From Cytobacillus gottheilii (GTDB taxonomy: Bacteria > Bacillota > Bacilli > Bacillales > Cytobacillaceae), in the NCBI RefSeq assembly GCF_900166665.1, contig NZ_LT800494.1, forward strand, positions 3,556,061 to 3,620,060: a stretch of DNA of 64,000 nucleotides, written 5' to 3'. The notes beneath the pieces were generated by a model. That model was not told where the DNA came from and made no database searches. It worked only from the letters and a program-made list of their open reading frames with translations. Both the position numbers and the translations under genes were made by a program. Positions 1-64,000 of the stretch are shown here, one piece after another (position 1 is the stretch's first letter; every line of letters begins with the position of its first letter).

Positions 1-1092
1 ATACGTCTGATCAGCGAACGAATCGGAGCCGTTTTCTTTAAAACCGCCTCCCTTCTTCGCAAAGTTCCAAATGAAACATTGCTTGAAATGGGGTTTCCAG
101 CTGAAACCCTTTCCTATATTCGTTTGAAAACGATGCATTCTGAGAGCGTGATCGCCAGGCTAGATCTGATCCCCTCCTGCGACAGCTATAAATGCATTGA
201 GATTAATGCAGATACGCCTACTTTCATTAAAGAGCTCTTTTCGGTTAACGCTGAAATCTGCCGGGAGTTTGGGATGATCGATCCGAATGAAGGCATGGAA
301 GCAAAGTTAAGATCCGCCGTACAGGAAAGTATTAAACAAAGCTCGCAAAAGAAAAACCCTAATATCGTTTTCACGGCACATGAAGACAATATCGAGGATC
401 GGGAAACGGTTCTATATCTGCAAAAAGGGATAGATTCCAAGTTCACCCCTCTCCATAAGCTTCACATTGAAAAAGGTGTGGGTCTATTTGATGAGCAAGG
501 GAAAAAAATCGATATTCTCTATCGTCAGACGTTTCCGATTGAAAACCTGATTAAAGATGAGGATGACAAAGGAAATCTCATCGGTCTTTGGTTACTAGAC
601 CTGATTGAGGATGGAAAGCTTACTGTTATTAATCCTCCCTCCGCTTTTCTGCTGCAAAACAAAGCGGTTCAGGCCATTATTTGGGGTTTGCATGAAGAGC
701 ACCATTCTTTTTTTACAGAAGAAGAGCATAGCTGGATTGGAGAGTACTTCCTTCCAACTTACCTGGAAGCAGATTATTTCATCCAAAATGGAATTCCTTT
801 TGTGAAAAAGCCGATCTTTGGGCGTGAAGGCGATACGGTTGAGATTTTTAATCGTAGCGGAAAACTTGTTTTAGCCGATGCGCAAAGCTCTTATACCGAC
901 TATCTCCCCGTATACCAGCAATATATCGAGCATCCGTCCATGGATTTTCAGAGTGAAAAAGGCAAACAAAATGGCAAACTGCTTCTCGGCAGCTTTCTGC
1001 TAAATGGGAAGCCTGGAGCTATCGGTTATCGGATTGGCGAAACCATTACGAATAACCTTTCTTATTATCTTCCTGCGGGAATCAGGAGGTAG
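1..1092 (+). CDS. Glutathionylspermidine synthase family protein (5' end outside window)
   Basis: Open from base 1 with no stop, so the gene begins upstream of the window; the first in-frame TTG at 79 is not a convincing start. The visible 363 residues match the C-terminal ATP-grasp amide ligase half of the YgiC/YjfC family: an SCDSYKCIEINADTP stretch, a KKPIFGREGDTVEIF stretch, and a C-terminal segment ending in NNLSYYLPAGI. Family members join an amine to a peptide or acid with ATP; in bacilli without glutathionylspermidine the substrate is unknown. The stop is 3 bases before the K+ channel gene, so the two are co-transcribed. Function is by family only. Confidence 0.85.
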   Translation: MRLISERIGAVFFKTASLLRKVPNETLLEMGFPAETLSYIRLKTMHSESVIARLDLIPSCDSYKCIEINADTPTFIKELFSVNAEICREFGMIDPNEGMEAKLRSAVQESIKQSSQKKNPNIVFTAHEDNIEDRETVLYLQKGIDSKFTPLHKLHIEKGVGLFDEQGKKIDILYRQTFPIENLIKDEDDKGNLIGLWLLDLIEDGKLTVINPPSAFLLQNKAVQAIIWGLHEEHHSFFTEEEHSWIGEYFLPTYLEADYFIQNGIPFVKKPIFGREGDTVEIFNRSGKLVLADAQSSYTDYLPVYQQYIEHPSMDFQSEKGKQNGKLLLGSFLLNGKPGAIGYRIGETITNNLSYYLPAGIRR

Positions 1093-1095
1093 AGC

Positions 1096-2124
1096 ATGTA
1101 TATCTTACATAAAATCTTTTCGAAGCTAACAAAAATTAGATTGATTGATGCGGCTCTGCTGGCTGCTGCGATGATTTTTATCAGCAGCGTTACGATGAAG
1201 CTCGTGGAGCCTGAGACTTTTCCCCGCTATATCGATGCCCTATGGTGGACGATGACCACGCTCGTCACTGTTGGATATGGCGATTATTATCCAACAAGTG
1301 ATCTCGGCAGGGTTTTCACCATGCTGCTTGTTTATACTTTTGGCATCGGCGGAATGGGGATTATTATTGGAAAACTATTTGAAGGCTTCAGCACTTACCG
1401 TAAATGGAAGGAGGAAGGAAAATTGCAGTATTCCGGGAAAGATCATTATATTTTAATCGGCGGCACGAAAGAAAAGTTAGCTAATGTCATAGAGGAAATC
1501 ACCAGCAGCGGCCCGAAAAAGGAAATCGTCATCATTGACCATCTGGAACGCGCACCAATTGAAGGCGATCAGGTGCATTTTATCAGCGGCAATCCTGCTG
1601 AAGAAGAAGTTTTACTGAAAGCCAATATCCTTGAAGCGAAATCGGTTGCTATTTTCTCTGATGACCGAAACGATCAGGCAGAATACGCCGATGGCAAAAC
1701 CCTGCTCACTGCCTCTCGCGTCGAACATATTTCCAAAAAGTACGACCGCAATATCTATACCATCGTCGAAGTCAAAAAAGATAAACATATCGCCCTGTTC
1801 GAACATGCCAATGTCGATGAATTTATTCTTTCCAATGATTCCGTTTCCCGTCTCATGGCTCAAGCCTCCCTCCACCATGGTTCAAGCAAACTATTCAACC
1901 AGATGCTAAGTAACAAAGATGGCGAAAACCTCTATGCTATCTCCGTAAAGCCTCAATGGAAAACCTACCGTGATGCGGCTATGGAGCTTTTTGATATGGG
2001 AGCTGTACTGCTATCGGATGGAAACTCTCTAGATATTGCGCGGAGACATCAGGAATCTATTCCATGTGATGCGCAGCTGTTTATTTTGTGTGATGAGGAG
2101 ACTTATTGGAGGGTTGTGGGGTAG
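1096..2124 (+). CDS. Potassium channel protein with RCK/TrkA-N domain
   Basis: 342 residues. A first membrane helix (about 17-36), pore loop with the K+ selectivity filter TVGYGD at residues 58-63, second helix (about 70-90), then a cytosolic Rossmann RCK/TrkA-N domain (from about 110, 'YILIGG' nucleotide-binding start). This is the two-helix MthK/YugO architecture, giving a tetrameric ligand-gated K+ channel in the plasma membrane. AGGAGGT lies 5 bases before ATG 1096 and inside the end of the preceding gene. Pairing with a glutathionylspermidine-synthase-like gene suggests linked control of cation or polyamine balance (inference). Resemblance to YugO is architectural; orthology was not tested. 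Confidence 0.9.
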   Translation: MYILHKIFSKLTKIRLIDAALLAAAMIFISSVTMKLVEPETFPRYIDALWWTMTTLVTVGYGDYYPTSDLGRVFTMLLVYTFGIGGMGIIIGKLFEGFSTYRKWKEEGKLQYSGKDHYILIGGTKEKLANVIEEITSSGPKKEIVIIDHLERAPIEGDQVHFISGNPAEEEVLLKANILEAKSVAIFSDDRNDQAEYADGKTLLTASRVEHISKKYDRNIYTIVEVKKDKHIALFEHANVDEFILSNDSVSRLMAQASLHHGSSKLFNQMLSNKDGENLYAISVKPQWKTYRDAAMELFDMGAVLLSDGNSLDIARRHQESIPCDAQLFILCDEETYWRVVG

Positions 2125-2143
2125 GGCTTGCTTCTCACTTAAT

Positions 2144-2445
2144 TTAGAGCGTTTGAAATAAGCGGAGGGAGTTCAAGTTCCTATAATCCTCATCTGAAAT
2201 ACAGATATCACCAACTAACTCATTATTATCGTATTTAATAAATTCATAGAATTTCATAGTATCTTCTGGGAAAACAGTTTTTTCAAAATTCTTAAACCCT
2301 TCAAATGGCACTAATAATAAATTCGCTTTTATTAAATCCTCTTCGTATTCTTTTGGAGAAAATATTCTTTAGAATAAATATCATCAAAGGTCAAATTACC
2401 TTTAGGAATCTCTAAATTATTGATTTTTTCGCTTTCGTGGATCAT
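2144..2445 (-). pseudogene. Frameshifted small gene of unknown family
   Basis: Reading from ATG at 2445 the frame opens as M-I-H-E-S-E-K-I-N-N and closes near 2340. Moving one base near 2355 restores a protein-like reading (S-P-K-E-Y-E-E-D-L-I, then VPFEGFKNF and DDIYSKEYF-type segments) that ends at TAA 2144-2146. About 100 residues in all. The family was not recognised. A second broken reading frame ends 5 bases upstream, so the two look like the corpse of a two-gene unit. Confidence 0.45.
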
Positions 2446-2450
2446 TACAA

Positions 2451-2580
2451 TTAGCCCCCCTTTTGAATATGCTGACTGATAATTTCATTGGCTTTCTTTT
2501 GATCAACCTTAACCTCGAAAATTAAATGGATTGAACATTCTTAATATTAACAAAAACACTTTTCGGATTACGAAGAAATG
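2451..2580 (-). pseudogene. C-terminal fragment of a decayed gene
   Basis: Minus-strand reading gives FLRNPKSVFVNIKNVQSI, then after a one-base shift HLIFEVKVDQKKANEII and a stop at 2451-2453. The codon usage looks protein-like but no start and no domain can be named. It lies directly upstream of, and on the same strand as, the frameshifted frame at 2144-2445. Confidence 0.35.
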
Positions 2581-2612
2581 AAAAAGGTTTATTCGTCATA
2601 ATAAACCTTTTT
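2581..2612 (-). terminator. Hairpin terminator after the 44-residue ORF
   Basis: Perfect inverted repeat AAAAAGGTTTAT - 8 bases - ATAAACCTTTTT. It overlaps the stop codon of the 44-residue ORF (2589) and could end transcription of the island operon. The flanking A and T runs would let it work on either strand. Confidence 0.6.
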
Positions 2613-2723
2613 CATTTCGCCTTTTACAGCATTAATGCTTTTTCCAAGGTCATACGGCTGTGAATAATAGATTTTACCACATCCATTTTTGACAAATAAG
2701 ATACCGCCGTACTCACAGATCAT
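2589..2723 (-). CDS. Small hypothetical protein (44 aa)
   Basis: ATG at 2723 preceded by AAAAAGGAG at a good distance (8 bases), 44 codons, TAA at 2589. The protein begins MICEYGGILFVKNGCGK and ends GEMKKVYYDE; it is Gly/Tyr-rich with two Cys and has no membrane segment or named domain. It lies 32 bases downstream of the HEPN gene on the same strand and just before a terminator, so it could be the last gene of the restriction operon, or an independent small Bacillus gene. The ribosome binding site is the main reason to call it. Confidence 0.5.
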   Translation of the reverse strand: MICEYGGILFVKNGCGKIYYSQPYDLGKSINAVKGEMKKVYYDE

Positions 2724-2755
2724 TAAAAAACTCCTTTTTGGAATAAAGACGATTT

Positions 2756-3274
2756 TTAAGTCAGTTTTCTTTCTAGATAGTCAATTAGCCTTAATGCTTG
2801 TTTATATAAATCGTAAATTTCTTCGTTTGTCTGTTCTATAAAAAATGTGGCCATGTTTTTATGAACAAGCTGATTTCTTAAGTCTCCCAGCCTCATAAAG
2901 GCTTTGGCTGCAAACTCTAATTCCTGCTCTTTTATCTCCTCAATGGCTTGTTTTTTAAAGTCTTCACCAAACCAGCCCAAAAACCTATTTATATTATTTT
3001 TGTCCCAATCAAAAAGGCTATGATATTGCCTATCCAGAGCTTTTTTCTTTAGGAAAGACACAATTTCATTGCTATTATCGGTCTTTAAACCAAAAAAACG
3101 AATTAATAATTCAGTAACTTTTGTTTCGAAAAAACTTGCTGCAGAAACAAGAAGGATTTTCTTTAACTTATTATCCATATCCTGTTGAAAAGAAACCTCT
3201 TGTTTCTCAGCCAAATATTCAAGTAAATCTTTGTTTTCGTTGTAAACTCTATCAACAATCGTTTCTTCCATCAA
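2756..3274 (-). CDS. HEPN domain protein, MAE_28990/MAE_18760-like
   Basis: 172 residues, all-helical. The HEPN catalytic motif RX4H is visible as R133-N-Q-L-V-H138. The family contains metal-independent RNases used in toxin-antitoxin and abortive-infection systems, and this sub-type is known to sit beside DUF262 proteins. The ATG overlaps the stop of the DUF262 gene (ATGA, 3271-3274), so translation is coupled. Here it probably acts as an RNA-cleaving effector or as a partner of the DUF262 protein; that role is inferred from the motif and the neighbour. Confidence 0.75.
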   Translation of the reverse strand: MMEETIVDRVYNENKDLLEYLAEKQEVSFQQDMDNKLKKILLVSAASFFETKVTELLIRFFGLKTDNSNEIVSFLKKKALDRQYHSLFDWDKNNINRFLGWFGEDFKKQAIEEIKEQELEFAAKAFMRLGDLRNQLVHKNMATFFIEQTNEEIYDLYKQALRLIDYLERKLT

Positions 3275-4464
3275 TCATCACCCTCGGACGCTCCATTAAG
3301 AATCTCATCCGCAATGAATAATCTCTTTTTTACAATATCTCTTCTTGCAGTGCTATGATGTGTCGCATTAATAAATCCACGGTTTCTTTTTAATTTGTCG
3401 ACTAAATTAGGGTCAATTTCATGAGTAACTAATTCCTGATCAGCCAAATATGGTTCGCATGTTGCTTTAAAAATAGCCTCAAAAATGGAAATATTGAACT
3501 TACCAGTTCCTGTACTAAAGCATTCAGAATCCAAATCACTTGTTGCTTCTAGGAACGATACAAATAATTTCTCTAAATATTCTACCTTGGTAGCTGGGAA
3601 ATCCTTCGCATCTCGAGCAAAATTATTCAAAAACTTCACCATAGAAGGCTTATACTCGGAATTCTTTAAAAGTATCCCGAATCCACGAAGCAAAATTTCT
3701 ATGTCCCTCATTCGTAAATCTGGGTTCTCTTTCCCTATAATCTCCCGCCATCTTGGCAATAAATTAATTCTTCTAAGCATCATATCAAATTCTGAATAAT
3801 AAAGACTAGAACGAATTTCTTGTGTATTCAAGTTTTGGCTTCCAGAATTCAATCGATTGAAGATTTCAAATACGGAAGAATTGCTATCCTCTGGTTGATT
3901 TTGCTTGATAATAATATTCCTAATGGTACGAAGGTCAAATGTTGGTTTATCATCACCTAAAGTAGAATACGTTAACTTATTTAGCGGATGTTCCACGCCA
4001 GCTTTAACCTCAGGTAATTTTAATTTAAATGGAACAAAGTAATCACTGTCTTGTAACTTTTCATCAGGAATTTTTCCTTCTTTATCAAAGATTTCTCTTA
4101 ATTCAGCTCTCATGTCTTTTTTTGGAAATCTTCCTTTGATAAAGTAATAAATAGTCATTAATCTTTGTTGACCATCAATAACTAAGAACTTATTCCTTGA
4201 TTGCTCATACAAAAATATTTGTGGTACTGGGAGACCGATAATAATGGACTCAATAAGTTTCGAAGCTCGGTTCCGATCCCATACATAATTTCTTTGGAAA
4301 CCAGGGATTTTTACTACGCCTGATTCCATAAAATCAAAAAGTGTTTTTATATTAAAATCATTCGGAGAAGCTGTTATATCATATTCTGTAAACGAGTAAC
4401 CTTCTTCTTCATCTTCTTCTTGTTCTTCTTCTTCGATCCAATCATCGTTATGAACTTCTTCCAT
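3271..4464 (-). CDS. DUF262 domain protein (GmrS/ParB-like fold)
   Basis: 397 residues. A very acidic N-terminus (residues 8-21 almost all Asp/Glu) is followed by the DUF262 core: PGFQRNYVW at 54-62 and IDGQQR at 96-101, then FNRLNSGSQNLNTQEIR. DUF262 is a ParB/Srx-like NTP-binding domain seen in GmrSD, BrxU and SspE defence proteins. No HNH/DUF1524 nuclease domain is visible in the C-terminal part, unlike GmrD or SspE, so any nuclease must be supplied by the HEPN partner. A clean AGGAGGG ribosome site lies 22 bases after the endonuclease gene. Membership in the same operon is seen; joint function is inference. Confidence 0.8.
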   Translation of the reverse strand: MEEVHNDDWIEEEEQEEDEEEGYSFTEYDITASPNDFNIKTLFDFMESGVVKIPGFQRNYVWDRNRASKLIESIIIGLPVPQIFLYEQSRNKFLVIDGQQRLMTIYYFIKGRFPKKDMRAELREIFDKEGKIPDEKLQDSDYFVPFKLKLPEVKAGVEHPLNKLTYSTLGDDKPTFDLRTIRNIIIKQNQPEDSNSSVFEIFNRLNSGSQNLNTQEIRSSLYYSEFDMMLRRINLLPRWREIIGKENPDLRMRDIEILLRGFGILLKNSEYKPSMVKFLNNFARDAKDFPATKVEYLEKLFVSFLEATSDLDSECFSTGTGKFNISIFEAIFKATCEPYLADQELVTHEIDPNLVDKLKRNRGFINATHHSTARRDIVKKRLFIADEILNGASEGDD

Positions 4465-4486
4465 TTCTTATCCCTCCTATACTTTT

Positions 4487-5569
4487 TTAAGCTAATAGGC
4501 CAATTGTTGGTTCCATAAAGCTATCTAAAAATTCTTCCGTTACACCTCGGATTTTCCTACGCTGACACAATGAATACAACTCTTCTACCGCTGAGTATGG
4601 AAAATATCGAACATCTAATGTTTTAAACTGTGGTCTATTGGCTTCCCTTAAGACTTTACTACGATCTTCGTCAGGTGCCACGATGACGTATCTTGTAGGG
4701 AATGGTGGCAGTGCATCTTGGAGACCCTTCATTCTTGTAAGACCACTTGTTACGCCTGTGCTGTGTTCCACTTCCATTACTGCAGGCATTAACTTTCCAT
4801 TCTTAAACCAAATACAATCGATTAGTTTCGCTGCGTTATACGCTTCGTCAAATGCCGCAATCAATCTCTCATCCCTTAACGAATTCACTACTCCAGTCAT
4901 TTCTCCAACCCGTTGGTTGTTATACATAATTCCTTTATCATTTTGAGCTATCCATGTGCGAAAACCTAATTGTTTTCCGATCATAATTAACGCCACTTGA
5001 ATCTGCGAATGCCGTCTTTTGATTTCAATATCAATTTCATTATGTTCAAAACCTTCTGGCAGAACTAATGAATCGTAAAAAGCATCTGCATTCGGGATTT
5101 CTGAAATGACAATATCCGTTTCTGCCTTTACCATAACCCCTAGTTCATGAGGCCTTTTAGGACACCACATAAGATGCTTGTGTCCGTTCTTAATAGTGGA
5201 ATTTGACGTAGTGCTTTCAATTCGCCCAGGATAAACATAATAAAACTGTGGTGTATGAGCAATGAGTGCTTCCAAGACTGATCTTGTATTGTAACTACCA
5301 CCTAAAACACGATCGAAATTGATTGGCTGATTCGGGAAAAATGCATTGGCAACTCTCCATATCATTTCAGCAGAAATAGATTCTTCTTTGGCTGTAAAGG
5401 GAGTACCACCTTTACTTGGGTCATATCTTTTAATAACAATAGGACCTTCTGGCCTTGTAATACTTACTATTTTTATAAGACCTTTTGTTTTTGGATTAAT
5501 ATATGGAAATGTTCTATTTTTCGGTAATTGATCAATATAAGCAACAATGTCAGATGCGGTCAATCTCAT
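4487..5569 (-). CDS. Putative type II restriction endonuclease (PD-(D/E)XK-like, E-x-E)
   Basis: 360 residues. The N-terminal 240 residues match no domain I can name and may bind DNA. The C-terminal part carries a candidate active site, D251 (LIDCIW) followed by E266-V-E268 (VMEVEHS). This is the PD-(D/E)XK layout with the usual Lys replaced by Glu, as in BamHI (E-x-E). The start overlaps the methyltransferase gene by 20 bases. A cytosine methyltransferase directly upstream makes a cognate restriction enzyme the obvious reading. The recognition sequence cannot be told. A type IV or MRR-like enzyme is the alternative. Confidence 0.65.
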   Translation of the reverse strand: MRLTASDIVAYIDQLPKNRTFPYINPKTKGLIKIVSITRPEGPIVIKRYDPSKGGTPFTAKEESISAEMIWRVANAFFPNQPINFDRVLGGSYNTRSVLEALIAHTPQFYYVYPGRIESTTSNSTIKNGHKHLMWCPKRPHELGVMVKAETDIVISEIPNADAFYDSLVLPEGFEHNEIDIEIKRRHSQIQVALIMIGKQLGFRTWIAQNDKGIMYNNQRVGEMTGVVNSLRDERLIAAFDEAYNAAKLIDCIWFKNGKLMPAVMEVEHSTGVTSGLTRMKGLQDALPPFPTRYVIVAPDEDRSKVLREANRPQFKTLDVRYFPYSAVEELYSLCQRRKIRGVTEEFLDSFMEPTIGLLA

Positions 5570-6692
5570 CTCTCTGGTTTCCCCCTAAGAAATCCTTAAT
5601 CGTTTCTGCGATTCCCAAAGATGCTAAATATGGCACTCCGTTCCCGACGGTTTTAAATGCATCGGTCAACGTAATATCAGTCGGTATTTCAAAATTCTGC
5701 GGTAATGACTGTATAGCTAATGCTTCTGCTACTGTTAGCCTTCTGGCTTTATACGGATGTAAATGAACTTCGTTATTCCCGTAAGCGGCTGTAGGTGAAA
5801 ATCTCCAGCGATGAAGGCGTTTATATGATTTTTTCGAATCATCACCCTCTTCAATGACTAGGAATTTCGCTAAACCTGCTCTCGGTGTGAAAAATTGTTT
5901 ACTATTTGGATGATTTTCTACATCGTTCTTATGGAACCAATACTCGGCTGTTAGTTCCTCAATAATACCTTCTGGTTTTGGTGATACGGAGTCCTCTCCA
6001 AATTCATTCGTAGTAGGCCAAGGGATATTATTGATTGTTTTCATCGAATATTTCATATGATTCTCCCATGGAAAAAGCCCATTCGGAATAATCTCATCTG
6101 ACTCTTCGATGTTGTAACCTACTTCGCCTAATAACTCACGACGAAATCCCAGCAAGATAATCCGTTCTCTATGTTGAGCTGAACCATATTCTAGTGAATT
6201 GATTAATCTTTCCGTTGTTACATATCCATTTGCATGTAATTTGCTTTTCATTTCTTCAAAAAACTCACGATGTCTCTTGGTTCTCCATAATCCCTTTACA
6301 TTTTCAAATAGGAAAAAAGATGGCTTATGCTGACATATCAAATCCACATAGGTGCCTGATAGCTTTCCATTTTCTCCTTCACGTCCTTTGTTCTTACCCC
6401 CAACAGAAAAATCAGGACACGGAGGTCCACCGATAAATCCATAAAAGCTGTTTTCTGACTTGATTTCATTTATGTAAGCTCGTAACTGCTCTTGTTCCAG
6501 TAATTCCGTAATATCACCATTGTGATAGCCAAAACGCGGCTCTTCTATTTGAAGCATATTTCTAGAATGTTTGTATGACTTTAAAAAAGGTGTATGAATT
6601 TCGTTTACATACACTACATCAAACCCGCTATTTTCAAATCCTAAATCTAAAAAACCCGAACCTGAAAAGAACGAAAATATTGGGAAATTCAT
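5550..6692 (-). CDS. DNA (cytosine-5) methyltransferase, type II
   Basis: 380 residues with all core C5-MTase motifs in order: motif I FSFFSGSGFLDLGFE (7-20), motif IV PPCPDFS with catalytic C92, motif VI FENV (129-132), motif VIII QHRERI (173-178), a target-recognition region (about 190-330), motif IX RRLTVAEALAIQ and motif X GNGVPYLASL. It transfers a methyl group from AdoMet to cytosine C5. The gene is first in the minus-strand operon, with AAAGG 9 bases before ATG, and it overlaps the putative endonuclease. It would protect host DNA from that enzyme. No controller (C) gene is visible. Confidence 0.93.
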   Translation of the reverse strand: MNFPIFSFFSGSGFLDLGFENSGFDVVYVNEIHTPFLKSYKHSRNMLQIEEPRFGYHNGDITELLEQEQLRAYINEIKSENSFYGFIGGPPCPDFSVGGKNKGREGENGKLSGTYVDLICQHKPSFFLFENVKGLWRTKRHREFFEEMKSKLHANGYVTTERLINSLEYGSAQHRERIILLGFRRELLGEVGYNIEESDEIIPNGLFPWENHMKYSMKTINNIPWPTTNEFGEDSVSPKPEGIIEELTAEYWFHKNDVENHPNSKQFFTPRAGLAKFLVIEEGDDSKKSYKRLHRWRFSPTAAYGNNEVHLHPYKARRLTVAEALAIQSLPQNFEIPTDITLTDAFKTVGNGVPYLASLGIAETIKDFLGGNQRDEIDRI

Positions 6693-6824
6693 TTTATTTG
6701 CAACCTTTCTGTGTCCAAGAAGTATGTTTTTTTGCTATCTCGAATTATATCATATTAATATATTCTTTTTACGCAAAACAAATCAGGCATTGCCTGTTTT
6801 GTTTTCTTACTACTTGATTTCCTT

Positions 6825-6905
6825 TTAATTAACTACCTTCACTCCGACTACACTGTCAAACGCCACCCGCTCAAATTCACCAGGCTTTACAATAGGATCC
6901 ACCTA
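6825..6905 (-). pseudogene. C-terminal fragment of an unidentified gene
   Basis: Minus-strand frame VDPIVKPGEFERVAFDSVV then GVKVVN and TAA at 6825-6827. It reads like a genuine protein tail but has no start. It is joined to the transposase remnant upstream and may be host sequence stranded by an insertion. Confidence 0.3.
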
Positions 6906-6959
6906 ATGTACTCAACCATTGATGTCATGAGTGAATTCATCAACCCATATCATCAGCTT

Positions 6960-7081
6960 TACTAATAGAGCATATTCAATCGAGTAAATTATACGCAGGT
7001 CGAATGGTTTTTAGGCACCAGTTGATCTAACGCAACCATTTCAAGCTGATCACGTTGGATCGAATTATGTTTGGAAAGCAT
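6960..7081 (-). mobile_element. IS1182-family transposase remnant
   Basis: ATG at 7081 opens MLSKHNSIQRDQLEMVALDQ, continuing L-V-P-K-N-H, the characteristic N-terminus of IS1182-family transposases in Bacillaceae. The frame then hits a stop and several more. Only about 120 bases are recognisable; the rest of the element is gone. It marks the right boundary of the restriction island and suggests past transposon activity there. Confidence 0.6.
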
Positions 7082-7127
7082 CTTCATCACCTCTAACCTT
7101 ATTCTTCTTTTATTTTTAAACAAAAAA

Positions 7128-7192
7128 GACTGTAGGCAAACTCGATTTTCATCGAGTTTGCCTACAGTCTGAAGCCTGCTAAAAAGCAGGCT
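7128..7192 (-). terminator. Two successive hairpins, terminator of the 7.2-kb gene
   Basis: Hairpin 1 pairs AGCCTGCT (7173-7180) with AGCAGGCT (7185-7192). Hairpin 2 is a perfect 19-bp stem (7128-7146 with 7151-7169, loop 4), followed on the minus strand by seven bases of mostly T. They lie just past the stop codon at 7201. The long stem may originally have belonged to the end of the neighbouring IS1182 element. Confidence 0.7.
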
Positions 7193-7200
7193 TTTCTGTA

Positions 7201-7755
7201 TTAATGATTTTCCCTAATGGCTGTTTCTTCCAAGTCTAAATTCGCTCGAACTTTAGATATTGTCATTTCATACTCCTTTTTGTTACTTTCACCTAAACCT
7301 TTTGTGAATTCGCTATCGTCCATTAAATCAAGTAAACTTTTCATAACCTTGATCCTGGAAAGTGAAATTCGCTTTAAAGTTGGTATAGCAGCTATCCCTT
7401 TTAAACGCTCCAATTTTTCAAGGTCCACTTTGATTAATTCCAAATTTCTTTTAAAGTTTACATCTTTATTCAATGAGCTGTCGTTAGAAATCTCATCTAA
7501 GATTTCAGCTATAACCACTTTGTTTTGAGAAGTAAGATCAAAATTGAATTCTCCTTTACTCTTACTATCTTCCATACCTTCATAAATTCTTCCAATGTCT
7601 GACAATAGAAAATAATACTTTCTAAGTTTTCTACGTTGCACTAAATTCCAAACTTTTTTTATTTCACTTTTTGAGTCGAATAGAAATTGAGCAAGGGAAG
7701 CTAATAAATTTCCGCCACCGTTTCCACCATTTTCATTTTTATTTTCCTCTGTCAC
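7201..7755 (-). CDS. Hypothetical protein, helical, Gly/Asn-rich N-terminus
   Basis: 184 residues, GTG start at 7755 with GATAGGAGAGGT just upstream. Residues 2-16 are Asn/Gly/Glu-rich and low complexity. The remainder is predicted helical and charged (segments VQRRKLRKYYFLLSDIG and NLELIKVDLEKLERLKG). There is no signal peptide or membrane helix and no family was recognised. It is a single-gene unit with its own terminator, next to the restriction island and IS remnant, so it may be accessory DNA. Confidence 0.55.
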   Translation of the reverse strand: MTEENKNENGGNGGGNLLASLAQFLFDSKSEIKKVWNLVQRRKLRKYYFLLSDIGRIYEGMEDSKSKGEFNFDLTSQNKVVIAEILDEISNDSSLNKDVNFKRNLELIKVDLEKLERLKGIAAIPTLKRISLSRIKVMKSLLDLMDDSEFTKGLGESNKKEYEMTISKVRANLDLEETAIRENH

Positions 7756-8077
7756 ACTACCTCTCCTATCAACTGTAATAAAATATATTTTATTCCATAA
7801 TTACCCACTTAAGCAAGAACTTTGCTCATCACTAAACAGCAGAAGGAATCCTAGCAATTCTTATTTATACAGAAATGTACTCCTTTACAGTCACATTTAT
7901 TGTCACTCTTCACTTGAAAGTCACTACAAAGTCACACTTTTTTAATACAATACGGTAAGATACGGTATTTTTTTACTATCTTAAAATGCTTTGAATCTTT
8001 GATCTATCAATGATTTTAAACTATTTATGGTTCTTTACCTATATGTTTATAAATAGTCATAAGGTGAAGTTTTCTCC
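7756..8077. other. Intergenic region without a convincing gene
   Basis: A/T-rich. The only structure seen is four GTCAC boxes (7889-7935: AGTCAC, TGTCAC, AGTCAC, AGTCAC) with 12, 18 and 11 base steps and a duplicated ATACGGTA (about 7949-7967). Spacing is irregular and no replication gene is near, so iterons are not claimed. Confidence 0.3.
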
Positions 8078-8260
8078 ATGAGTTACACCGTATACCAAAA
8101 AGAACATCGAAAGGAAGACAAAGAAGCCACCACCCAGCAGATGAAATTGGAACTTGAACTTGATGGTGCAGTTGTGGCCATTGTAAAACCAGTGGGGATA
8201 AGTACTAGCTCGATGGCAAAATATAAGAAAAAAGAAAACAGTATCCAATTTTTTGGATAA
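8078..8260 (+). CDS. Doubtful small ORF (60 aa)
   Basis: ATG 8078, no good ribosome site (TTTTCTCC precedes). The protein is Lys/Glu-rich at both ends with a short hydrophobic centre (GAVVAIVKPVGIS). A second open stretch in another frame (about 8277-8412, containing DFLAQKLENEMVKKY and NINQYQRALVDIF) follows without a start codon. Together they may be the remains of one longer plus-strand gene. No family recognised. Confidence 0.25.
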   Translation: MSYTVYQKEHRKEDKEATTQQMKLELELDGAVVAIVKPVGISTSSMAKYKKKENSIQFFG

Positions 8261-8375
8261 CGGAGATTAATTACACCCCCTTGACTTTTTGGCTCAGAAA
8301 CTAGAAAATGAAATGGTAAAAAAATACACAAAAAGTAATATAAATCAATATCAACGTGCACTTGTGGATATTTTT

Positions 8376-8514
8376 GCAATGCTAGTGGAGATTTTCCAGT
8401 TAAACACAGTATAACCAGTCATTTTCACGAATTTTGAGGGAATAGCCGGAATTCCCCCTCAATTTTAGCTAATTTGAGTGAAATTTCATGAATAAGAGTA
8501 ATTTCTCCGCTTAT
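8376..8514. repeat. AATAAGCGGAG-family repeat, left end degenerate
   Basis: Shares with 9841-10027 the segments GTCATTTTCACGAATTTTGA and TGAATAAGAGTAATTTCTCC and the right terminus CTCCGCTTATT. The left terminus has decayed to AGTGGAGATTTTCC. A GGGGGGACAGGTTCCT box follows at about 8526-8541. Confidence 0.7.
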
Positions 8515-8601
8515 TATTTTGGGTTGGGGGGACAGGTTCCTTACCCAAATAGCCATGCTTCCTTCTGGTACGAACTTTGCTCATATGTAAAGAAAGGCAG
8601 C

Positions 8602-8970
8602 TCACTGCTGCTCTTTATTTTTGAGACTTCTCGCTAACCATATAGCATACAATTGAGGAATCAAATTCAACAAACTAACCAGAATCAATAAGTCATTTGG
8701 AGCAAGCGGCTTAAAATAACCCTCCCACCGGTTGTTTCCTTCCATATCACTTATGTAAATAAATGAAATGATAGCTGATAATATATTTCCTAATACAAGA
8801 AAAAACAAATTATTGGTTCGTTTGCTGAAGAATGCCAGAAGTGAGGTCACTATAATCATAAATAAATAACCGAGCATTGATCTGTTATCATAATCCTGAT
8901 ACATAGAAAAATAGACATATGGAAAACAAAATAGAATGAGTATTAGAATACCACTTTGAAATTTCTTCAT
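8602..8970 (-). CDS. Small integral membrane protein, unknown
   Basis: 122 residues with four hydrophobic segments (about 5-22, 33-49, 55-74, 92-112) joined by short loops and a basic C-terminus (LARSLKNKEQQ). A GAGGAGTAATAAA ribosome site precedes ATG 8970. A hairpin GCAGC-TCACT-GCTGC (8597-8611) overlaps the stop codon and forms the terminator. Family not recognised; probably a plasma-membrane protein without a catalytic motif. Confidence 0.6.
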   Translation of the reverse strand: MKKFQSGILILILFCFPYVYFSMYQDYDNRSMLGYLFMIIVTSLLAFFSKRTNNLFFLVLGNILSAIISFIYISDMEGNNRWEGYFKPLAPNDLLILVSLLNLIPQLYAIWLARSLKNKEQQ

Positions 8971-9069
8971 TTTATTACTCCTCTTTTTATAACAGTGTAA
9001 TTTTACACTAATTATAACATAAAGGGTATTTTTGATAATAGCTATTTTCCTACATTTTTTATGTTCTGC

Positions 9070-9732
9070 TTAGTTTATATTTTCTATGATTAAAGATACT
9101 TCTCCCAAATCTTCAATAATAAAGTCTGCTGCAGCATAGTTCCATTGAAAATCTTTTTTCCAGATTCCCTTCATTCCTATATTTCGGGCAGCTTTTATAT
9201 CATTGTCCGGATGGTCGCCCACAAATATACTTTCATTAGGTGTTACATTGAGTTGGTGCAATGCACGCTTAAATAGTTGAGGATCAGGTTTCTTTATCCC
9301 TTCCCATTCAGAAATTAGGATTGTATTAAAATAATCTCTTATGCCCAAAGCTTTGATGTTATCCATTTGAAATTGTCCTTTACCATTGGTAATCAAACCT
9401 AAAGCAAGGTTTTTAGACTTTAATTCTGCTAACATACGAATGAGATTCGGAAAAGCGATGCAATGATTTTTAAAATGAATAAGATAATCTTGAAGCAGTT
9501 CCTCCCAGGTTATATCAGTAATCTCAAATTCACTGACTACCTGCTGATATACTTTATCTTTCCAAACATATCCACGGTGGTCTAATTCAATAAACCTTCT
9601 TATATACCTCTCTTTTGGTATATGCCCCAGCCATTTATTTAAACGGTCGTATTGTATTTGTATAAACCATTTTACTGATTCATCTCTATTTAATAAGGTC
9701 CCGTCCAAATCGAATAAAACAGCTTTTATCAT
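9070..9732 (-). CDS. HAD-superfamily hydrolase (phosphatase-like)
   Basis: 220 residues from ATG 9732 (MIKAVLFDLDGTLL). An earlier in-frame ATG at 9762 would add ten residues, but AAAGGAG lies between the two, favouring 9732. All four HAD motifs are present: DLDGT near the N-terminus, the Thr of LITNGKG, the Lys of KKPDPQLF, and FVGDHPDNDIKAA with paired Asp. The cap domain lies between motifs I and II, as in the phosphoglycolate phosphatase/YsaA-like group. The substrate cannot be named. It is a single-gene unit. Confidence 0.85.
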   Translation of the reverse strand: MIKAVLFDLDGTLLNRDESVKWFIQIQYDRLNKWLGHIPKERYIRRFIELDHRGYVWKDKVYQQVVSEFEITDITWEELLQDYLIHFKNHCIAFPNLIRMLAELKSKNLALGLITNGKGQFQMDNIKALGIRDYFNTILISEWEGIKKPDPQLFKRALHQLNVTPNESIFVGDHPDNDIKAARNIGMKGIWKKDFQWNYAAADFIIEDLGEVSLIIENIN

Positions 9733-9840
9733 TTCTAGATCCACTCCTTTAAGCTGGTTCATAAATCTTCTCTATTTCTTTTTCATAATCCTTCTGTACC
9801 TATAAGGAGACATCCTTCTTTCTGAAAATAGGGCTTTTAA

Positions 9841-10027
9841 AATAAGCGGAGATTTTCCGGTTAAATGCAGAAATAAGCTTTTTTTGGAGTAAATAAGCGG
9901 AATTTTTCCGGTTAAACACCGTAAAACCCGTCATTTTCACGAATTTTGAGGGAATAGTCGGAAATTCTCCGTCTATTTGGGCTATTTTCAGTGGAATTTC
10001 ATGAATAAGAGTAATTTCTCCGCTTAT
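9841..10027. repeat. AATAAGCGGAG-family repeat, complete copy
   Basis: 187 bp from AATAAGCGGAG to CTCCGCTTATT, so the termini form an 11-bp perfect inverted repeat. An internal AATAAGCGGAATTTTTCCGG half-copy sits near 9893. No coding capacity; it is followed immediately by the 41-bp tandem array. Confidence 0.8.
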
Positions 10028-10030
10028 TTT

Positions 10031-10222
10031 GGGTTGAGAGGACAGGTTCCTTGACCCACTGGTCTTATTTTGGGTCTAGGGGACAGGTTCCTTGACCCAC
10101 TGGTCTTGTTTTAGGCCCGGGGGACAGGTTCCTTAACCCACTGGTCTTATTTTGGGTCGGGGGACAGGTTCCTTAACCCACTGGTCTTATTTTGGGTCGG
10201 GGGACAGGTTCCTTAACCCACC
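10031..10222. repeat. Five tandem 41-bp units with GGGACAGGTTCCTT boxes
   Basis: Units start near 10031, 10072, 10113, 10154 and 10194. Each contains GGGTC...GGGGACAGGTTCCTT(G/A)ACCC followed by ACTGGTCTTATTTT. GGGTC and GACCC are inverted, so each unit can fold. Units 4 and 5 are near identical, showing recent duplication. No coding capacity. Confidence 0.85.
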
Positions 10223-10422
10223 GCTTGCCTCAACGCTTGACCCACCCGTTTTATTATAATCTCCAGAGAACCAGCTCCGCCCCTCAATAACCACCCCTCC
10301 TCCAACAAAATCACGCCTGTTCAAATCCCCTCTTTCCCAAAACCCATGCAAAAAACCAATGCATAAAATATCCATCCGGAACAAGAATAACCATATGAAT
10401 GAAGTTTGAAAGGATGAGAACG

Positions 10423-11760
10423 ATGGATAATGTGTTGCTTGCGAGAATGCTGTTTGGGTCATCCCTTATCTTTCATATTATTTTTGCGACATTGGGAGTT
10501 GGGCTTACGCTGATGATTCTCATCGCTGAAATATTGAGGATTGTTAGAAAAGATAATGATTATGGAATTCTTGCAAAGCGGTGGACTAAAGCTGTTGCAA
10601 TTTTACTTGGGGTAGCTATTCCATCTGGCACCATTGTAGCTGTCATGCTTGCTTTGTTGTGGCCGGGTTTAATTGAAGTAGTCGGACAAGTTATTGCCCT
10701 GCCTTTTACGTTAGAAATTTTTGCGTTCTTTTTTGAGGCTTTATTTCTTTCTATTTACGTGTATGCGGCCAGCCGCTTAAGTTCGACAATGCGCATCATC
10801 AGTGTCTTTTTCGTCGCACTTGGAGCTACGGCTTCTGCTGTTTTAATCACCAACGTTCAGTCATGGATGAATACACCAACTGGATTCAGTATCGTGAACG
10901 GAGATATTACCGATGTACGTCCATGGGAAGCGGTCTTAAATCCAGCCTTTGGTTATACAGCTATACACGTTGCAAGTAGTGCTTATACAGCGACTGCATT
11001 TGTCGTTGCTTCCTATGCCGCTTATCAATTGTTAAAACCGAACCTGAAACAAAGTGAAAAAACGTATCATCGCAAAGGGTTAATGATGGCACTTATTTTT
11101 GGAGCGATTACATCTCTATGGACAGCAACAAATGGGCATCATTCAGCTGTTGGTTTGCACAACAACGTACCCGTTAAATTAGCAGCGGCTGAAGGTCTAT
11201 TTGAAACTCAGTCAAATGCTCCACTCTCCATTTTTGGCACACCAGACCCTGAAGCGAATCGGGTTGTCGGCGGAATTGAAGTTCCAGGCATGCTCAGCTA
11301 TCTGGCAACCGGTTCTACGGATGGAGTTGTAGTTGGACTAAATGAATATCCACGGGACGAGTGGCCGCCACTCTTTGTTCATACCTTATTTAACATCATG
11401 GTCGGCATTGGATCAGCTTTAATTGCGCTGTCATTTGGCGCATTAGCTTATCGGATCTTTTTCAAAAAACGAGAATATCCGAATTGGGTGCTCATTCCTT
11501 TAGTTGCAAGCGGACCTTTAGCCATGCTCGGCATTGAAACAGGCTGGATTTTTGCTTGCATCGGAAGACAGCCTTGGACCATTTATGGCATTCAGCGGAC
11601 GGCAGAAGCTGCAACGAAATCAGCAAACCTAGGAACCTTCTTTGTCATTTTTATTTCGCTCTATGGTTTTCTATTAGTTGTGACAGCACTTGTGATGCGT
11701 TATTATTTCCGCCGCAATCCGCTTATAAAAGAATTTGAAAGTCAAACCACAACGGTTTAG
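10423..11760 (+). CDS. cydA: Cytochrome bd-type quinol oxidase subunit I
   Basis: 445 residues. ATG 10423 is preferred over the upstream in-frame ATGs (10399, 10414) because GAAAGGA lies 9 bases before it. Multi-helix membrane protein with the family's haem ligands: His18 in LIFHIIF, the His of AIHVASSAY, and the Glu-containing helix LEIFAFFFEALF; the GRQPW motif of the bd family lies near the C-terminus. It oxidises quinol and reduces O2 to water. The short length (E. coli CydA is about 522) implies a short Q-loop, like the YthA/CIO branch. First gene of cydABDC. No regulator site was identified upstream, only repeats. Confidence 0.92.
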   Translation: MDNVLLARMLFGSSLIFHIIFATLGVGLTLMILIAEILRIVRKDNDYGILAKRWTKAVAILLGVAIPSGTIVAVMLALLWPGLIEVVGQVIALPFTLEIFAFFFEALFLSIYVYAASRLSSTMRIISVFFVALGATASAVLITNVQSWMNTPTGFSIVNGDITDVRPWEAVLNPAFGYTAIHVASSAYTATAFVVASYAAYQLLKPNLKQSEKTYHRKGLMMALIFGAITSLWTATNGHHSAVGLHNNVPVKLAAAEGLFETQSNAPLSIFGTPDPEANRVVGGIEVPGMLSYLATGSTDGVVVGLNEYPRDEWPPLFVHTLFNIMVGIGSALIALSFGALAYRIFFKKREYPNWVLIPLVASGPLAMLGIETGWIFACIGRQPWTIYGIQRTAEAATKSANLGTFFVIFISLYGFLLVVTALVMRYYFRRNPLIKEFESQTTTV

Positions 11761-11775
11761 AAATGAGGAAACTCA

Positions 11776-12816
11776 ATGGAAGCCCATGTTGCCATCGTAG
11801 TGATCTGGCTGTTTTTGTTCCTGTATGCATTAGGCGGAGCGATCGATTTTGGTGCAGGCTTTTGGTCGATGTTTTATTTTGGACGCAGGGATACGACCGC
11901 AGCCAGCATAGCGAACTTGTATTTAAATCCTTCCTGGAAAGTAACAAATGTTTTCTTGGTTTTATTAGTTGTTGCTTTAGTCGGTTTTTTTCCTCATGCA
12001 GCCTTTGCTTTAGGATCGTTTATGATTGTACCAGTCAGCTTTGTACTCATTTTGCTGATCATCAGAAGCGCGTTTATGGTGTATTCCTATTCGGTGCAAA
12101 AATATACGAAGCTATTTACTTACATTTCCGGCATTACCGGTCTGCTCATTCCCGCACTCATGCTGAGCATCCTGCCGATTATTATTGGCGGGTTTGTGGA
12201 AGTCGTTGGCGGCAATCATTATATTCTCTATGACAGACTGCTTTCCAGCCCAACCCTTTATGCTCATATCGGTTTTGGTTTAGCAGCGGAATTGTTTCTA
12301 TCCTCCCTCTTCCTTAGCGATTATGCCAGAGAAGCGAAAGCAATGGAAACGTATGAGGTGTATCGAAAAAATGCGATCATCCTTGGTCCGATCATGCTTA
12401 GTATGGCTGTTGCTGCAACGATGACACTGATGCCGGAAGCGATGTGGATGGTTGAAAATATGGCTAGGCAATGGCATCTGTTCGCCTTAAGCCTCGTTGT
12501 TTTTTCTATTGGATATAGTGCTCTTTGGTGGCCATCTAAAAAAGGGCGTGTTGGGCAGCCGCGGGTTGCAGTTCTTTTTATGGTGGCGCAGATTGGTTTA
12601 GCAAGCTTTGCTTACGGCTGGGGCCATATGCCTTATATTGTCTATCCAGATCTGACGATATATGATGCGGTGACAAATAAAGAAATGTATCTTTCCCTTC
12701 TGTGGGGATATGCAATCGGGATGGCGATTCTTGTGCCATTATTCTATTGGTTTTGGCGTCTCTTTCTCAAAGATAAACGATATCTTACAGATAAAAAAGT
12801 GGATGATGTACGGTAG
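11776..12816 (+). CDS. cydB: Cytochrome bd-type quinol oxidase subunit II
   Basis: 346 residues, about eight to nine membrane helices. The N-terminus has the family motif LGGAIDFGAGFW, followed by SWKVTNVFLVLL. It is structural partner of subunit I in the plasma-membrane oxidase. TGAGGAAACTC precedes ATG 11776, 15 bases after cydA. The gene is followed after 15 bases by the exporter genes, giving the classic cydABDC order. Confidence 0.92.
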   Translation: MEAHVAIVVIWLFLFLYALGGAIDFGAGFWSMFYFGRRDTTAASIANLYLNPSWKVTNVFLVLLVVALVGFFPHAAFALGSFMIVPVSFVLILLIIRSAFMVYSYSVQKYTKLFTYISGITGLLIPALMLSILPIIIGGFVEVVGGNHYILYDRLLSSPTLYAHIGFGLAAELFLSSLFLSDYAREAKAMETYEVYRKNAIILGPIMLSMAVAATMTLMPEAMWMVENMARQWHLFALSLVVFSIGYSALWWPSKKGRVGQPRVAVLFMVAQIGLASFAYGWGHMPYIVYPDLTIYDAVTNKEMYLSLLWGYAIGMAILVPLFYWFWRLFLKDKRYLTDKKVDDVR

Positions 12817-12831
12817 CTAGGAGGACAAAAG

Positions 12832-14568
12832 GTGAAGCAGCTAAAAGATCTTGCCAAACAACAGAAATGGAGCACGTATTCTCTTTCGTTTACAGCGTTT
12901 GTAATAGGTTGTATGACAGTGGTGCAGGCATTATTGATTGTATCCATCGTTACAAACATTTTTATAGGAGAGAAGCCGCTTTCAGCTGTTATTTACCATT
13001 TAGCAGCTCTTTTAGCTGTGTTTTCAGTGAGAGGATTATGCTCCTATTTACACGGCAAAGCTGGGATCATGATGGCCTCTCAAGTAAAAAAACAATTTCG
13101 CCAAGCATTGATCACACAGTATTCCGATAACCCTGTTCAAGCATCAATCAAAGGGCAATCAGGGCAAAAAGTAACGCTAGTGACGGATGTCGTCGACGAA
13201 ATTGACCCTTACTTCAGCAAATATTATCCACAACGGATCTTATCTTCCATTGTATCACTCATTCTATTAGCCGCCGTCCTTTGGCAAAACTGGGTTTCAG
13301 CAGTCATTATGATTGTAACCGCTCCTCTTATTCCCATTTTTATGATCATCATTGGAAAAAAAACGGAGAAAAAAGCCCTTCAGCATGTGGAAAAACTCAC
13401 TGTTCTTGCAGGAAAATTCCTCGATAGCCTGCAAGGGTTAGTCACATTGAAGCTTTTTGGAAAAGTGAATGAAGAAGCATCCCTTATAAAAAAAAGCAGC
13501 ATTGATTACCGGACAGCAACAATGGATGTCCTTAAATTCGCCTTCCTCTCCTCTCTTGTACTCGAGCTCATCTCAATGCTTGGGACTGCGCTAATCGCTT
13601 TGGAAGTTGGACTCCGCCTTGTCATATATCAAAATATCTCTTTCTTCCCAGCCTTCTTTGTCTTAGCGATTGCGCCTGAATTTTATAAAACATTGAAGGA
13701 TGTCGGCAGTGCCTTTCATGCAGGAAAAGGCAGTATGGCTGCTGCAGAGAAAATAATAGATGAGCTGGAGGAATCTAGTGAGGTCATCCAATGGGGACAT
13801 GAACCGTTGTCGCAAAGTGCTGGACCGCCCCGCATTGAGCTGAGCAATCTATCTTTTACATATGGGGAAGCTCAATTTTCCTTGCATGGCATCAACGCAG
13901 CATTTGAACCTTATAGCCAAATTGCGATTGTGGGGCCAAGCGGAGCTGGTAAAACAAGCTTACTTCACTTACTAGCTGGGATCTACAGGCCTGCAACTGG
14001 AGAAGTGTTAGTAAATGATCAGCCGCTTTTTACCTATGATGAAGATGATTGGTTCGAAAAGCTCATTTATATCTCACAAGACCCTTATATTTTTTCAGGC
14101 ACCATTAAAGACAATATTCTCATTGCTTGTCCTGAGAAAAAGATCTCTGAAAACGAGCTCAGCACTGTATTGGAAAAAGCAGGACTCACTGAGCTTATAC
14201 AGCAATTAGAAGATGGCATACATACGTCTATTGGGGAAGCTGGCAGAGGTTTATCCGGCGGGGAAAAGCAGCGAATTGCACTTGCCCGTGCTTTTTTAAA
14301 AAGGCCATCGGTCATTTTGTTTGATGAGCCTACTGTTGGATTAGATCTTTATACAGAAAGCATTTTGCAAAAATCGATTGCAGAGCTGGCCCAAACCGCA
14401 ACCATCATTACCGTCGCACACCGATTACATACCATTAAACAGGCAGACTGTATTTTGTATTTGGAAAAAGGAATGTTAGTTGGAAAAGGCACTCATAAAG
14501 AGCTATTGGAACAGACAAAGGATTATTTGACGATGGTAGAAGAACATCAAGGAGGTGCAGCCGGATGA
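12832..14568 (+). CDS. cydD: Thiol reductant/haem ABC exporter, CydD subunit
   Basis: 578 residues, GTG start at 12832 behind AGGAGGACAAAAG. N-terminal six-helix ABC exporter domain (about 15-310), then an ATPase domain: Walker A GPSGAGKTS (about 367-375), signature LSGGEKQR (about 473-480), Walker B VILFDEPTVGLD (about 494-505), H-loop VAHRLH. CydDC exports reduced thiols or haem needed for bd oxidase assembly. It overlaps cydC by ATGA (14565-14568), implying coupled synthesis of the heterodimer. Confidence 0.9.
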   Translation: MKQLKDLAKQQKWSTYSLSFTAFVIGCMTVVQALLIVSIVTNIFIGEKPLSAVIYHLAALLAVFSVRGLCSYLHGKAGIMMASQVKKQFRQALITQYSDNPVQASIKGQSGQKVTLVTDVVDEIDPYFSKYYPQRILSSIVSLILLAAVLWQNWVSAVIMIVTAPLIPIFMIIIGKKTEKKALQHVEKLTVLAGKFLDSLQGLVTLKLFGKVNEEASLIKKSSIDYRTATMDVLKFAFLSSLVLELISMLGTALIALEVGLRLVIYQNISFFPAFFVLAIAPEFYKTLKDVGSAFHAGKGSMAAAEKIIDELEESSEVIQWGHEPLSQSAGPPRIELSNLSFTYGEAQFSLHGINAAFEPYSQIAIVGPSGAGKTSLLHLLAGIYRPATGEVLVNDQPLFTYDEDDWFEKLIYISQDPYIFSGTIKDNILIACPEKKISENELSTVLEKAGLTELIQQLEDGIHTSIGEAGRGLSGGEKQRIALARAFLKRPSVILFDEPTVGLDLYTESILQKSIAELAQTATIITVAHRLHTIKQADCILYLEKGMLVGKGTHKELLEQTKDYLTMVEEHQGGAAG

Positions 14569-16289
14569 CGGAGTTAAGATTCGTAATTAAGTTAATGTTC
14601 ATCGAACGAAAAGATATGTACATTTCGATCTTCTTTGGCGTACTGGCTGGATTATCCACGGTTGCTGTGTTTGCAGACAGCGGCTATCTCGTATCGAAGG
14701 CCGCACTGCTTCCGCCGCTATATATCCTTACCATTTTTGTCGCTCTGTTAAAATTATTCACCGTCATTCGCGCCTTTGCCCGCTATGCGGAACGCTATTA
14801 CTCTCACAGAGCTACTTTTACAATCCTAAGTAATGTAAGAACCTACTTCTTTACCAAACTAGAGCCACTGGCACCTTCCCTTTTTCAGCGTTTTCGCAGC
14901 GGTGACTTGTTGGCAAGGGTTGTCGGCGATGTAGAAAGCCTGCAGAATTTTTTCCTTCGCGTGTATTATCCGCCGATTGTGATGCTCGTTGTTTTCCTTT
15001 CAACGGTCCTTTTTACCGCCCTATTTTCATTGCCTGTTGCATTAATACTTTTATTAGGGCTGGTTATAACCGGCTTTTGTATTCCCTTTATATTTGCCAT
15101 GAAACAGCGGGGCATCCAAGCAAAAATCCGGCAGCTTCGCACTGAGCTATCTACTGATACAACCGAATTTTTATATGGCTTTTTGGATTTAAAGCTGTAT
15201 CAGAAGCTATCTTCTAAAGAACAGGGATTGAGTCAAACCTCAGACGTTTATATTAGGGAGCAAGCAAAAAGAGGAAAGCAGGATCAACTAAACTTTGCCG
15301 TTAATCACTGGTTTTCTCTGTTCACTTCATGGTCTGTGATTGCTTTGGGAGCTTACCTGATTTCTGCCGGAGAACTTGATGGCGTGTTTTTAGCGATGCT
15401 TGTTCTTATTTCCTTGACGGTATTTGAAACGGCAGCTCCAATGACCGAGGCACCGGGTTATTTTGAAGATACTAGAAATGCTGCCGAACGGCTGTCTACA
15501 ATCATCAATGAAGCGGAGAAACAACAAGAGCTAAAAGGCAATGGCAGATTAGCAGTGCTAGAGGGTCCCCCGGAAATAGAATGTGTAAATGTCCATTTTT
15601 GCTTTCCAGGAGAAGCACGCCCTACTCTAACAGATGTTTCTTTGCGCTTACCGAGCGGTTCCAAAACAGCGATCGTTGGACCAAGCGGTTCCGGAAAATC
15701 GACATTGCTGCATTTATTATTAAAACTTTATCCGCCGTCCAGCGGAACCATTATGATACAAGGACAGGATCTAGCACATTTAGATGAAGACCAGCTCTGG
15801 AAAGATGTCTCTCCTGTTCTCCAAAGCAATCACTTCTTTTATGGCAGTGTTCGAGATAACCTAAAACTTGCGGGTGACAGTATTTCCGATGAAGAAATGA
15901 ATGAAGTTCTTTCATATGTAAAACTAGACACTTTATCCATGGACACTGTGGTTTTGGAGAAAGGCGCAAATCTTTCCGGCGGCGAAAAACAAAGACTTGC
16001 CATTGCCAGAGCAATGCTGAAAAAGGGCAGCCTTTTGCTGCTGGATGAACCAACCTCGTCTGTTGATCCCATCACACAGCAGCGCGTGATGAACAGATTA
16101 TTTACTGGAGCAAGTGACAACACCATTGTTTTAGTAAGCCACAACCTTACCGGCTTAGAACAAATGGACCAAATCATTGTAATGGACCAGGGCAGGATCA
16201 TTGAAAATGGAACATTCCAGGAATTGATGAAGAGAAAAGGGTATTTTTATCGGATGAAGATGATTGAGAGGAATGTGTTTTATGGATAG
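14565..16289 (+). CDS. cydC: Thiol reductant/haem ABC exporter, CydC subunit
   Basis: 574 residues; ATG overlaps the cydD stop. Transmembrane domain (about 15-300) contains the charged RAFARYAERYYSHRATF segment typical of CydC. ATPase domain: Walker A GPSGSGKST (about 372-380), signature LSGGEKQR (about 469-476), Walker B LLLLDEPTSSVD. It is the partner of CydD in a heterodimeric exporter. Last gene of the oxidase operon. A repeat array, not an obvious terminator, follows directly. Confidence 0.9.
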   Translation: MTELRFVIKLMFIERKDMYISIFFGVLAGLSTVAVFADSGYLVSKAALLPPLYILTIFVALLKLFTVIRAFARYAERYYSHRATFTILSNVRTYFFTKLEPLAPSLFQRFRSGDLLARVVGDVESLQNFFLRVYYPPIVMLVVFLSTVLFTALFSLPVALILLLGLVITGFCIPFIFAMKQRGIQAKIRQLRTELSTDTTEFLYGFLDLKLYQKLSSKEQGLSQTSDVYIREQAKRGKQDQLNFAVNHWFSLFTSWSVIALGAYLISAGELDGVFLAMLVLISLTVFETAAPMTEAPGYFEDTRNAAERLSTIINEAEKQQELKGNGRLAVLEGPPEIECVNVHFCFPGEARPTLTDVSLRLPSGSKTAIVGPSGSGKSTLLHLLLKLYPPSSGTIMIQGQDLAHLDEDQLWKDVSPVLQSNHFFYGSVRDNLKLAGDSISDEEMNEVLSYVKLDTLSMDTVVLEKGANLSGGEKQRLAIARAMLKKGSLLLLDEPTSSVDPITQQRVMNRLFTGASDNTIVLVSHNLTGLEQMDQIIVMDQGRIIENGTFQELMKRKGYFYRMKMIERNVFYG

Positions 16290-16364
16290 AGGTGGGATTA
16301 GTGTGGGTTGGGGGACAGGTTTCTCGATCCACTGGGTTTCTGGGGATAGGTTCCTCGACCCGGG

Positions 16365-17107
16365 TTCAAATAAGCGGAGGTTTTCCGGTTATTTTCATTT
16401 TAGCGCTATTTTTGGTCTAAATAAGCGGAAGTTTTCCGGTTATTTCCCTCAAAACAGGTCTTTTTCACGTTTTTTGAGCAAATAGTCGGAATTTCTCCCT
16501 CTATTTTGGCTGTTTTTAGCGTGATTTTAGAAATAAGGGAAGTTTCTCCGCTTATTATTAACAAGCTCGCTTTATCCTCACTAGTTTTAGGGGATAGGTC
16601 CCTCGACCCAGATTCAAATAAGCGGAGCTTTTCCGCTTATTTTCATTTTAGCGCTAATTTGGGTCTAAATAAGCGGAAGTTTTCCGCTTATTTCCCTCAA
16701 AACTGTCCTTTTTCACGTTTTTTGAGCAAATAGTCGGAATTTCTCCCTCTATTTGGGCTGTTTTTAGCGTGATTTTAGAAATAAGGGAAGTTTCTCCGCT
16801 TATTATTAACAAGCTCGCTTTATCCTCACTAGTTTTAGGGGACAGGTCCCCCGACCCGTGTTCAAATAAGCGGAGCTTTTCCGCTTATTTTCATTTTAGC
16901 GCTATTTTTGGTCTAAATAAGCGGAGGTTTTCCGGTTATTTCCCTCAAAACTGTCCTTTTTCACGTTTTTTGAGCAAATAGTCGGAATTTTTCCCTCTAT
17001 TTTGGCTGTTTTTAGCATAATTTTAGAAATAAGGGAAGTTTCTCCGCTTATTATAAACAAGCTCGCTTTAACTACACGGGTTTTAGGGAACTGGTCCCTC
17101 GACCCAC
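16365..17107. repeat. Three tandem 248-bp repeats of the AATAAGCGGAG family
   Basis: Units begin at 16365, 16613 and 16861 (each starts TTCAAATAAGCGG). Each has a 188-bp core from AATAAGCGGAG to CTCCGCTTATT (16369-16556, 16617-16804, 16865-17052) and a 60-bp linker with AACAAGCTCGCTTTA and a GGGA(T/C)AGGTCCCTCGACCC box. Two more GGGGACAGG/GGGGATAGG boxes lie at 16312-16360 and one at about 17117-17135. Open frames in this stretch are repeat artefacts that recur from unit to unit. Confidence 0.9.
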
Positions 17108-17136
17108 TAGGTTTCTGGGGACAGGTTCCTCGACCG

Positions 17137-17180
17137 CAAAAAAAACTCCATTTTGAAAACAAAATCGCTCAAAATGGAGT
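17137..17180 (-). terminator. Terminator of the threonine aldolase gene
   Basis: Stem ACTCCATTTTGA (17145-17156) with TCAAAATGGAGT (17169-17180), 12-base loop, followed on the minus strand by eight T. It sits 22 bases past the stop codon. Confidence 0.85.
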
Positions 17181-17202
17181 ATCTTTTATCTATTCACCAA
17201 TA

Positions 17203-18237
17203 TTACAAATTCCGAATATCCTTAATCAGCATTTCAACATTTTCCTTTTTCGTAGCCCAGCTGGTGCAGAATCTTACAACACTGTTCTCATCATCCACTT
17301 TTCCCCAATAGGAAAACGAATATTTGTCACCTAATTTCGATAACACTTCATTCGGTAAAATCGGAAACTGCTGATTGGTTTTGGAATCATATCGCAGTGA
17401 ATAACCCTTCTCTACAAACGCCTCCCGGATCATCAGCGCCATTTCAACAGCATGATTAGATATGTCATAATATAAGCCATCTTCAAATAGGGTTTCAAAC
17501 TGAATGCCCAATAATCTTCCTTTCGCCAGCATTCCGCCTTTTTGCTTGATCATATACCGAAAATCTTTTTTAAGAGAATCATTTATGATTACGACCGCTT
17601 CCCCGAACAGCGCTCCTAATTTCGTTCCGCCGATATAGAATACATCACAAAGTTTAGCAATATCCGCTAAAGATAAATCACTGCCTTCTGAGACGAGACC
17701 ATATCCTAAGCGAGCGCCATCCATAAATAACGGTAAATCACATTCCCGGCAAACTTTGCTTAATTCCTCCAATTCAGATTTACTGTAGGTCGTCCCATTT
17801 TCGGTAGGGTGCGATATGTAAACCAATCCTGGCTGTACCATATGTTCATGTGCGGCATCATTCCAATGAGCTTCATATAATTCTTTTACCTGATCTGCTT
17901 TCATTTTCCCATCATCACTGGGCAAAGTAAGCACTTTGTGACCGGTCGCTTCAATGGCACCCGTTTCGTGATCAGCGATATGTCCTGTAACGGCAGCCAC
18001 TGCTCCCTGATGCGGGCGCAATATGGAAGAGATAATCGTTGTATTCGTTTGTGTTCCTCCAACTAAAAAGTGAACATCAGCATTCTCTGCATCACACGCT
18101 TTTCTAATATACTCTCTGGCTTTTTCACAATGCTCATCCATTCCATACCCAGGCGATTGTTCTTCATTCGTATCGATGAGCATTTGCAGAATTCGCGGAT
18201 GTGCACCTTCTGCATAATCATTTTCAAATCGTATCAT
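17203..18237 (-). CDS. Low-specificity L-threonine aldolase family protein
   Basis: 344 residues, fold-type I PLP enzyme. K206 in YIGGTKLGAL is the Schiff-base lysine, D173 in FMDGARLGY pairs with the pyridine nitrogen, and HIADHETGAIEATGHKV is typical of the GLY1/beta-eliminating lyase family. It cleaves L-threonine or L-allo-threonine to glycine and acetaldehyde in the cytosol. Start ATG 18237 lies behind GTGGAGGAC. It lies 20 bases downstream of msrA on the same strand and ends in a strong hairpin. Confidence 0.85.
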   Translation of the reverse strand: MIRFENDYAEGAHPRILQMLIDTNEEQSPGYGMDEHCEKAREYIRKACDAENADVHFLVGGTQTNTTIISSILRPHQGAVAAVTGHIADHETGAIEATGHKVLTLPSDDGKMKADQVKELYEAHWNDAAHEHMVQPGLVYISHPTENGTTYSKSELEELSKVCRECDLPLFMDGARLGYGLVSEGSDLSLADIAKLCDVFYIGGTKLGALFGEAVVIINDSLKKDFRYMIKQKGGMLAKGRLLGIQFETLFEDGLYYDISNHAVEMALMIREAFVEKGYSLRYDSKTNQQFPILPNEVLSKLGDKYSFSYWGKVDDENSVVRFCTSWATKKENVEMLIKDIRNL

Positions 18238-18257
18238 TTATAGTCCTCCACTTTAAC

Positions 18258-18728
18258 CTACTTGTATTTGTTTAATAATTCTTCTGGAATATGACAATAA
18301 TCATCTGGACATCGAGCTAACCGATCTTGATGTTCCTCTACACTTCTCACATAGTTTATAAGAGGCAGTACTTCCACAACGATAAGGTCATAATCACTTC
18401 TCTCACTAAGAAACGTCTTCGCCTCGATTAAGTGTTCAGGATCTGCACTGTATACACCTGTTCTATATTTCTTCCCAACATCCTGACCTTGTTTATTCAA
18501 ACTGTATGGATCAATAATTTCGAAAAAATAGCCCATTAATTCTGTGATCGTCACCACGTTCGGATCAAATTCTGTTTTTACACATTCCGCGTAGTCATCA
18601 TATTCACCTTGGAGTGTTTGACTTGTTCCATTCGCTCGTCCCGCTTCTGTAAACCTAACTCCAGGTAAAGTTTTTATAAAAGCTTGCACACCCCATAAAC
18701 ATCCGCCTGCAAAATATACTGTTTCCAT
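18258..18728 (-). CDS. msrA: Peptide-methionine (S)-S-oxide reductase
   Basis: 156 residues. The catalytic Cys10 sits in AGGCLWG (usually GCFWG; the Phe is Leu here). YDDYAECVKTEFDP and the GKKYRTGVY segment match the MsrA fold. It reduces S-methionine sulfoxide in proteins and free Met with thioredoxin. No recycling Cys-rich C-terminal tail and no fused MsrB domain is seen. AAGGAGAATCAC precedes ATG 18728. Probably co-transcribed with the aldolase gene. Confidence 0.88.
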   Translation of the reverse strand: METVYFAGGCLWGVQAFIKTLPGVRFTEAGRANGTSQTLQGEYDDYAECVKTEFDPNVVTITELMGYFFEIIDPYSLNKQGQDVGKKYRTGVYSADPEHLIEAKTFLSERSDYDLIVVEVLPLINYVRSVEEHQDRLARCPDDYCHIPEELLNKYK

Positions 18729-18857
18729 AGTGATTCTCCTTATTAGCTTATCAGTCTAATCAAAATCAGGTTGATACCGCTTCGTTATATCTGAAAAAAC
18801 CAACAGTTCTTTATTAGAAGTTTAATATGAATATAGTTAGCGCGCAAAAATAAATCT

Positions 18858-19163
18858 TCACTCTAGCATATTAAAGCGCGGAAAATAATTGCGCACCAAA
18901 AATCCGCCAAATACTATGAATAAGATCGGCATGAAGATCCCGCCAACTGTAAAACCGGTAATTCCAAAAATGATACAAATGATCCCAAACCATGCAGCCA
19001 GTGAATGGATCGTATAAGAAATGATGGAGCCAATAAACGTGAGTGTCCGCCCTAAAAATAGCTCCCCTTTAGGCTCTCTTAACATATGGCGAATACTTAA
19101 AATAAAGCTCCAGACCAATAATACCGGGATACCCCATATTAAGAACATTGCAAATAAATCCAT
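18858..19163 (-). CDS. Small membrane protein, unknown
   Basis: 101 residues, three hydrophobic segments (about 5-23, 39-58 and 60-91, the last possibly two helices). The cytosolic loop RHMLREPKGELFLG is basic. GGAGAGTGGAAA lies before ATG 19163. No family recognised. A single gene between msrA and a repeat copy. Confidence 0.6.
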   Translation of the reverse strand: MDLFAMFLIWGIPVLLVWSFILSIRHMLREPKGELFLGRTLTFIGSIISYTIHSLAAWFGIICIIFGITGFTVGGIFMPILFIVFGGFLVRNYFPRFNMLE

Positions 19164-19330
19164 TTTCCACTCTCCTAATCTTCAACACTCTTTAAATTTT
19201 TGTAAAAGATTCTTATACATACTCTATATCCTGTGTTTTAAAGGACAGGTTCAGAGGGTTAAGCCATTAGTTTATTTACGGATGGTCAGTTTTTCTGCTT
19301 AATTACAGTTTGTAGATCTTTTCGGGGTTA

Positions 19331-19517
19331 AATAAGCGGAGCTTTTCCACTTATTTGCTTTTTTGAGCACTATTTTGGTTAAATAAGCGGAGCTTTTCCG
19401 CTTATGTAGAGAAAAAACAGTCATTTTCATGTTTTTTGAGGAGATAGTCGGAATTTCTCCCTTTATTTTAGCTATATTCCGTACAATTTTATAAATAAGG
19501 GAAGTTTCTCCGCTTAT
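19331..19517. repeat. AATAAGCGGAG-family repeat, complete copy
   Basis: 187 bp with the same inverted termini as the tandem units (AATAAGCGGAG at 19331, CTCCGCTTAT ending 19517) and the same internal CATGTTTTTTGAGGAGATAG segment. A GGACAGGTTC box lies upstream at about 19242. A minus-strand frame through it (19299-19634) is a repeat artefact. Confidence 0.85.
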
Positions 19518-19673
19518 CTTCTCACTCACTGCATCATGGAAATCGAAACTGCTACAATCCTTTCTTACTATCCCAATCGCCAACGAAAATACCAAACTAA
19601 GAGCAGCAGTTTTCATTTTCAATATCCTATGCAACTTGCTTTTTCCACTCTCCTACTTCTTTAAAGCATGAAA

Positions 19674-19700
19674 ATAGCTGCCGATGAGCAGCTATAATAC
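19674..19700 (-). terminator. Weak hairpin after the small membrane protein
   Basis: ATAGCTGC - CGATGA - GCAGCTAT, followed on the minus strand by ATTTTC. It lies 15 to 30 bases past the stop at 19712. The GCAGCT core recurs in many terminators of this window. Confidence 0.4.
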
Positions 19701-19711
19701 TTAAAAATTTT

Positions 19712-19918
19712 TCACAAGCTTATTAAATTCACTGCAACTATTATGGATAAGGAAGCCCAAATAATAAATAGCAGTGCAACCAGGTGAGGAGACATTTCAT
19801 CTTTTATTGCTTTTATGAAAGACAAGATAAAGATATACCCAAAAATTAAGGAAAGAATTGCATAAATAAAAAACAAAATAAACCGTCCTTTCAATAATCC
19901 ATTTAACGCACAATCCAT
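19712..19918 (-). CDS. Small membrane protein (68 aa), possibly frameshifted at its start
   Basis: Two clear hydrophobic segments (about 12-34 and 45-66) with an acidic loop (KAIKDEMSPH). ATG 19918 has no good ribosome site. An overlapping frame (19797-19997) has a better one (AAAGGGGAAAG) and starts MYVPDLSCEKFVRMES before losing coding sense, so one gene split by a frameshift near 19900 is possible. No family recognised. Confidence 0.4.
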   Translation of the reverse strand: MDCALNGLLKGRFILFFIYAILSLIFGYIFILSFIKAIKDEMSPHLVALLFIIWASLSIIVAVNLISL

Positions 19919-20029
19919 ATTTTAACATAACGTTCCAAAAGGATTCCATTCTCACAAACTTTTCGCAAGACAGATCAGGGACATACATTTTAAACAAACT
20001 TTCCCCTTTTATAAAACTATATCACCCGT

Positions 20030-20491
20030 CTAATCATTCACCTGTTCGTTGTGTAATTTCTTTTCAAGAATGATTTTATGCCATCCTTTTTCGTCAGTAT
20101 ACGTACTTAGCACGTCGAATCCATTTTTGATATTCAAGATCAGCATATGACGCCATTTATTCATAGTTTTTGTTTGAACAACTCGATACCCTTTTTCCAT
20201 TAGATATTGATGCTGTTTTCGCATTAAGGCAGAAGCAATGCCGCTGTTTCTGTAATTAGGATCTACCCCTCCTAACCAGCTATAAAATGTTGTAGCATCA
20301 TGTTCATATCCAATCTTATACCCAACCACTTTCATATCAAGCATCGCAGTAACAAACAACAGTTTAGGTTTGTTTGCCATCTTGTTTATCAGATCATCAT
20401 CACAGCCAAAAATAACTTTATGTAATTCTATAATTCCATCTAAAATAGGATCATCAGAGATTGAATTAGTAATAACATAATTAATACACAC
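20030..20491 (-). CDS. GNAT family N-acetyltransferase
   Basis: 153 residues, GTG start at 20491 with GGAGG 7 bases upstream. GNAT fold: motif A V-D-P-N-Y-R-N-S-G-I-A-S-A-L (RNSGIA in place of the consensus Q/R-x-x-G-x-G/A acetyl-CoA loop), then NGFDVLSTYTDEKGWHKIILEKKL. It transfers acetyl from acetyl-CoA to an unknown amine. Single gene. Confidence 0.75.
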   Translation of the reverse strand: MCINYVITNSISDDPILDGIIELHKVIFGCDDDLINKMANKPKLLFVTAMLDMKVVGYKIGYEHDATTFYSWLGGVDPNYRNSGIASALMRKQHQYLMEKGYRVVQTKTMNKWRHMLILNIKNGFDVLSTYTDEKGWHKIILEKKLHNEQVND

Positions 20492-20552
20492 AAATTTTCC
20501 TCCATTCAGTTGAGGAGTTCAGCATAAATATTATCATATTCGGAACTCATTT

Positions 20553-20861
20553 TTGCTGCAGCCGTTAATATCCATTTCACAAATTGATAAAAAACAGTAT
20601 ATTGAATTTAAGGATGCCAAATTAAATATTAGAGAGAAAACTTCCTATAAAGATATTAATAAGGTACTTTCTAAAGCAAATCCGTTCGGAGGTAATTCTA
20701 GGGTTAATGGAGATGGCTATCATCCCGAGAGGCAAATATATATATTTGTAACCGTAAGTGGTATCGGTAAAAAGATGATTACTGTCGTATATGATTCTAA
20801 AACTCAAAGACCAATTGCAGCCAGTTCTAATTTAAATAGAAAAAATCCATACAGCTCCTAG
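20553..20861 (+). CDS. Hypothetical protein, probably N-terminally truncated
   Basis: 102 codons from a TTG at 20553 with no ribosome site. The frame is open back to about 20500 without ATG or GTG, so the true N-terminus seems lost. The C-terminal half looks like a real small domain (GYHPERQIYIFVTVSGIGKK, then MITVVYDSKTQRP). The stop lies inside a terminator hairpin. No family recognised. Confidence 0.35.
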   Translation: MLQPLISISQIDKKQYIEFKDAKLNIREKTSYKDINKVLSKANPFGGNSRVNGDGYHPERQIYIFVTVSGIGKKMITVVYDSKTQRPIAASSNLNRKNPYSS

Positions 20862-20884
20862 GTGGAATTGTATGGGTTTTATTC
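20845..20884 (+). terminator. Hairpin with T-rich tail
   Basis: ATCCATACA (20845-20853) pairs with TGTATGGGT (20869-20877), then TTTATTCTT. It overlaps the end of the preceding ORF, supporting that ORF as a real or recently real gene. Confidence 0.6.
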
Positions 20885-20911
20885 TTAAAATCTGAATGAA
20901 ATCAACCAGAG

Positions 20912-21289
20912 CTAATTCCCTATACCCTCAAAAAACTCCCTCATATCCTCGGGCAATTCCTCAACTGCCAGAACTTTTAATTTTTCAGTTCCTGGAGAAG
21001 TCATAATCACATAAGACTTATTGTGATACTCAAAAAGTGAGAATTGACCAACCCTTTTGGCAGTACGATTTTGAATATACTCAAAATCCTCTTCAGAAAA
21101 GTTGTCTTCATATCCGTCTAACATCAGCTTCTGTATTTCTTCATAGCTGTCCGCAAAAGTCAATTCTTGATACAATTCAATTGAGTTTTTCGGTTTATAA
21201 ATGTGCGTATAATACAATACCCCAACTGTAACGAAAGTGATGATCGAGTAGATGATCCAGGTATTAACCTTTCTCTCTTTTGTATTCAT
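20912..21289 (-). CDS. Single-pass membrane protein, unknown
   Basis: 125 residues. One N-terminal membrane helix (about 10-28, IIYSIITFVTVGVLYY) after a basic start, then an extracytoplasmic acidic domain ending FFEGIGN. ATG overlaps the stop of the preceding 74-residue gene (ATGA, 21286-21289), so the two form a coupled pair. No domain recognised. Confidence 0.6.
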   Translation of the reverse strand: MNTKERKVNTWIIYSIITFVTVGVLYYTHIYKPKNSIELYQELTFADSYEEIQKLMLDGYEDNFSEEDFEYIQNRTAKRVGQFSLFEYHNKSYVIMTSPGTEKLKVLAVEELPEDMREFFEGIGN

Positions 21290-21510
21290 GACATCATTTG
21301 CGTGAAGATATAAAGCTGATAAAACCCTGGCGCTCCCAAAGCGAGGAAAAGAGTAATAACGGCAAAAAGCTTCGATTGTTTTGTTAGACGGTCATCACCC
21401 TTTTTGAGATGCTCAAAGTATGTAAGGGTGAAGTAAAGACATCCAGTAAACATAATAGCTGAAAATACCCCTAACCAAATTCCAATTGACCCTAACGCTA
21501 ATTGATCCAT
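21286..21510 (-). CDS. Small membrane protein (74 aa)
   Basis: Two hydrophobic segments (about 7-30 and 48-70) separated by a charged loop (EHLKKGDDRLTKQSK). GAAGGGAAGTGATTTGA precedes ATG 21510. Translationally coupled to the next gene. Family not recognised. Confidence 0.55.
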   Translation of the reverse strand: MDQLALGSIGIWLGVFSAIMFTGCLYFTLTYFEHLKKGDDRLTKQSKLFAVITLFLALGAPGFYQLYIFTQMMS

Positions 21511-21658
21511 TCAAATCACTTCCCTTCTAAAATATTAAACTATTCCTAATTTTACCTTTTATTAGTTTACCATTTCTTCATTCCGTCTGCCTCTTGAGTC
21601 AAAAATAAATATCTGAATCATTCTGCATCATGTTCAATATAACAGCTAAAAAATGTGG

Positions 21659-21955
21659 CTATGAACTAAAATAATATTCTAAAACACGAATATTCAATGT
21701 CATGTGTTGGATATTTAAACAAGCCCGTTCCATTGCGCTGCGCACTCTCGCATTCCGAGGGGAGAAAGCTGAGCCTCTTCGGCACGCCTGCGAGGTCGCA
21801 CCCTTTCCTCTATTTCCATCCGGAGTCAAGAGTCCCCACTCCATTTCACTCATGTTTGTTAAAATAACAAATAAAAAACCGAATGATTAGAAAGATTCCT
21901 AACCATTCGGTTCATTGGTCGTGTTAGATACTTATGACCCAGTCTCACTTGTGTA
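21659..21955. repeat. Interspersed repeat, copy 1, with GC-rich insert
   Basis: Shares both ends with 41283-41461: left part AAAATAATATTCTAAAACACGAATATTCA-like, right part a CCGAATGATTAG hairpin followed by GTGTTA(G/A)ATACTTATG. Copy 1 carries an extra ~100 bp GC-rich centre (about 21735-21835, CATTCCGAGGGGAGAAAGC) of a type widespread between Bacillus genes. The right-hand hairpin (ACCGAATG...CATTCGGT, about 21878-21912) could act as a terminator. Confidence 0.6.
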
Positions 21956-21968
21956 CTGGAAATTTTAT

Positions 21969-24353
21969 CTAACTCAAAGTCTGTTTTTCAGCCAAAATTT
22001 TATATTTGTTATCGCCTAAAGATTCAACTTTTCTCTGCTCTTTCCCATTAAGAGCTACTACAACGTCATCGCTTATACCATGTACAATGAATTGAACTTT
22101 CGCCCAGTCTGGATCATATTTGTCTTGTCCTCTGGATGTTGTTATTTCCAATCGATTATCTTTTAGAATTGCTTCAAAAGTGCATTCAAAAAAGGCACCA
22201 TTTTCATAATTAAATGACTTACCATCATCTTCGTAGTATGTGAAAGAGGAAGAATGGCCTTCTGTTGGATAAATATGAACGGTCAGCTCACTTTCCTTTG
22301 TTTCAGTTGAGCTCTTTACTGTTCCGTGAGTTAAAATTGCACCTTCTTTTACAAAAATCGGCAGAGTAGACAAGTCCGCTTCAACAAGATGATGTTGTCC
22401 GCCTTCTAGTTTTTCCTCTGTCCAATAATTTACCCAGCTGCCTTCAGGCAAATAAACGACTCTGTGAAACGTATCAGGTGTTAGGATTGGGGCAACGATC
22501 ATGTCAGATCCAATCATGAATTGATCTGACAAATTAAATGTATTTTTATCAGTCGGATATTCCAATACAAGCGGCCTCATAACCGGTACACCTGTAACAC
22601 TTGCTTCTTTAAATAGAGTATATAAATACGGAAGCCATACATATCTCTCCTGAATATACTTTCTAATTACCTTTTCATACTCTTCACCAAATGACCAAGG
22701 CTCTTGGGAAATCGAACTTTGTTCACTATGGTTTCTAAAGTATGGTGTGAATGTGCCAAATTGTGTCCAGCGAGTCAGTAATTGACCATTTGAATCATGT
22801 GCAAATCCTCCAACATCCGGTCCGCAGAAAGGTATACCCGACATTCCTAAGTTCATACACATCGGAATGGCCATTTGCAAATGCTCCCAGAAGCTGCGAT
22901 TATCGCCTGTCCATACGGATGCATAGCGCTGAACACCAGCATACCCAGCACGAGTTAATAAGAATGGACGATTTCCATCAAGTTGGCGCTTCATTCCTTC
23001 ATATGTCGATTCTTCCATAAGAAAACCGTAAATATTATGCAGCTCTCGATGCGTTTTAGGATCGCCATCATTTTCGTGGATTACTTTGACATCCATTGTT
23101 TTGGTTTCATTAAAGACGGCTGGTTCATTCATATCATTCCAGATACCTTCGATTCCTAATTCGGTATAAAATTGATATTTGTCTCCCCACCATTTTCGAA
23201 CCTCACTGTTTGTAAAGTCAGGAAATGCGCTATTTCCAGGCCATACCGGTCCAAAATAAATATTTCCTTCAATATATTTACAGAAATAATCATTTCTAAC
23301 GCCTTCTTGATAAATGTAGTATTCAGGGTCTTCTTTTACACCAGGATCTACTATAGGCACTACTTGAATACCTGCATCCTTCAGCTCCTGGATTAATTTT
23401 TTTGGATTAGGAAATCTGTCTTCATCAAATGTAAATACCCGATAGCCATCCATGTAATGAATGTCCAGATATACAGCATCTAACGGAATGTCTTTTTCCT
23501 TAAATGCAGCAACCAGGTCCCTTACCTCCTGCTCGGACTTATAGCTATAACGGGATTGATGATAACCTAATGACCATTTGGGCGGAAGCGGCATTTTACC
23601 TGTAATATCAGTATATTGTTCCAGCACATTCTTTGGGGAAGGTCCTGCAAATACGTAATAATCCAATTGACCAGCTTCAGCAGAAAATGAATACATGTCT
23701 GTCGATGATTTCATGTCAAAAACCGTCTTGGATGTATTATCAAAGAAAATTCCATAGGCACTTCCGTTTCGAATACTCATAAAATAAGGAATTGATTGAT
23801 ACAGAGCATCGATTTCAGGGTTATGTGGCGCATAAACATCCGTGTTCCACATCGTCATCTTTTCGCCGCGTTTATCAAGGAAGCTTGTTTTTTCACCAAA
23901 TCCATAAAAATGATCATCTTGATCCATTTTCTTATAGCAAATCACTTCTTGATTACTGGAATAGCCCATTCCTTCTTTTGCATCGCTGACAATTAACTGA
24001 CCTTGTGAATCATAAATCGATATCAAAACAGGAGCTTTTTTGATCACCAGTTTTATTTTTTGAGACGTTACAGCTATTTCGTCCTTGCCTTCATCAATCG
24101 TAACTTCAACTTCTTCCGGTTCCTTTATCACTGCGAGACTGGATTTTTGTATCGGTACACTTTTTGGATTCATGATCATCCGAACAATATCATCTCGATA
24201 AAATTGAACAGAGACAAAACCATTTTCACACTGAAGCTCAACTGAGTTATTTCCTTTTGTTTTATAGGAAACAAGTGCACCTATATTTTTATAAGCAGTA
24301 TTCAATAATTTTTTTTCATTTTCAGGCAGTATTGCAAAACTAGTATCTTGCAT
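21969..24353 (-). CDS. Glycoside hydrolase family 31 alpha-glucosidase
   Basis: 794 residues. An N-terminal beta-sandwich (about 1-235) precedes the (beta/alpha)8 barrel, whose signature IWNDMNEP contains the nucleophile D407. A WTGDNRSFWEHL segment follows, probably holding the acid/base Asp, then C-terminal beta domains. It hydrolyses terminal alpha-linked glucose from oligosaccharides. No signal peptide, so cytosolic. AGGAGGTCACAAA precedes ATG 24353. It lies 47 bases after the MalG gene, so it probably acts on sugars imported by that system. Linkage preference (alpha-1,4, alpha-1,6 or alpha-1,3) cannot be read from sequence. Confidence 0.92.
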   Translation of the reverse strand: MQDTSFAILPENEKKLLNTAYKNIGALVSYKTKGNNSVELQCENGFVSVQFYRDDIVRMIMNPKSVPIQKSSLAVIKEPEEVEVTIDEGKDEIAVTSQKIKLVIKKAPVLISIYDSQGQLIVSDAKEGMGYSSNQEVICYKKMDQDDHFYGFGEKTSFLDKRGEKMTMWNTDVYAPHNPEIDALYQSIPYFMSIRNGSAYGIFFDNTSKTVFDMKSSTDMYSFSAEAGQLDYYVFAGPSPKNVLEQYTDITGKMPLPPKWSLGYHQSRYSYKSEQEVRDLVAAFKEKDIPLDAVYLDIHYMDGYRVFTFDEDRFPNPKKLIQELKDAGIQVVPIVDPGVKEDPEYYIYQEGVRNDYFCKYIEGNIYFGPVWPGNSAFPDFTNSEVRKWWGDKYQFYTELGIEGIWNDMNEPAVFNETKTMDVKVIHENDGDPKTHRELHNIYGFLMEESTYEGMKRQLDGNRPFLLTRAGYAGVQRYASVWTGDNRSFWEHLQMAIPMCMNLGMSGIPFCGPDVGGFAHDSNGQLLTRWTQFGTFTPYFRNHSEQSSISQEPWSFGEEYEKVIRKYIQERYVWLPYLYTLFKEASVTGVPVMRPLVLEYPTDKNTFNLSDQFMIGSDMIVAPILTPDTFHRVVYLPEGSWVNYWTEEKLEGGQHHLVEADLSTLPIFVKEGAILTHGTVKSSTETKESELTVHIYPTEGHSSSFTYYEDDGKSFNYENGAFFECTFEAILKDNRLEITTSRGQDKYDPDWAKVQFIVHGISDDVVVALNGKEQRKVESLGDNKYKILAEKQTLS

Positions 24354-24400
24354 TTTGTGACCTCCTTGCTGTTTTTAAAAATATATACCAACCGATATGA

Positions 24401-25243
24401 TTACCCTTTTGTTGCTCCGGATGTTAGTCCGCTAATTAAATAACGCTGAAGCATTAGGAAAACGAGCGCAATCGGGATCGCAATTAAGATAGAACCGGCA
24501 GCAAACCTTGTAAAGTTATTGGCAAACTGCGCGTTTACAAAGTTATACAGCCCTAATGCCAATGTAAAGTTTTCCGGGCTTCGCAAAATAATTCTAGGTA
24601 AGATGAAGTCCATAAATGGAGCCATGAAATTAAATAAGGCTACAACTGCAAGGATTGGTTTTGCAAGCGGAAGCATGATGGTAAATAGGATTTTAAAATG
24701 ACCTGCTCCATCCATTTTTGCGGATTCATCCAATTCCCTAGGGATTGTATCAAAATAGCCTTTTACTAAAAACGCATTCATTGGTATGGACCCGCCAATA
24801 TAAACCAAGACTAATCCCCACAGAGTGTCCAGCAAACCAACTAGATTCAATAATATATAGATAGCCACCATTGCCATTAAAACAGGAAACATTTGAAGTA
24901 ATAGAAACGTATAGATTCCATATTTTCTGCCAAAGAAGCGATATCTTGAAAAAGCATAAGCAACTAATGAAACAAAAATGGTGGATCCAATAGAAGTCGC
25001 GGTTGCGACAATTAGCGTATTTTTATACCAAATTAAATAATCACTATCCGGATTTGTAAATAACCAAATATAGTGCTTAAAAGACCAGTTATCAGGGATG
25101 ATGTCTGCACCATATAAACTCGATCCTGGATTGAGTGATAGTCCAAATGTCCAAAGCAGGGGATATAGAATGATAATAAACATTACCAGTAAAAACCCAT
25201 AGATACCGGTTAATTCTAATCTGTTTTTTAGTTTGTGATTCAT
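24401..25243 (-). CDS. Maltodextrin-type ABC permease, MalG/MdxG-like
   Basis: 280 residues, six membrane helices. The EAA loop DESAKMDGAGHFKILFTIMLPLAKP (split here as DESAKMDGAGH and FKILFTIMLPLAKP) is where the ATPase docks. Ends with the basic tail GLTSGATKG. The ATG shares bases with the MalF stop (TAATG at 25241-25245). No ATPase gene is in the locus, so a shared MsmX-type ATPase encoded elsewhere is expected. Confidence 0.88.
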   Translation of the reverse strand: MNHKLKNRLELTGIYGFLLVMFIIILYPLLWTFGLSLNPGSSLYGADIIPDNWSFKHYIWLFTNPDSDYLIWYKNTLIVATATSIGSTIFVSLVAYAFSRYRFFGRKYGIYTFLLLQMFPVLMAMVAIYILLNLVGLLDTLWGLVLVYIGGSIPMNAFLVKGYFDTIPRELDESAKMDGAGHFKILFTIMLPLAKPILAVVALFNFMAPFMDFILPRIILRSPENFTLALGLYNFVNAQFANNFTRFAAGSILIAIPIALVFLMLQRYLISGLTSGATKG

Positions 25244-26526
25244 TACATTTCTCCCCCTTCTTTAAATGTGGATGTTTTTCTAAATTGGAAAAACGCAAAT
25301 ATCGCGACGATTAGACCAAGTATTAAGGAGATGGCCGCTGCAATACTGAATTGGCTTGATGTAAAGGTTAGATCGTATACCCATGAAATTAGAATATCCG
25401 TTCCTCCAGCATTCTGCCCCTGTACGGCAGGTCCACCCTGATTAAACAAGTAAATTAAATTGAAATTATTAAAGTTTCCTGCATATTGCATAATCAATAG
25501 CGGAGCAGTTGCAAACATTAAATGCGGAAACGTAATGAACCTGAATTTTTGCATTCGGCTGGCACCATCCATATCTGCCGCCTCATACCATTCACTTGAA
25601 ATACTCTGAAGAACACCAGTAAATAATGCAAATACAAACGGAAAGCCAAGCCATGTTTGGATACCGATTAAAGCAATTCGAGTCCAGAAGGGATCGCTCA
25701 GCCACGGAATACCCTCTCCGAATAAAGGCATGATAATATCTCTATTGATAGCACCAAAGTTATCATTAAATAGCGCTGTAAAAATTAGAATCGTTACAAA
25801 GCCCGGCACTGCCCATGGTAAAATCAATACGGTTCGAATTAATCTTTTCATTTTTACTCTTGGGTCATTAACAATAACAGCAAGGAACATAGCTAATGCA
25901 ATCTGGATGGTCGTGGCTACAAATGTCCAAATGAGCGTCCATGACAGAACGGAGAGAAATGTAGTTCTCCACATTGGGATCGTTACTAATGCTGTGAAAT
26001 TATCAAAGGCTACCCAATCTAATAGATTCTTTGGCGGCGAATTCATCAGCGTATAATTTGTAAACGCTAGAAATGCCATAAATAATAATGGGAAAATGAC
26101 AATAAATATTAATAAGAATAGTCCGGGACCTACTAGTAAATATGGAAAAGATGAATCCCATGCATTTAAAAATGATTCTTTTATGGAAGTGATTGCTGAG
26201 CCATCCTGTATTTTCTTTGCATCTCTGCGCGCATCTATGATGTTAGCAATATAGAAGGTCAGTCCAAAGCTTGTTAAAATTAACGCGATAATCCCCTGAC
26301 TTAATAATAGTCTCGAATCATCTACTGCTGGAATTTCCCCTAATGTAAAAAGTCCCCAGTACCCTATATTTAAGATGTCATAAAAGACGATAAAAAAGGC
26401 GGCTGATAGTATAAGGAATATTGTCCCCTTGATAAACCGTTTATTATACAATTGTCCAAGTCCTGGTATGATGGACAGTAAGGTGGCCATTTTCACGCTA
26501 TGTGAACGAGTTTGACCAGATGTCAT
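25243..26526 (-). CDS. Maltodextrin-type ABC permease, MalF/MdxF-like
   Basis: 427 residues from ATG 26526, chosen because AGGGAGGGG lies 6 bases upstream; an in-frame upstream start (26571) lacks one. The N-terminal SIIPGLGQLYNKRFIKGTIF segment and extra helices are typical of the Gram-positive MdxF type. EAA loop: YEAADMDGASRMQKFRFITF. It forms the membrane channel with the MalG-like subunit. Coupled to malG by stop/start overlap. Confidence 0.88.
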   Translation of the reverse strand: MTSGQTRSHSVKMATLLSIIPGLGQLYNKRFIKGTIFLILSAAFFIVFYDILNIGYWGLFTLGEIPAVDDSRLLLSQGIIALILTSFGLTFYIANIIDARRDAKKIQDGSAITSIKESFLNAWDSSFPYLLVGPGLFLLIFIVIFPLLFMAFLAFTNYTLMNSPPKNLLDWVAFDNFTALVTIPMWRTTFLSVLSWTLIWTFVATTIQIALAMFLAVIVNDPRVKMKRLIRTVLILPWAVPGFVTILIFTALFNDNFGAINRDIIMPLFGEGIPWLSDPFWTRIALIGIQTWLGFPFVFALFTGVLQSISSEWYEAADMDGASRMQKFRFITFPHLMFATAPLLIMQYAGNFNNFNLIYLFNQGGPAVQGQNAGGTDILISWVYDLTFTSSQFSIAAAISLILGLIVAIFAFFQFRKTSTFKEGGEM

Positions 26527-26625
26527 TTTGCACCCCTCCCTTTTCTCTTTGAAAGCATGATCTTTAACCATAAAATGGGCTTAAATGCTATCCATTTTCA
26601 TGGATAACATTTAAGCAATAATTGA

Positions 26626-27888
26626 TTACTTATAGTTAAGTTGAATATCTTGATTGATCTGTTCTTCAGCAGCCTCCAAACTTCCCTTAACATCCTCTTC
26701 TTGTGTAATAAAGGTTAAGGCGTCTGCCATTGGATCCCAAACAGCAGATAGTGCAGGAACTGGCGGGAATGGGTTTGCATTTTCTAATTGTGTTGCAAAA
26801 CCATTCAACAGTGGATCGTTTTGGAATTCTTCACTGCTTAAAATAGCGGAGTTTGCTGGCATTTCACCGGTATTTTCATAATAAGTTTTTAAAGATTCTT
26901 CATTTGTTAAGTAGATTGCTAAGTCAGTAGCAGCTTCTGGATTCTCCGAGTACGCAGAAAGCATCCATCCTTTTGTACCTAAGAAAGTAACTGGGTGCTC
27001 TCCATTTTCAAGTTTTGGAATTGGAGCCGTCCCTAATTTATCTCCTAATGCTTCTTTATGCTCAGCTAAAGCCCAAGGACCATTTATAACAGCACCTACT
27101 TTGCCGTCATTAAATAAGCCGCCTACAACATCCATCGTAATACCAGTTGGAATGTATCCGTTTTCAAACCAACCCTGAATAAGTTCTCCACCTTTAACTG
27201 CACTCTCACTTGCCAATCCAAGTTCATCTACATTAAACACATCGCCATCTTTTCCAAAGATTTCTGCACCGTAACCGGCCATGAATGGGAAAGAGAAATA
27301 GAAATCTGTTGCAGGATAAAGGAAACCATATTCATCATTTGATGCATCTGTTAAATCAGCTGCAATACCTTCGATGTCTGCCATCGTTTCTGGTGCCTCT
27401 GGAACAAGGTCCTTGTTGTAGTATAGAGCCAGTGATTCTACTACAGCCGGTAAACCATAGACTTCACCTTCATAACTTAACGCTTCTACAGAACCTTCAG
27501 AATACGTATCAAGAACTTCTTGATCTACATTCATTGGCTGAACTAATCCTTTTAATGATAAGCTTCCAATTCCAGGCTGGAAGAACAAGTCAGGGCCATT
27601 ACCTGAAGGACCATCAAGCGACATTGCTTCTTCTTGTTCGTCCATTGCAAATGGAAGAACTTCTACATTGATTCCTGTCTCTTCTGTATATCCTGCTGCA
27701 ATTTCTTCAATATCAGGTGCTTGATCAACAGGTGCCCAGATCAATAAACTCTCAGGATTTTCTGCTTCAGTATTATTTTCGTTTTGATCTCCTTCTTGAT
27801 CATCACTCGTATTGGTACGATCCGGTCCACAGGCTGCTAAAAATAAAATCAGTATTATTGATATTAATGCAAGAAAACGTTTTTTCAC
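26626..27888 (-). CDS. Maltodextrin-binding lipoprotein, MalE/MdxE-like
   Basis: 420 residues, GTG start at 27888 behind AAGGGGGAATAGAA. Lipoprotein signal with lipobox LAAC, so Cys20 is lipidated. An acidic linker (about 25-50) precedes the type-1 sugar-binding fold (LLIWAPVDQAPDIEEIA). It captures malto-oligosaccharides outside the membrane for the two permeases. First gene of the operon; a TTAACCGGTTAA operator lies about 95 bases upstream. The start region holds an AAAACGTTTTC palindrome resembling a CcpA cre site, but this could be coincidental. Confidence 0.88.
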   Translation of the reverse strand: MKKRFLALISIILILFLAACGPDRTNTSDDQEGDQNENNTEAENPESLLIWAPVDQAPDIEEIAAGYTEETGINVEVLPFAMDEQEEAMSLDGPSGNGPDLFFQPGIGSLSLKGLVQPMNVDQEVLDTYSEGSVEALSYEGEVYGLPAVVESLALYYNKDLVPEAPETMADIEGIAADLTDASNDEYGFLYPATDFYFSFPFMAGYGAEIFGKDGDVFNVDELGLASESAVKGGELIQGWFENGYIPTGITMDVVGGLFNDGKVGAVINGPWALAEHKEALGDKLGTAPIPKLENGEHPVTFLGTKGWMLSAYSENPEAATDLAIYLTNEESLKTYYENTGEMPANSAILSSEEFQNDPLLNGFATQLENANPFPPVPALSAVWDPMADALTFITQEEDVKGSLEAAEEQINQDIQLNYK

Positions 27889-27982
27889 TTCTATTCCCCC
27901 TTAAAATTAGTAGAAATGGTAAAACAATTACTGTGCGGACATATGATTAAGTTTCCTTTTTTCCTACCACCTCCTTAAAAGG

Positions 27983-27994
27983 TTAACCGGTTAA
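27983..27994. promoter_or_regulatory. LacI-family operator upstream of the MalE gene
   Basis: Perfect 12-bp palindrome TTAACCGGTTAA with the central CG typical of LacI-family operators. A near-identical copy lies in front of the regulator gene (29093-29104). Confidence 0.75.
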
Positions 27995-28050
27995 ATTTTT
28001 TCCCAAGAACAAAGTGCTACTTTCATAAATAGCACTTATCAGATGAAATT

Positions 28051-29079
28051 TTATAACTTTCGTGTGGATTCTCTTACAATAAGCTCAACCGGCATTTCAA
28101 TTGTTTTTTGGTCAGAGTTAAGTGATTCTATTGCATTAACCAGCTGGTCAGCTGCTAGTTTCCCTTTTTCAAAGATGTCTTGTCTGATTGTTGTTAAACT
28201 CGGTGTGATGTATTTACAAATACTCAGGTCATCAAATCCAACGATTGAATAATCTGCAGGAACTTGTTTACCTTCCTGCTGAATCGCTTTGATCATCCCA
28301 ATTGCCAGAACATCAGACACTGTAACAATTCCTGTTATACCATGGTCAGAGCTCAGAAGTTCTTTCCCCACCTTTGCTCCATCTTCAAATGTAATATCAT
28401 GTGTTTCGAAAATGAATTTGCTGCTAGGCTGGATTCCCGCTTCCCCCAGTGCTTGCTCAAACCCCTGATATCGTTTTCTGTCTACTGGACTCGTTGAAAG
28501 ATTCGTTGCAACAAATGCAATTTTTCTGTGGCCCAATTCAACTAAATGCTTTGCTGCTAAATATCCGCCATATTCATCGTTTACTTTTACATTGTTAAAT
28601 AAATTCGTATAATCTTCGTATGTATCAATAAGAGCAATAGGGATATTTATGTTTTTCAATTCATTATAAAGACTTTCAGGAAACATCCCTAAAATGATCA
28701 GGCCATCGATATTTCTTTTCATGATCCAATTCTTGCATTCATCAAGGTCGCCAACACCTGTAATCATTGTGTCAAATTTTCGATTACGGGCTACTAGCTC
28801 TACTCCACTAACGAATTCATTATAATAAAGGTTGTTCTTAAAGACCGATGCAGGTGAATCTTCAATGATTGGAAGCATGATTCCAATTAAATTTGACTTC
28901 TTCTTCGATAAACTAACAGCGGTGAAGTCTGGATAATAATTTAATTGTTCAATTGCTTCAAGTACCACTGTCTTCGTTTTATCAGAAACTTTCTTCACGT
29001 CATTTAAAACATATGAAACGGTTGCTGGAGATACTCCTGCTTGCTTCGCTACGTCTCTAATCGTAGGTTTTTTGTTCAT
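28051..29079 (-). CDS. LacI-family transcriptional regulator of the maltodextrin locus
   Basis: 342 residues. HTH at 4-24 (TIRDVAKQAGVSPATVSYVL), hinge, then a periplasmic-binding-protein-like sugar sensor (NLIGIMLP to the C-terminus). It lies upstream of and co-oriented with the transporter genes, with its own operator copy at its start, so autorepression plus repression of the transport operon is expected, relieved by an oligosaccharide. CCGGAGGTCGAAG precedes ATG 29079. Equivalent in position to MdxR/YvdE, but orthology not proven. Confidence 0.88.
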   Translation of the reverse strand: MNKKPTIRDVAKQAGVSPATVSYVLNDVKKVSDKTKTVVLEAIEQLNYYPDFTAVSLSKKKSNLIGIMLPIIEDSPASVFKNNLYYNEFVSGVELVARNRKFDTMITGVGDLDECKNWIMKRNIDGLIILGMFPESLYNELKNINIPIALIDTYEDYTNLFNNVKVNDEYGGYLAAKHLVELGHRKIAFVATNLSTSPVDRKRYQGFEQALGEAGIQPSSKFIFETHDITFEDGAKVGKELLSSDHGITGIVTVSDVLAIGMIKAIQQEGKQVPADYSIVGFDDLSICKYITPSLTTIRQDIFEKGKLAADQLVNAIESLNSDQKTIEMPVELIVRESTRKL

Positions 29080-29092
29080 CTTCGACCTCCGG

Positions 29093-29104
29093 TTAACCGA
29101 TTAA
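29093..29104. promoter_or_regulatory. LacI-family operator upstream of the regulator gene
   Basis: TTAACCGATTAA, one mismatch from the palindrome at 27983. It lies 14 bases upstream of ATG 29079, partly next to the ribosome site, placing it well for autoregulation. Confidence 0.7.
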
Positions 29105-29222
29105 CTTATTACTACCAATGTAATCCTTAGTTGTTGGAATGTCAACAGAAAAATGTAAGGGTTTTCATCTTGTTTTTGGTTTTTGGGGACAGGTTCCTTG
29201 ATCCACCTTCAAGGCTTTCGTG

Positions 29223-30414
29223 TTAAACAGTCTCCTCAAACTTATTTTTCTTCAACAATATAAAATTAAATAACACGATCGCTGCACTCAGGATAAATAT
29301 CGGTGCAATCGGTAAGCCTTCTGCCCAGATTCCTCCGATAAACAAGCCGATTGGCACTGCTAGTTTCATAATCATTGAAGTTGTACCAGCCACACGCCCC
29401 AGCAGATGATTGGGTGTGGTTTCTTGGCGAATGGCTAAGTAGACGATATTTGTCATTGTTATGGTTGTGGTTCGAGCTGCCAGCAAAATTCCTAGAGTGA
29501 TCCAATGATCAGCAAAATAAAATAATAACAAGTATAAACACTTCAAAAAACATACTGTTTGTATAGATCTGTCCACGTGTATACCGTTTTTTCAAAGGCT
29601 GAATAAGCTTCGCTCCAAGAATGCCTCCAGCAGCTGAAAGTGTAAGCATCATGCCCAGTTCTTCTTTTGTAAAATGTAAATAATCCAGTGCATAAAACGT
29701 TAACACGCCAATAATTAAACTTGAGGCAAAATTAGAGAAAAAGATGGTCCATGTCTGAAGTAAAAGTGACTTATTACCAATAAGTGCGACGATTCCTTCT
29801 TTCATTTCATCCATAATCGATTGTTTTTCCTTGCGAACAGGATTTGGTACTTCTTCAATAAACAATATAATAATTGTCATACATAATTGACATCCTACAA
29901 AAAACCAGAGAAATAGAGAATTTGACATCCATAGAAGCAAAATACCGAGTAAGCCTGGACCAATAATGGTGATCATCGTTGACAGTAAAGAGAACTTCGC
30001 CTGAATATCTGTCATCAAGGATTTATCAAACAACTGAGTCATGATGGCATTTGAAGCACTTCCGATTGTGTAACCGATCGTAGAAAGCAAAAATCCAAGC
30101 ACATAAATATGCCATAGCATAAACTCCGTGTACGTTAATAGAAAGGCAAATACGATGGCAATAATTAATCGAATTACGTTTCCATAAACTAAAATATACC
30201 TTCGATTTATTCGATCAACAAAAACTCCGATAAGCATTCCGAGTAACACATTAGGCAAAAAATCCATGATTCGCATTGTGCTCATTGCAAGCGCTGACTT
30301 CGTATATTCATATAATATAATCGGTAATATAAACGAAAAAATAGTCATTGATAGATTAACGAAAAAGTGCAATGCATACAATTTTTGAAAAGTTCGACTT
30401 TGATATAAATTCAT
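29223..30414 (-). pseudogene. MFS transporter gene broken by a frameshift
   Basis: The first 301 residues (start ATG 30414, DFLPNVLLGMLIGVFVDRINRR motif A loop, seven to eight helices) stop at 29509. The reading continues in another frame as LLLFYFADHWITLGILL to EETV at 29223. A single-base change in the T/A-rich run near 29515-29530 joins them into an about 400-residue twelve-helix MFS exporter. It is either a real null mutation or a sequencing error in TTATTATTTTATTTT. Divergent from the SgrR-like regulator, its likely activator. Confidence 0.8.
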
Positions 30415-30505
30415 GCTTTCTCCCCCTTACAAAAAGTGTAAAATATAAAAAGGAGAACAAAAAGTGAATAGTTAGATTATTTACTTCACCTTTTAGGAGG
30501 AGACC

Positions 30506-32164
30506 ATGCATTATGAACTAGAATTATATAAACACTTTGAATCGAATGTTCCAACAGAAACGTCCATCGCCTTTTTATCATCGATCTGGCACTGTTCAAC
30601 TCGTCATGCAAAAACACAAATACATCTGTTGCATCAGCAGCAAGTGATAGAATGGGAAACCTTAAGAGGCCGAGGAAAGAAACCTATTCTTACACTGCTT
30701 AGAAATCAAATAGACGTATTACTAGATCTTATGCAGACACTTTGGCATAAAGCGAAATATGAAGAAACCTTTCAGGTCGTTCAAGAAACGGAATTATTGA
30801 CACATCCCCGAATTCAACAATGGCTAAATATTCAATTTGGCCTTCAAACTGAAGAAAACCAGCATGTGTTTCGGCAATCTATGTATTTTGTAGAGCTGTG
30901 TTTAGATCCTTTGAAAGCATTATCACGTCATGATCATCATGTGTTAGAGCAGATACATGAGACCTTGTTTTATATTGATGACACAGGAAATGCCAGGAAA
31001 AATTTATTGTTTTATGTGAAAAATGAAGGTTTTGTACAGTGGCATTTCGTTTTGAGGAAGGGGATACAATTTCATCATCTTCAAGAGGTTACCGCTACAG
31101 ATGTTGCTTCATCACTGAAAGCGGCTGAACACCTCTTTTCACATTCCTTTAAGATTAAAGAGATACATTTATTGAATCGGTATGAGTTATCTATTACCTT
31201 ACACAATCCATGTGCTATGCTGCCTCATATTCTAGCAAGTATTCGGTTTGCGATCACCCCAGCTGATGGGTCTAAAAACATCGGCTGCGGAGCTTTTTCG
31301 TTAATGGAGCAAAGTGAAAAAATATTAAAATTGGAAGCCTTCCCTCAATACTTTAAACAGCGTCCTTGGATTGATCGGGTAGAAATTGTCTATAATAATC
31401 AATTTCTGCTGGATTCAATCCGCTACGAACCTTTTGAAGCAACCATTCCAAGCAGAAAAATTATTAATCAGGAGCTTGGCGCAGATTATATTTGTTTGAA
31501 TGGCCATTGTGGTGAATTGCAGGATAACGCTAAACGTAAGTTTATTTGGCATTTGATTGAACCTTCTCAGTATATTATCTATCCATTAAGAGAGAATGTT
31601 GCTCATAGCTGGATTATAGGTGACGAAGAAATATTGCATTTGCCAAAGCCTTCTCATACACCTAATTTTAATCAACCATTAGTAATAGGGTATCAACAAA
31701 TCCGCCAAGGCGTGAATCATGAAGAGAAAGCGAAGATTCTACAGCAGCAGCTCAAGCAAGCTGGAATCGACTCTATCTTAAAATGTATAGATTTCAAGGA
31801 GAAACAAAACAACCTCCATACTGAAATTGATCTTTTTATTGGGGGAGTTGCGCTCGCACATAATATTTATCTAGCACTGACTAGCGTATACTTAGGAGAA
31901 CCGAAAATCATTAGTCATTTTCTAAAAGACACACAAGCTCAGTATGTAAAAGAACAGCTCGAGCATGTTGTACAGAGGAATGGAAATTTTGAGATTTTCA
32001 AAGACATCGAGAGATATATTCAAGAAAATCATACCGTAAAGTTCTTAACGCACCGAAAACACATTGTTTATCTGCGGGAAGACACACCCTATAAGCATGT
32101 CCAATTCGATAAAAATGGGCGAATTGATTATCGGAATATGTATTATTTGGAGAGGGGTTTTTAG
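30506..32164 (+). CDS. SgrR-like regulator: HTH plus extracellular-solute-binding domain
   Basis: 552 residues. N-terminal HTH (about 8-65, TSIAFLSSIWHCSTRHAKTQ, then VIEWETLRGRGKKPILTL) followed by an SBP_bac_5-like domain (about 160-540) without signal peptide, so a cytosolic ligand sensor. SgrR-type proteins regulate a nearby transporter; here an MFS gene lies divergently 91 bases away, though broken. AGGAGGAGACC precedes ATG 30506. A GGGGACAGGTTCC box follows the stop. Confidence 0.8.
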   Translation: MHYELELYKHFESNVPTETSIAFLSSIWHCSTRHAKTQIHLLHQQQVIEWETLRGRGKKPILTLLRNQIDVLLDLMQTLWHKAKYEETFQVVQETELLTHPRIQQWLNIQFGLQTEENQHVFRQSMYFVELCLDPLKALSRHDHHVLEQIHETLFYIDDTGNARKNLLFYVKNEGFVQWHFVLRKGIQFHHLQEVTATDVASSLKAAEHLFSHSFKIKEIHLLNRYELSITLHNPCAMLPHILASIRFAITPADGSKNIGCGAFSLMEQSEKILKLEAFPQYFKQRPWIDRVEIVYNNQFLLDSIRYEPFEATIPSRKIINQELGADYICLNGHCGELQDNAKRKFIWHLIEPSQYIIYPLRENVAHSWIIGDEEILHLPKPSHTPNFNQPLVIGYQQIRQGVNHEEKAKILQQQLKQAGIDSILKCIDFKEKQNNLHTEIDLFIGGVALAHNIYLALTSVYLGEPKIISHFLKDTQAQYVKEQLEHVVQRNGNFEIFKDIERYIQENHTVKFLTHRKHIVYLREDTPYKHVQFDKNGRIDYRNMYYLERGF

Positions 32165-32259
32165 CTGGGTTTTGGGGACAGGTTCCATGACCCAATTCAT
32201 TCAAACAAACATAAGCTTTACTTAAAATGATTAGTTAAAGTTTAATATGGTTTTGGATA

Positions 32260-32300
32260 AAAAATTAGAAACTTCCGCTAAGCTGGAAGTTCTAATTTTT
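32260..32300. terminator. Bidirectional terminator
   Basis: AAAAATTAGAaACTTCC pairs with GGAAGTtCTAATTTTT across an 8-base loop; A- and T-runs on both sides. It separates the SgrR-like gene (plus) from the ParB-like gene (minus). Confidence 0.75.
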
Positions 32301-32404
32301 TATCCTATTATCCTAAAGAACAAGTTTATAGTGATCCAAAGTTATCCAATGTAATGATGAAAGCACCAAACAATTAGAAATATACTCACGACTGACTCCT
32401 ACCA

Positions 32405-33001
32405 TCATTTCTCATTAACTACATGACAGTAATCAATTTCTAAATAATATATTGCCTTACTTAAAGCGTCATAAAAGAAAGGAACAAACTCCAAATCTTC
32501 AAAAACATATACTTCTATTTGTTTATCATTATTATGATATGCTTCGAATATACGATGGTTTCCATTGATACAATAAGGTTTGTTATGAGTTAAATATCGA
32601 CTTTGAAGTACCATTACAGGGTTTTTATGATTAGGTTTTATCCGTTTTGGATCTTTATTTATGTTACCTTGATCAACGGCATCTATGATGTCCGACGGAT
32701 TAAGCTGTACTGGCTTAATATCATTTCCTTTTATAAGTGAAGCAGCACCATCAATGTCTAAAGCGTATTCAAATATTCCCGTTGGATACTCAGCATATAA
32801 GGAGAATGTCTCCTGGCCAATCGGATGAATGACAGGGTAAGTTTCACTATTAAGTGATTGATTTAAAATTTCTGTCCACCTTTTTGCAAGCTGAGCCCCT
32901 AGAACAGATTTTTTCTCCATCTCTTTAATACGTGAACTAATGTGTTTTTTGGGGTTAAAATATTGGGATTCTGTTTCATATATATGAATCTTACTTTTCA
33001 T
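32405..33001 (-). CDS. ParB/sulfiredoxin-like fold protein, unknown role
   Basis: 198 residues. The segment VMVLQSRYLTHNKPYCINGNHRIFEAY resembles the ParB N-terminal 'GNHR' box (INGNHR here), with PVQLNPSDIIDAVDQG before it. That fold serves NTP binding or nuclease activity in several families. No HTH. Preceded by GGGGGACCTGTAA at ATG 33001. Assignment rests on one motif and could be wrong; otherwise hypothetical. Confidence 0.45.
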   Translation of the reverse strand: MKSKIHIYETESQYFNPKKHISSRIKEMEKKSVLGAQLAKRWTEILNQSLNSETYPVIHPIGQETFSLYAEYPTGIFEYALDIDGAASLIKGNDIKPVQLNPSDIIDAVDQGNINKDPKRIKPNHKNPVMVLQSRYLTHNKPYCINGNHRIFEAYHNNDKQIEVYVFEDLEFVPFFYDALSKAIYYLEIDYCHVVNEK

Positions 33002-33165
33002 TTACAGGTCCCCCTTCATTTGCGATAAAAGAATGTTCTTAAACTAACTGGTGTTTAGTACCCATAATGTTGCCTTTTAATTTAAGTCAAGAATGCTTTC
33101 CAAACATAATAAAAAATATATTTATGTTAAAGGTAGTTTTAAAATCAAAATTAAATAAAACTTAT

Positions 33166-33597
33166 CTACATAACCTTATTAATTGTCCATAGTTGATAGA
33201 CGTAATATACCAGGGTCATAATAAAAAGACCTGAAAGTGTAAAAAAAGAAACCTTATTCATATAACCCAGCAATGCCAATGTTAATAGACATGCTGAAAA
33301 GAATACAATCAAAAAATTAAATGCTTTAGATTTAGCATTTTTTTTAATGACTTTGAGTCGTTCATCCTTTTCATAAACACTTTGTTCTTTGGTTACATTC
33401 TTTTCTGCAGTAAAACCAATTACTCCAACAATAAAAAATATGCTTCCCCAGAAACCAATTGCAATTGGGACTAAATCCATTCTAATAAATGGGATATTTA
33501 AAACTTCTGCTCCAACAATCCCCAAAATAATACTTGTTACGATTAGAAACAAACCAACGCATGTTATAAACAAACTTAATTTCAATTCATTTTTCAT
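33166..33597 (-). CDS. DUF2178-like membrane protein
   Basis: 144 residues from ATG 33597 (MKNELKLSLF). This start overlaps the end of the Xre regulator gene, and GAGGAAGAG lies 4 bases before it. Four hydrophobic segments (about 8-30, 42-62, 90-110, 118-135); the middle loop VYEKDERLKVIKKNAKSKAF matches the ERDER...AKAKA signature of DUF2178-type proteins. Together with the Xre gene it forms a two-gene regulator/membrane cassette common in Firmicutes. Confidence 0.65.
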   Translation of the reverse strand: MKNELKLSLFITCVGLFLIVTSIILGIVGAEVLNIPFIRMDLVPIAIGFWGSIFFIVGVIGFTAEKNVTKEQSVYEKDERLKVIKKNAKSKAFNFLIVFFSACLLTLALLGYMNKVSFFTLSGLFIMTLVYYVYQLWTINKVM

Positions 33598-33799
33598 TAG
33601 TCTCTTCCTCCTCATAAATAAAAATATCTTCAATCCTCATTCCAAAGAAACGTGCTATTTTGAATGCTAAGATGATTGATGGATTATATCTTCCATTTTC
33701 TAAGGAGCCTATTGTTTGTCTAGTCACTTCTAAAGCTGCTGCAAGTTCTTCCTGTTTAATTCCTCGTTGCTTTCTTATTTCTTCTAGCCGATTTTTCAT
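33587..33799 (-). CDS. Xre/Cro-family HTH regulator (YozG/YgzD type)
   Basis: 70 residues, essentially one HTH domain: IRKQRGIKQEELAAALEVTR then QTIGSLENGRYNPSIILAFK. This short class typically sits in front of a small membrane protein gene and represses both. GGAGATAAGAT precedes ATG 33799. Two inverted-repeat operator candidates lie 20 to 80 bases upstream. Confidence 0.88.
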   Translation of the reverse strand: MKNRLEEIRKQRGIKQEELAAALEVTRQTIGSLENGRYNPSIILAFKIARFFGMRIEDIFIYEEEETNEK

Positions 33800-33817
33800 A
33801 TCTTATCTCCTTCACAA

Positions 33818-33880
33818 AAGGAAAGTACACTTTCCTTAAGTATACTTTTATGATCATTGGACGTAAAGTTTACTTTCCTT
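33818..33880. promoter_or_regulatory. Candidate Xre operators
   Basis: Site 1: AAGGAAAGT-AC-ACTTTCCTT (33818-33837), a perfect 9-bp inverted repeat. Site 2: (G)TAAAGT-TT-ACTTTCCTT (about 33863-33880), the same right half with a degenerate left half. Centre-to-centre distance is about 44 bp (about four turns). Position in front of the regulator suggests autorepression. Confidence 0.6.
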
Positions 33881-33943
33881 TTTTAAATAAAATTTATATT
33901 AAAAGTATACAGATAATATATATGTCCATTCATTTAAGAAAAA

Positions 33944-33975
33944 AAGATCAGCTGCGAAATAGCAGAGCTGATCTT
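33944..33975 (-). terminator. Orphan hairpin with T-tract on the minus strand
   Basis: AAGATCAGCT (33944-33953) with AGCTGATCTT (33966-33975), followed on the minus strand by six T. No intact gene ends at it; it may be left from the decayed sequence at 34.0-34.4 kb. Confidence 0.55.
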
Positions 33976-34356
33976 TAACATAAACAATCTATATTTAAAA
34001 CAAGTACAAAATAGGGGATGAGGAAATTTATATACCTAGAGGAATCCTTTAATTTTGAAGAAAATGGGTTTCTTGTAAGTGCATTTATTATTAGTAAGCC
34101 CATGTTTGCAGGATAAGTCAATTGGCTGAACTGCCATTCTTTGTAGATGCCTCTAGTGTAACGATGTTATGTATTTATCTCGATCTGCTTTCTCAATATT
34201 GCACCTAAAAACATACTCGTATATTGTTGTGTTTGGCAGAACGCTTCATAATAATTGGCACTTTTATATTAGTCGCCACCTGTTTTAATAATTAGGAGCA
34301 TTTTTGCTTGAAAGTGTGATACACTTTGATTACCATTTGATTTACTTGTTTACATG

Positions 34357-34381
34357 TGCCCTACTCATTGTGAGTGGGGCT
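34357..34381. terminator. Hairpin of uncertain ownership
   Basis: GCCCTACTCA-TT-GTGAGTGGGGC, followed on the plus strand by TCCTTTGTTT. It lies between the decayed region and the cold-shock gene. Confidence 0.35.
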
Positions 34382-34392
34382 CCTTTGTTTCA

Positions 34393-34430
34393 CAAAAAAA
34401 AAACAGACTCTATAAAGAGTCCGTTTTTTT
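34393..34430 (-). terminator. Terminator of the cold-shock gene
   Basis: GACTCT (34406-34411) with AGAGTC (34416-34421), extended by C/G pairs and flanked by A10 and T7. Strong on the minus strand. Confidence 0.8.
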
Positions 34431-34440
34431 GTGCTTATTA

Positions 34441-34641
34441 TTAAGCTTTTTGCACGTTTGCTGCTTGAGGTCCACGTTGACCTTGCTCAACGTCAAAAGT
34501 AACTGTTTGACCTTCGTCTAAAGATTTGAAACCTTCGCCTTGGATAGCTGAGAAATGAACGAATACATCTTCTCCGCCTTCACGCTCGATGAATCCGAAT
34601 CCTTTTTCTGCGTTAAACCATTTTACTTTACCTTGTTCCAT
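34441..34641 (-). CDS. Cold-shock protein
   Basis: 66 residues from ATG 34641, chosen over upstream in-frame ATGs because GGAGGAAGTAAA precedes it and it gives the exact family length. RNP1 KGFGFI and RNP2 VFVHFSAI are intact; the start [19 protein letters not shown] matches CspB/CspD of bacilli. It is a small beta-barrel nucleic-acid chaperone that melts RNA structure. The long structured leader and strong promoter fit a cold-inducible, highly expressed gene. Confidence 0.95.
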
Positions 34642-34789
34642 TTTACTTCCTCCTGCTGTGTGCTTTGCACACAATGTGTTACTATCCTTGCACTCAGTGA
34701 TCATCAAGACGAAAAGCTAATCTTACTATCCTTTACACCGAACAAAAATAACTCTACCTAAGTGTAACACTTTATGATAACACTTGCAA
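34642..34789 (-). promoter_or_regulatory. Promoter and structured leader of the cold-shock gene
   Basis: -35 TTGCAA (34784-34789), 17-bp spacer, -10 TACACT (34761-34766), giving a leader of about 110 bases. The leader carries a duplicated TTACTATCCTT (plus-strand view: 34679-34689 and 34723-34733, 44 apart) and a TGTGTGC-AAA-GCACACA hairpin just before the ribosome site. Such leaders control csp mRNA translation in other species; direct proof here is lacking. Confidence 0.7.
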
Positions 34790-34909
34790 GAAACTATAAT
34801 TTCAAACATGATTACAACTCGAAATCCGCACTTAGTTTTAGGATATATTATTGTTATTCAAGTAACACAGCCTATTAGTTTAAAAAGTGAACGTTGGGTT
34901 TACTAAGGA

Positions 34910-35389
34910 TTATTCAATAGAATAAATGGCTTGCTCCGCTCCAAATCTGCTAATCGTTCTTTCTAATTTCATACCTAATTTCTCTAAGAGCCTACAAGAT
35001 GAAGTATTAGCAGTTTGTGTTTCTGCAACAACTTTTGAAAGGTTTAATTCATTCAAAGCAAAATGAATTATCTCTCGAACCACTTCTGTTGCATAACCTG
35101 CTCCCCACCAATTTGGTAATAACTGATATGAAATTTCTAGGTAATCGCCATCATGGTGAGGGTCAAGAGAAACCAAACCAATAAATTCATCTGTTTGTTT
35201 TTCTCTGACAACCCAATAAAAAGAATTATCACTTGGATTAAGCATTTCGTCTAATCCAGCCTCAATAGCATCGTCCTGGCGTATGCCACCAAGATATTTT
35301 CTTACTTCCTTATTAACAAATATTTTTTTCACATCAACATAATCGTATTTTTGCAGGATTCTAATCAAACATCTTTCTGTTTCAAACAA
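34910..35389 (-). CDS. GNAT acetyltransferase, RimJ/RimL type
   Basis: 159 residues. TTG start at 35389 with AAGGAG about 9 bases upstream; no ATG fits (an out-of-frame ATG in the ribosome site ends after five codons). N-terminus TERCLIRILQKYDY and the acetyl-CoA loop LPNWWGAGYATEV (W-x-x-G-x-A) are typical of RimJ/L-like enzymes; ANTSSCRLLEKLGMKLE is the conserved C-terminal helix. Target unknown. Confidence 0.8.
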   Translation of the reverse strand: MFETERCLIRILQKYDYVDVKKIFVNKEVRKYLGGIRQDDAIEAGLDEMLNPSDNSFYWVVREKQTDEFIGLVSLDPHHDGDYLEISYQLLPNWWGAGYATEVVREIIHFALNELNLSKVVAETQTANTSSCRLLEKLGMKLERTISRFGAEQAIYSIE

Positions 35390-35449
35390 ATAAATTCATC
35401 TCCTTACATTACTTTGAGAATTGAAATTTTCATTTAAAGTATTCTATTA

Positions 35450-35625
35450 AAAGTACAGTAGACACAGATTGTTCTATCACCTGCACTATCCAATTTGGCT
35501 TCCAAAATAAAGCATCAAGATGATAGACATTTATTTTAAGCTCTTTACCTAATTGCCTTGCTAATGTAGACTCCCCAGTCCGCCTGAGCCGAATAGTAAA
35601 ATCTTTCTCTATTCTTATGCTCCCC
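35450..35625 (-). pseudogene. Remnant of a P-loop kinase-like (FlaR/topology-modulation) gene
   Basis: A minus-strand frame reads IRIEKDFTIRLRRTGESTLA then RQLGKELKINVYHLDALFWK and P-N-W. This equals the N-terminus of the P-loop 'DNA topology modulation'/adenylate-kinase-like family. The Walker A glycines are lost (RRTGEST instead of GxxGxGKST), there is no usable start, and the C-terminal two thirds are missing. Confidence 0.65.
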
Positions 35626-35651
35626 CTTATTCATGCTCCTATTGTGAAATT

Positions 35652-35681
35652 GAAGAAGCTGCCTAATTGGCAGCAGTCTTC
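35652..35681 (-). terminator. Terminator of the nucleotidyltransferase gene
   Basis: GAAGAaGCTGCC pairs with GGCAGCagTCTTC across TAATT; T-rich sequence follows on the minus strand. Same GCTGCC/GGCAGC core as several terminators in this window. Confidence 0.6.
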
Positions 35682-35709
35682 TATTAAATATCCTGTAGTT
35701 AAGCCACCT

Positions 35710-36330
35710 CTACATTCTATTCAAGTAATCAAGTAAGGCTTCTATGTTATTCTCTTTAGCATTTCTCGATAAAGCATTATTAAAAAGGTTATAAGCCGCC
35801 TCATCATTCTCCCGAAGCCAAATCAATGATTTTTTTGGACCTAAATACCATAAACCATTAAGTGCAAAGTAGATTTCTAAGCTATCTTTAAGCATCCAAT
35901 GAAACCGATAATTGCCTTCAATGTCATTCTTATTTGAACGTAGGTACATTTTTCTCAGCCATGCTTTCAAAAACACTTTTTCTTCATTTGATGGTTGATT
36001 CGGACCATTCTTGAATATATCATCAATTTCTAACAGGAACTTCTTGGCGAACCCCTTTTTATTTAACAATATATTCCCACTGTTAATGTGCAAAAATTGT
36101 TCAGGGTTCGCCATTTTATCTGTATCGTATATCCAAGCATCCAACTGTATACCTTCAAAAATTTCTACATCATTCTTATCCTCTGTATGATCTGAGAAAC
36201 ACACAATATCCAAGTCACTTTCTTCAGTAAAATCACCCGTACTATATGAGCCATGTAATATTACTGTGTGGCAATTGTATTTTTGTATTAGATACTTTGT
36301 CACTCTATCGAATAATAACGTTTCCCTCAT
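35710..36330 (-). CDS. Nucleotidyltransferase-domain protein
   Basis: 206 residues. Pol-beta-type NTase core: HGSYSTGDFTEESDLDI with the GS pair at 27-28 and metal-binding D39-x-D41, and a likely third Asp in QLDAWIYD. The C-terminal helical part (about 110-206) may bind substrate. Aminoglycoside-adenylyltransferase-like in layout, but the acceptor is unknown. GGGGATGAAATC precedes ATG 36330. Confidence 0.75.
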   Translation of the reverse strand: MRETLLFDRVTKYLIQKYNCHTVILHGSYSTGDFTEESDLDIVCFSDHTEDKNDVEIFEGIQLDAWIYDTDKMANPEQFLHINSGNILLNKKGFAKKFLLEIDDIFKNGPNQPSNEEKVFLKAWLRKMYLRSNKNDIEGNYRFHWMLKDSLEIYFALNGLWYLGPKKSLIWLRENDEAAYNLFNNALSRNAKENNIEALLDYLNRM

Positions 36331-36421
36331 GATTTCATCCCCATTATTAAGAACTTAGCTGTGGTACCAATTAGTTTGATATTAATGGAAGTCCTTGTTG
36401 AACTAATATCCCTCAATACAC

Positions 36422-36895
36422 CTAAATGTTATTTATCGTTTTCATCATATTTAATCCCGCTACTTTAAACCCCAGTTCCTCATATAACTTCCTAGCACCA
36501 TCATTGCTTCCGAAAACATGCAGCTTAAAGTATGAAATTTCTTCTTGTTCTAACCAATCCTCTATATTTTTCATTACCTTAGTTCCAAAACCTTTTCCTC
36601 TATATTCTTCAAAAATAATAATTTCATAAAGAAATGCACTTTTCTTTTCTTTTTCAACTTTTATCCATACAAATCCAATTAACTGGTCACTTTCAAATAT
36701 ATTAAATAAGTAATGATTAGAGGTTTGCACTCCTTTAGGAAGTATATTATTTAACAGTTTACGTGCCTTATAGATTGGATCTTCGCTGCTTACCTCATGT
36801 ACATTCTCTGATAGGACATGGCTGTATCTTTTAACCTTATTTTCAAAATAAACAGTAAATTCTTCTTCTGACATTTTCTTTAGTACAATGTTCAT
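36422..36895 (-). CDS. GNAT family N-acetyltransferase
   Basis: 157 residues. Acetyl-CoA loop EEYRGKGFGTKVM (R-G-K-G-F-G) at about 94-106, and GSNDGARKLYEELGFKVAG is the conserved C-terminal helix. GGAAGATTATA precedes ATG 36895. Single gene; substrate unknown. Confidence 0.85.
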   Translation of the reverse strand: MNIVLKKMSEEEFTVYFENKVKRYSHVLSENVHEVSSEDPIYKARKLLNNILPKGVQTSNHYLFNIFESDQLIGFVWIKVEKEKKSAFLYEIIIFEEYRGKGFGTKVMKNIEDWLEQEEISYFKLHVFGSNDGARKLYEELGFKVAGLNMMKTINNI

Positions 36896-37000
36896 TATAA
36901 TCTTCCTATCATAATTGATTATGTAAAAATACGCTCATTACCTAATCCTCTTGTTACGTTTGCACAATGAAAATTAGTCGCTAAATTCCTTTAAAAGAGT

Positions 37001-37210
37001 TTAAAATTCTTTCTCATCATATATATCTTTATCGCTCAAAAATTTTTCAATTTCAACCTTTCCATCTTTCAAGAATTCAATTTCCCAACGTTGACCAGGA
37101 ATAGCTGCCTCAACCATAATTGCCTCACTTCTAACTTTACTTAGCTTATAATAAATATTATTTTGCTCTAACTTATTAAGAAAAGTGATAAATTCTTTTA
37201 ATTCCATCAT
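37001..37210 (-). CDS. Conserved small hypothetical protein (69 aa)
   Basis: The sequence NNIYYKLSKVRSEAIMVEAA then IPGQRWEIEFLKDGKVEIE and SDKDIYDE matches a small family seen in bacilli and cyanobacteria. I know it only as uncharacterised, sometimes labelled antitoxin- or immunity-like. AAAAAGGAGAATAC precedes ATG 37210. No partner toxin is adjacent. Confidence 0.65.
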   Translation of the reverse strand: MMELKEFITFLNKLEQNNIYYKLSKVRSEAIMVEAAIPGQRWEIEFLKDGKVEIEKFLSDKDIYDEKEF

Positions 37211-37378
37211 ATAAAAGTATTCTCCTTTTTATGTTAGACTGTTTTCGTAACCTTTGCGGCTTTGAGCTTACATGAGCAGTAGTTGAATTTCGTTCCAGGA
37301 TGCTCCAATCAACTAGTTTCTTGTAAAACAGAAACCTTGTTCAAAAACAATAATCTTCTAGAAAAGCTCCTTAAATTT

Positions 37379-37933
37379 TCATTCCGGGCGATCTTCCCAA
37401 GGTTCAACCTGTCCAATAACCAGCACTTTCTCTTTCTTCATAATATTTTCAATTACACCTTCAGAAATTTCCCTATGAGTTAACCATCTTGACTGAGAAC
37501 CTGCATTTTTAAAACCTAATTGAACTTGAAAATATGCAAAACTGGAAGGAGGTGCAGCAAGCTTCTTTTCTATTTCTTTTAGATTCGAACGACTGCCTAG
37601 TATATGAAATAACTCCCAATGATTTCTTCCTTTTGAAATCTCACTAACAATACTTTGAAGAGCATTTTCTGCAATTGAATGGATCCATGCCACGACTATA
37701 TTTATCTCTCCATTTTGCTTGATTGTTACTTTTAGTTTTTCTATTAATTTATCATTATTCCTATAATCAACTAATAGCGGGGTTACTTGGCAGCTCGAAC
37801 TCGCCTTTTCTTGAAGTTGCTTCATTTTTTCAGCGTCTCTGGCAATGATCGACACATGATACCCGTTATCAATTAACCAGAGTGAAACTCCTGATAACAT
37901 ACCAGTCCCACCAACAACTAATGCGTGCTTCAC
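37379..37933 (-). CDS. Short-chain dehydrogenase-like protein
   Basis: 184 residues. N-terminal Rossmann motif ALVVGGTGMLSGVSLWL binds NAD(P), followed by IIARDAEKMKQL and LLVDYRNNDKL. The protein is short for a classical SDR and a catalytic YxxxK is not obvious. It may be a non-catalytic or atypical SDR. AAAAGGAGGAAATACAAG precedes ATG 37933. Confidence 0.75.
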   Translation of the reverse strand: MKHALVVGGTGMLSGVSLWLIDNGYHVSIIARDAEKMKQLQEKASSSCQVTPLLVDYRNNDKLIEKLKVTIKQNGEINIVVAWIHSIAENALQSIVSEISKGRNHWELFHILGSRSNLKEIEKKLAAPPSSFAYFQVQLGFKNAGSQSRWLTHREISEGVIENIMKKEKVLVIGQVEPWEDRPE

Positions 37934-38063
37934 TTGTATTTCCTCCTTTTTCAGGACAGCTTTCTTAGTTAAAAAGATTGATAGGTACCATTAATGCTGT
38001 TTTAACCAAAATAACAGCAAATTGAAACAGATCTTCCGCTCCTTAAATTGCATCATTCACAGC

Positions 38064-38342
38064 CTATTCCCATACCTCATCCAATTTGTCCGCATAAAAT
38101 GCTATGGCTTTTTTATAACCTAGTATTTCTTCGTCATTTGTTGTATGGATCAAGACTTTCAGTAATAACTCCATTGACTTTTCATGCTGTTTCACGTTGT
38201 ATAAAGTCATCGCATAAAATACTTGAATTGCTTTGTTATTTGGGAATAAATCTATACCTTTTTGAAATGTCTTCTCAGATTTCTCCCCCTTACCTTTGTC
38301 CTTGTAAGATTCCCCTTTATCCAAATTGTACCATATATTCAT
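38064..38342 (-). CDS. TPR-like protein, probably truncated
   Basis: 92 residues. FQKGIDLFPNNKAIQVFYAM and LYNVKQHEKSMELLLKVL fit two tetratricopeptide helices pairs. ATG 38342 has no ribosome site and a GGGACAGATTCCCGCCC box of the dispersed repeat lies directly upstream, so the real N-terminus may have been displaced. Function: protein-protein interaction at most. Confidence 0.45.
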   Translation of the reverse strand: MNIWYNLDKGESYKDKGKGEKSEKTFQKGIDLFPNNKAIQVFYAMTLYNVKQHEKSMELLLKVLIHTTNDEEILGYKKAIAFYADKLDEVWE

Positions 38343-38410
38343 TCAGGAGTTATAGGGACAGATTCCCGCCCAATCCATTCACACACAAACCAAATCTATA
38401 ATTAAAAAGA

Positions 38411-38435
38411 AGAAGCTGCCTCCACAGCAGCTTCT
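38411..38435 (-). terminator. Terminator of the exported DUF4367-like gene
   Basis: AGAAGCTGC-CTCCACA-GCAGCTTCT followed on the minus strand by TTTTTAAT; 3 bases past the stop codon. Confidence 0.8.
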
Positions 38436-38437
38436 CG

Positions 38438-38983
38438 TTAGTACTCAATAGAATTAGCAATGTCTACTAACATTTCAGGTGTAATTAAATCAGCTATCCT
38501 GTTATCAATTCCAAGCATGTATTGCCAATTCCCTTTTTCAAAAATAAGGATATTAGAGTTTGTTTCAAGTACATAGACAGCCTTTTGACCATCCTTCAAG
38601 GTATAGGTTTTCTGATTGCCTTTATCTCTTAATATGATTTTGTTATTCACGTGGCGTACATCCAGTGAGTAATGATTTTCTGGTGATTTGGCGTTGATAA
38701 ACGTTAAATCTAAAGAATCGTTTAAGTCGCCTTCTAAATCACTAAATCTCCCTAGATAATGAGTAAAGGCAATCGGTGGTATTTTAAGCGGCAATTTTAA
38801 TTCTTGTTTAAAATGCTGTTCAAACTCCTTAATTGCTTCAACAGGGGTTTTATATCCAATATCGGCAAAGAACTTTTCGTCAGATGGAGCATCATCAATC
38901 TCATTTGCATGTGCTTTCTCGGTAGTGCTTCCAATTAATAGGAAACTAAGTGCCAGCAATATATGAGAAGCTTTTCTATTCAT
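38438..38983 (-). CDS. Exported protein, DUF4367-like
   Basis: 181 residues from ATG 38983 (MNRKASHILLALSFLLIGS), giving a standard signal peptide cleaved after AHA-N. In-frame upstream ATGs (to 39025) would only prepend basic residues. The C-terminal part LETNSNILIFEKGNWQYMLG then LITPEMLVDIANSI resembles the DUF4367 domain of anti-sigma-like and lipoprotein regulators. Probably acts outside the membrane. Single gene. Confidence 0.6.
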   Translation of the reverse strand: MNRKASHILLALSFLLIGSTTEKAHANEIDDAPSDEKFFADIGYKTPVEAIKEFEQHFKQELKLPLKIPPIAFTHYLGRFSDLEGDLNDSLDLTFINAKSPENHYSLDVRHVNNKIILRDKGNQKTYTLKDGQKAVYVLETNSNILIFEKGNWQYMLGIDNRIADLITPEMLVDIANSIEY

Positions 38984-39095
38984 CCGGATCATCCTCGGTT
39001 TCATATTTATGGATATTTTCCCCATTCAGATACGGTTTATTCTTCTTTGTAATAGCAGCCGTTCTTGTTGATAATTCCTAAATGCAATTTACAAT

Positions 39096-39866
39096 TCAGT
39101 GATTCTCATCTTTCTTATTTTTCTTTTCCTCATAATAATCCTTCATTTCTTTATAAATATAATTAGCAATATCTTCAGGAAAATAATTATTAAATTCGTG
39201 GATATGCTCGGCGAGAAATGTATCGTCATCGGTCATATTTAAGAAAGTTGCAGTGCCTGGAAATAAAGCATCCATTTCAGTTAGAATCTCTTGTACTTTT
39301 TTTCTGCTTTCAGAATCATTAAACTGGATGGAGCCTTTTATGGCCTGCAGCAAATTCCAGATTTCCCTATCCATCTTTTTTTTGATTTCAGGATCTTTCA
39401 TTAAATTCAATTGCTGAATGAGATGCTCGTCTTCGTTAAAATGTTTTTCAAATGATTGAATTTGTGCTTTTTCCCGCCTAAATAAATCGAGCATGATAAA
39501 AGCGAACTCATCTAGATCTTCATCAGAAATATCTTTACTATTGTAAAGACGTTCCATTCTAGTGATCACGACTAGAATATCACTCAATTCCTCCTGTTTT
39601 TTTAAAATTAATTCCTTTTGCATCAGCAGCAGCTCCCGATTCTTCGACCTCTCATTGTTCATTTGTTCTTTAATTTCACTTAAAGACAATCCAAGATGTT
39701 TATATATATTAATTTGCTGAAATTTCTCCCACTCGGCTGCTGTATATATTTTATTTCCATTATCATTGTAGTTTTTCGGGCATAGCAAACCAATTTTATC
39801 GTAGTACCGTAAAGTTCTAACTGTTGTTCCTGCCATTTTTGCAAATGGGCCGATAGTCATTTCCAT
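39096..39866 (-). CDS. MerR-family regulator with TipAS-like domain
   Basis: 256 residues. MerR HTH at 3-70 (IGPFAKMAGTTVRTLRYYDK and IGLL), a coiled-coil dimerisation helix (about 75-115), then a helical C-terminal domain (about 130-250) similar to the TipAS/albicidin-binding drug sensor. It lies divergent from an MFS exporter 143 bases away, so it probably activates that gene when it binds a drug. Confidence 0.88.
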   Translation of the reverse strand: MEMTIGPFAKMAGTTVRTLRYYDKIGLLCPKNYNDNGNKIYTAAEWEKFQQINIYKHLGLSLSEIKEQMNNERSKNRELLLMQKELILKKQEELSDILVVITRMERLYNSKDISDEDLDEFAFIMLDLFRREKAQIQSFEKHFNEDEHLIQQLNLMKDPEIKKKMDREIWNLLQAIKGSIQFNDSESRKKVQEILTEMDALFPGTATFLNMTDDDTFLAEHIHEFNNYFPEDIANYIYKEMKDYYEEKKNKKDENH

Positions 39867-39897
39867 GTAGTTCCCTCCCCTAGCTTCATTTTAACCT

Positions 39898-39966
39898 GTT
39901 ACGTTACGTCACATGCAAAGCGCAAATTTCTTAATGAAAAACTCTTGCCTGCGACATAACGTCACC
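39898..39966. promoter_or_regulatory. Candidate MerR operators between regulator and exporter
   Basis: Two related boxes in opposite orientation: GTTACGTTACGTCAC (39898-39912) and GACATAACGTCACC (39953-39966), sharing GTGACGTwAyGT in reverse complement. The second lies 43 to 57 bases before the MFS start, the first 32 to 46 before the merR start. Whether each sits between -35 and -10 elements could not be fixed by eye. Confidence 0.5.
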
Positions 39967-40009
39967 ATCTAAGATTGGGTACATATTCAATTTGAGAGGA
40001 AGATGATAA

Positions 40010-41230
40010 ATGGAACAGCAGAAATCATTATTCCGTAATCGCCCTTTTATATTTCTATTTATTGGAGCATTTTTGGCGATCATCGGTTTTAGCATGTTTT
40101 TTATGACAACGACTTGGTTTGTCATTTCGGATTTAGGTTCTGCCAGCTCGTTGGGCATTATACTCATTGCCACTACTGTGCCACGCATATTGATAATGGC
40201 ATTTGGCGGAGTACTCGCAGATAATTTCAAGAAGACGACGATTATGTTTAGTACGAGCTCCATTCAAGGGCTTCTGCTTGTTATCCTATTCTTACTGAAC
40301 CATGCTGGTCATTTAACCTTTATGTATCTAGTCATTCTGGGATTCCTGTTTGGAACATTAGATGCTTTTTCTGGACCAGCTGGTACATCATTAATTCCAA
40401 AGCTGGTGCATCAAAGCCAGATCAAACAGGCAAATGCGATTATTCAGGGTCTGGGTCAGGCCGGTTTTGTAGTTGGGCCAATTATATCTGGAAGTATCAT
40501 GGAGTTCGGCGGCGTAACAATTGGGTACTTAGTGTCCGCTATTGTTGTTCTTTTGTCAGCCTTCTTTATGTTTCCCCCTTTCTTAAAAGAAGGTCCAGTA
40601 GACAATACACTCAAACAAACACCGCTAAAAGATATGATCGAGGGATTTTCCTATGTTAAAGAGAATAAGTTTTTGATTACGGGAATCCTGGTCTTAATTA
40701 CCTTAAATTTCTTTGCTTTCGGAGCGATATCGATTGCCATTCCAATTTTAGTAGAAACGTATGGTGGATCACCGATTAATCTAAGTTATATTGAGACTGC
40801 TTTAGCGATAGGGATGCTAGTAAGTACAGTCATCATTGGTATAGTAAAAATACGACATAGAGGGTTAACCTCAATGGCTGGATTAGTTGCCACATTAATC
40901 ATAGCCATCGCATTTAGTCAGATTCCCAATTTATATGTTTTGACAGCATTAGCATTCTTAATTGGCTTCACTATGACATTTGTTTCGATTCCATTCTTTA
41001 CTTCAGCACAGGAGGATACAGATCCCCGGATCATGGGAAGAGTCATGAGCATTGTCTTTTTGGCAATGAATGGCTTTGATCCGCTTGCTTATGCAAGTGT
41101 AACCTTGCTTGTCTCCAAAGGAATCGATATTCAGCAAGTTATTTTATCCTTTTCTACTGTTGGGCTTCTGATCGCTCTCATCCTTTTATGGAAAGGGAAG
41201 ACGTTTAGACAATATAAGTCTGCTTATTAA
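40010..41230 (+). CDS. MFS multidrug-type exporter
   Basis: 406 residues, twelve hydrophobic segments. Motif A-like loop GGVLADNFKKTTIM after helix 2, and DAFSGPAGTSLIPKLVHQSQ, typical of the MFS_3/enterobactin-exporter-like group. GAGAGGAAGATAA precedes ATG 40010. Its divergent partner is a MerR/TipAS sensor, so drug efflux under that control is likely. Substrate unknown. Confidence 0.85.
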   Translation: MEQQKSLFRNRPFIFLFIGAFLAIIGFSMFFMTTTWFVISDLGSASSLGIILIATTVPRILIMAFGGVLADNFKKTTIMFSTSSIQGLLLVILFLLNHAGHLTFMYLVILGFLFGTLDAFSGPAGTSLIPKLVHQSQIKQANAIIQGLGQAGFVVGPIISGSIMEFGGVTIGYLVSAIVVLLSAFFMFPPFLKEGPVDNTLKQTPLKDMIEGFSYVKENKFLITGILVLITLNFFAFGAISIAIPILVETYGGSPINLSYIETALAIGMLVSTVIIGIVKIRHRGLTSMAGLVATLIIAIAFSQIPNLYVLTALAFLIGFTMTFVSIPFFTSAQEDTDPRIMGRVMSIVFLAMNGFDPLAYASVTLLVSKGIDIQQVILSFSTVGLLIALILLWKGKTFRQYKSAY

Positions 41231-41282
41231 ACTAGTAACTTACAGGAGTATAGCAAGAAAGAAGAGGCTGGGACAATACTAA

Positions 41283-41461
41283 AATCCTACTTCTAAAATA
41301 CGAATATTCATTGTCATGGTTTGCGTGTTTACACTAGCCCATTCCATTTCACTCACGTTTAGGAAGATAATTTTTAAAAACAAACAAAAAACCGGATGAT
41401 TAGAAAAAATCACCTAATCATTCGGTTCTATGGTTGTGTTAAATACTTATGTCTCAGCCTC
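41283..41461. repeat. Interspersed repeat, copy 2
   Basis: Matches the outer parts of 21659-21955 (AATACGAATATTCATTGTCATG, split as AATACGAATATTC and TTGTCATG; CCCATTCCATTTCACTCACG; the CCGGATGATTAG...CTAATCATTCGG hairpin; GTGTTAAATACTTATG) without its GC-rich centre. The hairpin (41390-41428) may terminate the upstream MFS gene. Confidence 0.65.
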
Positions 41462-41484
41462 TTTCTGTTAAATCACTATTTTCC

Positions 41485-41715
41485 CTACAAGAAGTTATGA
41501 ATGACAAACATCCCTAAAAGCCAGCCAACAATCCCGCTTATACTTCCACATATAATTAGAGCTGAACCTCCCTGGTAATCTCGCTTCAATACAACCCCGA
41601 TGGCTATCGGGATAAATAAGAGCAAGGGCGGCATTAAATTTAATGTTAATAAGGCCACCGTTAACCACCCAATTGTCAGGAGTATCCCTTTGCCGCTTTT
41701 TTGTTTCTCTTCCAT
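41485..41715 (-). CDS. Small membrane protein (76 aa)
   Basis: Two or three hydrophobic stretches (about 11-26, 28-43, 52-73) rich in Gly and Pro, with a basic N-terminus (MEEKQKSGKG). GGAGGGATCATCATA precedes ATG 41715. It is third in a possible minus-strand unit after the AlkD-like gene and a 47-residue ORF. Family not recognised. Confidence 0.55.
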   Translation of the reverse strand: MEEKQKSGKGILLTIGWLTVALLTLNLMPPLLLFIPIAIGVVLKRDYQGGSALIICGSISGIVGWLLGMFVIHNFL

Positions 41716-41744
41716 TATGATGATCCCTCCCTATATTCCAGCAA

Positions 41745-41888
41745 CTATTTATCTATTTGTTTTTTTAATAAATTTATAATTTCTTTATTTTGTTCATTCG
41801 CTTTTCTTAGCTTCCCTTCAATGGATAAACAAGTAATTGTCATTACAATGATTCCTACTGTTATGACCAGCATCATATTGCTTTTCAC
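41745..41888 (-). CDS. Small single-pass membrane protein (47 aa)
   Basis: GTG at 41888 with AAAGGG close upstream (an ATG at 41876 is the alternative). One membrane helix (MMLVITVGIIVMTITCLSI) is followed by a charged coiled-coil-like helix (EGKLRKANEQNKEIINLLKK). This helix-plus-coil pattern recurs in small Bacillus membrane proteins of the DUF4083-like kind. It lies 29 bases upstream of the 76-residue membrane gene on the same strand. Confidence 0.5.
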   Translation of the reverse strand: MKSNMMLVITVGIIVMTITCLSIEGKLRKANEQNKEIINLLKKQIDK

Positions 41889-42017
41889 ACACCCTTTTAC
41901 TTTCCATTTTATTGTAGATCATTCTGCTTTATTAAAAGAATTTTTTAATTGACCTTTAGCCTATACAATTTTATTGAGGTTGTGATGTTCTTTTTTTCGC
42001 CTTAACCTTAAGCTCAA

Positions 42018-42686
42018 CTAATTATTTTGCCGTTTGTTCGCTTCAATGGCAATGAACTCAGGCAAATAGCTTGGGGTACATCCTTTTGCTACTTTTTCAT
42101 CTTTATATAGACCCGTTTTCTCACCAAGTTTAATGCAGCGTGCACGTTGCTTTTCATCATAAACGCCTATCCAGCCTGCGGTGAAATTCATAGCCCATTG
42201 AACTTCCGGTTCTTCCTGAGTAATATTAGCTTCTAATGCAGATAGCAAGTATTCAGTATTATCAGGCGGTGTTTGCCCAGTCCATCTTAATCGTGCTTGA
42301 TAATACCAGAAAGCTCGCCTTTGAAGCGCAGAAGGACTATTTTCCCACGATTCCATCAAAGCAATTGTCTTCTTGTCTTTGGTGAGCTGATTAGCCATTA
42401 ACCAATCCATTAAGTTATTTCGCTCATCAAAAGTATGGATCTGCATATCCTGATCAAGCCTATTTAGCACATCTAGTGAAAGAAGTTTTTTGTCCATAAT
42501 TAAAATAGCTAATAGTCTGGGCAAATACGCTTCAGCTGACCAAAGCTCCATAGCTAGTTCATGATCTTTTTTAATGTCCTTTGCGATTTTTCGTAATTCG
42601 CCTAGCTTCGTTTTACTATTGATCTGAGCTAGAATGTTTTCTGCTTTGGAAGAGGTTTTTATTTCTGTATCCTTATTTTCATTCAT
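42018..42686 (-). CDS. DNA alkylation repair (AlkD-like) HEAT-repeat protein
   Basis: 222 residues, all-helical. WSAEAYLPRLLAILIMDKKL, WENSPSALQRRAFWYYQARL and the end KGCTPSYLPEFIAIEA match the AlkC/AlkD glycosylase superfamily (PF08713-like). AlkD removes bulky alkyl bases without base flipping; catalytic residues could not be verified here, so repair activity is by family. Single start ATG 42686. Confidence 0.7.
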   Translation of the reverse strand: MNENKDTEIKTSSKAENILAQINSKTKLGELRKIAKDIKKDHELAMELWSAEAYLPRLLAILIMDKKLLSLDVLNRLDQDMQIHTFDERNNLMDWLMANQLTKDKKTIALMESWENSPSALQRRAFWYYQARLRWTGQTPPDNTEYLLSALEANITQEEPEVQWAMNFTAGWIGVYDEKQRARCIKLGEKTGLYKDEKVAKGCTPSYLPEFIAIEANKRQNN

Positions 42687-42841
42687 TTTAGGTTACTCCT
42701 TTGCTAATGCATTTTTCGAAAATTTATATTCTAGTTTATAGATGATACACTCATTTAACTTCCATTCTGTTTATTAGAATCCCTGCTTTTTCCTATTCAA
42801 TTCAACTTTAAAAATATTAGAACATATATACAGATATAAAA

Positions 42842-42868
42842 AAGCTGACCAACGCTTGTTGACCAGCT
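42842..42868 (-). terminator. Terminator left behind a decayed VOC gene
   Basis: Minus strand: AGCTGGTCAAC-AAGC-GTTGGTCAGCT followed by TTTTTTAT. It lies just past the VOC remnant's stop. Confidence 0.75.
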
Positions 42869-42883
42869 CTTACTTTAAATATG

Positions 42884-43018
42884 TTTAACACCTGCACACC
42901 ATTAAATGGTTCCCATCAGGGGCTTCAAAATTAAACCAATGATTATGTTCAATTTCTGTTGTTAATTCGACATTGTACCAATTTGATTTAATTTAGGCTT
43001 CATAAATTGCCTCCAGGT
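42884..43018 (-). pseudogene. C-terminal remnant of a VOC/glyoxalase-type gene
   Basis: The frame reads NLEAIYEA-stop-IKSNWYNVELTTEIEHNHWF then NFEAPDGNHLMVCRC-stop. The HWFNFEAPDGN segment is the metal-ligand strand of VOC proteins. The N-terminal half is missing and an internal TAA interrupts the rest. It keeps its terminator. Confidence 0.6.
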
Positions 43019-43173
43019 TTTTGCTATATATGTTTAATCATAGGTTTTTTTTATAGATTAAGATGCACTTTAGCAAAAGATCTAACATAGTCTTAGAGGA
43101 GGTATCTTCTTAAAGATAGCATGCGATAGTTTAAGTGTATTTGTTTACAAACTTGTAAATTAAATAGTTACAG

Positions 43174-43554
43174 TTATTTTTTTTCAATCGCCATACGCAA
43201 GTTCGACATAACTCCAAGAAGCAGCACGATCGAACAAACCACTTTTTCAAAAGGGGTTCCAAACAATTGTTGTATAAATCCAAAAGACCAAAGTACAACA
43301 AAAAACCAACATATAACGGTTATTGCTCTTTTGTATTTTTGTAGTTTACATCTACCAACAAACATCGTAAAAACCAGTCCAATAATAGATATAATAACAT
43401 TTACAACAGATATTGGAATCTGTTCAGCAAAGGATTCAGACCTTCCACCATTAACCCATGTGAATGGAATACTTTTGCTTATAATAAGAAAATGGATTAA
43501 GATCGTCAAAGAGTAAAAAATAATCCCCATAAATACAGCAGTTTTCATATTCAT
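43174..43554 (-). CDS. Four-helix membrane protein, unknown
   Basis: 126 residues, hydrophobic segments at about 5-27, 46-66, 76-96 and 104-120; positively charged loop GRCKLQKYKR between helices 2 and 3. Start ATG 43554 behind CAGGAAA. No family recognised; single gene. Confidence 0.55.
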   Translation of the reverse strand: MNMKTAVFMGIIFYSLTILIHFLIISKSIPFTWVNGGRSESFAEQIPISVVNVIISIIGLVFTMFVGRCKLQKYKRAITVICWFFVVLWSFGFIQQLFGTPFEKVVCSIVLLLGVMSNLRMAIEKK

Positions 43555-43998
43555 TTTCCTGAGTTTTTCTAAAATAAACTCACCTTATTTCTTCTTGTTT
43601 TAGTTTTATCTAATCCACAAATATTCTATTCCTATATTTCTTTCCATCTGACAAATAAATGAAATTTTGATTTGAAGTATTATTCATATGATAAAGGGGT
43701 TGGCATATATCCCCATCCCTTTTGTTGTACAATAACCTTATAAGATAAGAGGATGGTCATGAAATATGTATACCATTGAAGCTAAGAGATATCAGTTATA
43801 CCAATGACAGAGGAAGTCATTGTCGCCGCGATAAAATGATTGAGGATGTGAAGCAGTACCCAACACTATAGTTATATAAATGTTGTAAGAAATAAACTCA
43901 ATAAAAAAAATAAGAGAAGGTCGAGGCTCTGTTTTTAAATAGAAGCTGAGCCACAACCCTGCTAGAAATTTGCAGCAATGAGTCTTGCAATACCTACA
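43555..43998. other. Gap without a convincing gene
   Basis: Only very short openings, for example a 13-codon frame MYTIEAKRYQLYQ near 43768 preceded by GAGGATGGTC. A plus-strand GAGGCTCTG...AGAAGCTGAGCC imperfect hairpin lies near 43923-43954. Probably decayed sequence. Confidence 0.3.
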
Positions 43999-44193
43999 TT
44001 ATACTATGAAAAAAATTAATAAAATGATGAAATAGACTACCATCAGTCCTACACCCCAACGGGCCGATGCCGTTTGTAATGCGAATGAGCTTCCTATTCC
44101 ATGCTTTAGTATGCTTACAATAAATAAGAGTATAGAAAATGCAAATACGAGTATAGTAATGACGGTAATTAACTTTTCAGTGATTTCCAACAA
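43999..44193 (-). CDS. Small membrane protein (64 aa)
   Basis: TTG start at 44193 with AAAGGGGCG 3 to 9 bases upstream. Two membrane helices (about 8-29 and 46-63) joined by HGIGSSFALQTASARWGVG. No family recognised. Downstream (43.7-44.0 kb) nothing else is co-oriented. Confidence 0.5.
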   Translation of the reverse strand: MLEITEKLITVITILVFAFSILLFIVSILKHGIGSSFALQTASARWGVGLMVVYFIILLIFFIV

Positions 44194-44403
44194 TAACGCC
44201 CCTTTAAAGTATTATTTTAAATGGTGTGATTCGCATTAAGTTAACTTAAATTAGCAGTAAAGCCACTTCAGTTAAAAGGATTACATTCATAAATACTATC
44301 TCTTTATGAATATGCTGAATGTTATACCAAATTTACGGTGAATTTTTTTAAGTTCATTAATTCTTATTGTTATTTATTCGCTTTCTATAATATTGAAGTA
44401 ATT

Positions 44404-44662
44404 TTAAAATAAGTTACTCGCAGTTAATAACAAGGTGAGGGAGACCGTTTCTTCTGATAAACGTCCAGGTTCAAGTAATTCGAAACGCATTCTTTGTAAA
44501 ATCAAATCTTTTACAACCTTTTTGAATCTGTCAGTTGCATTTAGCAGATCAAATACATCTAACGTGCATTAAAATACCCAACCCATTTGGTGAAGATTTA
44601 TTATTATGGAGAGTAATTTTTCTAAAGCCCTATTTTTAGAATTAGGTTCATTACGGACAATA
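44404..44662 (-). pseudogene. Decayed paralogue of the 45.0-kb gene
   Basis: Reading SKNRALEKLLSIIINLHQMG, then a stop and shift, then DLILQRMRFELLEPGRLSEE and TVSLTLLLTASNLF before TAA 44404. The intact neighbour has FVVQRLRAELLEPGNVSDET and VALALLLKASKLL, so the two are clearly related. It lies directly downstream of the MerR-like gene on the same strand. Confidence 0.7.
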
Positions 44663-44740
44663 ACTATTTTCTTTCCAATAAACGTTATCAACCAAGAGAC
44701 ATTATATCAAAAAACAATCCTACGACAGTGTAAAGTTCTC

Positions 44741-44998
44741 TTACTCTTTGTAATAATCCTTAATTTCTGTAATCGATAGCCCTTTTTCTTTTAAAGCTGC
44801 AATGTTGGTTAATCGCTGTGATGCGGCTTCTCTTGGATAACGTCTAGTTAGTCGTTCTTCCTCTTGTTTAAAAGGCAGGAGACCTTCTTCAGTATAATAT
44901 TTAATCGTACTATAGCGAACAGACGTCAATTGAACCAGTTCGCTAATGCTTACGTATTCGGACTTAATAATATCTTCATATTTTCTTCTTCGTCCCAT
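44741..44998 (-). CDS. MerR-like HTH protein
   Basis: 85 residues, a MerR-type winged helix only: ISELVQLTSVRYSTIKYYTE then EGLLPFKQEEERLTRRYPRE and GLSITEIKDYYKE. No sensor domain. It follows the 204-residue gene by 21 bases and precedes its decayed paralogue, so it is probably the second gene of that unit and may regulate it. Confidence 0.75.
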   Translation of the reverse strand: MGRRRKYEDIIKSEYVSISELVQLTSVRYSTIKYYTEEGLLPFKQEEERLTRRYPREAASQRLTNIAALKEKGLSITEIKDYYKE

Positions 44999-45019
44999 AT
45001 TTTCTTCATTCCAATCTGG

Positions 45020-45634
45020 CTATATCAAAATGGCTGATGATAAAATAAGTGCATCCATATATTCTATTTCTTTGCCTATTTGTTTGATATTAGACCACCT
45101 TTTTGCATTTTCCTTCTTAAATAATTCAATTCGGTTATTGATTTCTTTAATTTCGTAATTAGAAAAGTACTCTTTTAATAGTTTGCTCGCTTTCAATAAT
45201 AAGGCTAGAGCAACCGTTTCATCGGAAACATTACCAGGCTCAAGTAACTCAGCTCGGAGCCTTTGAACTACAAAATCTTTACTGTTATTCGTTTGAGATA
45301 TATTTTTAATTAACGAATTGTAAAGTAAAACTCTATTCTTAGAAGGAATATTAAAATAGCTAATCCACCCTTTGAAGGTCTTCGATTTTTGTTCTTTAAT
45401 AATTGAGCAAAGTTTCAATAATGTCTCATCTTCTATAATGTTTTCATAGTCTGAGTTAATCTTTATTTTATCTTTGCTATCAAATTCAATGGCATCTAAT
45501 AATAGCAGATCAAAAAATAGCCCTCCAACCATATAAAGCTGTCTTACTCGACTTCTTCCAAGAAGTGAATTTTTTATCTTTTTATTATCAGACAAACCAA
45601 TAAACTCTTCACTAACCAAGAAATTTTCCATCAT
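45020..45634 (-). CDS. Hypothetical protein, possibly GPP34-like
   Basis: 204 residues, mostly helical. Segments MVGGLFFDLLLLDAIEFDSK and DETLLKLCSIIKEQKSKTFK followed by GWISYF recall the GPP34 (Golgi phosphoprotein 3-like) pattern; RAELLEPGNVSDETVALALL is also in the nearby pseudogene. The GPP34 assignment is weak. A good candidate for a lineage-specific family since two copies lie together. ATG 45634; GGAGTGATCTGAATG upstream. Confidence 0.5.
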   Translation of the reverse strand: MMENFLVSEEFIGLSDNKKIKNSLLGRSRVRQLYMVGGLFFDLLLLDAIEFDSKDKIKINSDYENIIEDETLLKLCSIIKEQKSKTFKGWISYFNIPSKNRVLLYNSLIKNISQTNNSKDFVVQRLRAELLEPGNVSDETVALALLLKASKLLKEYFSNYEIKEINNRIELFKKENAKRWSNIKQIGKEIEYMDALILSSAILI

Positions 45635-45761
45635 TCAGATCACTCCAAATTATTAATAATGGTTTTACACTGGCTGAATTCCTTTATCACTTACTACTTA
45701 CTACTTACGATTTAAATATAATACATTTTCAATTTATTGTCAATTTAGTAATGAAAAGCTA

Positions 45762-45962
45762 ATGCAAAAGAATGTGAAGATTATTGACGTTGTTGATATT
45801 TCTAAAAGTAATATCTCAGCGTTAAGGATTGTGGAGAAGTTAGGGACCGTTATTACTCAAGAAGGCAAAGATACATTAACCACTATATTTAAAAAAACAA
45901 ATCCAAGATTATTTTGTAAACTAAAGATCTTTAATACATTTGCAAAATTCCCCATCAAGTAG
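45762..45962 (+). CDS. Doubtful ORF (66 aa)
   Basis: ATG 45762 without a ribosome site. The protein IIDVVDISKSNISALRIVEK then LGTVITQEGKDTLTTIFKKT is protein-like and hydrophilic, but no family was recognised. It could be a fragment of a larger decayed gene. Confidence 0.3.
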   Translation: MQKNVKIIDVVDISKSNISALRIVEKLGTVITQEGKDTLTTIFKKTNPRLFCKLKIFNTFAKFPIK

Positions 45963-46010
45963 TCACTCCTCTTGCTATACTCCGCAGCCAACTCCGATGT
46001 CTGTTGAATA

Positions 46011-46063
46011 GCCAGTGGCGGTGACGTGGCGACCTACTAATAGTCACCCTCAATGCCACTGGC
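46011..46063. repeat. Nested inverted repeat
   Basis: GCCAGTGGC (46011-46019) pairs with GCCACTGGC (46055-46063), and directly inside it GGTGAC (46020-46025) with GTCACC (46043-46048), leaving one 6-base bulge and a 17-base loop. No T-tract, so not a classic terminator. The rest of 45.97-46.29 kb holds no gene. Confidence 0.6.
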
Positions 46064-46297
46064 ATATAAGAAATTGCCTTATGTTCAAAATAAGGAGCCT
46101 CCCATTTTTTCCATTCAGGCGACTCTTTTTTATAGGGTAACTCCTATAATTTTTCAATGTCTTGTTCCTCATCGGACGAATCACTAATTCGTTATTGTGT
46201 TTTTTACCAGTTCTCATTAAATAAACCTACTCCGTTACTTCTACAAGTGAAAGAAATAACCTTATTCAGCTAATTCTCCCCTTTTGTTATATTAAAA

Positions 46298-46325
46298 AGG
46301 CTGCCAGAATTGGCAGCTGATTTTA
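46298..46325 (-). terminator. Hairpin downstream of the DUF4832 gene
   Basis: GCTGCCA-GAAT-TGGCAGC (46300-46317), followed on the minus strand by CTTTTTAATAT. It lies about 175 bases past the stop at 46494; an AGGAGCC/GGCTCCT pair (46368-46428) lies between. Confidence 0.55.
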
Positions 46326-46493
46326 ATTATAAGTAACCGTTTAAGTCGATTTTTTAACTGAGAATCCAGGAGCCTGTCGAAAGAAAATACTTCATTCTAT
46401 ATCCTCTTTTTGATACTGGCTCCTAGTCATCGTAATAACTGAAAAGTTCCTCAGGATAAATTTATTACTACTCCGGAATACTTCTTTAAAATA

Positions 46494-48626
46494 TCAGTGA
46501 GAAGTATTTATCTCAATTTGACCAATATTCAACCACCCATTCTCTTCCTGCTCCTTATTAGCAAAACGGAATGTCTTAGCGCTAGCGTTCATTTTCGATA
46601 AAGGGTTAACAACTTTAACTAGAATCTCATAGCTACCTTCACTTAATTGTGAAATGTCACTAGACCACTCAAACAAAACTCCATTATTTTCTTTCGTTTC
46701 TTTGTCTTTTGGCAAGACATATGATATATCCCAATCTGTCGTCCATTTTTCTATTTTGCCGTTTTCATCTCTTGCTGCGATTTCGACATTCCAATCATAA
46801 TAGAAAGGAGCTACACCAGTATTTTGAATCTCCATCGCTGTTTGCAAATGACCATTAGCCGAGTTTACATAGGCAGCTGGTACAAAATATTCATAGCCTA
46901 AACGACGTGAACCTTCACGTGCTCGCTCAAGCGCACTTTCTTCTAGTGGCATTTGAAAAACGTTCTGGATTTTCAGCCAGGAAACGTGAGTTAGCTCCAC
47001 ACTTTTATAATAATCTTCTCCCTGTGCCCCTTCGATTGGAACACCTAAGTACTGAGGTGGATCATTATCCCACATATCCATTTGAATCTCAGGACGCATT
47101 TCCCCTCCGATTGGTTCTTCTTTCCATTTATCCATGACTTGATTATCTTGCAGTTGCCCGACAAAGTGCCAGTCCTCTCCTCCAAGACTAGAAGGCAAAG
47201 TCTGAAAAGCAAATGAGTCATCGTGATAGCCGATACCCAGGTCACGATTAAATTCGCTAGGATAGCGTGCCAGTATTTTTGTTTTATTGAACGAGTCATC
47301 AAAACTTTGAATAATCTCTTCTTGATTGGCCAAGCTTGGCATCCAATCAGTTGCATGGCCATCTTCGTGTTCAGCTAGTCCACCATCCCAGCTTCCAACT
47401 GAAGTCTCACCATCCTGTGGATAAGTATGCCATTCACCCCAGAAGCCAATTAACCCAGCTTGAATGAAACCAATTCTTGGATCGCCATCGTACTTATCTC
47501 CAAGAGCTCCAATAAATTGTGTCAGAGCGTTTTTGAAATTCTCATCATTATAATCGGGTGCCACACTCGTACCATTTGAGCCCCCATTGTTATAGTAGGA
47601 GTAGTCTCTTGTTTCCAAGCCGTTATCAAGTAAAAACTGTGGGATTCCTGATGGCTTATTTGGATAATCAAGATACACTCTAAAAATAGCCTGATTGCCT
47701 CTCGAAGCGATATCATCGATTTGAGCTTCTAGCTTGCTCCAGTCATATTTATTAAAATCCGTCATAATATCGTTCAGAGGAATGTAGAAATACTCCAAAC
47801 TGTAAGGTATTTGATTATAATCTGTACGCCATGATGCAGATTCACTAAAAGGTAAAAAACCTTTTAACGGATTATCGATTGGTGCTGGTGCATAATTCAG
47901 ATTAAATGCATTCGAAGGAGTTGCCCACTCAGGGGTCTCACCTTGCGAAGTATTCCATAGCTTAATAGAATCTATATAAATTTCATTCGTGGAATCATCC
48001 AGTGGACTATAACCGAATTCGAACCCGCTGACTAATCCTAGATTTAGATCTTCACAGCTTTGTGAACATTGCCACGCCTTCTGTGTAAATTGATCCCAAG
48101 CAATTCGAACAAGTCCAGTGAAATTGTCTGGAACAGTCAGCATACTTTCAAAAGTATGCTCTTCCCACGAAGCACTGTCTTCTTCTTTCAAGAACACCGT
48201 AAAAGTTCCCTCTTGACCAAATGTCTTTGATTCGGATTTAACATCAAAGTTAAATCCTAACGGCTCATTAGCTTCATTATGTATCCAAAATGATATACCA
48301 GCAGAATCTGTCCAGTCACGCACTGGAAAATTGCGAGCTAAAGATGCCCAATCATCTAAAGGCTTCTTCGGAACGATTCTCATGGAATTCGCCCCATCAT
48401 TAGCATGCTTTTGGCTTATGTACCAATCAACACCTGTCCCTTCAGATGACCAAAGTTTATAGGCGCTTCTTAACTCATCATCTGAGGTATAGTTTTCAAA
48501 GTCATCAATTATTGTATTTGTTTCCGAAGACCCTGCTTTAATTTTTTGATTTGTTGTCGTTACTGCTAAAGTAATCAGTAAAACAAAAACCAAGTAATAT
48601 TTCACAATTTTAGAATTCAGTCTCAT
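46494..48626 (-). CDS. Secreted DUF4832 protein with N-terminal carbohydrate-binding-like domain
   Basis: 710 residues from ATG 48626, chosen because GGAGGTTAAG precedes it. Signal peptide about 1-33 (VFVLLITLAVTTTNQKIKAG). Residues about 38-230 form a CBM11/CIA30-like sandwich (DDFENYTSDDELRSAYKLWS). The middle (about 240-560) is a barrel-like domain with GFIQAGLIGFWGEWHTYPQD, typical of DUF4832/GH-like proteins. The C-terminal beta domain contains PFYYDWNVEIAARDE. Likely an extracellular polysaccharide-degrading or -binding protein; catalytic acids not proven. Confidence 0.75.
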   Translation of the reverse strand: MRLNSKIVKYYLVFVLLITLAVTTTNQKIKAGSSETNTIIDDFENYTSDDELRSAYKLWSSEGTGVDWYISQKHANDGANSMRIVPKKPLDDWASLARNFPVRDWTDSAGISFWIHNEANEPLGFNFDVKSESKTFGQEGTFTVFLKEEDSASWEEHTFESMLTVPDNFTGLVRIAWDQFTQKAWQCSQSCEDLNLGLVSGFEFGYSPLDDSTNEIYIDSIKLWNTSQGETPEWATPSNAFNLNYAPAPIDNPLKGFLPFSESASWRTDYNQIPYSLEYFYIPLNDIMTDFNKYDWSKLEAQIDDIASRGNQAIFRVYLDYPNKPSGIPQFLLDNGLETRDYSYYNNGGSNGTSVAPDYNDENFKNALTQFIGALGDKYDGDPRIGFIQAGLIGFWGEWHTYPQDGETSVGSWDGGLAEHEDGHATDWMPSLANQEEIIQSFDDSFNKTKILARYPSEFNRDLGIGYHDDSFAFQTLPSSLGGEDWHFVGQLQDNQVMDKWKEEPIGGEMRPEIQMDMWDNDPPQYLGVPIEGAQGEDYYKSVELTHVSWLKIQNVFQMPLEESALERAREGSRRLGYEYFVPAAYVNSANGHLQTAMEIQNTGVAPFYYDWNVEIAARDENGKIEKWTTDWDISYVLPKDKETKENNGVLFEWSSDISQLSEGSYEILVKVVNPLSKMNASAKTFRFANKEQEENGWLNIGQIEINTSH

Positions 48627-48816
48627 CTTAACCTCCATTAGTTGTTATTAGTATAAACCTTATAATAAAAGTATCGGATCACAGGACCATATCTTTAATC
48701 CATTAGAATATATTCAAAATGTCCATTTGAGTTCACCTGTTCTTACATACAAAAATAATCAATACATTAACTATCTCTTTTCTTATTTAACTAAACTGCG
48801 CATTTGTTCCATAAAA

Positions 48817-48843
48817 AATAGCCACCTGAATTGGCAGCTATTT
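48817..48843 (-). terminator. Terminator of the 48.9-kb gene
   Basis: Minus strand: ATAGCTGCCA-ATTCAGG-TGGCTATT followed by TTTTTATGG. Confidence 0.65.
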
Positions 48844-48911
48844 TGGAAGATAATTATGCGATATGTTTAGTTACTATTATGTATTCTTAATCGAAATCTT
48901 TACACAGCTTA

Positions 48912-49349
48912 TTATTTTGTTAATAGTATTTTTTCACACACAGGAAAGAGGTTATCTTCAATTCCCATAAACTTTTTTAATAGGTTTTCCGTTACTACAA
49001 TTGAAAAATCTTGTTTATCTTCTTCTGTAAGAGCAAGTGTGTCAGTTACATGATGATGAAATTCTATGAAAGTTGGATGTTCACCAGTTTCACTATATAT
49101 ACTTTGAATTCTGCTAATTAATATAGGAACTTCATGATATTTTAAAGCATCAACATTTAACTTTAATAACACATAATCTAAATCATTCTTATCTACTTTT
49201 TCGTCTATTTCTACAATTCTAATTAATAGTTGGATTGATTTATTTAGCTTTTGCTCCAATTCATACGTTATTCTATCATGCCTTTCAATTTTTTTTATTT
49301 CTTTCTCGATATCCTTTATTCTTTTTTCTAATTCATATATATTCTTCAT
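48912..49349 (-). CDS. Coiled-coil hypothetical protein
   Basis: 145 residues. N-terminal coiled coil (YELEKRIKDIEKEIKKIERH), then a helical domain ending in TENLLKKFMGIEDN. No membrane helix or enzyme motif. AGGGGTAAAATA precedes ATG 49349. Unknown function. Confidence 0.55.
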   Translation of the reverse strand: MKNIYELEKRIKDIEKEIKKIERHDRITYELEQKLNKSIQLLIRIVEIDEKVDKNDLDYVLLKLNVDALKYHEVPILISRIQSIYSETGEHPTFIEFHHHVTDTLALTEEDKQDFSIVVTENLLKKFMGIEDNLFPVCEKILLTK

Positions 49350-49474
49350 TATTTTACCCCTCTATCAATGACACTTTCCGATCATCTAACTCCGAAAGTT
49401 ACATAACTATTTCTTTAAAGTTAACTATTGAACGATCACAATTTTCTTCTTCCATAACCTTCCACGAGAAATTT

Positions 49475-50338
49475 TCAATAAGAACTTTCTAATAGACTTA
49501 ATGCTTTCTCAATTATATTGTTATAATTCACCCCTGTTATGGCCCAAATTCCTTCAGTACTTCTAACATAGAGAGTTTTGCTATGACCATGTTTCACTAA
49601 AATACAGGATTGTTCATTCAATACGACTTTTTCCATAGTAAGTTTTCCTTCATCCGCCACTGCATGTGCCAGTTCTGGAACATCAGGAATTAATAACCAA
49701 CCTATATTAAATGAACCATTTTTATTTTCTATCCATTTCCATCCATAGGAATTTTCATAAATTATTTGATTATCTTTTATTATATTGCAAGGAACGCCAA
49801 CAAGGGAGGGACAATGTACAGGGTGTCTTTCTAACTTTATAACATTTATTTTTAAATTTTCGTTTCCTAGTGCACCGGTAATATCATACCTTATAAATCC
49901 ACGAAGATTACGAAAGGAAAATAACTCCATCTTTGAAGGGACATCCCATTCCTGTCTTTCTTCATCTGTTGTATTTGGGTCTAATTGAGGGATTCGATAA
50001 ACTCCACCAAAAGGGATTACTTGATTACCATACTTAAGAGGTTTACCTTGATGTAACAACCACCTATCCAATGCAACAGCCGCTACCCATTTTGGATGAA
50101 AACCTAAATCTACTGCCCTTACGCTCAACTTGTATGCCTTCCACCAATCCTCTAATGCTTCACCATGTTGAAAGATCATAGCTGCATGTATAAAATCAAT
50201 TGCAGCTGTAGCACCACCACTGTCAAGAATAATTTGAACTTTATTTCGCCTTGCTCTATCACGTTCTATTCTGTTTTGGGGCATTGTACGAAGATCATGT
50301 TGGTCCTCTTCGTATATTTGTTTTAGTTTATCATTCAA
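49475..50338 (-). CDS. DUF6624-like protein with C-terminal extension
   Basis: 287 residues, TTG start at 50338 behind GGGAG. N-terminal part: MIFQHGEALEDWWKAYKLSV then RAVDLGFHPKWVAAVALDRW and LLHQGKPLKYGNQ, the pattern of DUF6624 proteins known mainly from actinobacteria. The C-terminal 150 residues (from about 135) carry LERHPVHCPSLVGVPCNII and no recognised domain. Function unknown. Confidence 0.6.
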   Translation of the reverse strand: MNDKLKQIYEEDQHDLRTMPQNRIERDRARRNKVQIILDSGGATAAIDFIHAAMIFQHGEALEDWWKAYKLSVRAVDLGFHPKWVAAVALDRWLLHQGKPLKYGNQVIPFGGVYRIPQLDPNTTDEERQEWDVPSKMELFSFRNLRGFIRYDITGALGNENLKINVIKLERHPVHCPSLVGVPCNIIKDNQIIYENSYGWKWIENKNGSFNIGWLLIPDVPELAHAVADEGKLTMEKVVLNEQSCILVKHGHSKTLYVRSTEGIWAITGVNYNNIIEKALSLLESSY

Positions 50339-50486
50339 ATCTCTGGTCTCCCTAAATTAATACTTACTTATATACTAAACATCAACCGTGTCTATCTTCA
50401 ACAAACCTACACTCGTTTACAGTATATGTTTTTTCTCGCCTGTAACTGGCAGCTAATCTTGGACACTAGTACCCGTTATTTTGTAC

Positions 50487-50981
50487 TTATAACAACTTGT
50501 AAAGATAGTATTCATTAACAGGTTGCCCGTTTATAATTAGTGAATGTACTTTCTCACCTTCCAAAATGAATCCCATTTTTCTATATAAATTGAATGCTTT
50601 GGTGTTGTCTTTTATAACAGTAAGTTCTAATCTTGAAATTTCAAGTTCTTTTGCCCATTCAAATACCCTATCGAATAATTTAGTTGCTATTCCTTGACCT
50701 TGATAATCTTCTAGGATTCCTAAGACCAGATAAGCAGAATGTTGGTTTCGTATTAAATCTTTACCTAATGCTGCAATAAACCCAACAAGCTTATTTTCTA
50801 TTTCTGCAACAAAGATGATTGATTTCTTTTCAGATAAAATTCTTTCTATTGAAATTCTTTGCTGTTCAACAGTCGTTCTTCGTTCTCCAGGCTCATATAG
50901 CATAAAGCCAGACTCATCAATTTTTTTACTCAATTCAACGAAACCTTCTGCATCATTTGCTTGTATACTTCTGATTATCAT
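50487..50981 (-). CDS. GNAT family N-acetyltransferase
   Basis: 164 residues. Acetyl-CoA loop EDYQGQGIATKLFDRVFEWA (Q-G-Q-G-I-A), then KDNTKAFNLYRKMGFILEGE. RimI/phosphinothricin-acetyltransferase-like. Start ATG 50981 after GGGGGTTATGTA. Single gene. Confidence 0.85.
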   Translation of the reverse strand: MIIRSIQANDAEGFVELSKKIDESGFMLYEPGERRTTVEQQRISIERILSEKKSIIFVAEIENKLVGFIAALGKDLIRNQHSAYLVLGILEDYQGQGIATKLFDRVFEWAKELEISRLELTVIKDNTKAFNLYRKMGFILEGEKVHSLIINGQPVNEYYLYKLL

Positions 50982-51062
50982 TACATAACCCCCTATGACT
51001 CTTTCCTAATCAAACTGGTTCTTTATTCAGCTAACCCCCAAATACTAAAGAAAAAGGTTGGC

Positions 51063-51338
51063 TCACGCATTCTCTTTTCTATATTTAATCACTTCAAGGA
51101 TTATAAAGTTAATCCAAGTGATTATTGGAATCGATAACACCAAGACATAATGCACAAAACCAAACATTATTGCTTCCTCATCTGAAATATATAATATCCA
51201 GGTTGCTGCCGCTAAAATGAATGTATTTATAATAAATGCTGACAACCTACTTTTCCATTTACTCTTTGTATTTTTTAATATTAAAACAGATACAATTGTT
51301 GAAACGATAAAAGAAAATGACAATATAATATTATCCAA
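51063..51338 (-). CDS. Small membrane protein (91 aa)
   Basis: TTG start at 51338, ribosome site weak. Three hydrophobic helices (about 5-22, 31-50, 58-84), C-terminus RKENA. Family not recognised; plasma membrane. Confidence 0.45.
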   Translation of the reverse strand: MDNIILSFSFIVSTIVSVLILKNTKSKWKSRLSAFIINTFILAAATWILYISDEEAIMFGFVHYVLVLSIPIITWINFIILEVIKYRKENA

Positions 51339-51452
51339 CTCTACAACATCCTTGATTTTTTTAGACTAAGGTGTCTGCTAGTTCAATTATAAGGCAGTAA
51401 ATCCTGCCTGAATCAACGCACCGATGGTTTCTATAGCAGTAAGTATTTTAGA

Positions 51453-51773
51453 TTAATAAGATACTTTCTTACTTTTGATAAAGAATAAAACCCAATATAC
51501 AAATAAATATACAGTACCTATGATCGTGTAAATTGTCCAAGGCGAACCTTGTTGAAATTGAGCAATTAAGTGTTCAAGCTCATTAACTCCTTCTGCTCTT
51601 CCTATACTATTAACCAAACTAATAAATGGAACCGTAATCGCCAGGACAATGACAATGATTGATAGGATTAACATTCTCTTTCGGATAGCATTTAAAAGCC
51701 CAAACCCTATTGTTAAAAATAAAAATAAAAAGTAAATTACCCACATCCAACCTGGAAGTGTTTCCCAATACAT
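51453..51773 (-). CDS. Small membrane protein (106 aa)
   Basis: Three hydrophobic helices (about 9-27, 33-54, 78-98), an external loop NSIGRAEGVNELEHLIAQFQ, and a basic C-terminus KSKKVSY. AAAAGGGGATCAAT precedes ATG 51773. Unknown function. Confidence 0.55.
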   Translation of the reverse strand: MYWETLPGWMWVIYFLFLFLTIGFGLLNAIRKRMLILSIIVIVLAITVPFISLVNSIGRAEGVNELEHLIAQFQQGSPWTIYTIIGTVYLFVYWVLFFIKSKKVSY

Positions 51774-52082
51774 ATTGATCCCCTTTTCTTATTAAATTCC
51801 CTATATTAGTAATACCTCTGGTTTAATTTAAAAGGAACGGATTAGTACCGTCATCTTCAACCCTTCATTCTTTACTCTCAATTATCCTCAAAATCTCTGC
51901 TGCTATTATCATTTTTTCACGATGTGAAATTTCCTTCTATTAAACAAACTTTGCATATCCCTTTCATTTATTTTCCATATTAATTCTCCTTTTCAAATAC
52001 CAATTCCTTCTATATATACTGCAAATCAAATACATCCTGTTGTTTTTTCAAAAGGATCATAGTTTTAAGAGAAAAATAAAAA
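51774..52082. other. Gap without a gene
   Basis: A/T-rich, no open frame with a ribosome site on either strand. Nothing but the downstream hairpin at 52083 was seen. Confidence 0.5.
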
Positions 52083-52108
52083 AGCTGAAGACACTCACGT
52101 CTTCAGCT
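52083..52108 (-). terminator. Terminator of the arsR-VOC-HEAT unit
   Basis: AGCTGAAGAC-ACTCAC-GTCTTCAGCT, followed on the minus strand by TTTTTTATTTTT; 13 bases past the stop at 52121. Confidence 0.9.
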
Positions 52109-52120
52109 AAATTCGTAACT

Positions 52121-52666
52121 CTACTTCCATATATCCTTATACTTTTTATTGTACTTTTTGTCGTCTACTGTATGGATCAAATCCATAGCATTTTGTTTGA
52201 TAGTCTCGTCATTAAAATGATCATACAGGTATCTCATGTTTTGAAGGATATCATTACGAATTAACGTGTAATTCTTTTCGTCAGTTCCATTTTTAAAACG
52301 GTCAATCATAAATGTCATAACCATTTCTTTTTGGGGAAAACCTGAAATCCCAACCTTCCAAATCGACTGAAGGCTATGTCTAGCTGTCACGAACTTTTCA
52401 TCTTTTGTTACTTCCCACAGCTTAGGAAAATCCTGTATCATTCTCATCTCTGGATCGCTTTTAGCCAGATTGGCTAGATATTGTGCTGCACGCGAGCGTT
52501 GATGAGGATCTTTATGAGTCAGATCCTCTATTAGTTGATTCCATACATCATAGGCCCAATCCACTGCTTGATCAGTTGCCTTTAAAATATTCTGATATGC
52601 TTCATAACGCTCATCTTTATCGCCTGATTTAGATTTTTCAAACTCCAGCTTCATTTGACTATCCAT
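52121..52666 (-). CDS. HEAT-repeat-like protein
   Basis: 181 residues from ATG 52666 (a TTG two codons earlier is possible). Helical pairs HKDPHQRSRAAQYLANLAKS and DEKFVTARHSLQSIWKVGIS fit HEAT/armadillo repeats. It begins 9 bases after the VOC gene, so it belongs to the arsR-controlled unit. Likely a scaffold or binding protein; no catalytic motif. Confidence 0.65.
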   Translation of the reverse strand: MDSQMKLEFEKSKSGDKDERYEAYQNILKATDQAVDWAYDVWNQLIEDLTHKDPHQRSRAAQYLANLAKSDPEMRMIQDFPKLWEVTKDEKFVTARHSLQSIWKVGISGFPQKEMVMTFMIDRFKNGTDEKNYTLIRNDILQNMRYLYDHFNDETIKQNAMDLIHTVDDKKYNKKYKDIWK

Positions 52667-52675
52667 TTTCAAACC

Positions 52676-53065
52676 CTAATCTTGCTGTATGATTTGAATA
52701 AGATTGCCGCAAGTATCGTCGAAGACAGCTATTTGGATTTCGCCCATTTTTGTCGGCTCCATCGTGAATCGCACGCCTTTTTCCCTTAATCGGTTATATT
52801 CTTTTTGAATATCTGCAACCCCGAACATGGTTACTGGTATACCATCGTCCATCAATTTATGCTGATATTCTTTTGCCGCTGGGTGTACATTCGGTTCGAG
52901 TAAAAGCTCAGTTGCTTCTTCTTTATCTGAAGAAACAAGAGTGATCCATCTATGTGCTCCTGAAGGAACGTCATGCTTTTTCGTAAATCCTAATGTTTCT
53001 GTATAAAATTTTAATGCCTTTTCCTGGTCTTCTACAAATATACTCGTAATAATGATGTTTAACAT
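52676..53065 (-). CDS. VOC-superfamily (glyoxalase/bleomycin-resistance-like) protein
   Basis: 129 residues, two beta-alpha-beta3 modules: IIITSIFVEDQEKALKFYTE, then LREKGVRFTMEPTKMGEIQI and AVFDDTCGNLIQIIQQD. It may bind metal and a small toxic substrate. It sits between an ArsR regulator and a HEAT-repeat gene, suggesting a small stress-response unit. Confidence 0.85.
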   Translation of the reverse strand: MLNIIITSIFVEDQEKALKFYTETLGFTKKHDVPSGAHRWITLVSSDKEEATELLLEPNVHPAAKEYQHKLMDDGIPVTMFGVADIQKEYNRLREKGVRFTMEPTKMGEIQIAVFDDTCGNLIQIIQQD

Positions 53066-53125
53066 TTTGAAGCCTCCCTTAGTTTTTACAAAGTAAAGTC
53101 ATAAACATTGATCAATAGTTCAATA

Positions 53126-53404
53126 TTATTCTACCCAGCCTTTCAGCAAATTCCTTAGTGGTTCTCTGTTAAAAATAAGCACTCGGAATTTCCCATTCCG
53201 TTTTGATATGACAAGTCCAGCAGCTTCCAATGCAGAAATATGTTTTGCTATGGCTTGTCGAGTAATGGAAAGGTTGTGCTTCATAATAAGCCGTGCGGTA
53301 AGATCATATAAAGTTAATTCTTCTCTTTCTGAAAGCTCGTCTAGTATAACTCGCCTAGTCGGATCACTTAGTGCTTTAAATATAGCATCTTTATCCCAAT
53401 TCAT
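53126..53404 (-). CDS. ArsR-family HTH regulator
   Basis: 92 residues from ATG 53404 (MNWDKDAIFKALSDPTRRVI). An in-frame start at 53503 would add 33 residues of poor sequence and run through operator and promoter, so it is rejected. Winged HTH: MKHNLSITRQAIAKHISALE then AAGLVISKRNGKFRVLIF. No metal-binding Cys pair is visible, so it probably senses something other than a thiophilic metal. First gene of arsR-VOC-HEAT; the promoter abuts the start codon. Confidence 0.88.
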   Translation of the reverse strand: MNWDKDAIFKALSDPTRRVILDELSEREELTLYDLTARLIMKHNLSITRQAIAKHISALEAAGLVISKRNGKFRVLIFNREPLRNLLKGWVE

Positions 53405-53410
53405 AGATGT

Positions 53411-53462
53411 ATTATATGCAACTTTATGGTTGCTCGTCAAGTAGAGGCAACTCAAAAGTTGC
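53411..53462 (-). promoter_or_regulatory. arsR promoter with two operators; transcript probably leaderless
   Basis: -10 TATAAT lies at 53411-53416, 6 bases before ATG 53404; -35 TTGACG at 53435-53440, spacer 18. Between them lies GCAAC-TTTATG-GTTGC (53418-53433) and upstream GCAACT-CAAA-AGTTGC (53447-53462), centres 29 bp apart. The same palindrome twice, one inside the promoter, fits autorepression by ArsR. No ribosome site precedes the ATG. Confidence 0.75.
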
Positions 53463-53476
53463 GTATTGTAAAATAA

Positions 53477-53501
53477 AAACAGCTGCCTCATCGACAGCTG
53501 C
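53477..53501 (-). terminator. Terminator of the histidine kinase operon
   Basis: Minus strand: GCAGCTGT-CGATGAG-GCAGCTGT followed by TTTTATTTT. The arms repeat CAGCTG, itself palindromic; a GGCAGCTGT tail matches the terminator family of this window. Confidence 0.65.
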
Positions 53502-53544
53502 ATTTGTCCATCTATTATGATTTTGGTTCAAAGAGCCTGTCCCC

Positions 53545-54459
53545 TTAACCCACCTTCCATTTCTTAAAATAAACCGAAAGAACAAACTCATTTCCCTGAA
53601 CATCAGCCACTACTTTCCCGCCTTGCTGTTCGGCAAGCTGCTGTACAATATGCAGTCCTAAACCAAGATGGGTGCCGGTTCTGCTTTGGTCTAACCGAAA
53701 TGTTCGATTAAAGATCATTTCAAGCTCAGCACTATTTATTGCGTCAACGTCATTTACTGCCTTTAACACAACGTAATCATCTGCTTCGGCTATTGTAATG
53801 GTAAAATAACTTTTTGCATAAGTAAGCGCATTATGAATGATGTTGGTAATCATACGAACAGTTGCTTTTTGGTCAGCCGAAATCGGAGAGACGACGGCTT
53901 CTTTTATATCTACCTTTAATTGTTTCTTCTCAAAATCATCATAAAACAAAAGCATGGTATCCACGAATGATTGATCCAGCAATTGCTTTTCTATGTTCAG
54001 CTTTTTGTCTGAAGAATGCAGCTGTGAAAGTTCATAGAATAAATCTACAATCATGGTGAGATTTTCAATTTTCTTCTGAATAATTGTTAAGAATTCCTTT
54101 CTTTCCTCTTCAGGTAAAGACGGATCTGTTAATAACTCTGAAAACCCCTTGATTGATGTGATAGGGGTTCGCAGATCATGAGAGATGTTGGTGATTTCTT
54201 GTCTTAGTTCCAATTCTCTTCTTTCGACAGACTGTTGATTCTGTTTGTATAGATGAATAAGCTGGTTGATTTTCGCAGCAAATTTCGCCAGGTTTTTATT
54301 GTGGGTATTGGTGCGGACTAATTCATTTGTCCCGAAATGTTCGTTTATTTCCTCTAATTGCTTCGTCATCCTTCTGATATCCCAATGAAACAGCAGAAGC
54401 ATGACGACCGCAGCAATCAGCAGGAAGGCCAAGATGCTTATGATCAACCAGCTGCTCAC
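53545..54459 (-). CDS. Sensor histidine kinase
   Basis: 304 residues, GTG start 54459 behind GAGGATGAATAAAA. One membrane helix (3-25) and a short linker with no external sensing domain, then the H-box ISHDLRTPITS with H94, N-box NIIHNALTYAK, and GTHLGLGLHIVQQ ATP lid. This 'intramembrane-like' short sensor type commonly works with an ABC transporter in bacitracin/lantibiotic-type resistance modules. It is the last of four co-oriented genes (regulator, ATPase, permease, kinase). Confidence 0.9.
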   Translation of the reverse strand: MSSWLIISILAFLLIAAVVMLLLFHWDIRRMTKQLEEINEHFGTNELVRTNTHNKNLAKFAAKINQLIHLYKQNQQSVERRELELRQEITNISHDLRTPITSIKGFSELLTDPSLPEEERKEFLTIIQKKIENLTMIVDLFYELSQLHSSDKKLNIEKQLLDQSFVDTMLLFYDDFEKKQLKVDIKEAVVSPISADQKATVRMITNIIHNALTYAKSYFTITIAEADDYVVLKAVNDVDAINSAELEMIFNRTFRLDQSRTGTHLGLGLHIVQQLAEQQGGKVVADVQGNEFVLSVYFKKWKVG

Positions 54460-54479
54460 TTTTATTCATCCTCTCATCA

Positions 54480-55229
54480 TCAATCGATGTTTTGTTTTGC
54501 GAACATGCTTGCTCCAATTAGTAATGCAGCCAGTGATAGGACCAAGCCGACGATCCAATACTGGATACCTAATTGAGGTGCACCATTCACGAAGCTCATT
54601 AAATTATCATTCAGCAGTGTATCTGGCGCGTATTTATATACCTCGTCTAAGGCTGCAAACGGACGGAGTAAAAACCGCAGCAAATCTCCTAATATAGCAA
54701 AAATCAATAACATTACAATAATGATATAAACGTCTCCTACTTTCAGCATTTTCAGCGTATGACCCAGGAAAAAACCACTGAGCACGATTGGAATCATATT
54801 AACGCTTGCGATTAAAAAATTTCTGACTGCATCTGGTTCATGTGTCAGCAGATTATCCCCTAAAAGAAGCATGAAACCCATGCCAACTAAGCATATCAAT
54901 AGAAAATATCCTAGAGTAAGAATCAGCTTTGACCAAAAAATAGTATTCCGCGAGATCCCAAAAGAAATCGATTGCTTAATTAAGGACCGATCTTTCCCAG
55001 TAAGGGCCATATTATAAAGAAGCCCAATAATGATAATAAATAGCCCTGCTGCCGTAACATTTGAATAAAAGAATCGATCTGTTGCATAAGGGAAATTTGC
55101 TTCATTTTCACCCAAAAAATATAGGACCCCAGCAGCAAAGGCAATCAGAATATAACAAAGTATGCCCGTTAAATGAAGACCTTTTTTGCGCAGCAAACGG
55201 TAATATTCACTTTTCATATAATTAATCAT
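54480..55229 (-). CDS. ABC transporter permease (ABC-2 type)
   Basis: 249 residues, six hydrophobic segments (about 17-35, 52-70, 93-118, 128-150, 160-182, 218-242). No large extracellular domain, so unlike BceB; it resembles the lantibiotic-immunity or YcbO-type permeases. Overlaps the ATPase gene by 8 bases. It would be the membrane part of the exporter. Confidence 0.8.
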   Translation of the reverse strand: MINYMKSEYYRLLRKKGLHLTGILCYILIAFAAGVLYFLGENEANFPYATDRFFYSNVTAAGLFIIIIGLLYNMALTGKDRSLIKQSISFGISRNTIFWSKLILTLGYFLLICLVGMGFMLLLGDNLLTHEPDAVRNFLIASVNMIPIVLSGFFLGHTLKMLKVGDVYIIIVMLLIFAILGDLLRFLLRPFAALDEVYKYAPDTLLNDNLMSFVNGAPQLGIQYWIVGLVLSLAALLIGASMFAKQNID

Positions 55230-56139
55230 GCTGATCGCCTCCCACTAATCCTAAGAAGTATTCCTCAAGATCCAGTGTTTTGATGCTGAACTGCTTCACC
55301 AGCACACCATTTTCAACTAACAAGCGATTAAGTTTTCCACTGTTCTCCACATGATTTTGAATCGCAATTTCGTGATTAGGAAGGACTTTCAATTGAATGT
55401 TAGCATACGCCCGCTCCAATAATTGGACTGCTTTAGCTGAATCGTCTACTGTGACCAGAATTTGTTTTTTACTCTTCTCTTCCAGTAACGCTCTGCTCAA
55501 ATCCTCAACAATAGCGCCATTTTTGATAAAAACAAAACGGCTTGCCAGCAAATTCAATTCAGTTAAAATATGACTGGAAATCAGAATCGTTATTTGATTT
55601 TCCTGATTTAGCTTCTTCAATAACTGGCGAATTTCCATGATTCCTTCTACATCCAAACCATTAATTGGCTCATCAAGCACTAAACAATCGGGATTGCCTA
55701 AAAGACAAAGTGCAATGCCTAAACGCTGCTTCATGCCCATGGAATAGTCTCTAAATCTTTTTTTCTTTTCTTGCTTTAAACCAACAATCTCCAAAACTTC
55801 ATAAACGCGGTTTTTGTCCACGATCCCTCTTTGAATCCGAAAATACTCCAGGTTTTGCAATGCCGTAAAATCCGGGAAGAATGCTGGTGTTTCTACCATA
55901 AAAGCAATTCTTCTTTTCGCTTTTTCCAGCTCTCTGCCCGATTTTCCAAACAAATGAATCTCACCGGACGACGGCATTTGCTGACCAGCCAGAATTTTAA
56001 AAAACGTCGATTTGCCCGCCCCGTTTTTTCCAATTAGTGCACAAATCTCACCTTTTTTTAATGAGAAGTCCAGAGGTTTAAGAACAATTTCGTTCTTAAA
56101 TTTTTTCGTCAATTGATACGTCTGTATAATTGCATCCAT
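55222..56139 (-). CDS. ABC transporter ATPase
   Basis: 305 residues from ATG 56139, chosen because AAAGGAGTCAAAAAGC precedes it. The frame is open upstream to 56280, but that part runs into repeats and is not conserved. Walker A GKNGAGKST, signature YSMGMKQR, Walker B LVLDEPINGLD, H-loop SSHILTEL. BcrA/NatA-type export ATPase with a C-terminal extension (about 220-305). First of the transporter genes; expected to be controlled by the response regulator gene that lies upstream. Confidence 0.9.
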   Translation of the reverse strand: MDAIIQTYQLTKKFKNEIVLKPLDFSLKKGEICALIGKNGAGKSTFFKILAGQQMPSSGEIHLFGKSGRELEKAKRRIAFMVETPAFFPDFTALQNLEYFRIQRGIVDKNRVYEVLEIVGLKQEKKKRFRDYSMGMKQRLGIALCLLGNPDCLVLDEPINGLDVEGIMEIRQLLKKLNQENQITILISSHILTELNLLASRFVFIKNGAIVEDLSRALLEEKSKKQILVTVDDSAKAVQLLERAYANIQLKVLPNHEIAIQNHVENSGKLNRLLVENGVLVKQFSIKTLDLEEYFLGLVGGDQHD

Positions 56140-56211
56140 GCTTTTTGACTCCTTTACTAAATGTTCTACTCTTAGTTTAGCTGAGAAGTCTTTAAAAACC
56201 TTTAAGCAAAA

Positions 56212-56232
56212 CATAAAGAAATCATAAAGAAA
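56212..56232 (-). promoter_or_regulatory. Direct repeat, possible response-regulator site
   Basis: CATAAAGAAA at 56212-56221 and 56223-56232, 11 bp apart (about one helical turn), 73 to 93 bases upstream of ATG 56139. OmpR-type regulators bind such direct repeats. However, CATAAAGAAA also ends each 126-bp unit next to it, so the second half-site may simply be repeat sequence. Confidence 0.4.
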
Positions 56233-56233
56233 T

Positions 56234-56580
56234 GTGGAAGGCGCTCGCCCAGGGGCGACAAGCTTAAGGCAAGCTGGCATAAAGGTCGGTCTTTGACCTT
56301 TAGGACAGATTGACTTAAGACCTCGAGCCCCTAGCGCCTGGAGCTAGACATAAAGAAAAGCGGAAGGCGCTCGCCCAGGGACGACAAGCTTAAGACTAGC
56401 TGGCATAAAGGTTGTTCTTTAACCTTTAGGACAGATTGGCTTAAGACCTCGAGTCCCTAGCGCCTGGAGCTAGACATAAAGAAAAGCGGAAGGCGCTCGC
56501 CCAGGGACGACAAGCTTAAGACTGGAGAGATTGGCTTAAGACCTCGAATCCCCAGGGCCTGGAGCTAGACATAAAGAAAA
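56234..56580. repeat. Three tandem 126-bp palindromic repeats
   Basis: Units begin at 56234, 56360 and 56486 (GCGGAAGGCGCTCGCCCAGG); the third is about 95 bp with an internal deletion. Within a unit GGCGCTCGCCCAGGG and CTTAAG on the left face CTTAAG and CCCTAGCGCCTGG on the right, so each can fold as a long hairpin. Each ends GACATAAAGAAAAG. No coding capacity; widespread type in Bacillaceae intergenic DNA. Confidence 0.85.
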
Positions 56581-56607
56581 CGGAAGTCCCTTTTTCAGTT
56601 TTCCAGG

Positions 56608-57288
56608 TCAAACAAACATGAATCCAACTCCCCAAACGGTTTTAATGTATTCTGCATCCGTCACTTCCGCTATTTTCTTGCGCAGGTTCGAAACGTGAAC
56701 GCTGACTGTATTATCGTCTCCATAGTAGGTTCCTTTCCAGATGCTTTCATAGATCTCCTTTTTGGATAGCGCACGCTCTGGATTGTTCACAAAGAATGTT
56801 AAAAGATCAAATTCAGCGTTCGTGAGATGTAATTCCTTTTCATTTAAATTGACCGATCTTTTTTCTGTATGAATTTTAAGCTCCCGCCATTCCAATTCTG
56901 CTGACTTATGCGGATTAAATCCAGCCTTTCGTAATTGAACCTCAATTCGAGCCATTACTTCTTCCTGGTTAAACGGCTTCGTTATGTAATCATCTGCACC
57001 CATTTTCAAGACTTTCACTTTATCCTCAACGTCTACTTTTGCGGAAATTATGATGATCGGAATGGAACTATTTGCCCTGACTTCCGTTAACAGTTCCTCG
57101 CCGCTTTTTCCAGGCAGCATCAAATCCAGCAGTATTAAATCAAAGGTATTGTTTTGCAGCTGCAGCATCCCTTCTGTTCCAGAAAAAGCCGCAACCGGCA
57201 CCATCTGTGATTTCTTCAAAATCACACTCAGCAGCCTGCTGATCTCTTGATCGTCTTCAATTATTAAAATTCTTTTACCTGCGTTCAT
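56608..57288 (-). CDS. OmpR/PhoB-family response regulator
   Basis: 226 residues. Receiver domain with acidic pocket EDD (11-13), phospho-acceptor D55 (LLDLMLPG) and K104 (ITKPF); C-terminal winged helix from about 130 (LTNAEFDLLTFFVNNPERAL, SVHVSNLRKKI). It pairs with the histidine kinase at 53.5 kb and presumably controls the ABC genes in between. Separated from them by about 470 bp of repeats, so possibly transcribed independently. Confidence 0.92.
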   Translation of the reverse strand: MNAGKRILIIEDDQEISRLLSVILKKSQMVPVAAFSGTEGMLQLQNNTFDLILLDLMLPGKSGEELLTEVRANSSIPIIIISAKVDVEDKVKVLKMGADDYITKPFNQEEVMARIEVQLRKAGFNPHKSAELEWRELKIHTEKRSVNLNEKELHLTNAEFDLLTFFVNNPERALSKKEIYESIWKGTYYGDDNTVSVHVSNLRKKIAEVTDAEYIKTVWGVGFMFV

Positions 57289-57437
57289 TTGATCACCTGT
57301 TTTTTTATCCTATTTTAATTGAGTTCCTTTGAAATTTACTTGATAGTTCTGTTAAAAGTTTCAACCCACTTATTTGAATCGGAACCGAATAATTTAATCA
57401 ATATAACAAATATTAACATTAATTAATCAGGAGGTGT

Positions 57438-57914
57438 ATGATCATCAAAAAATTGTTTCTAAGTTTCTTTACATTATTTCTGCTATCCTTTTTCTCAACG
57501 ACATCTGCAGGAGCTTTAACATTCGAAAAATTACCGCTTGCTCAAAAATCACAGCAATGGTCTGTTCAAGTTGAAGAAGCATCTATGGAGAAGGAGTTAG
57601 CACAGCCAGAGAAAGGAAAGTTTCATACGTATTCGTTAAAGATTAATAAGATTGGTGAGGATGTCGATTCGGTTCAGGTGTATTTATATCGAAATGAACC
57701 AAATTCGAATACAAGGTTCTCTCTTGTAAGCTGTCCGCCGAGCGCGCCCTGCAGTAAGGAAGATTCTGAGTTGGCCAAGCAAATGAATGACGGACATCCT
57801 TATCTTTTTAGCAATTTTCTATTAGCTGAAAAAGCAACAGAACTGGAAGTGGAAATTGTTTGGACTGGTAATAAGGAAGGCAGGCTAATGAAAGAGACGT
57901 TTATTTTCAAATAA
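57438..57914 (+). CDS. Secreted protein, unknown
   Basis: 158 residues. Sec signal peptide (about 1-26, LFLSFFTLFLLSFFSTTSAG with AGA cleavage region). The mature part is beta-rich, with VSCPPSAPCSKEDSE, whose two Cys could form a disulfide. AGGAGGTGT precedes ATG 57438. No family recognised. Divergent from the response regulator gene. Confidence 0.6.
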   Translation: MIIKKLFLSFFTLFLLSFFSTTSAGALTFEKLPLAQKSQQWSVQVEEASMEKELAQPEKGKFHTYSLKINKIGEDVDSVQVYLYRNEPNSNTRFSLVSCPPSAPCSKEDSELAKQMNDGHPYLFSNFLLAEKATELEVEIVWTGNKEGRLMKETFIFK

Positions 57915-57964
57915 ACAATCGTGCAAAAACAGATGATGGTGAAGATTTTTGATTTCCATAATAA

Positions 57965-57992
57965 AAACCTCCTATTATTAAAACAGGAGGTC
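57965..57992. terminator. Bidirectional terminator
   Basis: AACCTCCT...AGGAGGT stem with A/T-rich loop, followed by TTTTTAT on the minus strand. Shared by the converging genes ending at 57914 and 57998. Confidence 0.75.
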
Positions 57993-57997
57993 CTTCT

Positions 57998-58594
57998 CTA
58001 CCTCGGCAGCGTAAACAATCCCTTCATTTCACTATAAGTTCCAGCGAGTCTGCCCAAAGGATTAAGCTTCTCAAGGTTCACTTTGTAATTTCCTAGGTAA
58101 TAGTCATCTTGAATATGATAATGAATCATTTGACCAATAATGAGGTGGTCGGTGCCAAGCGGAATGATTTGGTCGAGTTTGCATTCCATTTGAATTGGGG
58201 CTTCTTTTACCCTTTTAGGCTTTACAGTCACGCTATCAATCGCGGTTAAGCCTGCTGCTTCAAATTCGTTTACATGCGGCTGCAGATTTTCAGCGCTTTT
58301 TTGCATTTCGTTTCCAAGTTCAGCTGTAACCACATTGATCACAAACTCTTTTTGTGTACGGATATTGGCCAGTGTATCTTTTACAGTGCCTTCTCTTTCT
58401 CCCACACCAGGTCCGACAGAAATACAAAGCATTGGCGGGTTGCGTGACGCAACTGTAAAAAAACTATAAGGTGCTAAGTTCAGGATGCCGGACTCTGAGA
58501 TGGTAGAAACCCATGCAATTGGCCGTGGTACGACCGAGCCGCTTAACAATTTATATACTTCTTTTTCTCCAACCTCTGAAGGATTTATTTCCAT
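57998..58594 (-). CDS. Flavin reductase-like (FMN-binding split barrel) protein
   Basis: 198 residues from ATG 58594 (MEINPSEVGEKEVYKLLSGS), with AAGGAAG 8 bases upstream; ATG 58600 is too close to it. VVPRPIAWVSTISESGILNL and APYSFFTVASRNPPMLCISV are the FMN-binding strands of the flavin reductase/HpaC-like family. It may supply reduced flavin or act as an FMN oxidoreductase. Last gene in the minus-strand catabolic-looking cluster, 19 bases after the MFS gene. Confidence 0.85.
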   Translation of the reverse strand: MEINPSEVGEKEVYKLLSGSVVPRPIAWVSTISESGILNLAPYSFFTVASRNPPMLCISVGPGVGEREGTVKDTLANIRTQKEFVINVVTAELGNEMQKSAENLQPHVNEFEAAGLTAIDSVTVKPKRVKEAPIQMECKLDQIIPLGTDHLIIGQMIHYHIQDDYYLGNYKVNLEKLNPLGRLAGTYSEMKGLFTLPR

Positions 58595-58613
58595 GTGCAT
58601 ATCTTCCTTTCTA

Positions 58614-59861
58614 TTAAAACATTTCGACACGATTCCTTTTAATTATTATGGACAAGTAAAAGAGCATAAAAAACACAATAATCATTAATCCGGTAATGAA
58701 CAACCAGCCAAACATAAAATTCCCTGTCTTATCGACCATAAACCCAAACAGTGGCGGAACAATCATCACGCCCATTGAACCAAACATTAAACTCACTCCG
58801 CTGGCTATACCGGCTTGCTGTACTGGTACAATTTCACTGGCCAGGTTCATCCATATGCCATTAAAACCTGAAACAGAAAAGCCAAACAACATGATAATCG
58901 GCACTAGCAAGGTGAAGCTCGCACTTGGAAGCAGCGCCACAATTGTACTTGAAATGGCTGTTAAGACTGAAATGATCAGTAAAATGACGATCCTATTACC
59001 TTTAAATATATAATCACTAATCATTCCCCACGCTATCCGGCCCAATGTGCCGCTAATTTCTGAAATGACAAATAGAACTCCTGCCAAAACGAGTGAAATG
59101 CCGAACTTTTCATAGGCAAAGAGAACCAGATATGTGTTTAAACAAATTTGTGAACCATTCAAACCGATTGCACTAAAACTAACGAGCAAAAGTTGTTTAT
59201 TTTTCATCAATCCGAACATGGATTTATAAAAGTCAGTCAGACCGTGAGTTTCTTCAGATTTCTTTTCCTTTGCGGGATCTCGGTATAATCCATAAGAAAC
59301 AAACCCGCTGATGATTAAAAGTACACATGCAGCCAGCAATACAAATCTCCAGCCGTAATCCACACTTAATGGAAGCAAAATAAAGCCTGCTAGAGCAGAC
59401 CCTGCAGTCACTCCTGTTTGCTTGATCCCCATCGCTGTGCCGCGCTGCTTTATGGTAAACCAATCGATAATGCCTCGATTGGTAATTGGATGCATCGCCC
59501 CATAGCCCATACCGCCAATCATGACAAGAAAAAGGATTAGCCAGAACTGCACTGTAAACGTCATCAATAAGAAGCCAACTCCCAGAAAAATCGCAGCCAT
59601 TACCAATAAACTTCGGGATCCAAATCGGTCTGTTAAAAAGCCTGCTGGAACGGAGATGATTGCCTGACCGAAAAAGAGAGCCGCCGGCAGCATCCCAATT
59701 TGCGATTTCGTTAACGAAAGATCCTCGCCTATGAGTGCACCAAGCGGCCCGATACTACGTCCGACAAAAGCGATTAAGAGCTGAGCCATCAGCAAAAACA
59801 ATAGCATACGCCATGGCTCAGAAAGAATCGCTTCCCCCTGTTTTCCTTTCAAATTAGACAT
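58614..59861 (-). CDS. MFS transporter, anion/organic acid type
   Basis: 415 residues, twelve helices. GFLTDRFGSRSLLVMAAIFL is motif A; MHPITNRGIIDWFTIKQRGT and AMGIKQTGVTAGSALAGF resemble the NNP/ACS families that take up organic anions. Co-oriented with the symporter and leuCD genes, so an organic acid substrate is plausible (inference). Confidence 0.82.
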   Translation of the reverse strand: MSNLKGKQGEAILSEPWRMLLFLLMAQLLIAFVGRSIGPLGALIGEDLSLTKSQIGMLPAALFFGQAIISVPAGFLTDRFGSRSLLVMAAIFLGVGFLLMTFTVQFWLILFLVMIGGMGYGAMHPITNRGIIDWFTIKQRGTAMGIKQTGVTAGSALAGFILLPLSVDYGWRFVLLAACVLLIISGFVSYGLYRDPAKEKKSEETHGLTDFYKSMFGLMKNKQLLLVSFSAIGLNGSQICLNTYLVLFAYEKFGISLVLAGVLFVISEISGTLGRIAWGMISDYIFKGNRIVILLIISVLTAISSTIVALLPSASFTLLVPIIMLFGFSVSGFNGIWMNLASEIVPVQQAGIASGVSLMFGSMGVMIVPPLFGFMVDKTGNFMFGWLFITGLMIIVFFMLFYLSIIIKRNRVEMF

Positions 59862-59914
59862 GTTTTACCGCCTCTTTTATCCGCAGTTTTGCTGTCCTCA
59901 TTGGAATGGATGAA

Positions 59915-61426
59915 TTATTGAGGCAAATTCACTGCATTCATATCTTCCTCAAGGATCGGATCCTTTTTCACTGACGGAGCTGTTAAGTAGGAGCCTGCTA
60001 TACAAATGACAAAATTCAGTGCAAGGCCAATAACTCCTCCATGAATGCCAAAGATGGTTTTGTTTCCAGTAAAGGTAAGGATTCCAGCCAGAAGTGCTCC
60101 AAATAACATTCCCCAGAAGACGGCTTTGTTGTTTAAGCGCTTCCAATAGAGTCCAAGTACAAAGGCAGGGAAAACTTGAACTAGCAGCTCAAACTTCAGC
60201 ACAAAGATTTCATACAGTGTCCCTGGCGGATTCCAGGCAATCCACAGCAATCCAAAAATGGCAATAATACCGACGATCTTTCCAACCATTACTTTGCGAT
60301 GCTCACTGGCACTTGGTTTAATAAATTTTCCATATACATCATTTGAAATTAATGATGAAAAGCTTAATAAAACCGAATCCGCCGTTGAAACAATTGCTGC
60401 GACAATGCCTCCAAAGAAGATAATCATAATCCAATAGAAGATTGGATTTATTGCAGCAATATCATTAGCCATTAATCCAACAAGCTGCTCAGAACCATCT
60501 CCAGTCAAACCAGGGTAAAGCGAAATTCCAATAATTCCTACAATGAACACTAAACCTGTTGTTAATAAGGGCATCCACGCCATACGTGCAAATGATTTCT
60601 TTAATGTCTTTTCACTTCTCGCCGCATAAATCCTTTGCACCGCATGAGGATATATACTCGCTCCCAAGCCTACGAGGATCAGCATACTGAACCAGTTGAT
60701 ATTCACTTCTGCAGCCGGGACCGCAATCTTAGCAGGCTCGTTTGCAGCAATATACTGCGTAATATCGCCAAAATTCCCACCAGCTAGATAGATTCCCCCA
60801 ATTACGAATGCAACGATCCCAATTAAAAGGACAATTCCTTGCATGACATCGGTAAAAGCAACCGCTTTCATTCCACCCATCCACTCATAAGCGAGCATAA
60901 CGAATACGAATGCCAGCACTGCATATTGATATGGAATGGTTCCGCCTGTCATGCCAGAAACCGCCTGACCGATTGCAACCAATTGTTCGAGCAGGTAATT
61001 TCCTAATCCCCAAAGCATTAGAAAAATCGCCAGCAGGGTTACACCTTTCGAGTTAAAGCGATGCTGCAGCCAGTCTGTTGGAGTGACAAAATTCCGCTTT
61101 TTTGCAATCACATATAACCTTGGTGCAAACAGTAAATATACTCCAATTATAATTGTCATAAACGAAATCGACTGCAGCCAGGAGAAGCCTGTTCGATAGG
61201 CTGTAGGAGCATAGCCAACGATTGTGTTACCGCTATATTGTGTTGCAAACAGGGTAAAAAACAGGGCAATTATTCCAAGGTTTTTTCCAGCTAAATAATA
61301 GCCTGAAAGACTTCCATGAATATCCTTCTGTCCCTTTCCTGAGAAATACCCAATCAAAAGCATGACAACCGCAAAAACGCTTAAGATAATGATGCCATCG
61401 CTGCCGGCAAATACTAACTCTTCCAT
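59915..61426 (-). CDS. Sodium:solute symporter (SSS family), YhjB-like
   Basis: 503 residues, about thirteen helices. SLSGYYLAGKNLGIIALFFT and the ATQYSGNTIVGYAPTAYRTG segment are SSS signatures. PanF/YhjB-like. A DUF3311 gene lies 2 bases upstream, the usual small partner. It imports an organic solute with Na+; the nearby LeuCD and CoA-transferase genes suggest a carboxylic acid. Confidence 0.88.
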   Translation of the reverse strand: MEELVFAGSDGIIILSVFAVVMLLIGYFSGKGQKDIHGSLSGYYLAGKNLGIIALFFTLFATQYSGNTIVGYAPTAYRTGFSWLQSISFMTIIIGVYLLFAPRLYVIAKKRNFVTPTDWLQHRFNSKGVTLLAIFLMLWGLGNYLLEQLVAIGQAVSGMTGGTIPYQYAVLAFVFVMLAYEWMGGMKAVAFTDVMQGIVLLIGIVAFVIGGIYLAGGNFGDITQYIAANEPAKIAVPAAEVNINWFSMLILVGLGASIYPHAVQRIYAARSEKTLKKSFARMAWMPLLTTGLVFIVGIIGISLYPGLTGDGSEQLVGLMANDIAAINPIFYWIMIIFFGGIVAAIVSTADSVLLSFSSLISNDVYGKFIKPSASEHRKVMVGKIVGIIAIFGLLWIAWNPPGTLYEIFVLKFELLVQVFPAFVLGLYWKRLNNKAVFWGMLFGALLAGILTFTGNKTIFGIHGGVIGLALNFVICIAGSYLTAPSVKKDPILEEDMNAVNLPQ

Positions 61427-61428
61427 CT

Positions 61429-61677
61429 CTAGACCTCCTCCCTTTTTGTTTCTTCCTCGTTTTCAACAATGTTCCACTGTGTCATGCATAGCCAGCTTAA
61501 ATACGCACTGAGAATCACCGAAAATACAAGAATAACAAAGCCCCAAAACGGAAATCCAAAAATATAAGGCTCCACCATAGAATCAGAGAAATACCACGGA
61601 ACATTTCCACACATAATAAGAACAAGAACAATCCAAATCCATTTTTTGCGAATCGGCTCTTTGATTTCCTTTTTCAT
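61429..61677 (-). CDS. DUF3311 small membrane protein, YhjC-like
   Basis: 82 residues, two helices (about 13-31 and 39-64), with the DUF3311 pattern GNVPWYFSDSMVEPYIFGFP and FWGFVILVF. It is the conserved partner of SSS symporters; probably an accessory subunit. GGAGATGTTGGG precedes ATG 61677. Confidence 0.85.
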   Translation of the reverse strand: MKKEIKEPIRKKWIWIVLVLIMCGNVPWYFSDSMVEPYIFGFPFWGFVILVFSVILSAYLSWLCMTQWNIVENEEETKREEV

Positions 61678-61707
61678 CCCAACATCTCCTTTTTTAAAAA
61701 CATTCAG

Positions 61708-62310
61708 TCAACTAATGCTAAAAAATACTTTATGCCGCTTTTCAAACTTCGCAATGTGGTTTACTTCCTTTAATGTAGCTCCGATTTCGTCCAAGCCTTC
61801 TAAAAGAAGCTGCTTGCGGTACGGAGCAATTTCGAATGATGCCTCAAAACCTTCATCATCTGTTATTATTTGACTCTCTAAATCCACGGAAAGTTTATAC
61901 TGGAGCTGCGATTCGGTTTTCTCAAACAATGACTGAATGATTTCTTCTGATAAGGTGATAGGTAGAATGCCATTTTTATAGCAATTATTGTGAAAAATAT
62001 CTGCAAAAGAAGGAGCTAGAATAACAGAGAACCCAAACTCTGCTAATGCCCACGGAGCGTGTTCTCTGGAGGAACCGCACCCAAAATTCTTCCTCGCAAG
62101 AAGAATCGGGGCCTTTTGATATGATTCTTTGTTCAATACAAAATCAGGATTTTCTTGCCCATTTTCATAACGCCAATCGTAAAAAAGAAATTGACCGAAA
62201 CCTGTGCGTTCAACCCTTTTTAAAAACTGCTTCGGAATAATTGCGTCTGTATCCACATTGGCTGCATCTAAAGGAGCTACTACTCCAGTGACTGTTGATA
62301 AGGATTGCAT
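61708..62310 (-). CDS. leuD: 3-isopropylmalate dehydratase small subunit (LeuD-type)
   Basis: 200 residues. [20 protein letters not shown] and the [13 protein letters not shown] active-site loop define the swivelling domain of the aconitase superfamily. It works with LeuC to isomerise a hydroxy-acid. It overlaps leuC by 31 bases. The setting (no leuA or leuB, but a CoA-transferase and transporters) leaves open that the pair acts on another 2-alkylmalate or citramalate-type substrate. Confidence 0.9.
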
Positions 62311-63734
62311 GAAAGCCCCGCTCCTTTCAGTTGTTTAACATCCCACTTCCGGACATCAACAAAGTGTCCTGTGATTGCAGCCGCCGCGGCCATTTCCGGA
62401 CTGACCAAATGGGTTCTGGCACCTCTGCCCTGGCGTCCTTCAAAGTTGCGGTTGGATGTTGAGGCACAGCGTTGTTCAGGTAGCACAATGTCGTCATTCA
62501 TGCCAAGACACATGCTGCAGCCTGCTTCACGCCACTGGAATCCTGCCTGTAAGAAAATGTGATGAAGCCCTTCCTCTTCTGCCTGCTTTTTGACCAGCTG
62601 TGATCCAGGTACAACAAGTGCTTCGACCCTATCTGCCACCTGATATCCGTTCACAATTTTAGCCGCCTTCCGCAAATCCTCAATTCGGCTATTGGTGCAG
62701 GAGCCGATAAAAACGGTGTCTATTTCAATCTCTGTCATTAAGGTTTTAGGTGTTAGGTCCATATATTTTAAGGCCTTTTCGGCTGAACGCTTCTGCTCGT
62801 GGGGCAGTTCCTCTGGATCTGGAACTTTTTCGCTGATGCCAGCCACCTGGCCAGGATTTGTACCCCATGTAACCTGTGGTGACACCTCTCCTGCATCAAA
62901 CTCAATCTTTAAATCGAATACCGCATCTTTATCAGTGGATAGCTTCTTCCATTCTGTCAGAGCAGCTTCCCACTCGGCAGAAGCTGGTGAATATTTTTTT
63001 CCTTTTAAATAAGAGAAGGTTGTTTGATCTGGTGAAATCAAGCCTGCACGCGCCCCCATCTCGATGCTCATATTACAGACTGTCATGCGTTCTTCCATCG
63101 AAAGACTGGTGATGCCTTCTCCGCGGTATTCGATAACATAGCCAGTCGCAAAATCATGTCCGTATCTCCCAATGATTGAAAGAATTAAATCCTTCGCAGT
63201 AGTTCCGGTCGGCAATTCACCTTTCACATCGAGTGCTAGCGTTTTTGCCTTATATTGCTTTAATGTTTGGGTGGCCAGAACATGCTCGACTTCACTTGTG
63301 CCGATTCCAAAAGCAAGAGCGCCAAATGCACCATGTGTGGATGTATGACTATCACCGCAGACAATCGTCTGTCCCGGCTGTGTGATGCCCTGTTCTGGTG
63401 CAATCACATGTACGATCCCTTGATTGGTGCTGTTTAAATCAAATAGTGTAATCCCGAATTCCTCGCAATTGGCCGCAAGGGTTTCAACCTGTTTTTTTGC
63501 AATTTCATCTTGGATCGGTAGGGAACGATTTCTTGTTGGGATACTGTGATCCATTGTAGCTACCGTTAAGTCCGGCCGCCGTACTTTGCGATTTTGCAAA
63601 CGCAATCCTTCAAACGCTTGCGGTGAGGTGACTTCATGCACTAGATGGAGATCAATATATATAAGTGAAGGCTGATCTTCCTCCTCGATCACCACATGCT
63701 TCTCCCAAATTTTCTCGTATAAGGTTTTCCCCAC
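62280..63734 (-). CDS. leuC: 3-isopropylmalate dehydratase large subunit (LeuC-type)
   Basis: 484 residues, GTG start 63734 behind GGGAGGATTCACT. Aconitase-superfamily [4Fe-4S] ligands C346 (FIGSCTNSR), C406 and C409 (CSMCLG). [20 protein letters not shown] and [20 protein letters not shown] are LeuC-type. 13 bases after the CoA-transferase gene, so part of that operon. Sequence alone does not separate true isopropylmalate isomerase from related dehydratases such as dimethylmalate or citramalate enzymes. Confidence 0.92.
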
Positions 63735-63747
63735 AGTGAATCCTCCC

Positions 63748-64000
63748 TTAAATAATCTTCTTCTCCTCCAATGCTTTTAATGTTTCCAGATCATACCCTA
63801 ACAGCTCATGATAGATTTCTTCGTTATGCTTGCCCATTACTTCGGGACCGACATGCTTAACCTCACCTGGTGTTCTGCTTAATTTCGGCACAATTCCTGG
63901 CATTGGAAATTCTCCAAGCTCTGGATGTTCCTTGTAAATAATCATGTCTCTTGCTTCATAATGCGGATCTTCCATTATGTCTTTGGCTGTATAGATTAAT
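63748..64000 (-). CDS. CaiB/BaiF (family III) CoA-transferase, C-terminal part
   Basis: The frame is open through the right window edge, so only the last 83 residues are seen. [20 protein letters not shown] and [20 protein letters not shown] then [19 protein letters not shown] are the conserved C-terminus of family III CoA-transferases. These move CoA between carboxylic acids. Upstream partner of leuCD in the operon; substrate unknown. Confidence 0.9.

Follow-up and report, generated by a model that had tools for sequence, protein, structure and literature searches.

Restriction-modification (R-M) is usually seen as the work of a methylase and a DNA cutter. Within the window analyzed here (a 64,000-nucleotide stretch of Cytobacillus gottheilii DNA), genes for a methylase and a type II endonuclease are followed at once by genes for a DUF262 protein and a predicted HEPN endoribonuclease. 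Is this a fixed four-gene system, a chance neighborhood, or a joining of separate modules that may share a purpose?

The operon and its island

Five minus-strand frames are packed end to end from 2589 to 6692, apparently as one transcription unit, and all five are present as the original prediction had placed them. The first gene (5550–6692) encodes a 380-aa C5 cytosine DNA methyltransferase (PF00145, 3.6e-50; PADLOC MTase_II PDLC03355, 541.6 bits), and the second (4487–5569) encodes a 360-aa type II restriction endonuclease (PADLOC REase_II PDLC03534, 442.6 bits). These are followed by the gene for a 397-aa DUF262/GmrS-like protein with a DGQQR motif (3271–4464; PF03235, GmrSD_N, 5.6e-32) and that for a predicted HEPN_RiboL-PSP endoribonuclease of 171 aa from an ATG (2756–3271; PF18735, 2.3e-15), or of 172 aa from an alternative TTG start at 3274 (frame 2756–3274). 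The Pfam and PADLOC matches thus confirm the four families of the predicted composite operon, and an architecture of C5 type II R-M plus a separate DUF262/HEPN module is well supported. The spacing was also largely as described, with a 20-base overlap of the methylase and endonuclease frames, a 22-base gap between endonuclease and DUF262, and a 32-base gap between HEPN and the last frame; however, the DUF262/HEPN junction is not a 4-base ATGA overlap but either TGATG, overlapping by 1 base (ATG at 3271), or TTGA, overlapping by 4 (TTG at 3274).

The last frame, a 44-aa ORF (2589–2723, minus strand), had been counted as part of the operon. Of 80 other genomes in the family, 5 contain matches to it, and in 4 of the 5 alignments (L287, L289–L291) it lacks 23–25 middle residues. 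The best reading is a remnant, shortened internally, of a 62–70 aa zinc-ribbon-like protein. Despite the strong ribosome-binding site that precedes it, the idea that it is a new regulator was rejected, given the missing residues and the lack of any match in the plasmid and phage collections. A hairpin at 2575–2618 on the same strand, with an AU-rich stem of 19 pairs, had been proposed as the single end of the operon. The hairpin itself is real (folding of 2560–2640 gives −26.8 kcal/mol, z = −6.3, with 0 of 200 shuffles equally stable), but the last bases of the 44-aa ORF lie within it and a consensus terminator scan does not list it, leaving it a possible terminator at the operon 3' end. An Rfam search of window positions 2000–8000 gave no match.

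The view that the operon was acquired by transfer is supported by an empty site. Positions 1–2130 and 8392–10059 of the window align to a near-identical congener (L282), which has about 104 bp where the window holds about 6.26 kb; the island containing the operon is therefore 2131–8391. The island also carries the insertion-sequence transposase remnant that had been claimed (6989–7123, minus strand). This fragment has no Pfam match at E 0.01, and 20 of the genus's 36 genomes, the window's own included, contain sequences that match it, with many copies in several. The four-gene operon is found in one genome only, the other 35 congeners being without it.

Two modules with separate relatives

The R-M module consists of the PF00145 C5 methylase and its partner endonuclease, the two genes of a type II system. 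The endonuclease has no Pfam match, but it contains a candidate active site, D251...E266-x-E268, whose three residues are invariant in 28 aligned sequences; neither it nor the HEPN protein gave a useful match to a solved structure. The arrangement of methylase directly followed by endonuclease is that of the PDLC03355/PDLC03534 family, which occurs across Bacteria and in one archaeon. Of 67 other loci with the endonuclease family, 56 have a homologous, near-full methylase ending ≤300 bp upstream, 64 contain at least some methylase sequence, and 10 have a Vsr-like repair gene nearby. Unlike the window, none of the 67 has a detected DUF262/HEPN pair; the downstream sequence reaches 2 kb or more in 57 of them. 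One near relative of the methylase/endonuclease pair (L043) is without it in 6.4 kb downstream; another (L089) says little because only 1.4 kb is present on that side. In L029/L054 a DUF262 gene does lie near the endonuclease, but it was rejected as a counterpart, being convergent, 26% identical, and adjacent to a SIR2-like gene (itself below the Pfam cut-off). A fixed four-gene combination was consequently an overstatement and is rejected: the combination is modular. The accompanying claim, that the two modules are known separately, was right.

What, then, is the second module? The DUF262 protein matches no Pfam family besides PF03235 up to E = 1, and it matches a solved DUF262 structure, 7p9k, at 1.6e-7. 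Its best PADLOC match is NsnA (182.6 bits), which we take to be a component of Menshen (NsnABC), a system in which the DUF262 gene is presumably partnered by a DUF3696/ATPase gene and a third component. A relative with a DUF3696 partner (L163) scores higher on NsnA (329 bits), whereas DUF3696 is absent from the window operon and no Menshen partner gene lies beside the window DUF262, the next gene being HEPN. DUF3696 partners also lie beside DUF262 in L166, L168, and L169, and the stretches seen of these four loci contain no annotated methylase.

Judged by sequence, the window pair resembles PD-T4-2 of E. coli, with which it has in common a DUF262 gene (PD-T4-2_A, 128.6 bits) and then an adjacent PF18735 HEPN gene. 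It differs in that the window pair follows a type II R-M system and its HEPN gives no match to the PD-T4-2_B model in scans at E 0.1 and E 0.01, although relatives in L204 (26 bits) and L170 (18.5 bits) do match it. PD-T4-2 is described as guarding E. coli from T4, whose plating rises when the system is deleted (PMC9519451). Within the HEPN protein, R132 and H137 of the R-x4-H dyad are the only fully invariant columns among 17 aligned sequences, and we infer that it would act as an RNase. The DUF262 motif DGQQR, invariant in 5 aligned sequences, is also found in GmrSD, BrxU, and SspE, which are described as responding to DNA modification, and it is a proposed NTP-binding motif of GmrS (PMC10952713). 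However, these are DUF262-DUF1524 proteins, whereas a Pfam scan of the five operon proteins found no DUF1524 (GmrD) domain, and the partner is an HEPN RNase instead.

An overlapping two-gene layout with an HEPN toxin fold, together with the copies found on plasmids and in viral contigs, could also suit an addiction module, in which DUF262 would be the antitoxin and HEPN the toxin, and the pair would stabilize the island instead of fighting phages. We consider this very improbable: a direct anti-phage effect is described for the similar two-gene system (PMC9519451), and a conserved DGQQR, with its proposed role in NTP binding, is unlike usual antitoxins (PMC10952713).

Methylases beside DUF262/HEPN pairs

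The loci surveyed came from several collections. Plasmid records with a DUF262 match numbered 124, of which 14, picked for organism diversity, were opened; 2 of 25 phage records were opened; two PF18735 searches gave 31 and 38 matches, and 20 regions were taken from each, including most of the stronger ones; and viral-contig loci were drawn from the 80 of 133 matches that were listed. Removing redundancy at 85% identity left 49 of 60 DUF262/HEPN pairs, and L199 (HEPN found by tblastn) and L200 (contig ending just past DUF262, with HEPN beyond view) were added, giving 51. Left out were L171, whose HEPN was seen by Pfam, L165, L185, and L218, either because HEPN detection was not passed or because of a contig end. 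The controls were 39 DUF262 loci without HEPN from viral contigs, thinned at the same 85% identity threshold; they include a second DUF262 gene from L226, a contig that has a DUF262/HEPN pair as well.

Among the matches listed, 11 of 51 non-redundant DUF262/HEPN loci have a methylase with its near end ≤3 kb upstream, against 0 of 39 controls (Fisher p = 0.002, with all controls viral and carrying more distant DUF262 proteins), and in viral loci only the counts are 3/23 versus 0/39 (p = 0.047), although these p-values flatter the association because the linked loci share clades of the DUF262 tree (L140, L142, and L178/L179 together; L152 with L192) and are not independent. The C5 label requires 7 changes on that tree, at least 5 of them forced by well-supported branches. 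The scan found 14 methylases in the 51 loci, 11 of them ≤3 kb upstream, and 10 of these 11 are co-directional with the pair. When 8 loci with <1.5 kb upstream are excluded, the proportion is 10/43. The motif scan for N4/N6 methylases was crude and missed L164; adding L164 (methylase upstream) and L141 (methylase downstream) brings the loci with a methylase to 13, and none was found near the other 38. These counts suggest that methylases are over-represented upstream of DUF262/HEPN and that the link is not accidental.

The partners are varied. The pairs neighbor N4/N6 as well as C5 methylases, and some of the C5 enzymes come with an endonuclease, of NaeI type in L182 and L103 and of MvaI/BcnI type in L167. 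In an Akkermansia phage (L170/L214), L152, L192, and L199 (its upstream side cut off by the contig end), a methylase accompanies DUF262 and HEPN with no recognized endonuclease; nine neighbor proteins from L170/L213/L214, L152, and L192, the part of the neighbors that was scanned, match no restriction-enzyme model at E 0.01. In the phage, a 47% relative of the window methylase precedes the pair, so that the trio consists of relatives of three window genes. In L192, a helix-turn-helix gene, which we take to resemble R-M controller genes, overlaps the methylase start. Adjacency in other genomes had been offered as the test of chance placement. The window's own methylase/endonuclease with DUF262/HEPN was not found again, but DUF262/HEPN pairs do occur elsewhere next to different methylases and to type II endonucleases that are unrelated; this recurrence and the 47% methylase relative argue against placement by pure chance.

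Perhaps, then, these are two independent defenses, brought together under a shared promoter by defense-island traffic and covering different phages with no signaling between them; for example, DUF262-HEPN might act on restriction-escaping phages whose cytosines are modified. This is a serious possibility, although we judge it, example included, to fall short of probable. The modules are mostly apart (the pair detected in 0/67 endonuclease loci, no methylase detected for 38/51 pairs, and L043 without the pair), and the Exiguobacterium plasmid that carries the nearest relative of the window pair shows no methylase within the 16.6 kb looked at. However, random clustering would not predict that methylases lie upstream and mostly in the same direction, nor that a methylase directly precedes a pair without a recognized endonuclease.

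Coupling of restriction to HEPN proteins has been proposed before. The table of the 2013 survey by Anantharaman et al. includes a RiboL-PSP HEPN in an operon with ParB and a MAE_28990 HEPN whose operon also contains genes for a ParB nuclease and DNA methylase, and the coupling is put forward there as a suicidal back-up (PMC3710099). Thus, the window operon is a variant of an already proposed coupling, although the parts of the survey drawn on here contain no RiboL-PSP HEPN/DUF262 pair within an operon for a complete type II C5 system. By analogy with PrrC, it was also proposed that restriction-linked HEPN genes act as guardians (PMC3710099); here, DUF262-HEPN would watch the restriction enzyme and be set free once a phage inhibitor has knocked out restriction. 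We find this improbable for the window. PrrC guardianship involves a HEPN fused to an ABC ATPase in a type I system, whereas the window has a stand-alone HEPN and a type II system. Furthermore, a conserved protein-protein watch is unlikely because the pair partners unrelated endonucleases and methylases, and some loci have no recognized endonuclease to watch. BsuMI of B. subtilis was dropped as a precedent; the descriptions consulted do not call its restriction genes DUF262 or HEPN.

A proposed shared self-mark

The explanation we favor, with about even confidence, is that a type II R-M system has gained an add-on abortive module, DUF262-HEPN, and that what triggers this module is probably linked to how the DNA is modified. 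Methylation gating of the pair and a suicidal back-up role, the two mechanisms first suggested, may each apply. In this model, a mobile PD-T4-2-like pair would have joined downstream of a complete type II C5 R-M system on an island. As a first layer, the methylase would mark host sites and the endonuclease would cut unmarked DNA. As a second, DUF262 would sense DNA state with the use of NTP and would normally keep the HEPN RNase inactive; an infection that survives restriction, or wrongly modified DNA, would release the RNase, which would cut RNA and stop the cell. One methylase would thereby give self-protection against both effectors. DNA modification state is the most likely trigger because the pairs recur behind several methylase classes, sometimes without a recognized endonuclease; the sensor role of DUF262, the methylation trigger, and phage defense by the window operon are what we infer. 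The four genes are tightly packed and keep their catalytic motifs, which speaks for the model. Against it stand the 67 loci in which no pair was detected beside this methylase/endonuclease, and the clustering of defense genes on islands, which by itself raises adjacency. The pair can probably also work alone, since no methylase was found in 38 of the 51 loci.

A bolder reading, which we offer tentatively, is that DUF262-HEPN is a methylation-gated effector able to replace a restriction enzyme. The methylase would mark self, DUF262 would read the unmarked site, and the penalty would be RNA cleavage and arrest, not DNA cutting. On this view, the methylase-DUF262-HEPN trios would represent the system in pure form, and the window operon would be a hybrid, its single methylase guarding against a DNA cutter as well as an RNA cutter.

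If the modules are merely neighbors, the survey still measures the rate at which DUF262/HEPN and methylases are joined in this sample. The three-gene loci, one of them phage-borne, make the methylation-gated reading directly testable. If it is true that DUF262-HEPN reads methylation and cuts RNA, restriction and abortive infection would be two outputs of one self-mark, and some of the methylases currently classed as orphans would serve as antidotes to an effector RNase.

The operon genes and the island that carries them

All five minus-strand frames of the original prediction are present as described when the sequence is re-read. In the order of transcription, they are a C5 methylase (5550-6692; PF00145, 3.6e-50), an endonuclease (4487-5569; PADLOC REase_II PDLC03534, 442.6 bits; no Pfam family), a DUF262/GmrSD_N protein (3271-4464; PF03235, 5.6e-32), a HEPN_RiboL-PSP protein (2756-3274; PF18735, 2.3e-15), and a 44-aa ORF. 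The methylase and endonuclease genes overlap by 20 bases; gaps of 22 and 32 bases separate endonuclease from DUF262 and HEPN from the 44-aa ORF, respectively; and the DUF262/HEPN overlap, previously given as ATGA, reads TGATG (1 base) or TTGA (4 bases), depending on the choice of HEPN start. By eye, ribosome-binding sites or translational coupling are plausible for the operon genes. These genes look maintained, because their motifs are invariant: D251, E266, and E268 of the endonuclease (28 aligned sequences), in a D...ExE arrangement known from BamHI; R132 and H137, the RNase dyad and the sole fully invariant columns of HEPN (17 aligned sequences); and the DGQQR motif of DUF262 (five aligned sequences).

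The 44-aa ORF is best read as a remnant, a shortened copy of a zinc-ribbon-like family. It has matches in five of 80 other genomes of the bacterial family, and its relatives (L287-L291) have 62-70 aa where an intact frame is visible, with zinc-ribbon-like cysteine pairs. In four of five alignments, the window copy lacks 23-25 residues, one cysteine pair among them. The relative at L288 directly follows a C5 methylase, with a Vsr gene near.

Among 36 genomes of the genus, the operon is carried by the window's own only; the five other matches to the operon query cover just 41-68 bases of it each. The flanking proteins are 98 and 99% identical to those of the nearest congener, to which window 1-2130 and 8392-10059 align directly, with ~104 bp there versus ~6.26 kb in the window. 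GC drops from ~0.44 to 0.29-0.40 over window 2.1-9.7 kb, and the low GC continues beyond the right edge of the island (2131-8391) into sequence common to the congener; consequently, the island boundary is not marked by GC alone. Sequence matching a transposase fragment at 6989-7123 was found in 20 of these 36 genomes, several of which contain many copies. The interval 7127-7194, between this remnant and an ORF (7201-7755) for which no family match was found, contains an inverted repeat of 20 pairs that resembles a minus-strand terminator, and another hairpin on the plus strand.

A dispersed repeat in intergenic sequence, with units of the AATAAGCGGA type, was located partly by eye at window 2150-2170 and 9837-10220, near both ends of the region, and at 3689-3910 and 5252-5423 of the congener (L282), where it flanks the insertion site. 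This repeat may have served in the insertion of the island. Elsewhere in the same genome, a stretch ending ~6.6 kb before the window start (L280) looks like another defence island: four frames ~11.5-21.6 kb before the window match C5 methylases, and inspection by eye adds a gene of Vsr type and large proteins of the kind seen in islands.

Two modules and their association

The original prediction treated the four genes as one combination, and a search for their adjacency sustains this in part: methylases recur upstream of DUF262/HEPN pairs, but no such pair was detected beside the endonuclease in 67 other loci. A pattern scan, using an alignment of four endonucleases against genomes of 84,980 species, yielded 67 other loci of the endonuclease family in Bacillota, Bacteroidota, Cyanobacteria, Proteobacteria, and one archaeon, among others. 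In 56 of these, the endonuclease is preceded on its own strand, at a distance of no more than 300 bp, by the end of a methylase match spanning 300 residues or more. Methylase sequence of some length was seen in 64, and the other three contigs start at or inside the endonuclease. A Vsr-like gene is near in ten. Neither tblastn with the window proteins nor DUF262 and HEPN profiles found a DUF262/HEPN pair in the 67 loci, of which 48 extend 5 kb or more downstream and 57 extend 2 kb or more; the other ten give only a short view. The sole DUF262 gene near an endonuclease, at L054 (the L029 locus), is convergent and stands beside a SIR2-like gene; it was rejected.

PF18735 is above cut-off in 16 of 398 genomes of the class, and a search with the window DUF262 at E 1e-20 has matches in two, the window's own genome included in both counts. 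DUF262 relatives lie on 124 plasmid records, 25 phage records, and at least 133 viral-contig stretches, part of which was examined. Among 51 non-redundant DUF262/HEPN loci, 11 have a DNA methylase whose near end is within 3 kb upstream, co-directional in ten. The corresponding count is 0/39 for non-redundant viral DUF262 loci without HEPN (Fisher p = 0.002), or 3/23 versus 0/39 for viral loci alone (p = 0.047), and 11 of the 14 methylases found by the scan in the 51 loci fall in the 3-kb upstream stretch, about one fifth of the sequence (binomial p = 5e-6), although these p-values assume an independence that fails because linked loci share clades (L140, L142, and L178/L179 one; L152 and L192 another). 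An N6 methylase that the scan missed, the second gene upstream at L164, and another lying downstream at L141 bring the total to 13/51.

A 52-row DUF262 tree places the window in a clade of 16 rows (support 100). Five of them (the window, L182, L199, L204, and L214) have a C5 methylase; none is seen in the other eleven, of which two have short flanks. Over the whole tree, the C5 label requires seven changes, at least five of them forced by well-supported branches, which argues that the methylase association has been gained or lost repeatedly. The four-gene operon itself looks like a recent joining, because an Exiguobacterium plasmid, which carries the closest relative of the window DUF262, shows no methylase in the 16.6 kb examined, and L043, a near methylase/endonuclease relative, has no DUF262/HEPN pair over 6.4 kb downstream.

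A possible mechanism

PD-T4-2, reported to protect E. coli against T4 (PMC9519451), has been classed as a DUF262 plus HEPN system, and GmrSD, BrxU, and SspE, described as responding to modified DNA, have DUF262 with a DUF1524 nuclease (PMC10952713). A 2013 survey proposed restriction-linked HEPN RNases as suicidal back-ups and tabulated a HEPN family in an operon with ParB nuclease and DNA methylase genes (PMC3710099); according to a 2026 paper, RNases, HEPN among them, serve BREX-type loci as back-up effectors (PMC12839542). The idea of HEPN RNases backing up restriction is already published; a type II methylase-endonuclease-DUF262-HEPN operon was not found described in the literature searched, which left out most subscription journals.

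In the model favored here, DUF262 would sense the state of the DNA and license HEPN, and methylation would be part of its signal where a methylase stands upstream. Nearly as likely is the main rival, in which two independent defences share one promoter.

Partner genes in the linked loci

L182 has a C5 methylase (opposite strand), a NaeI-type endonuclease, and Vsr; its HEPN is 42.6% identical to that of the window. A Rhodococcus plasmid (L103) has a C5 methylase and a NaeI-type endonuclease, the NaeI-type and Vsr genes being on the other strand, and a Phaeobacter plasmid (L167) has a C5 methylase and an MvaI/BcnI-type endonuclease, with two genes between endonuclease and DUF262. At L204, the layout is that of the window's four genes, but the first genes are unrelated to those of the window: the pair follows a double C5 methylase and a 412-aa protein (4586-5824). 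This protein, which has no Pfam family at E 0.05 and matches a restriction enzyme model only marginally (16 bits), is possibly an undescribed endonuclease.

N4/N6-type methylases, assigned by Pfam at L140 and L179 and by likeness to those at L142 and L178, overlap or abut DUF262; at L142 (5286-14655), methylase, DUF262, and HEPN stand immediately before a type I set of hsdR, hsdM, and hsdS.

In other loci, a C5 methylase directly precedes the pair and no endonuclease was recognised: Akkermansia phage (L170, with viral contigs L213 and L214), L152, L192, and L199, where the upstream side is lost at the contig end. The Akkermansia phage trio is tightly packed between repressor-like genes and is 47% (methylase), 46% (DUF262), and 43% (HEPN) identical to the window's proteins. 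No restriction-enzyme model matched at E 0.01 in ten neighbour proteins searched with PADLOC (nine from L170/L213/L214, L152, and L192; one from L140), the remaining neighbours of linked loci being judged by eye only. At L192 (5077-8144), a helix-turn-helix gene, which overlaps the methylase start, is followed in a row by C5 methylase, DUF262, and HEPN, the last a better fit to the MAE_28990 family, and no restriction enzyme was recognised. This arrangement resembles that of some type II systems, where a controller gene lies ahead of the methylase. L192 would be well suited to testing the idea of an RNase gated by methylation.
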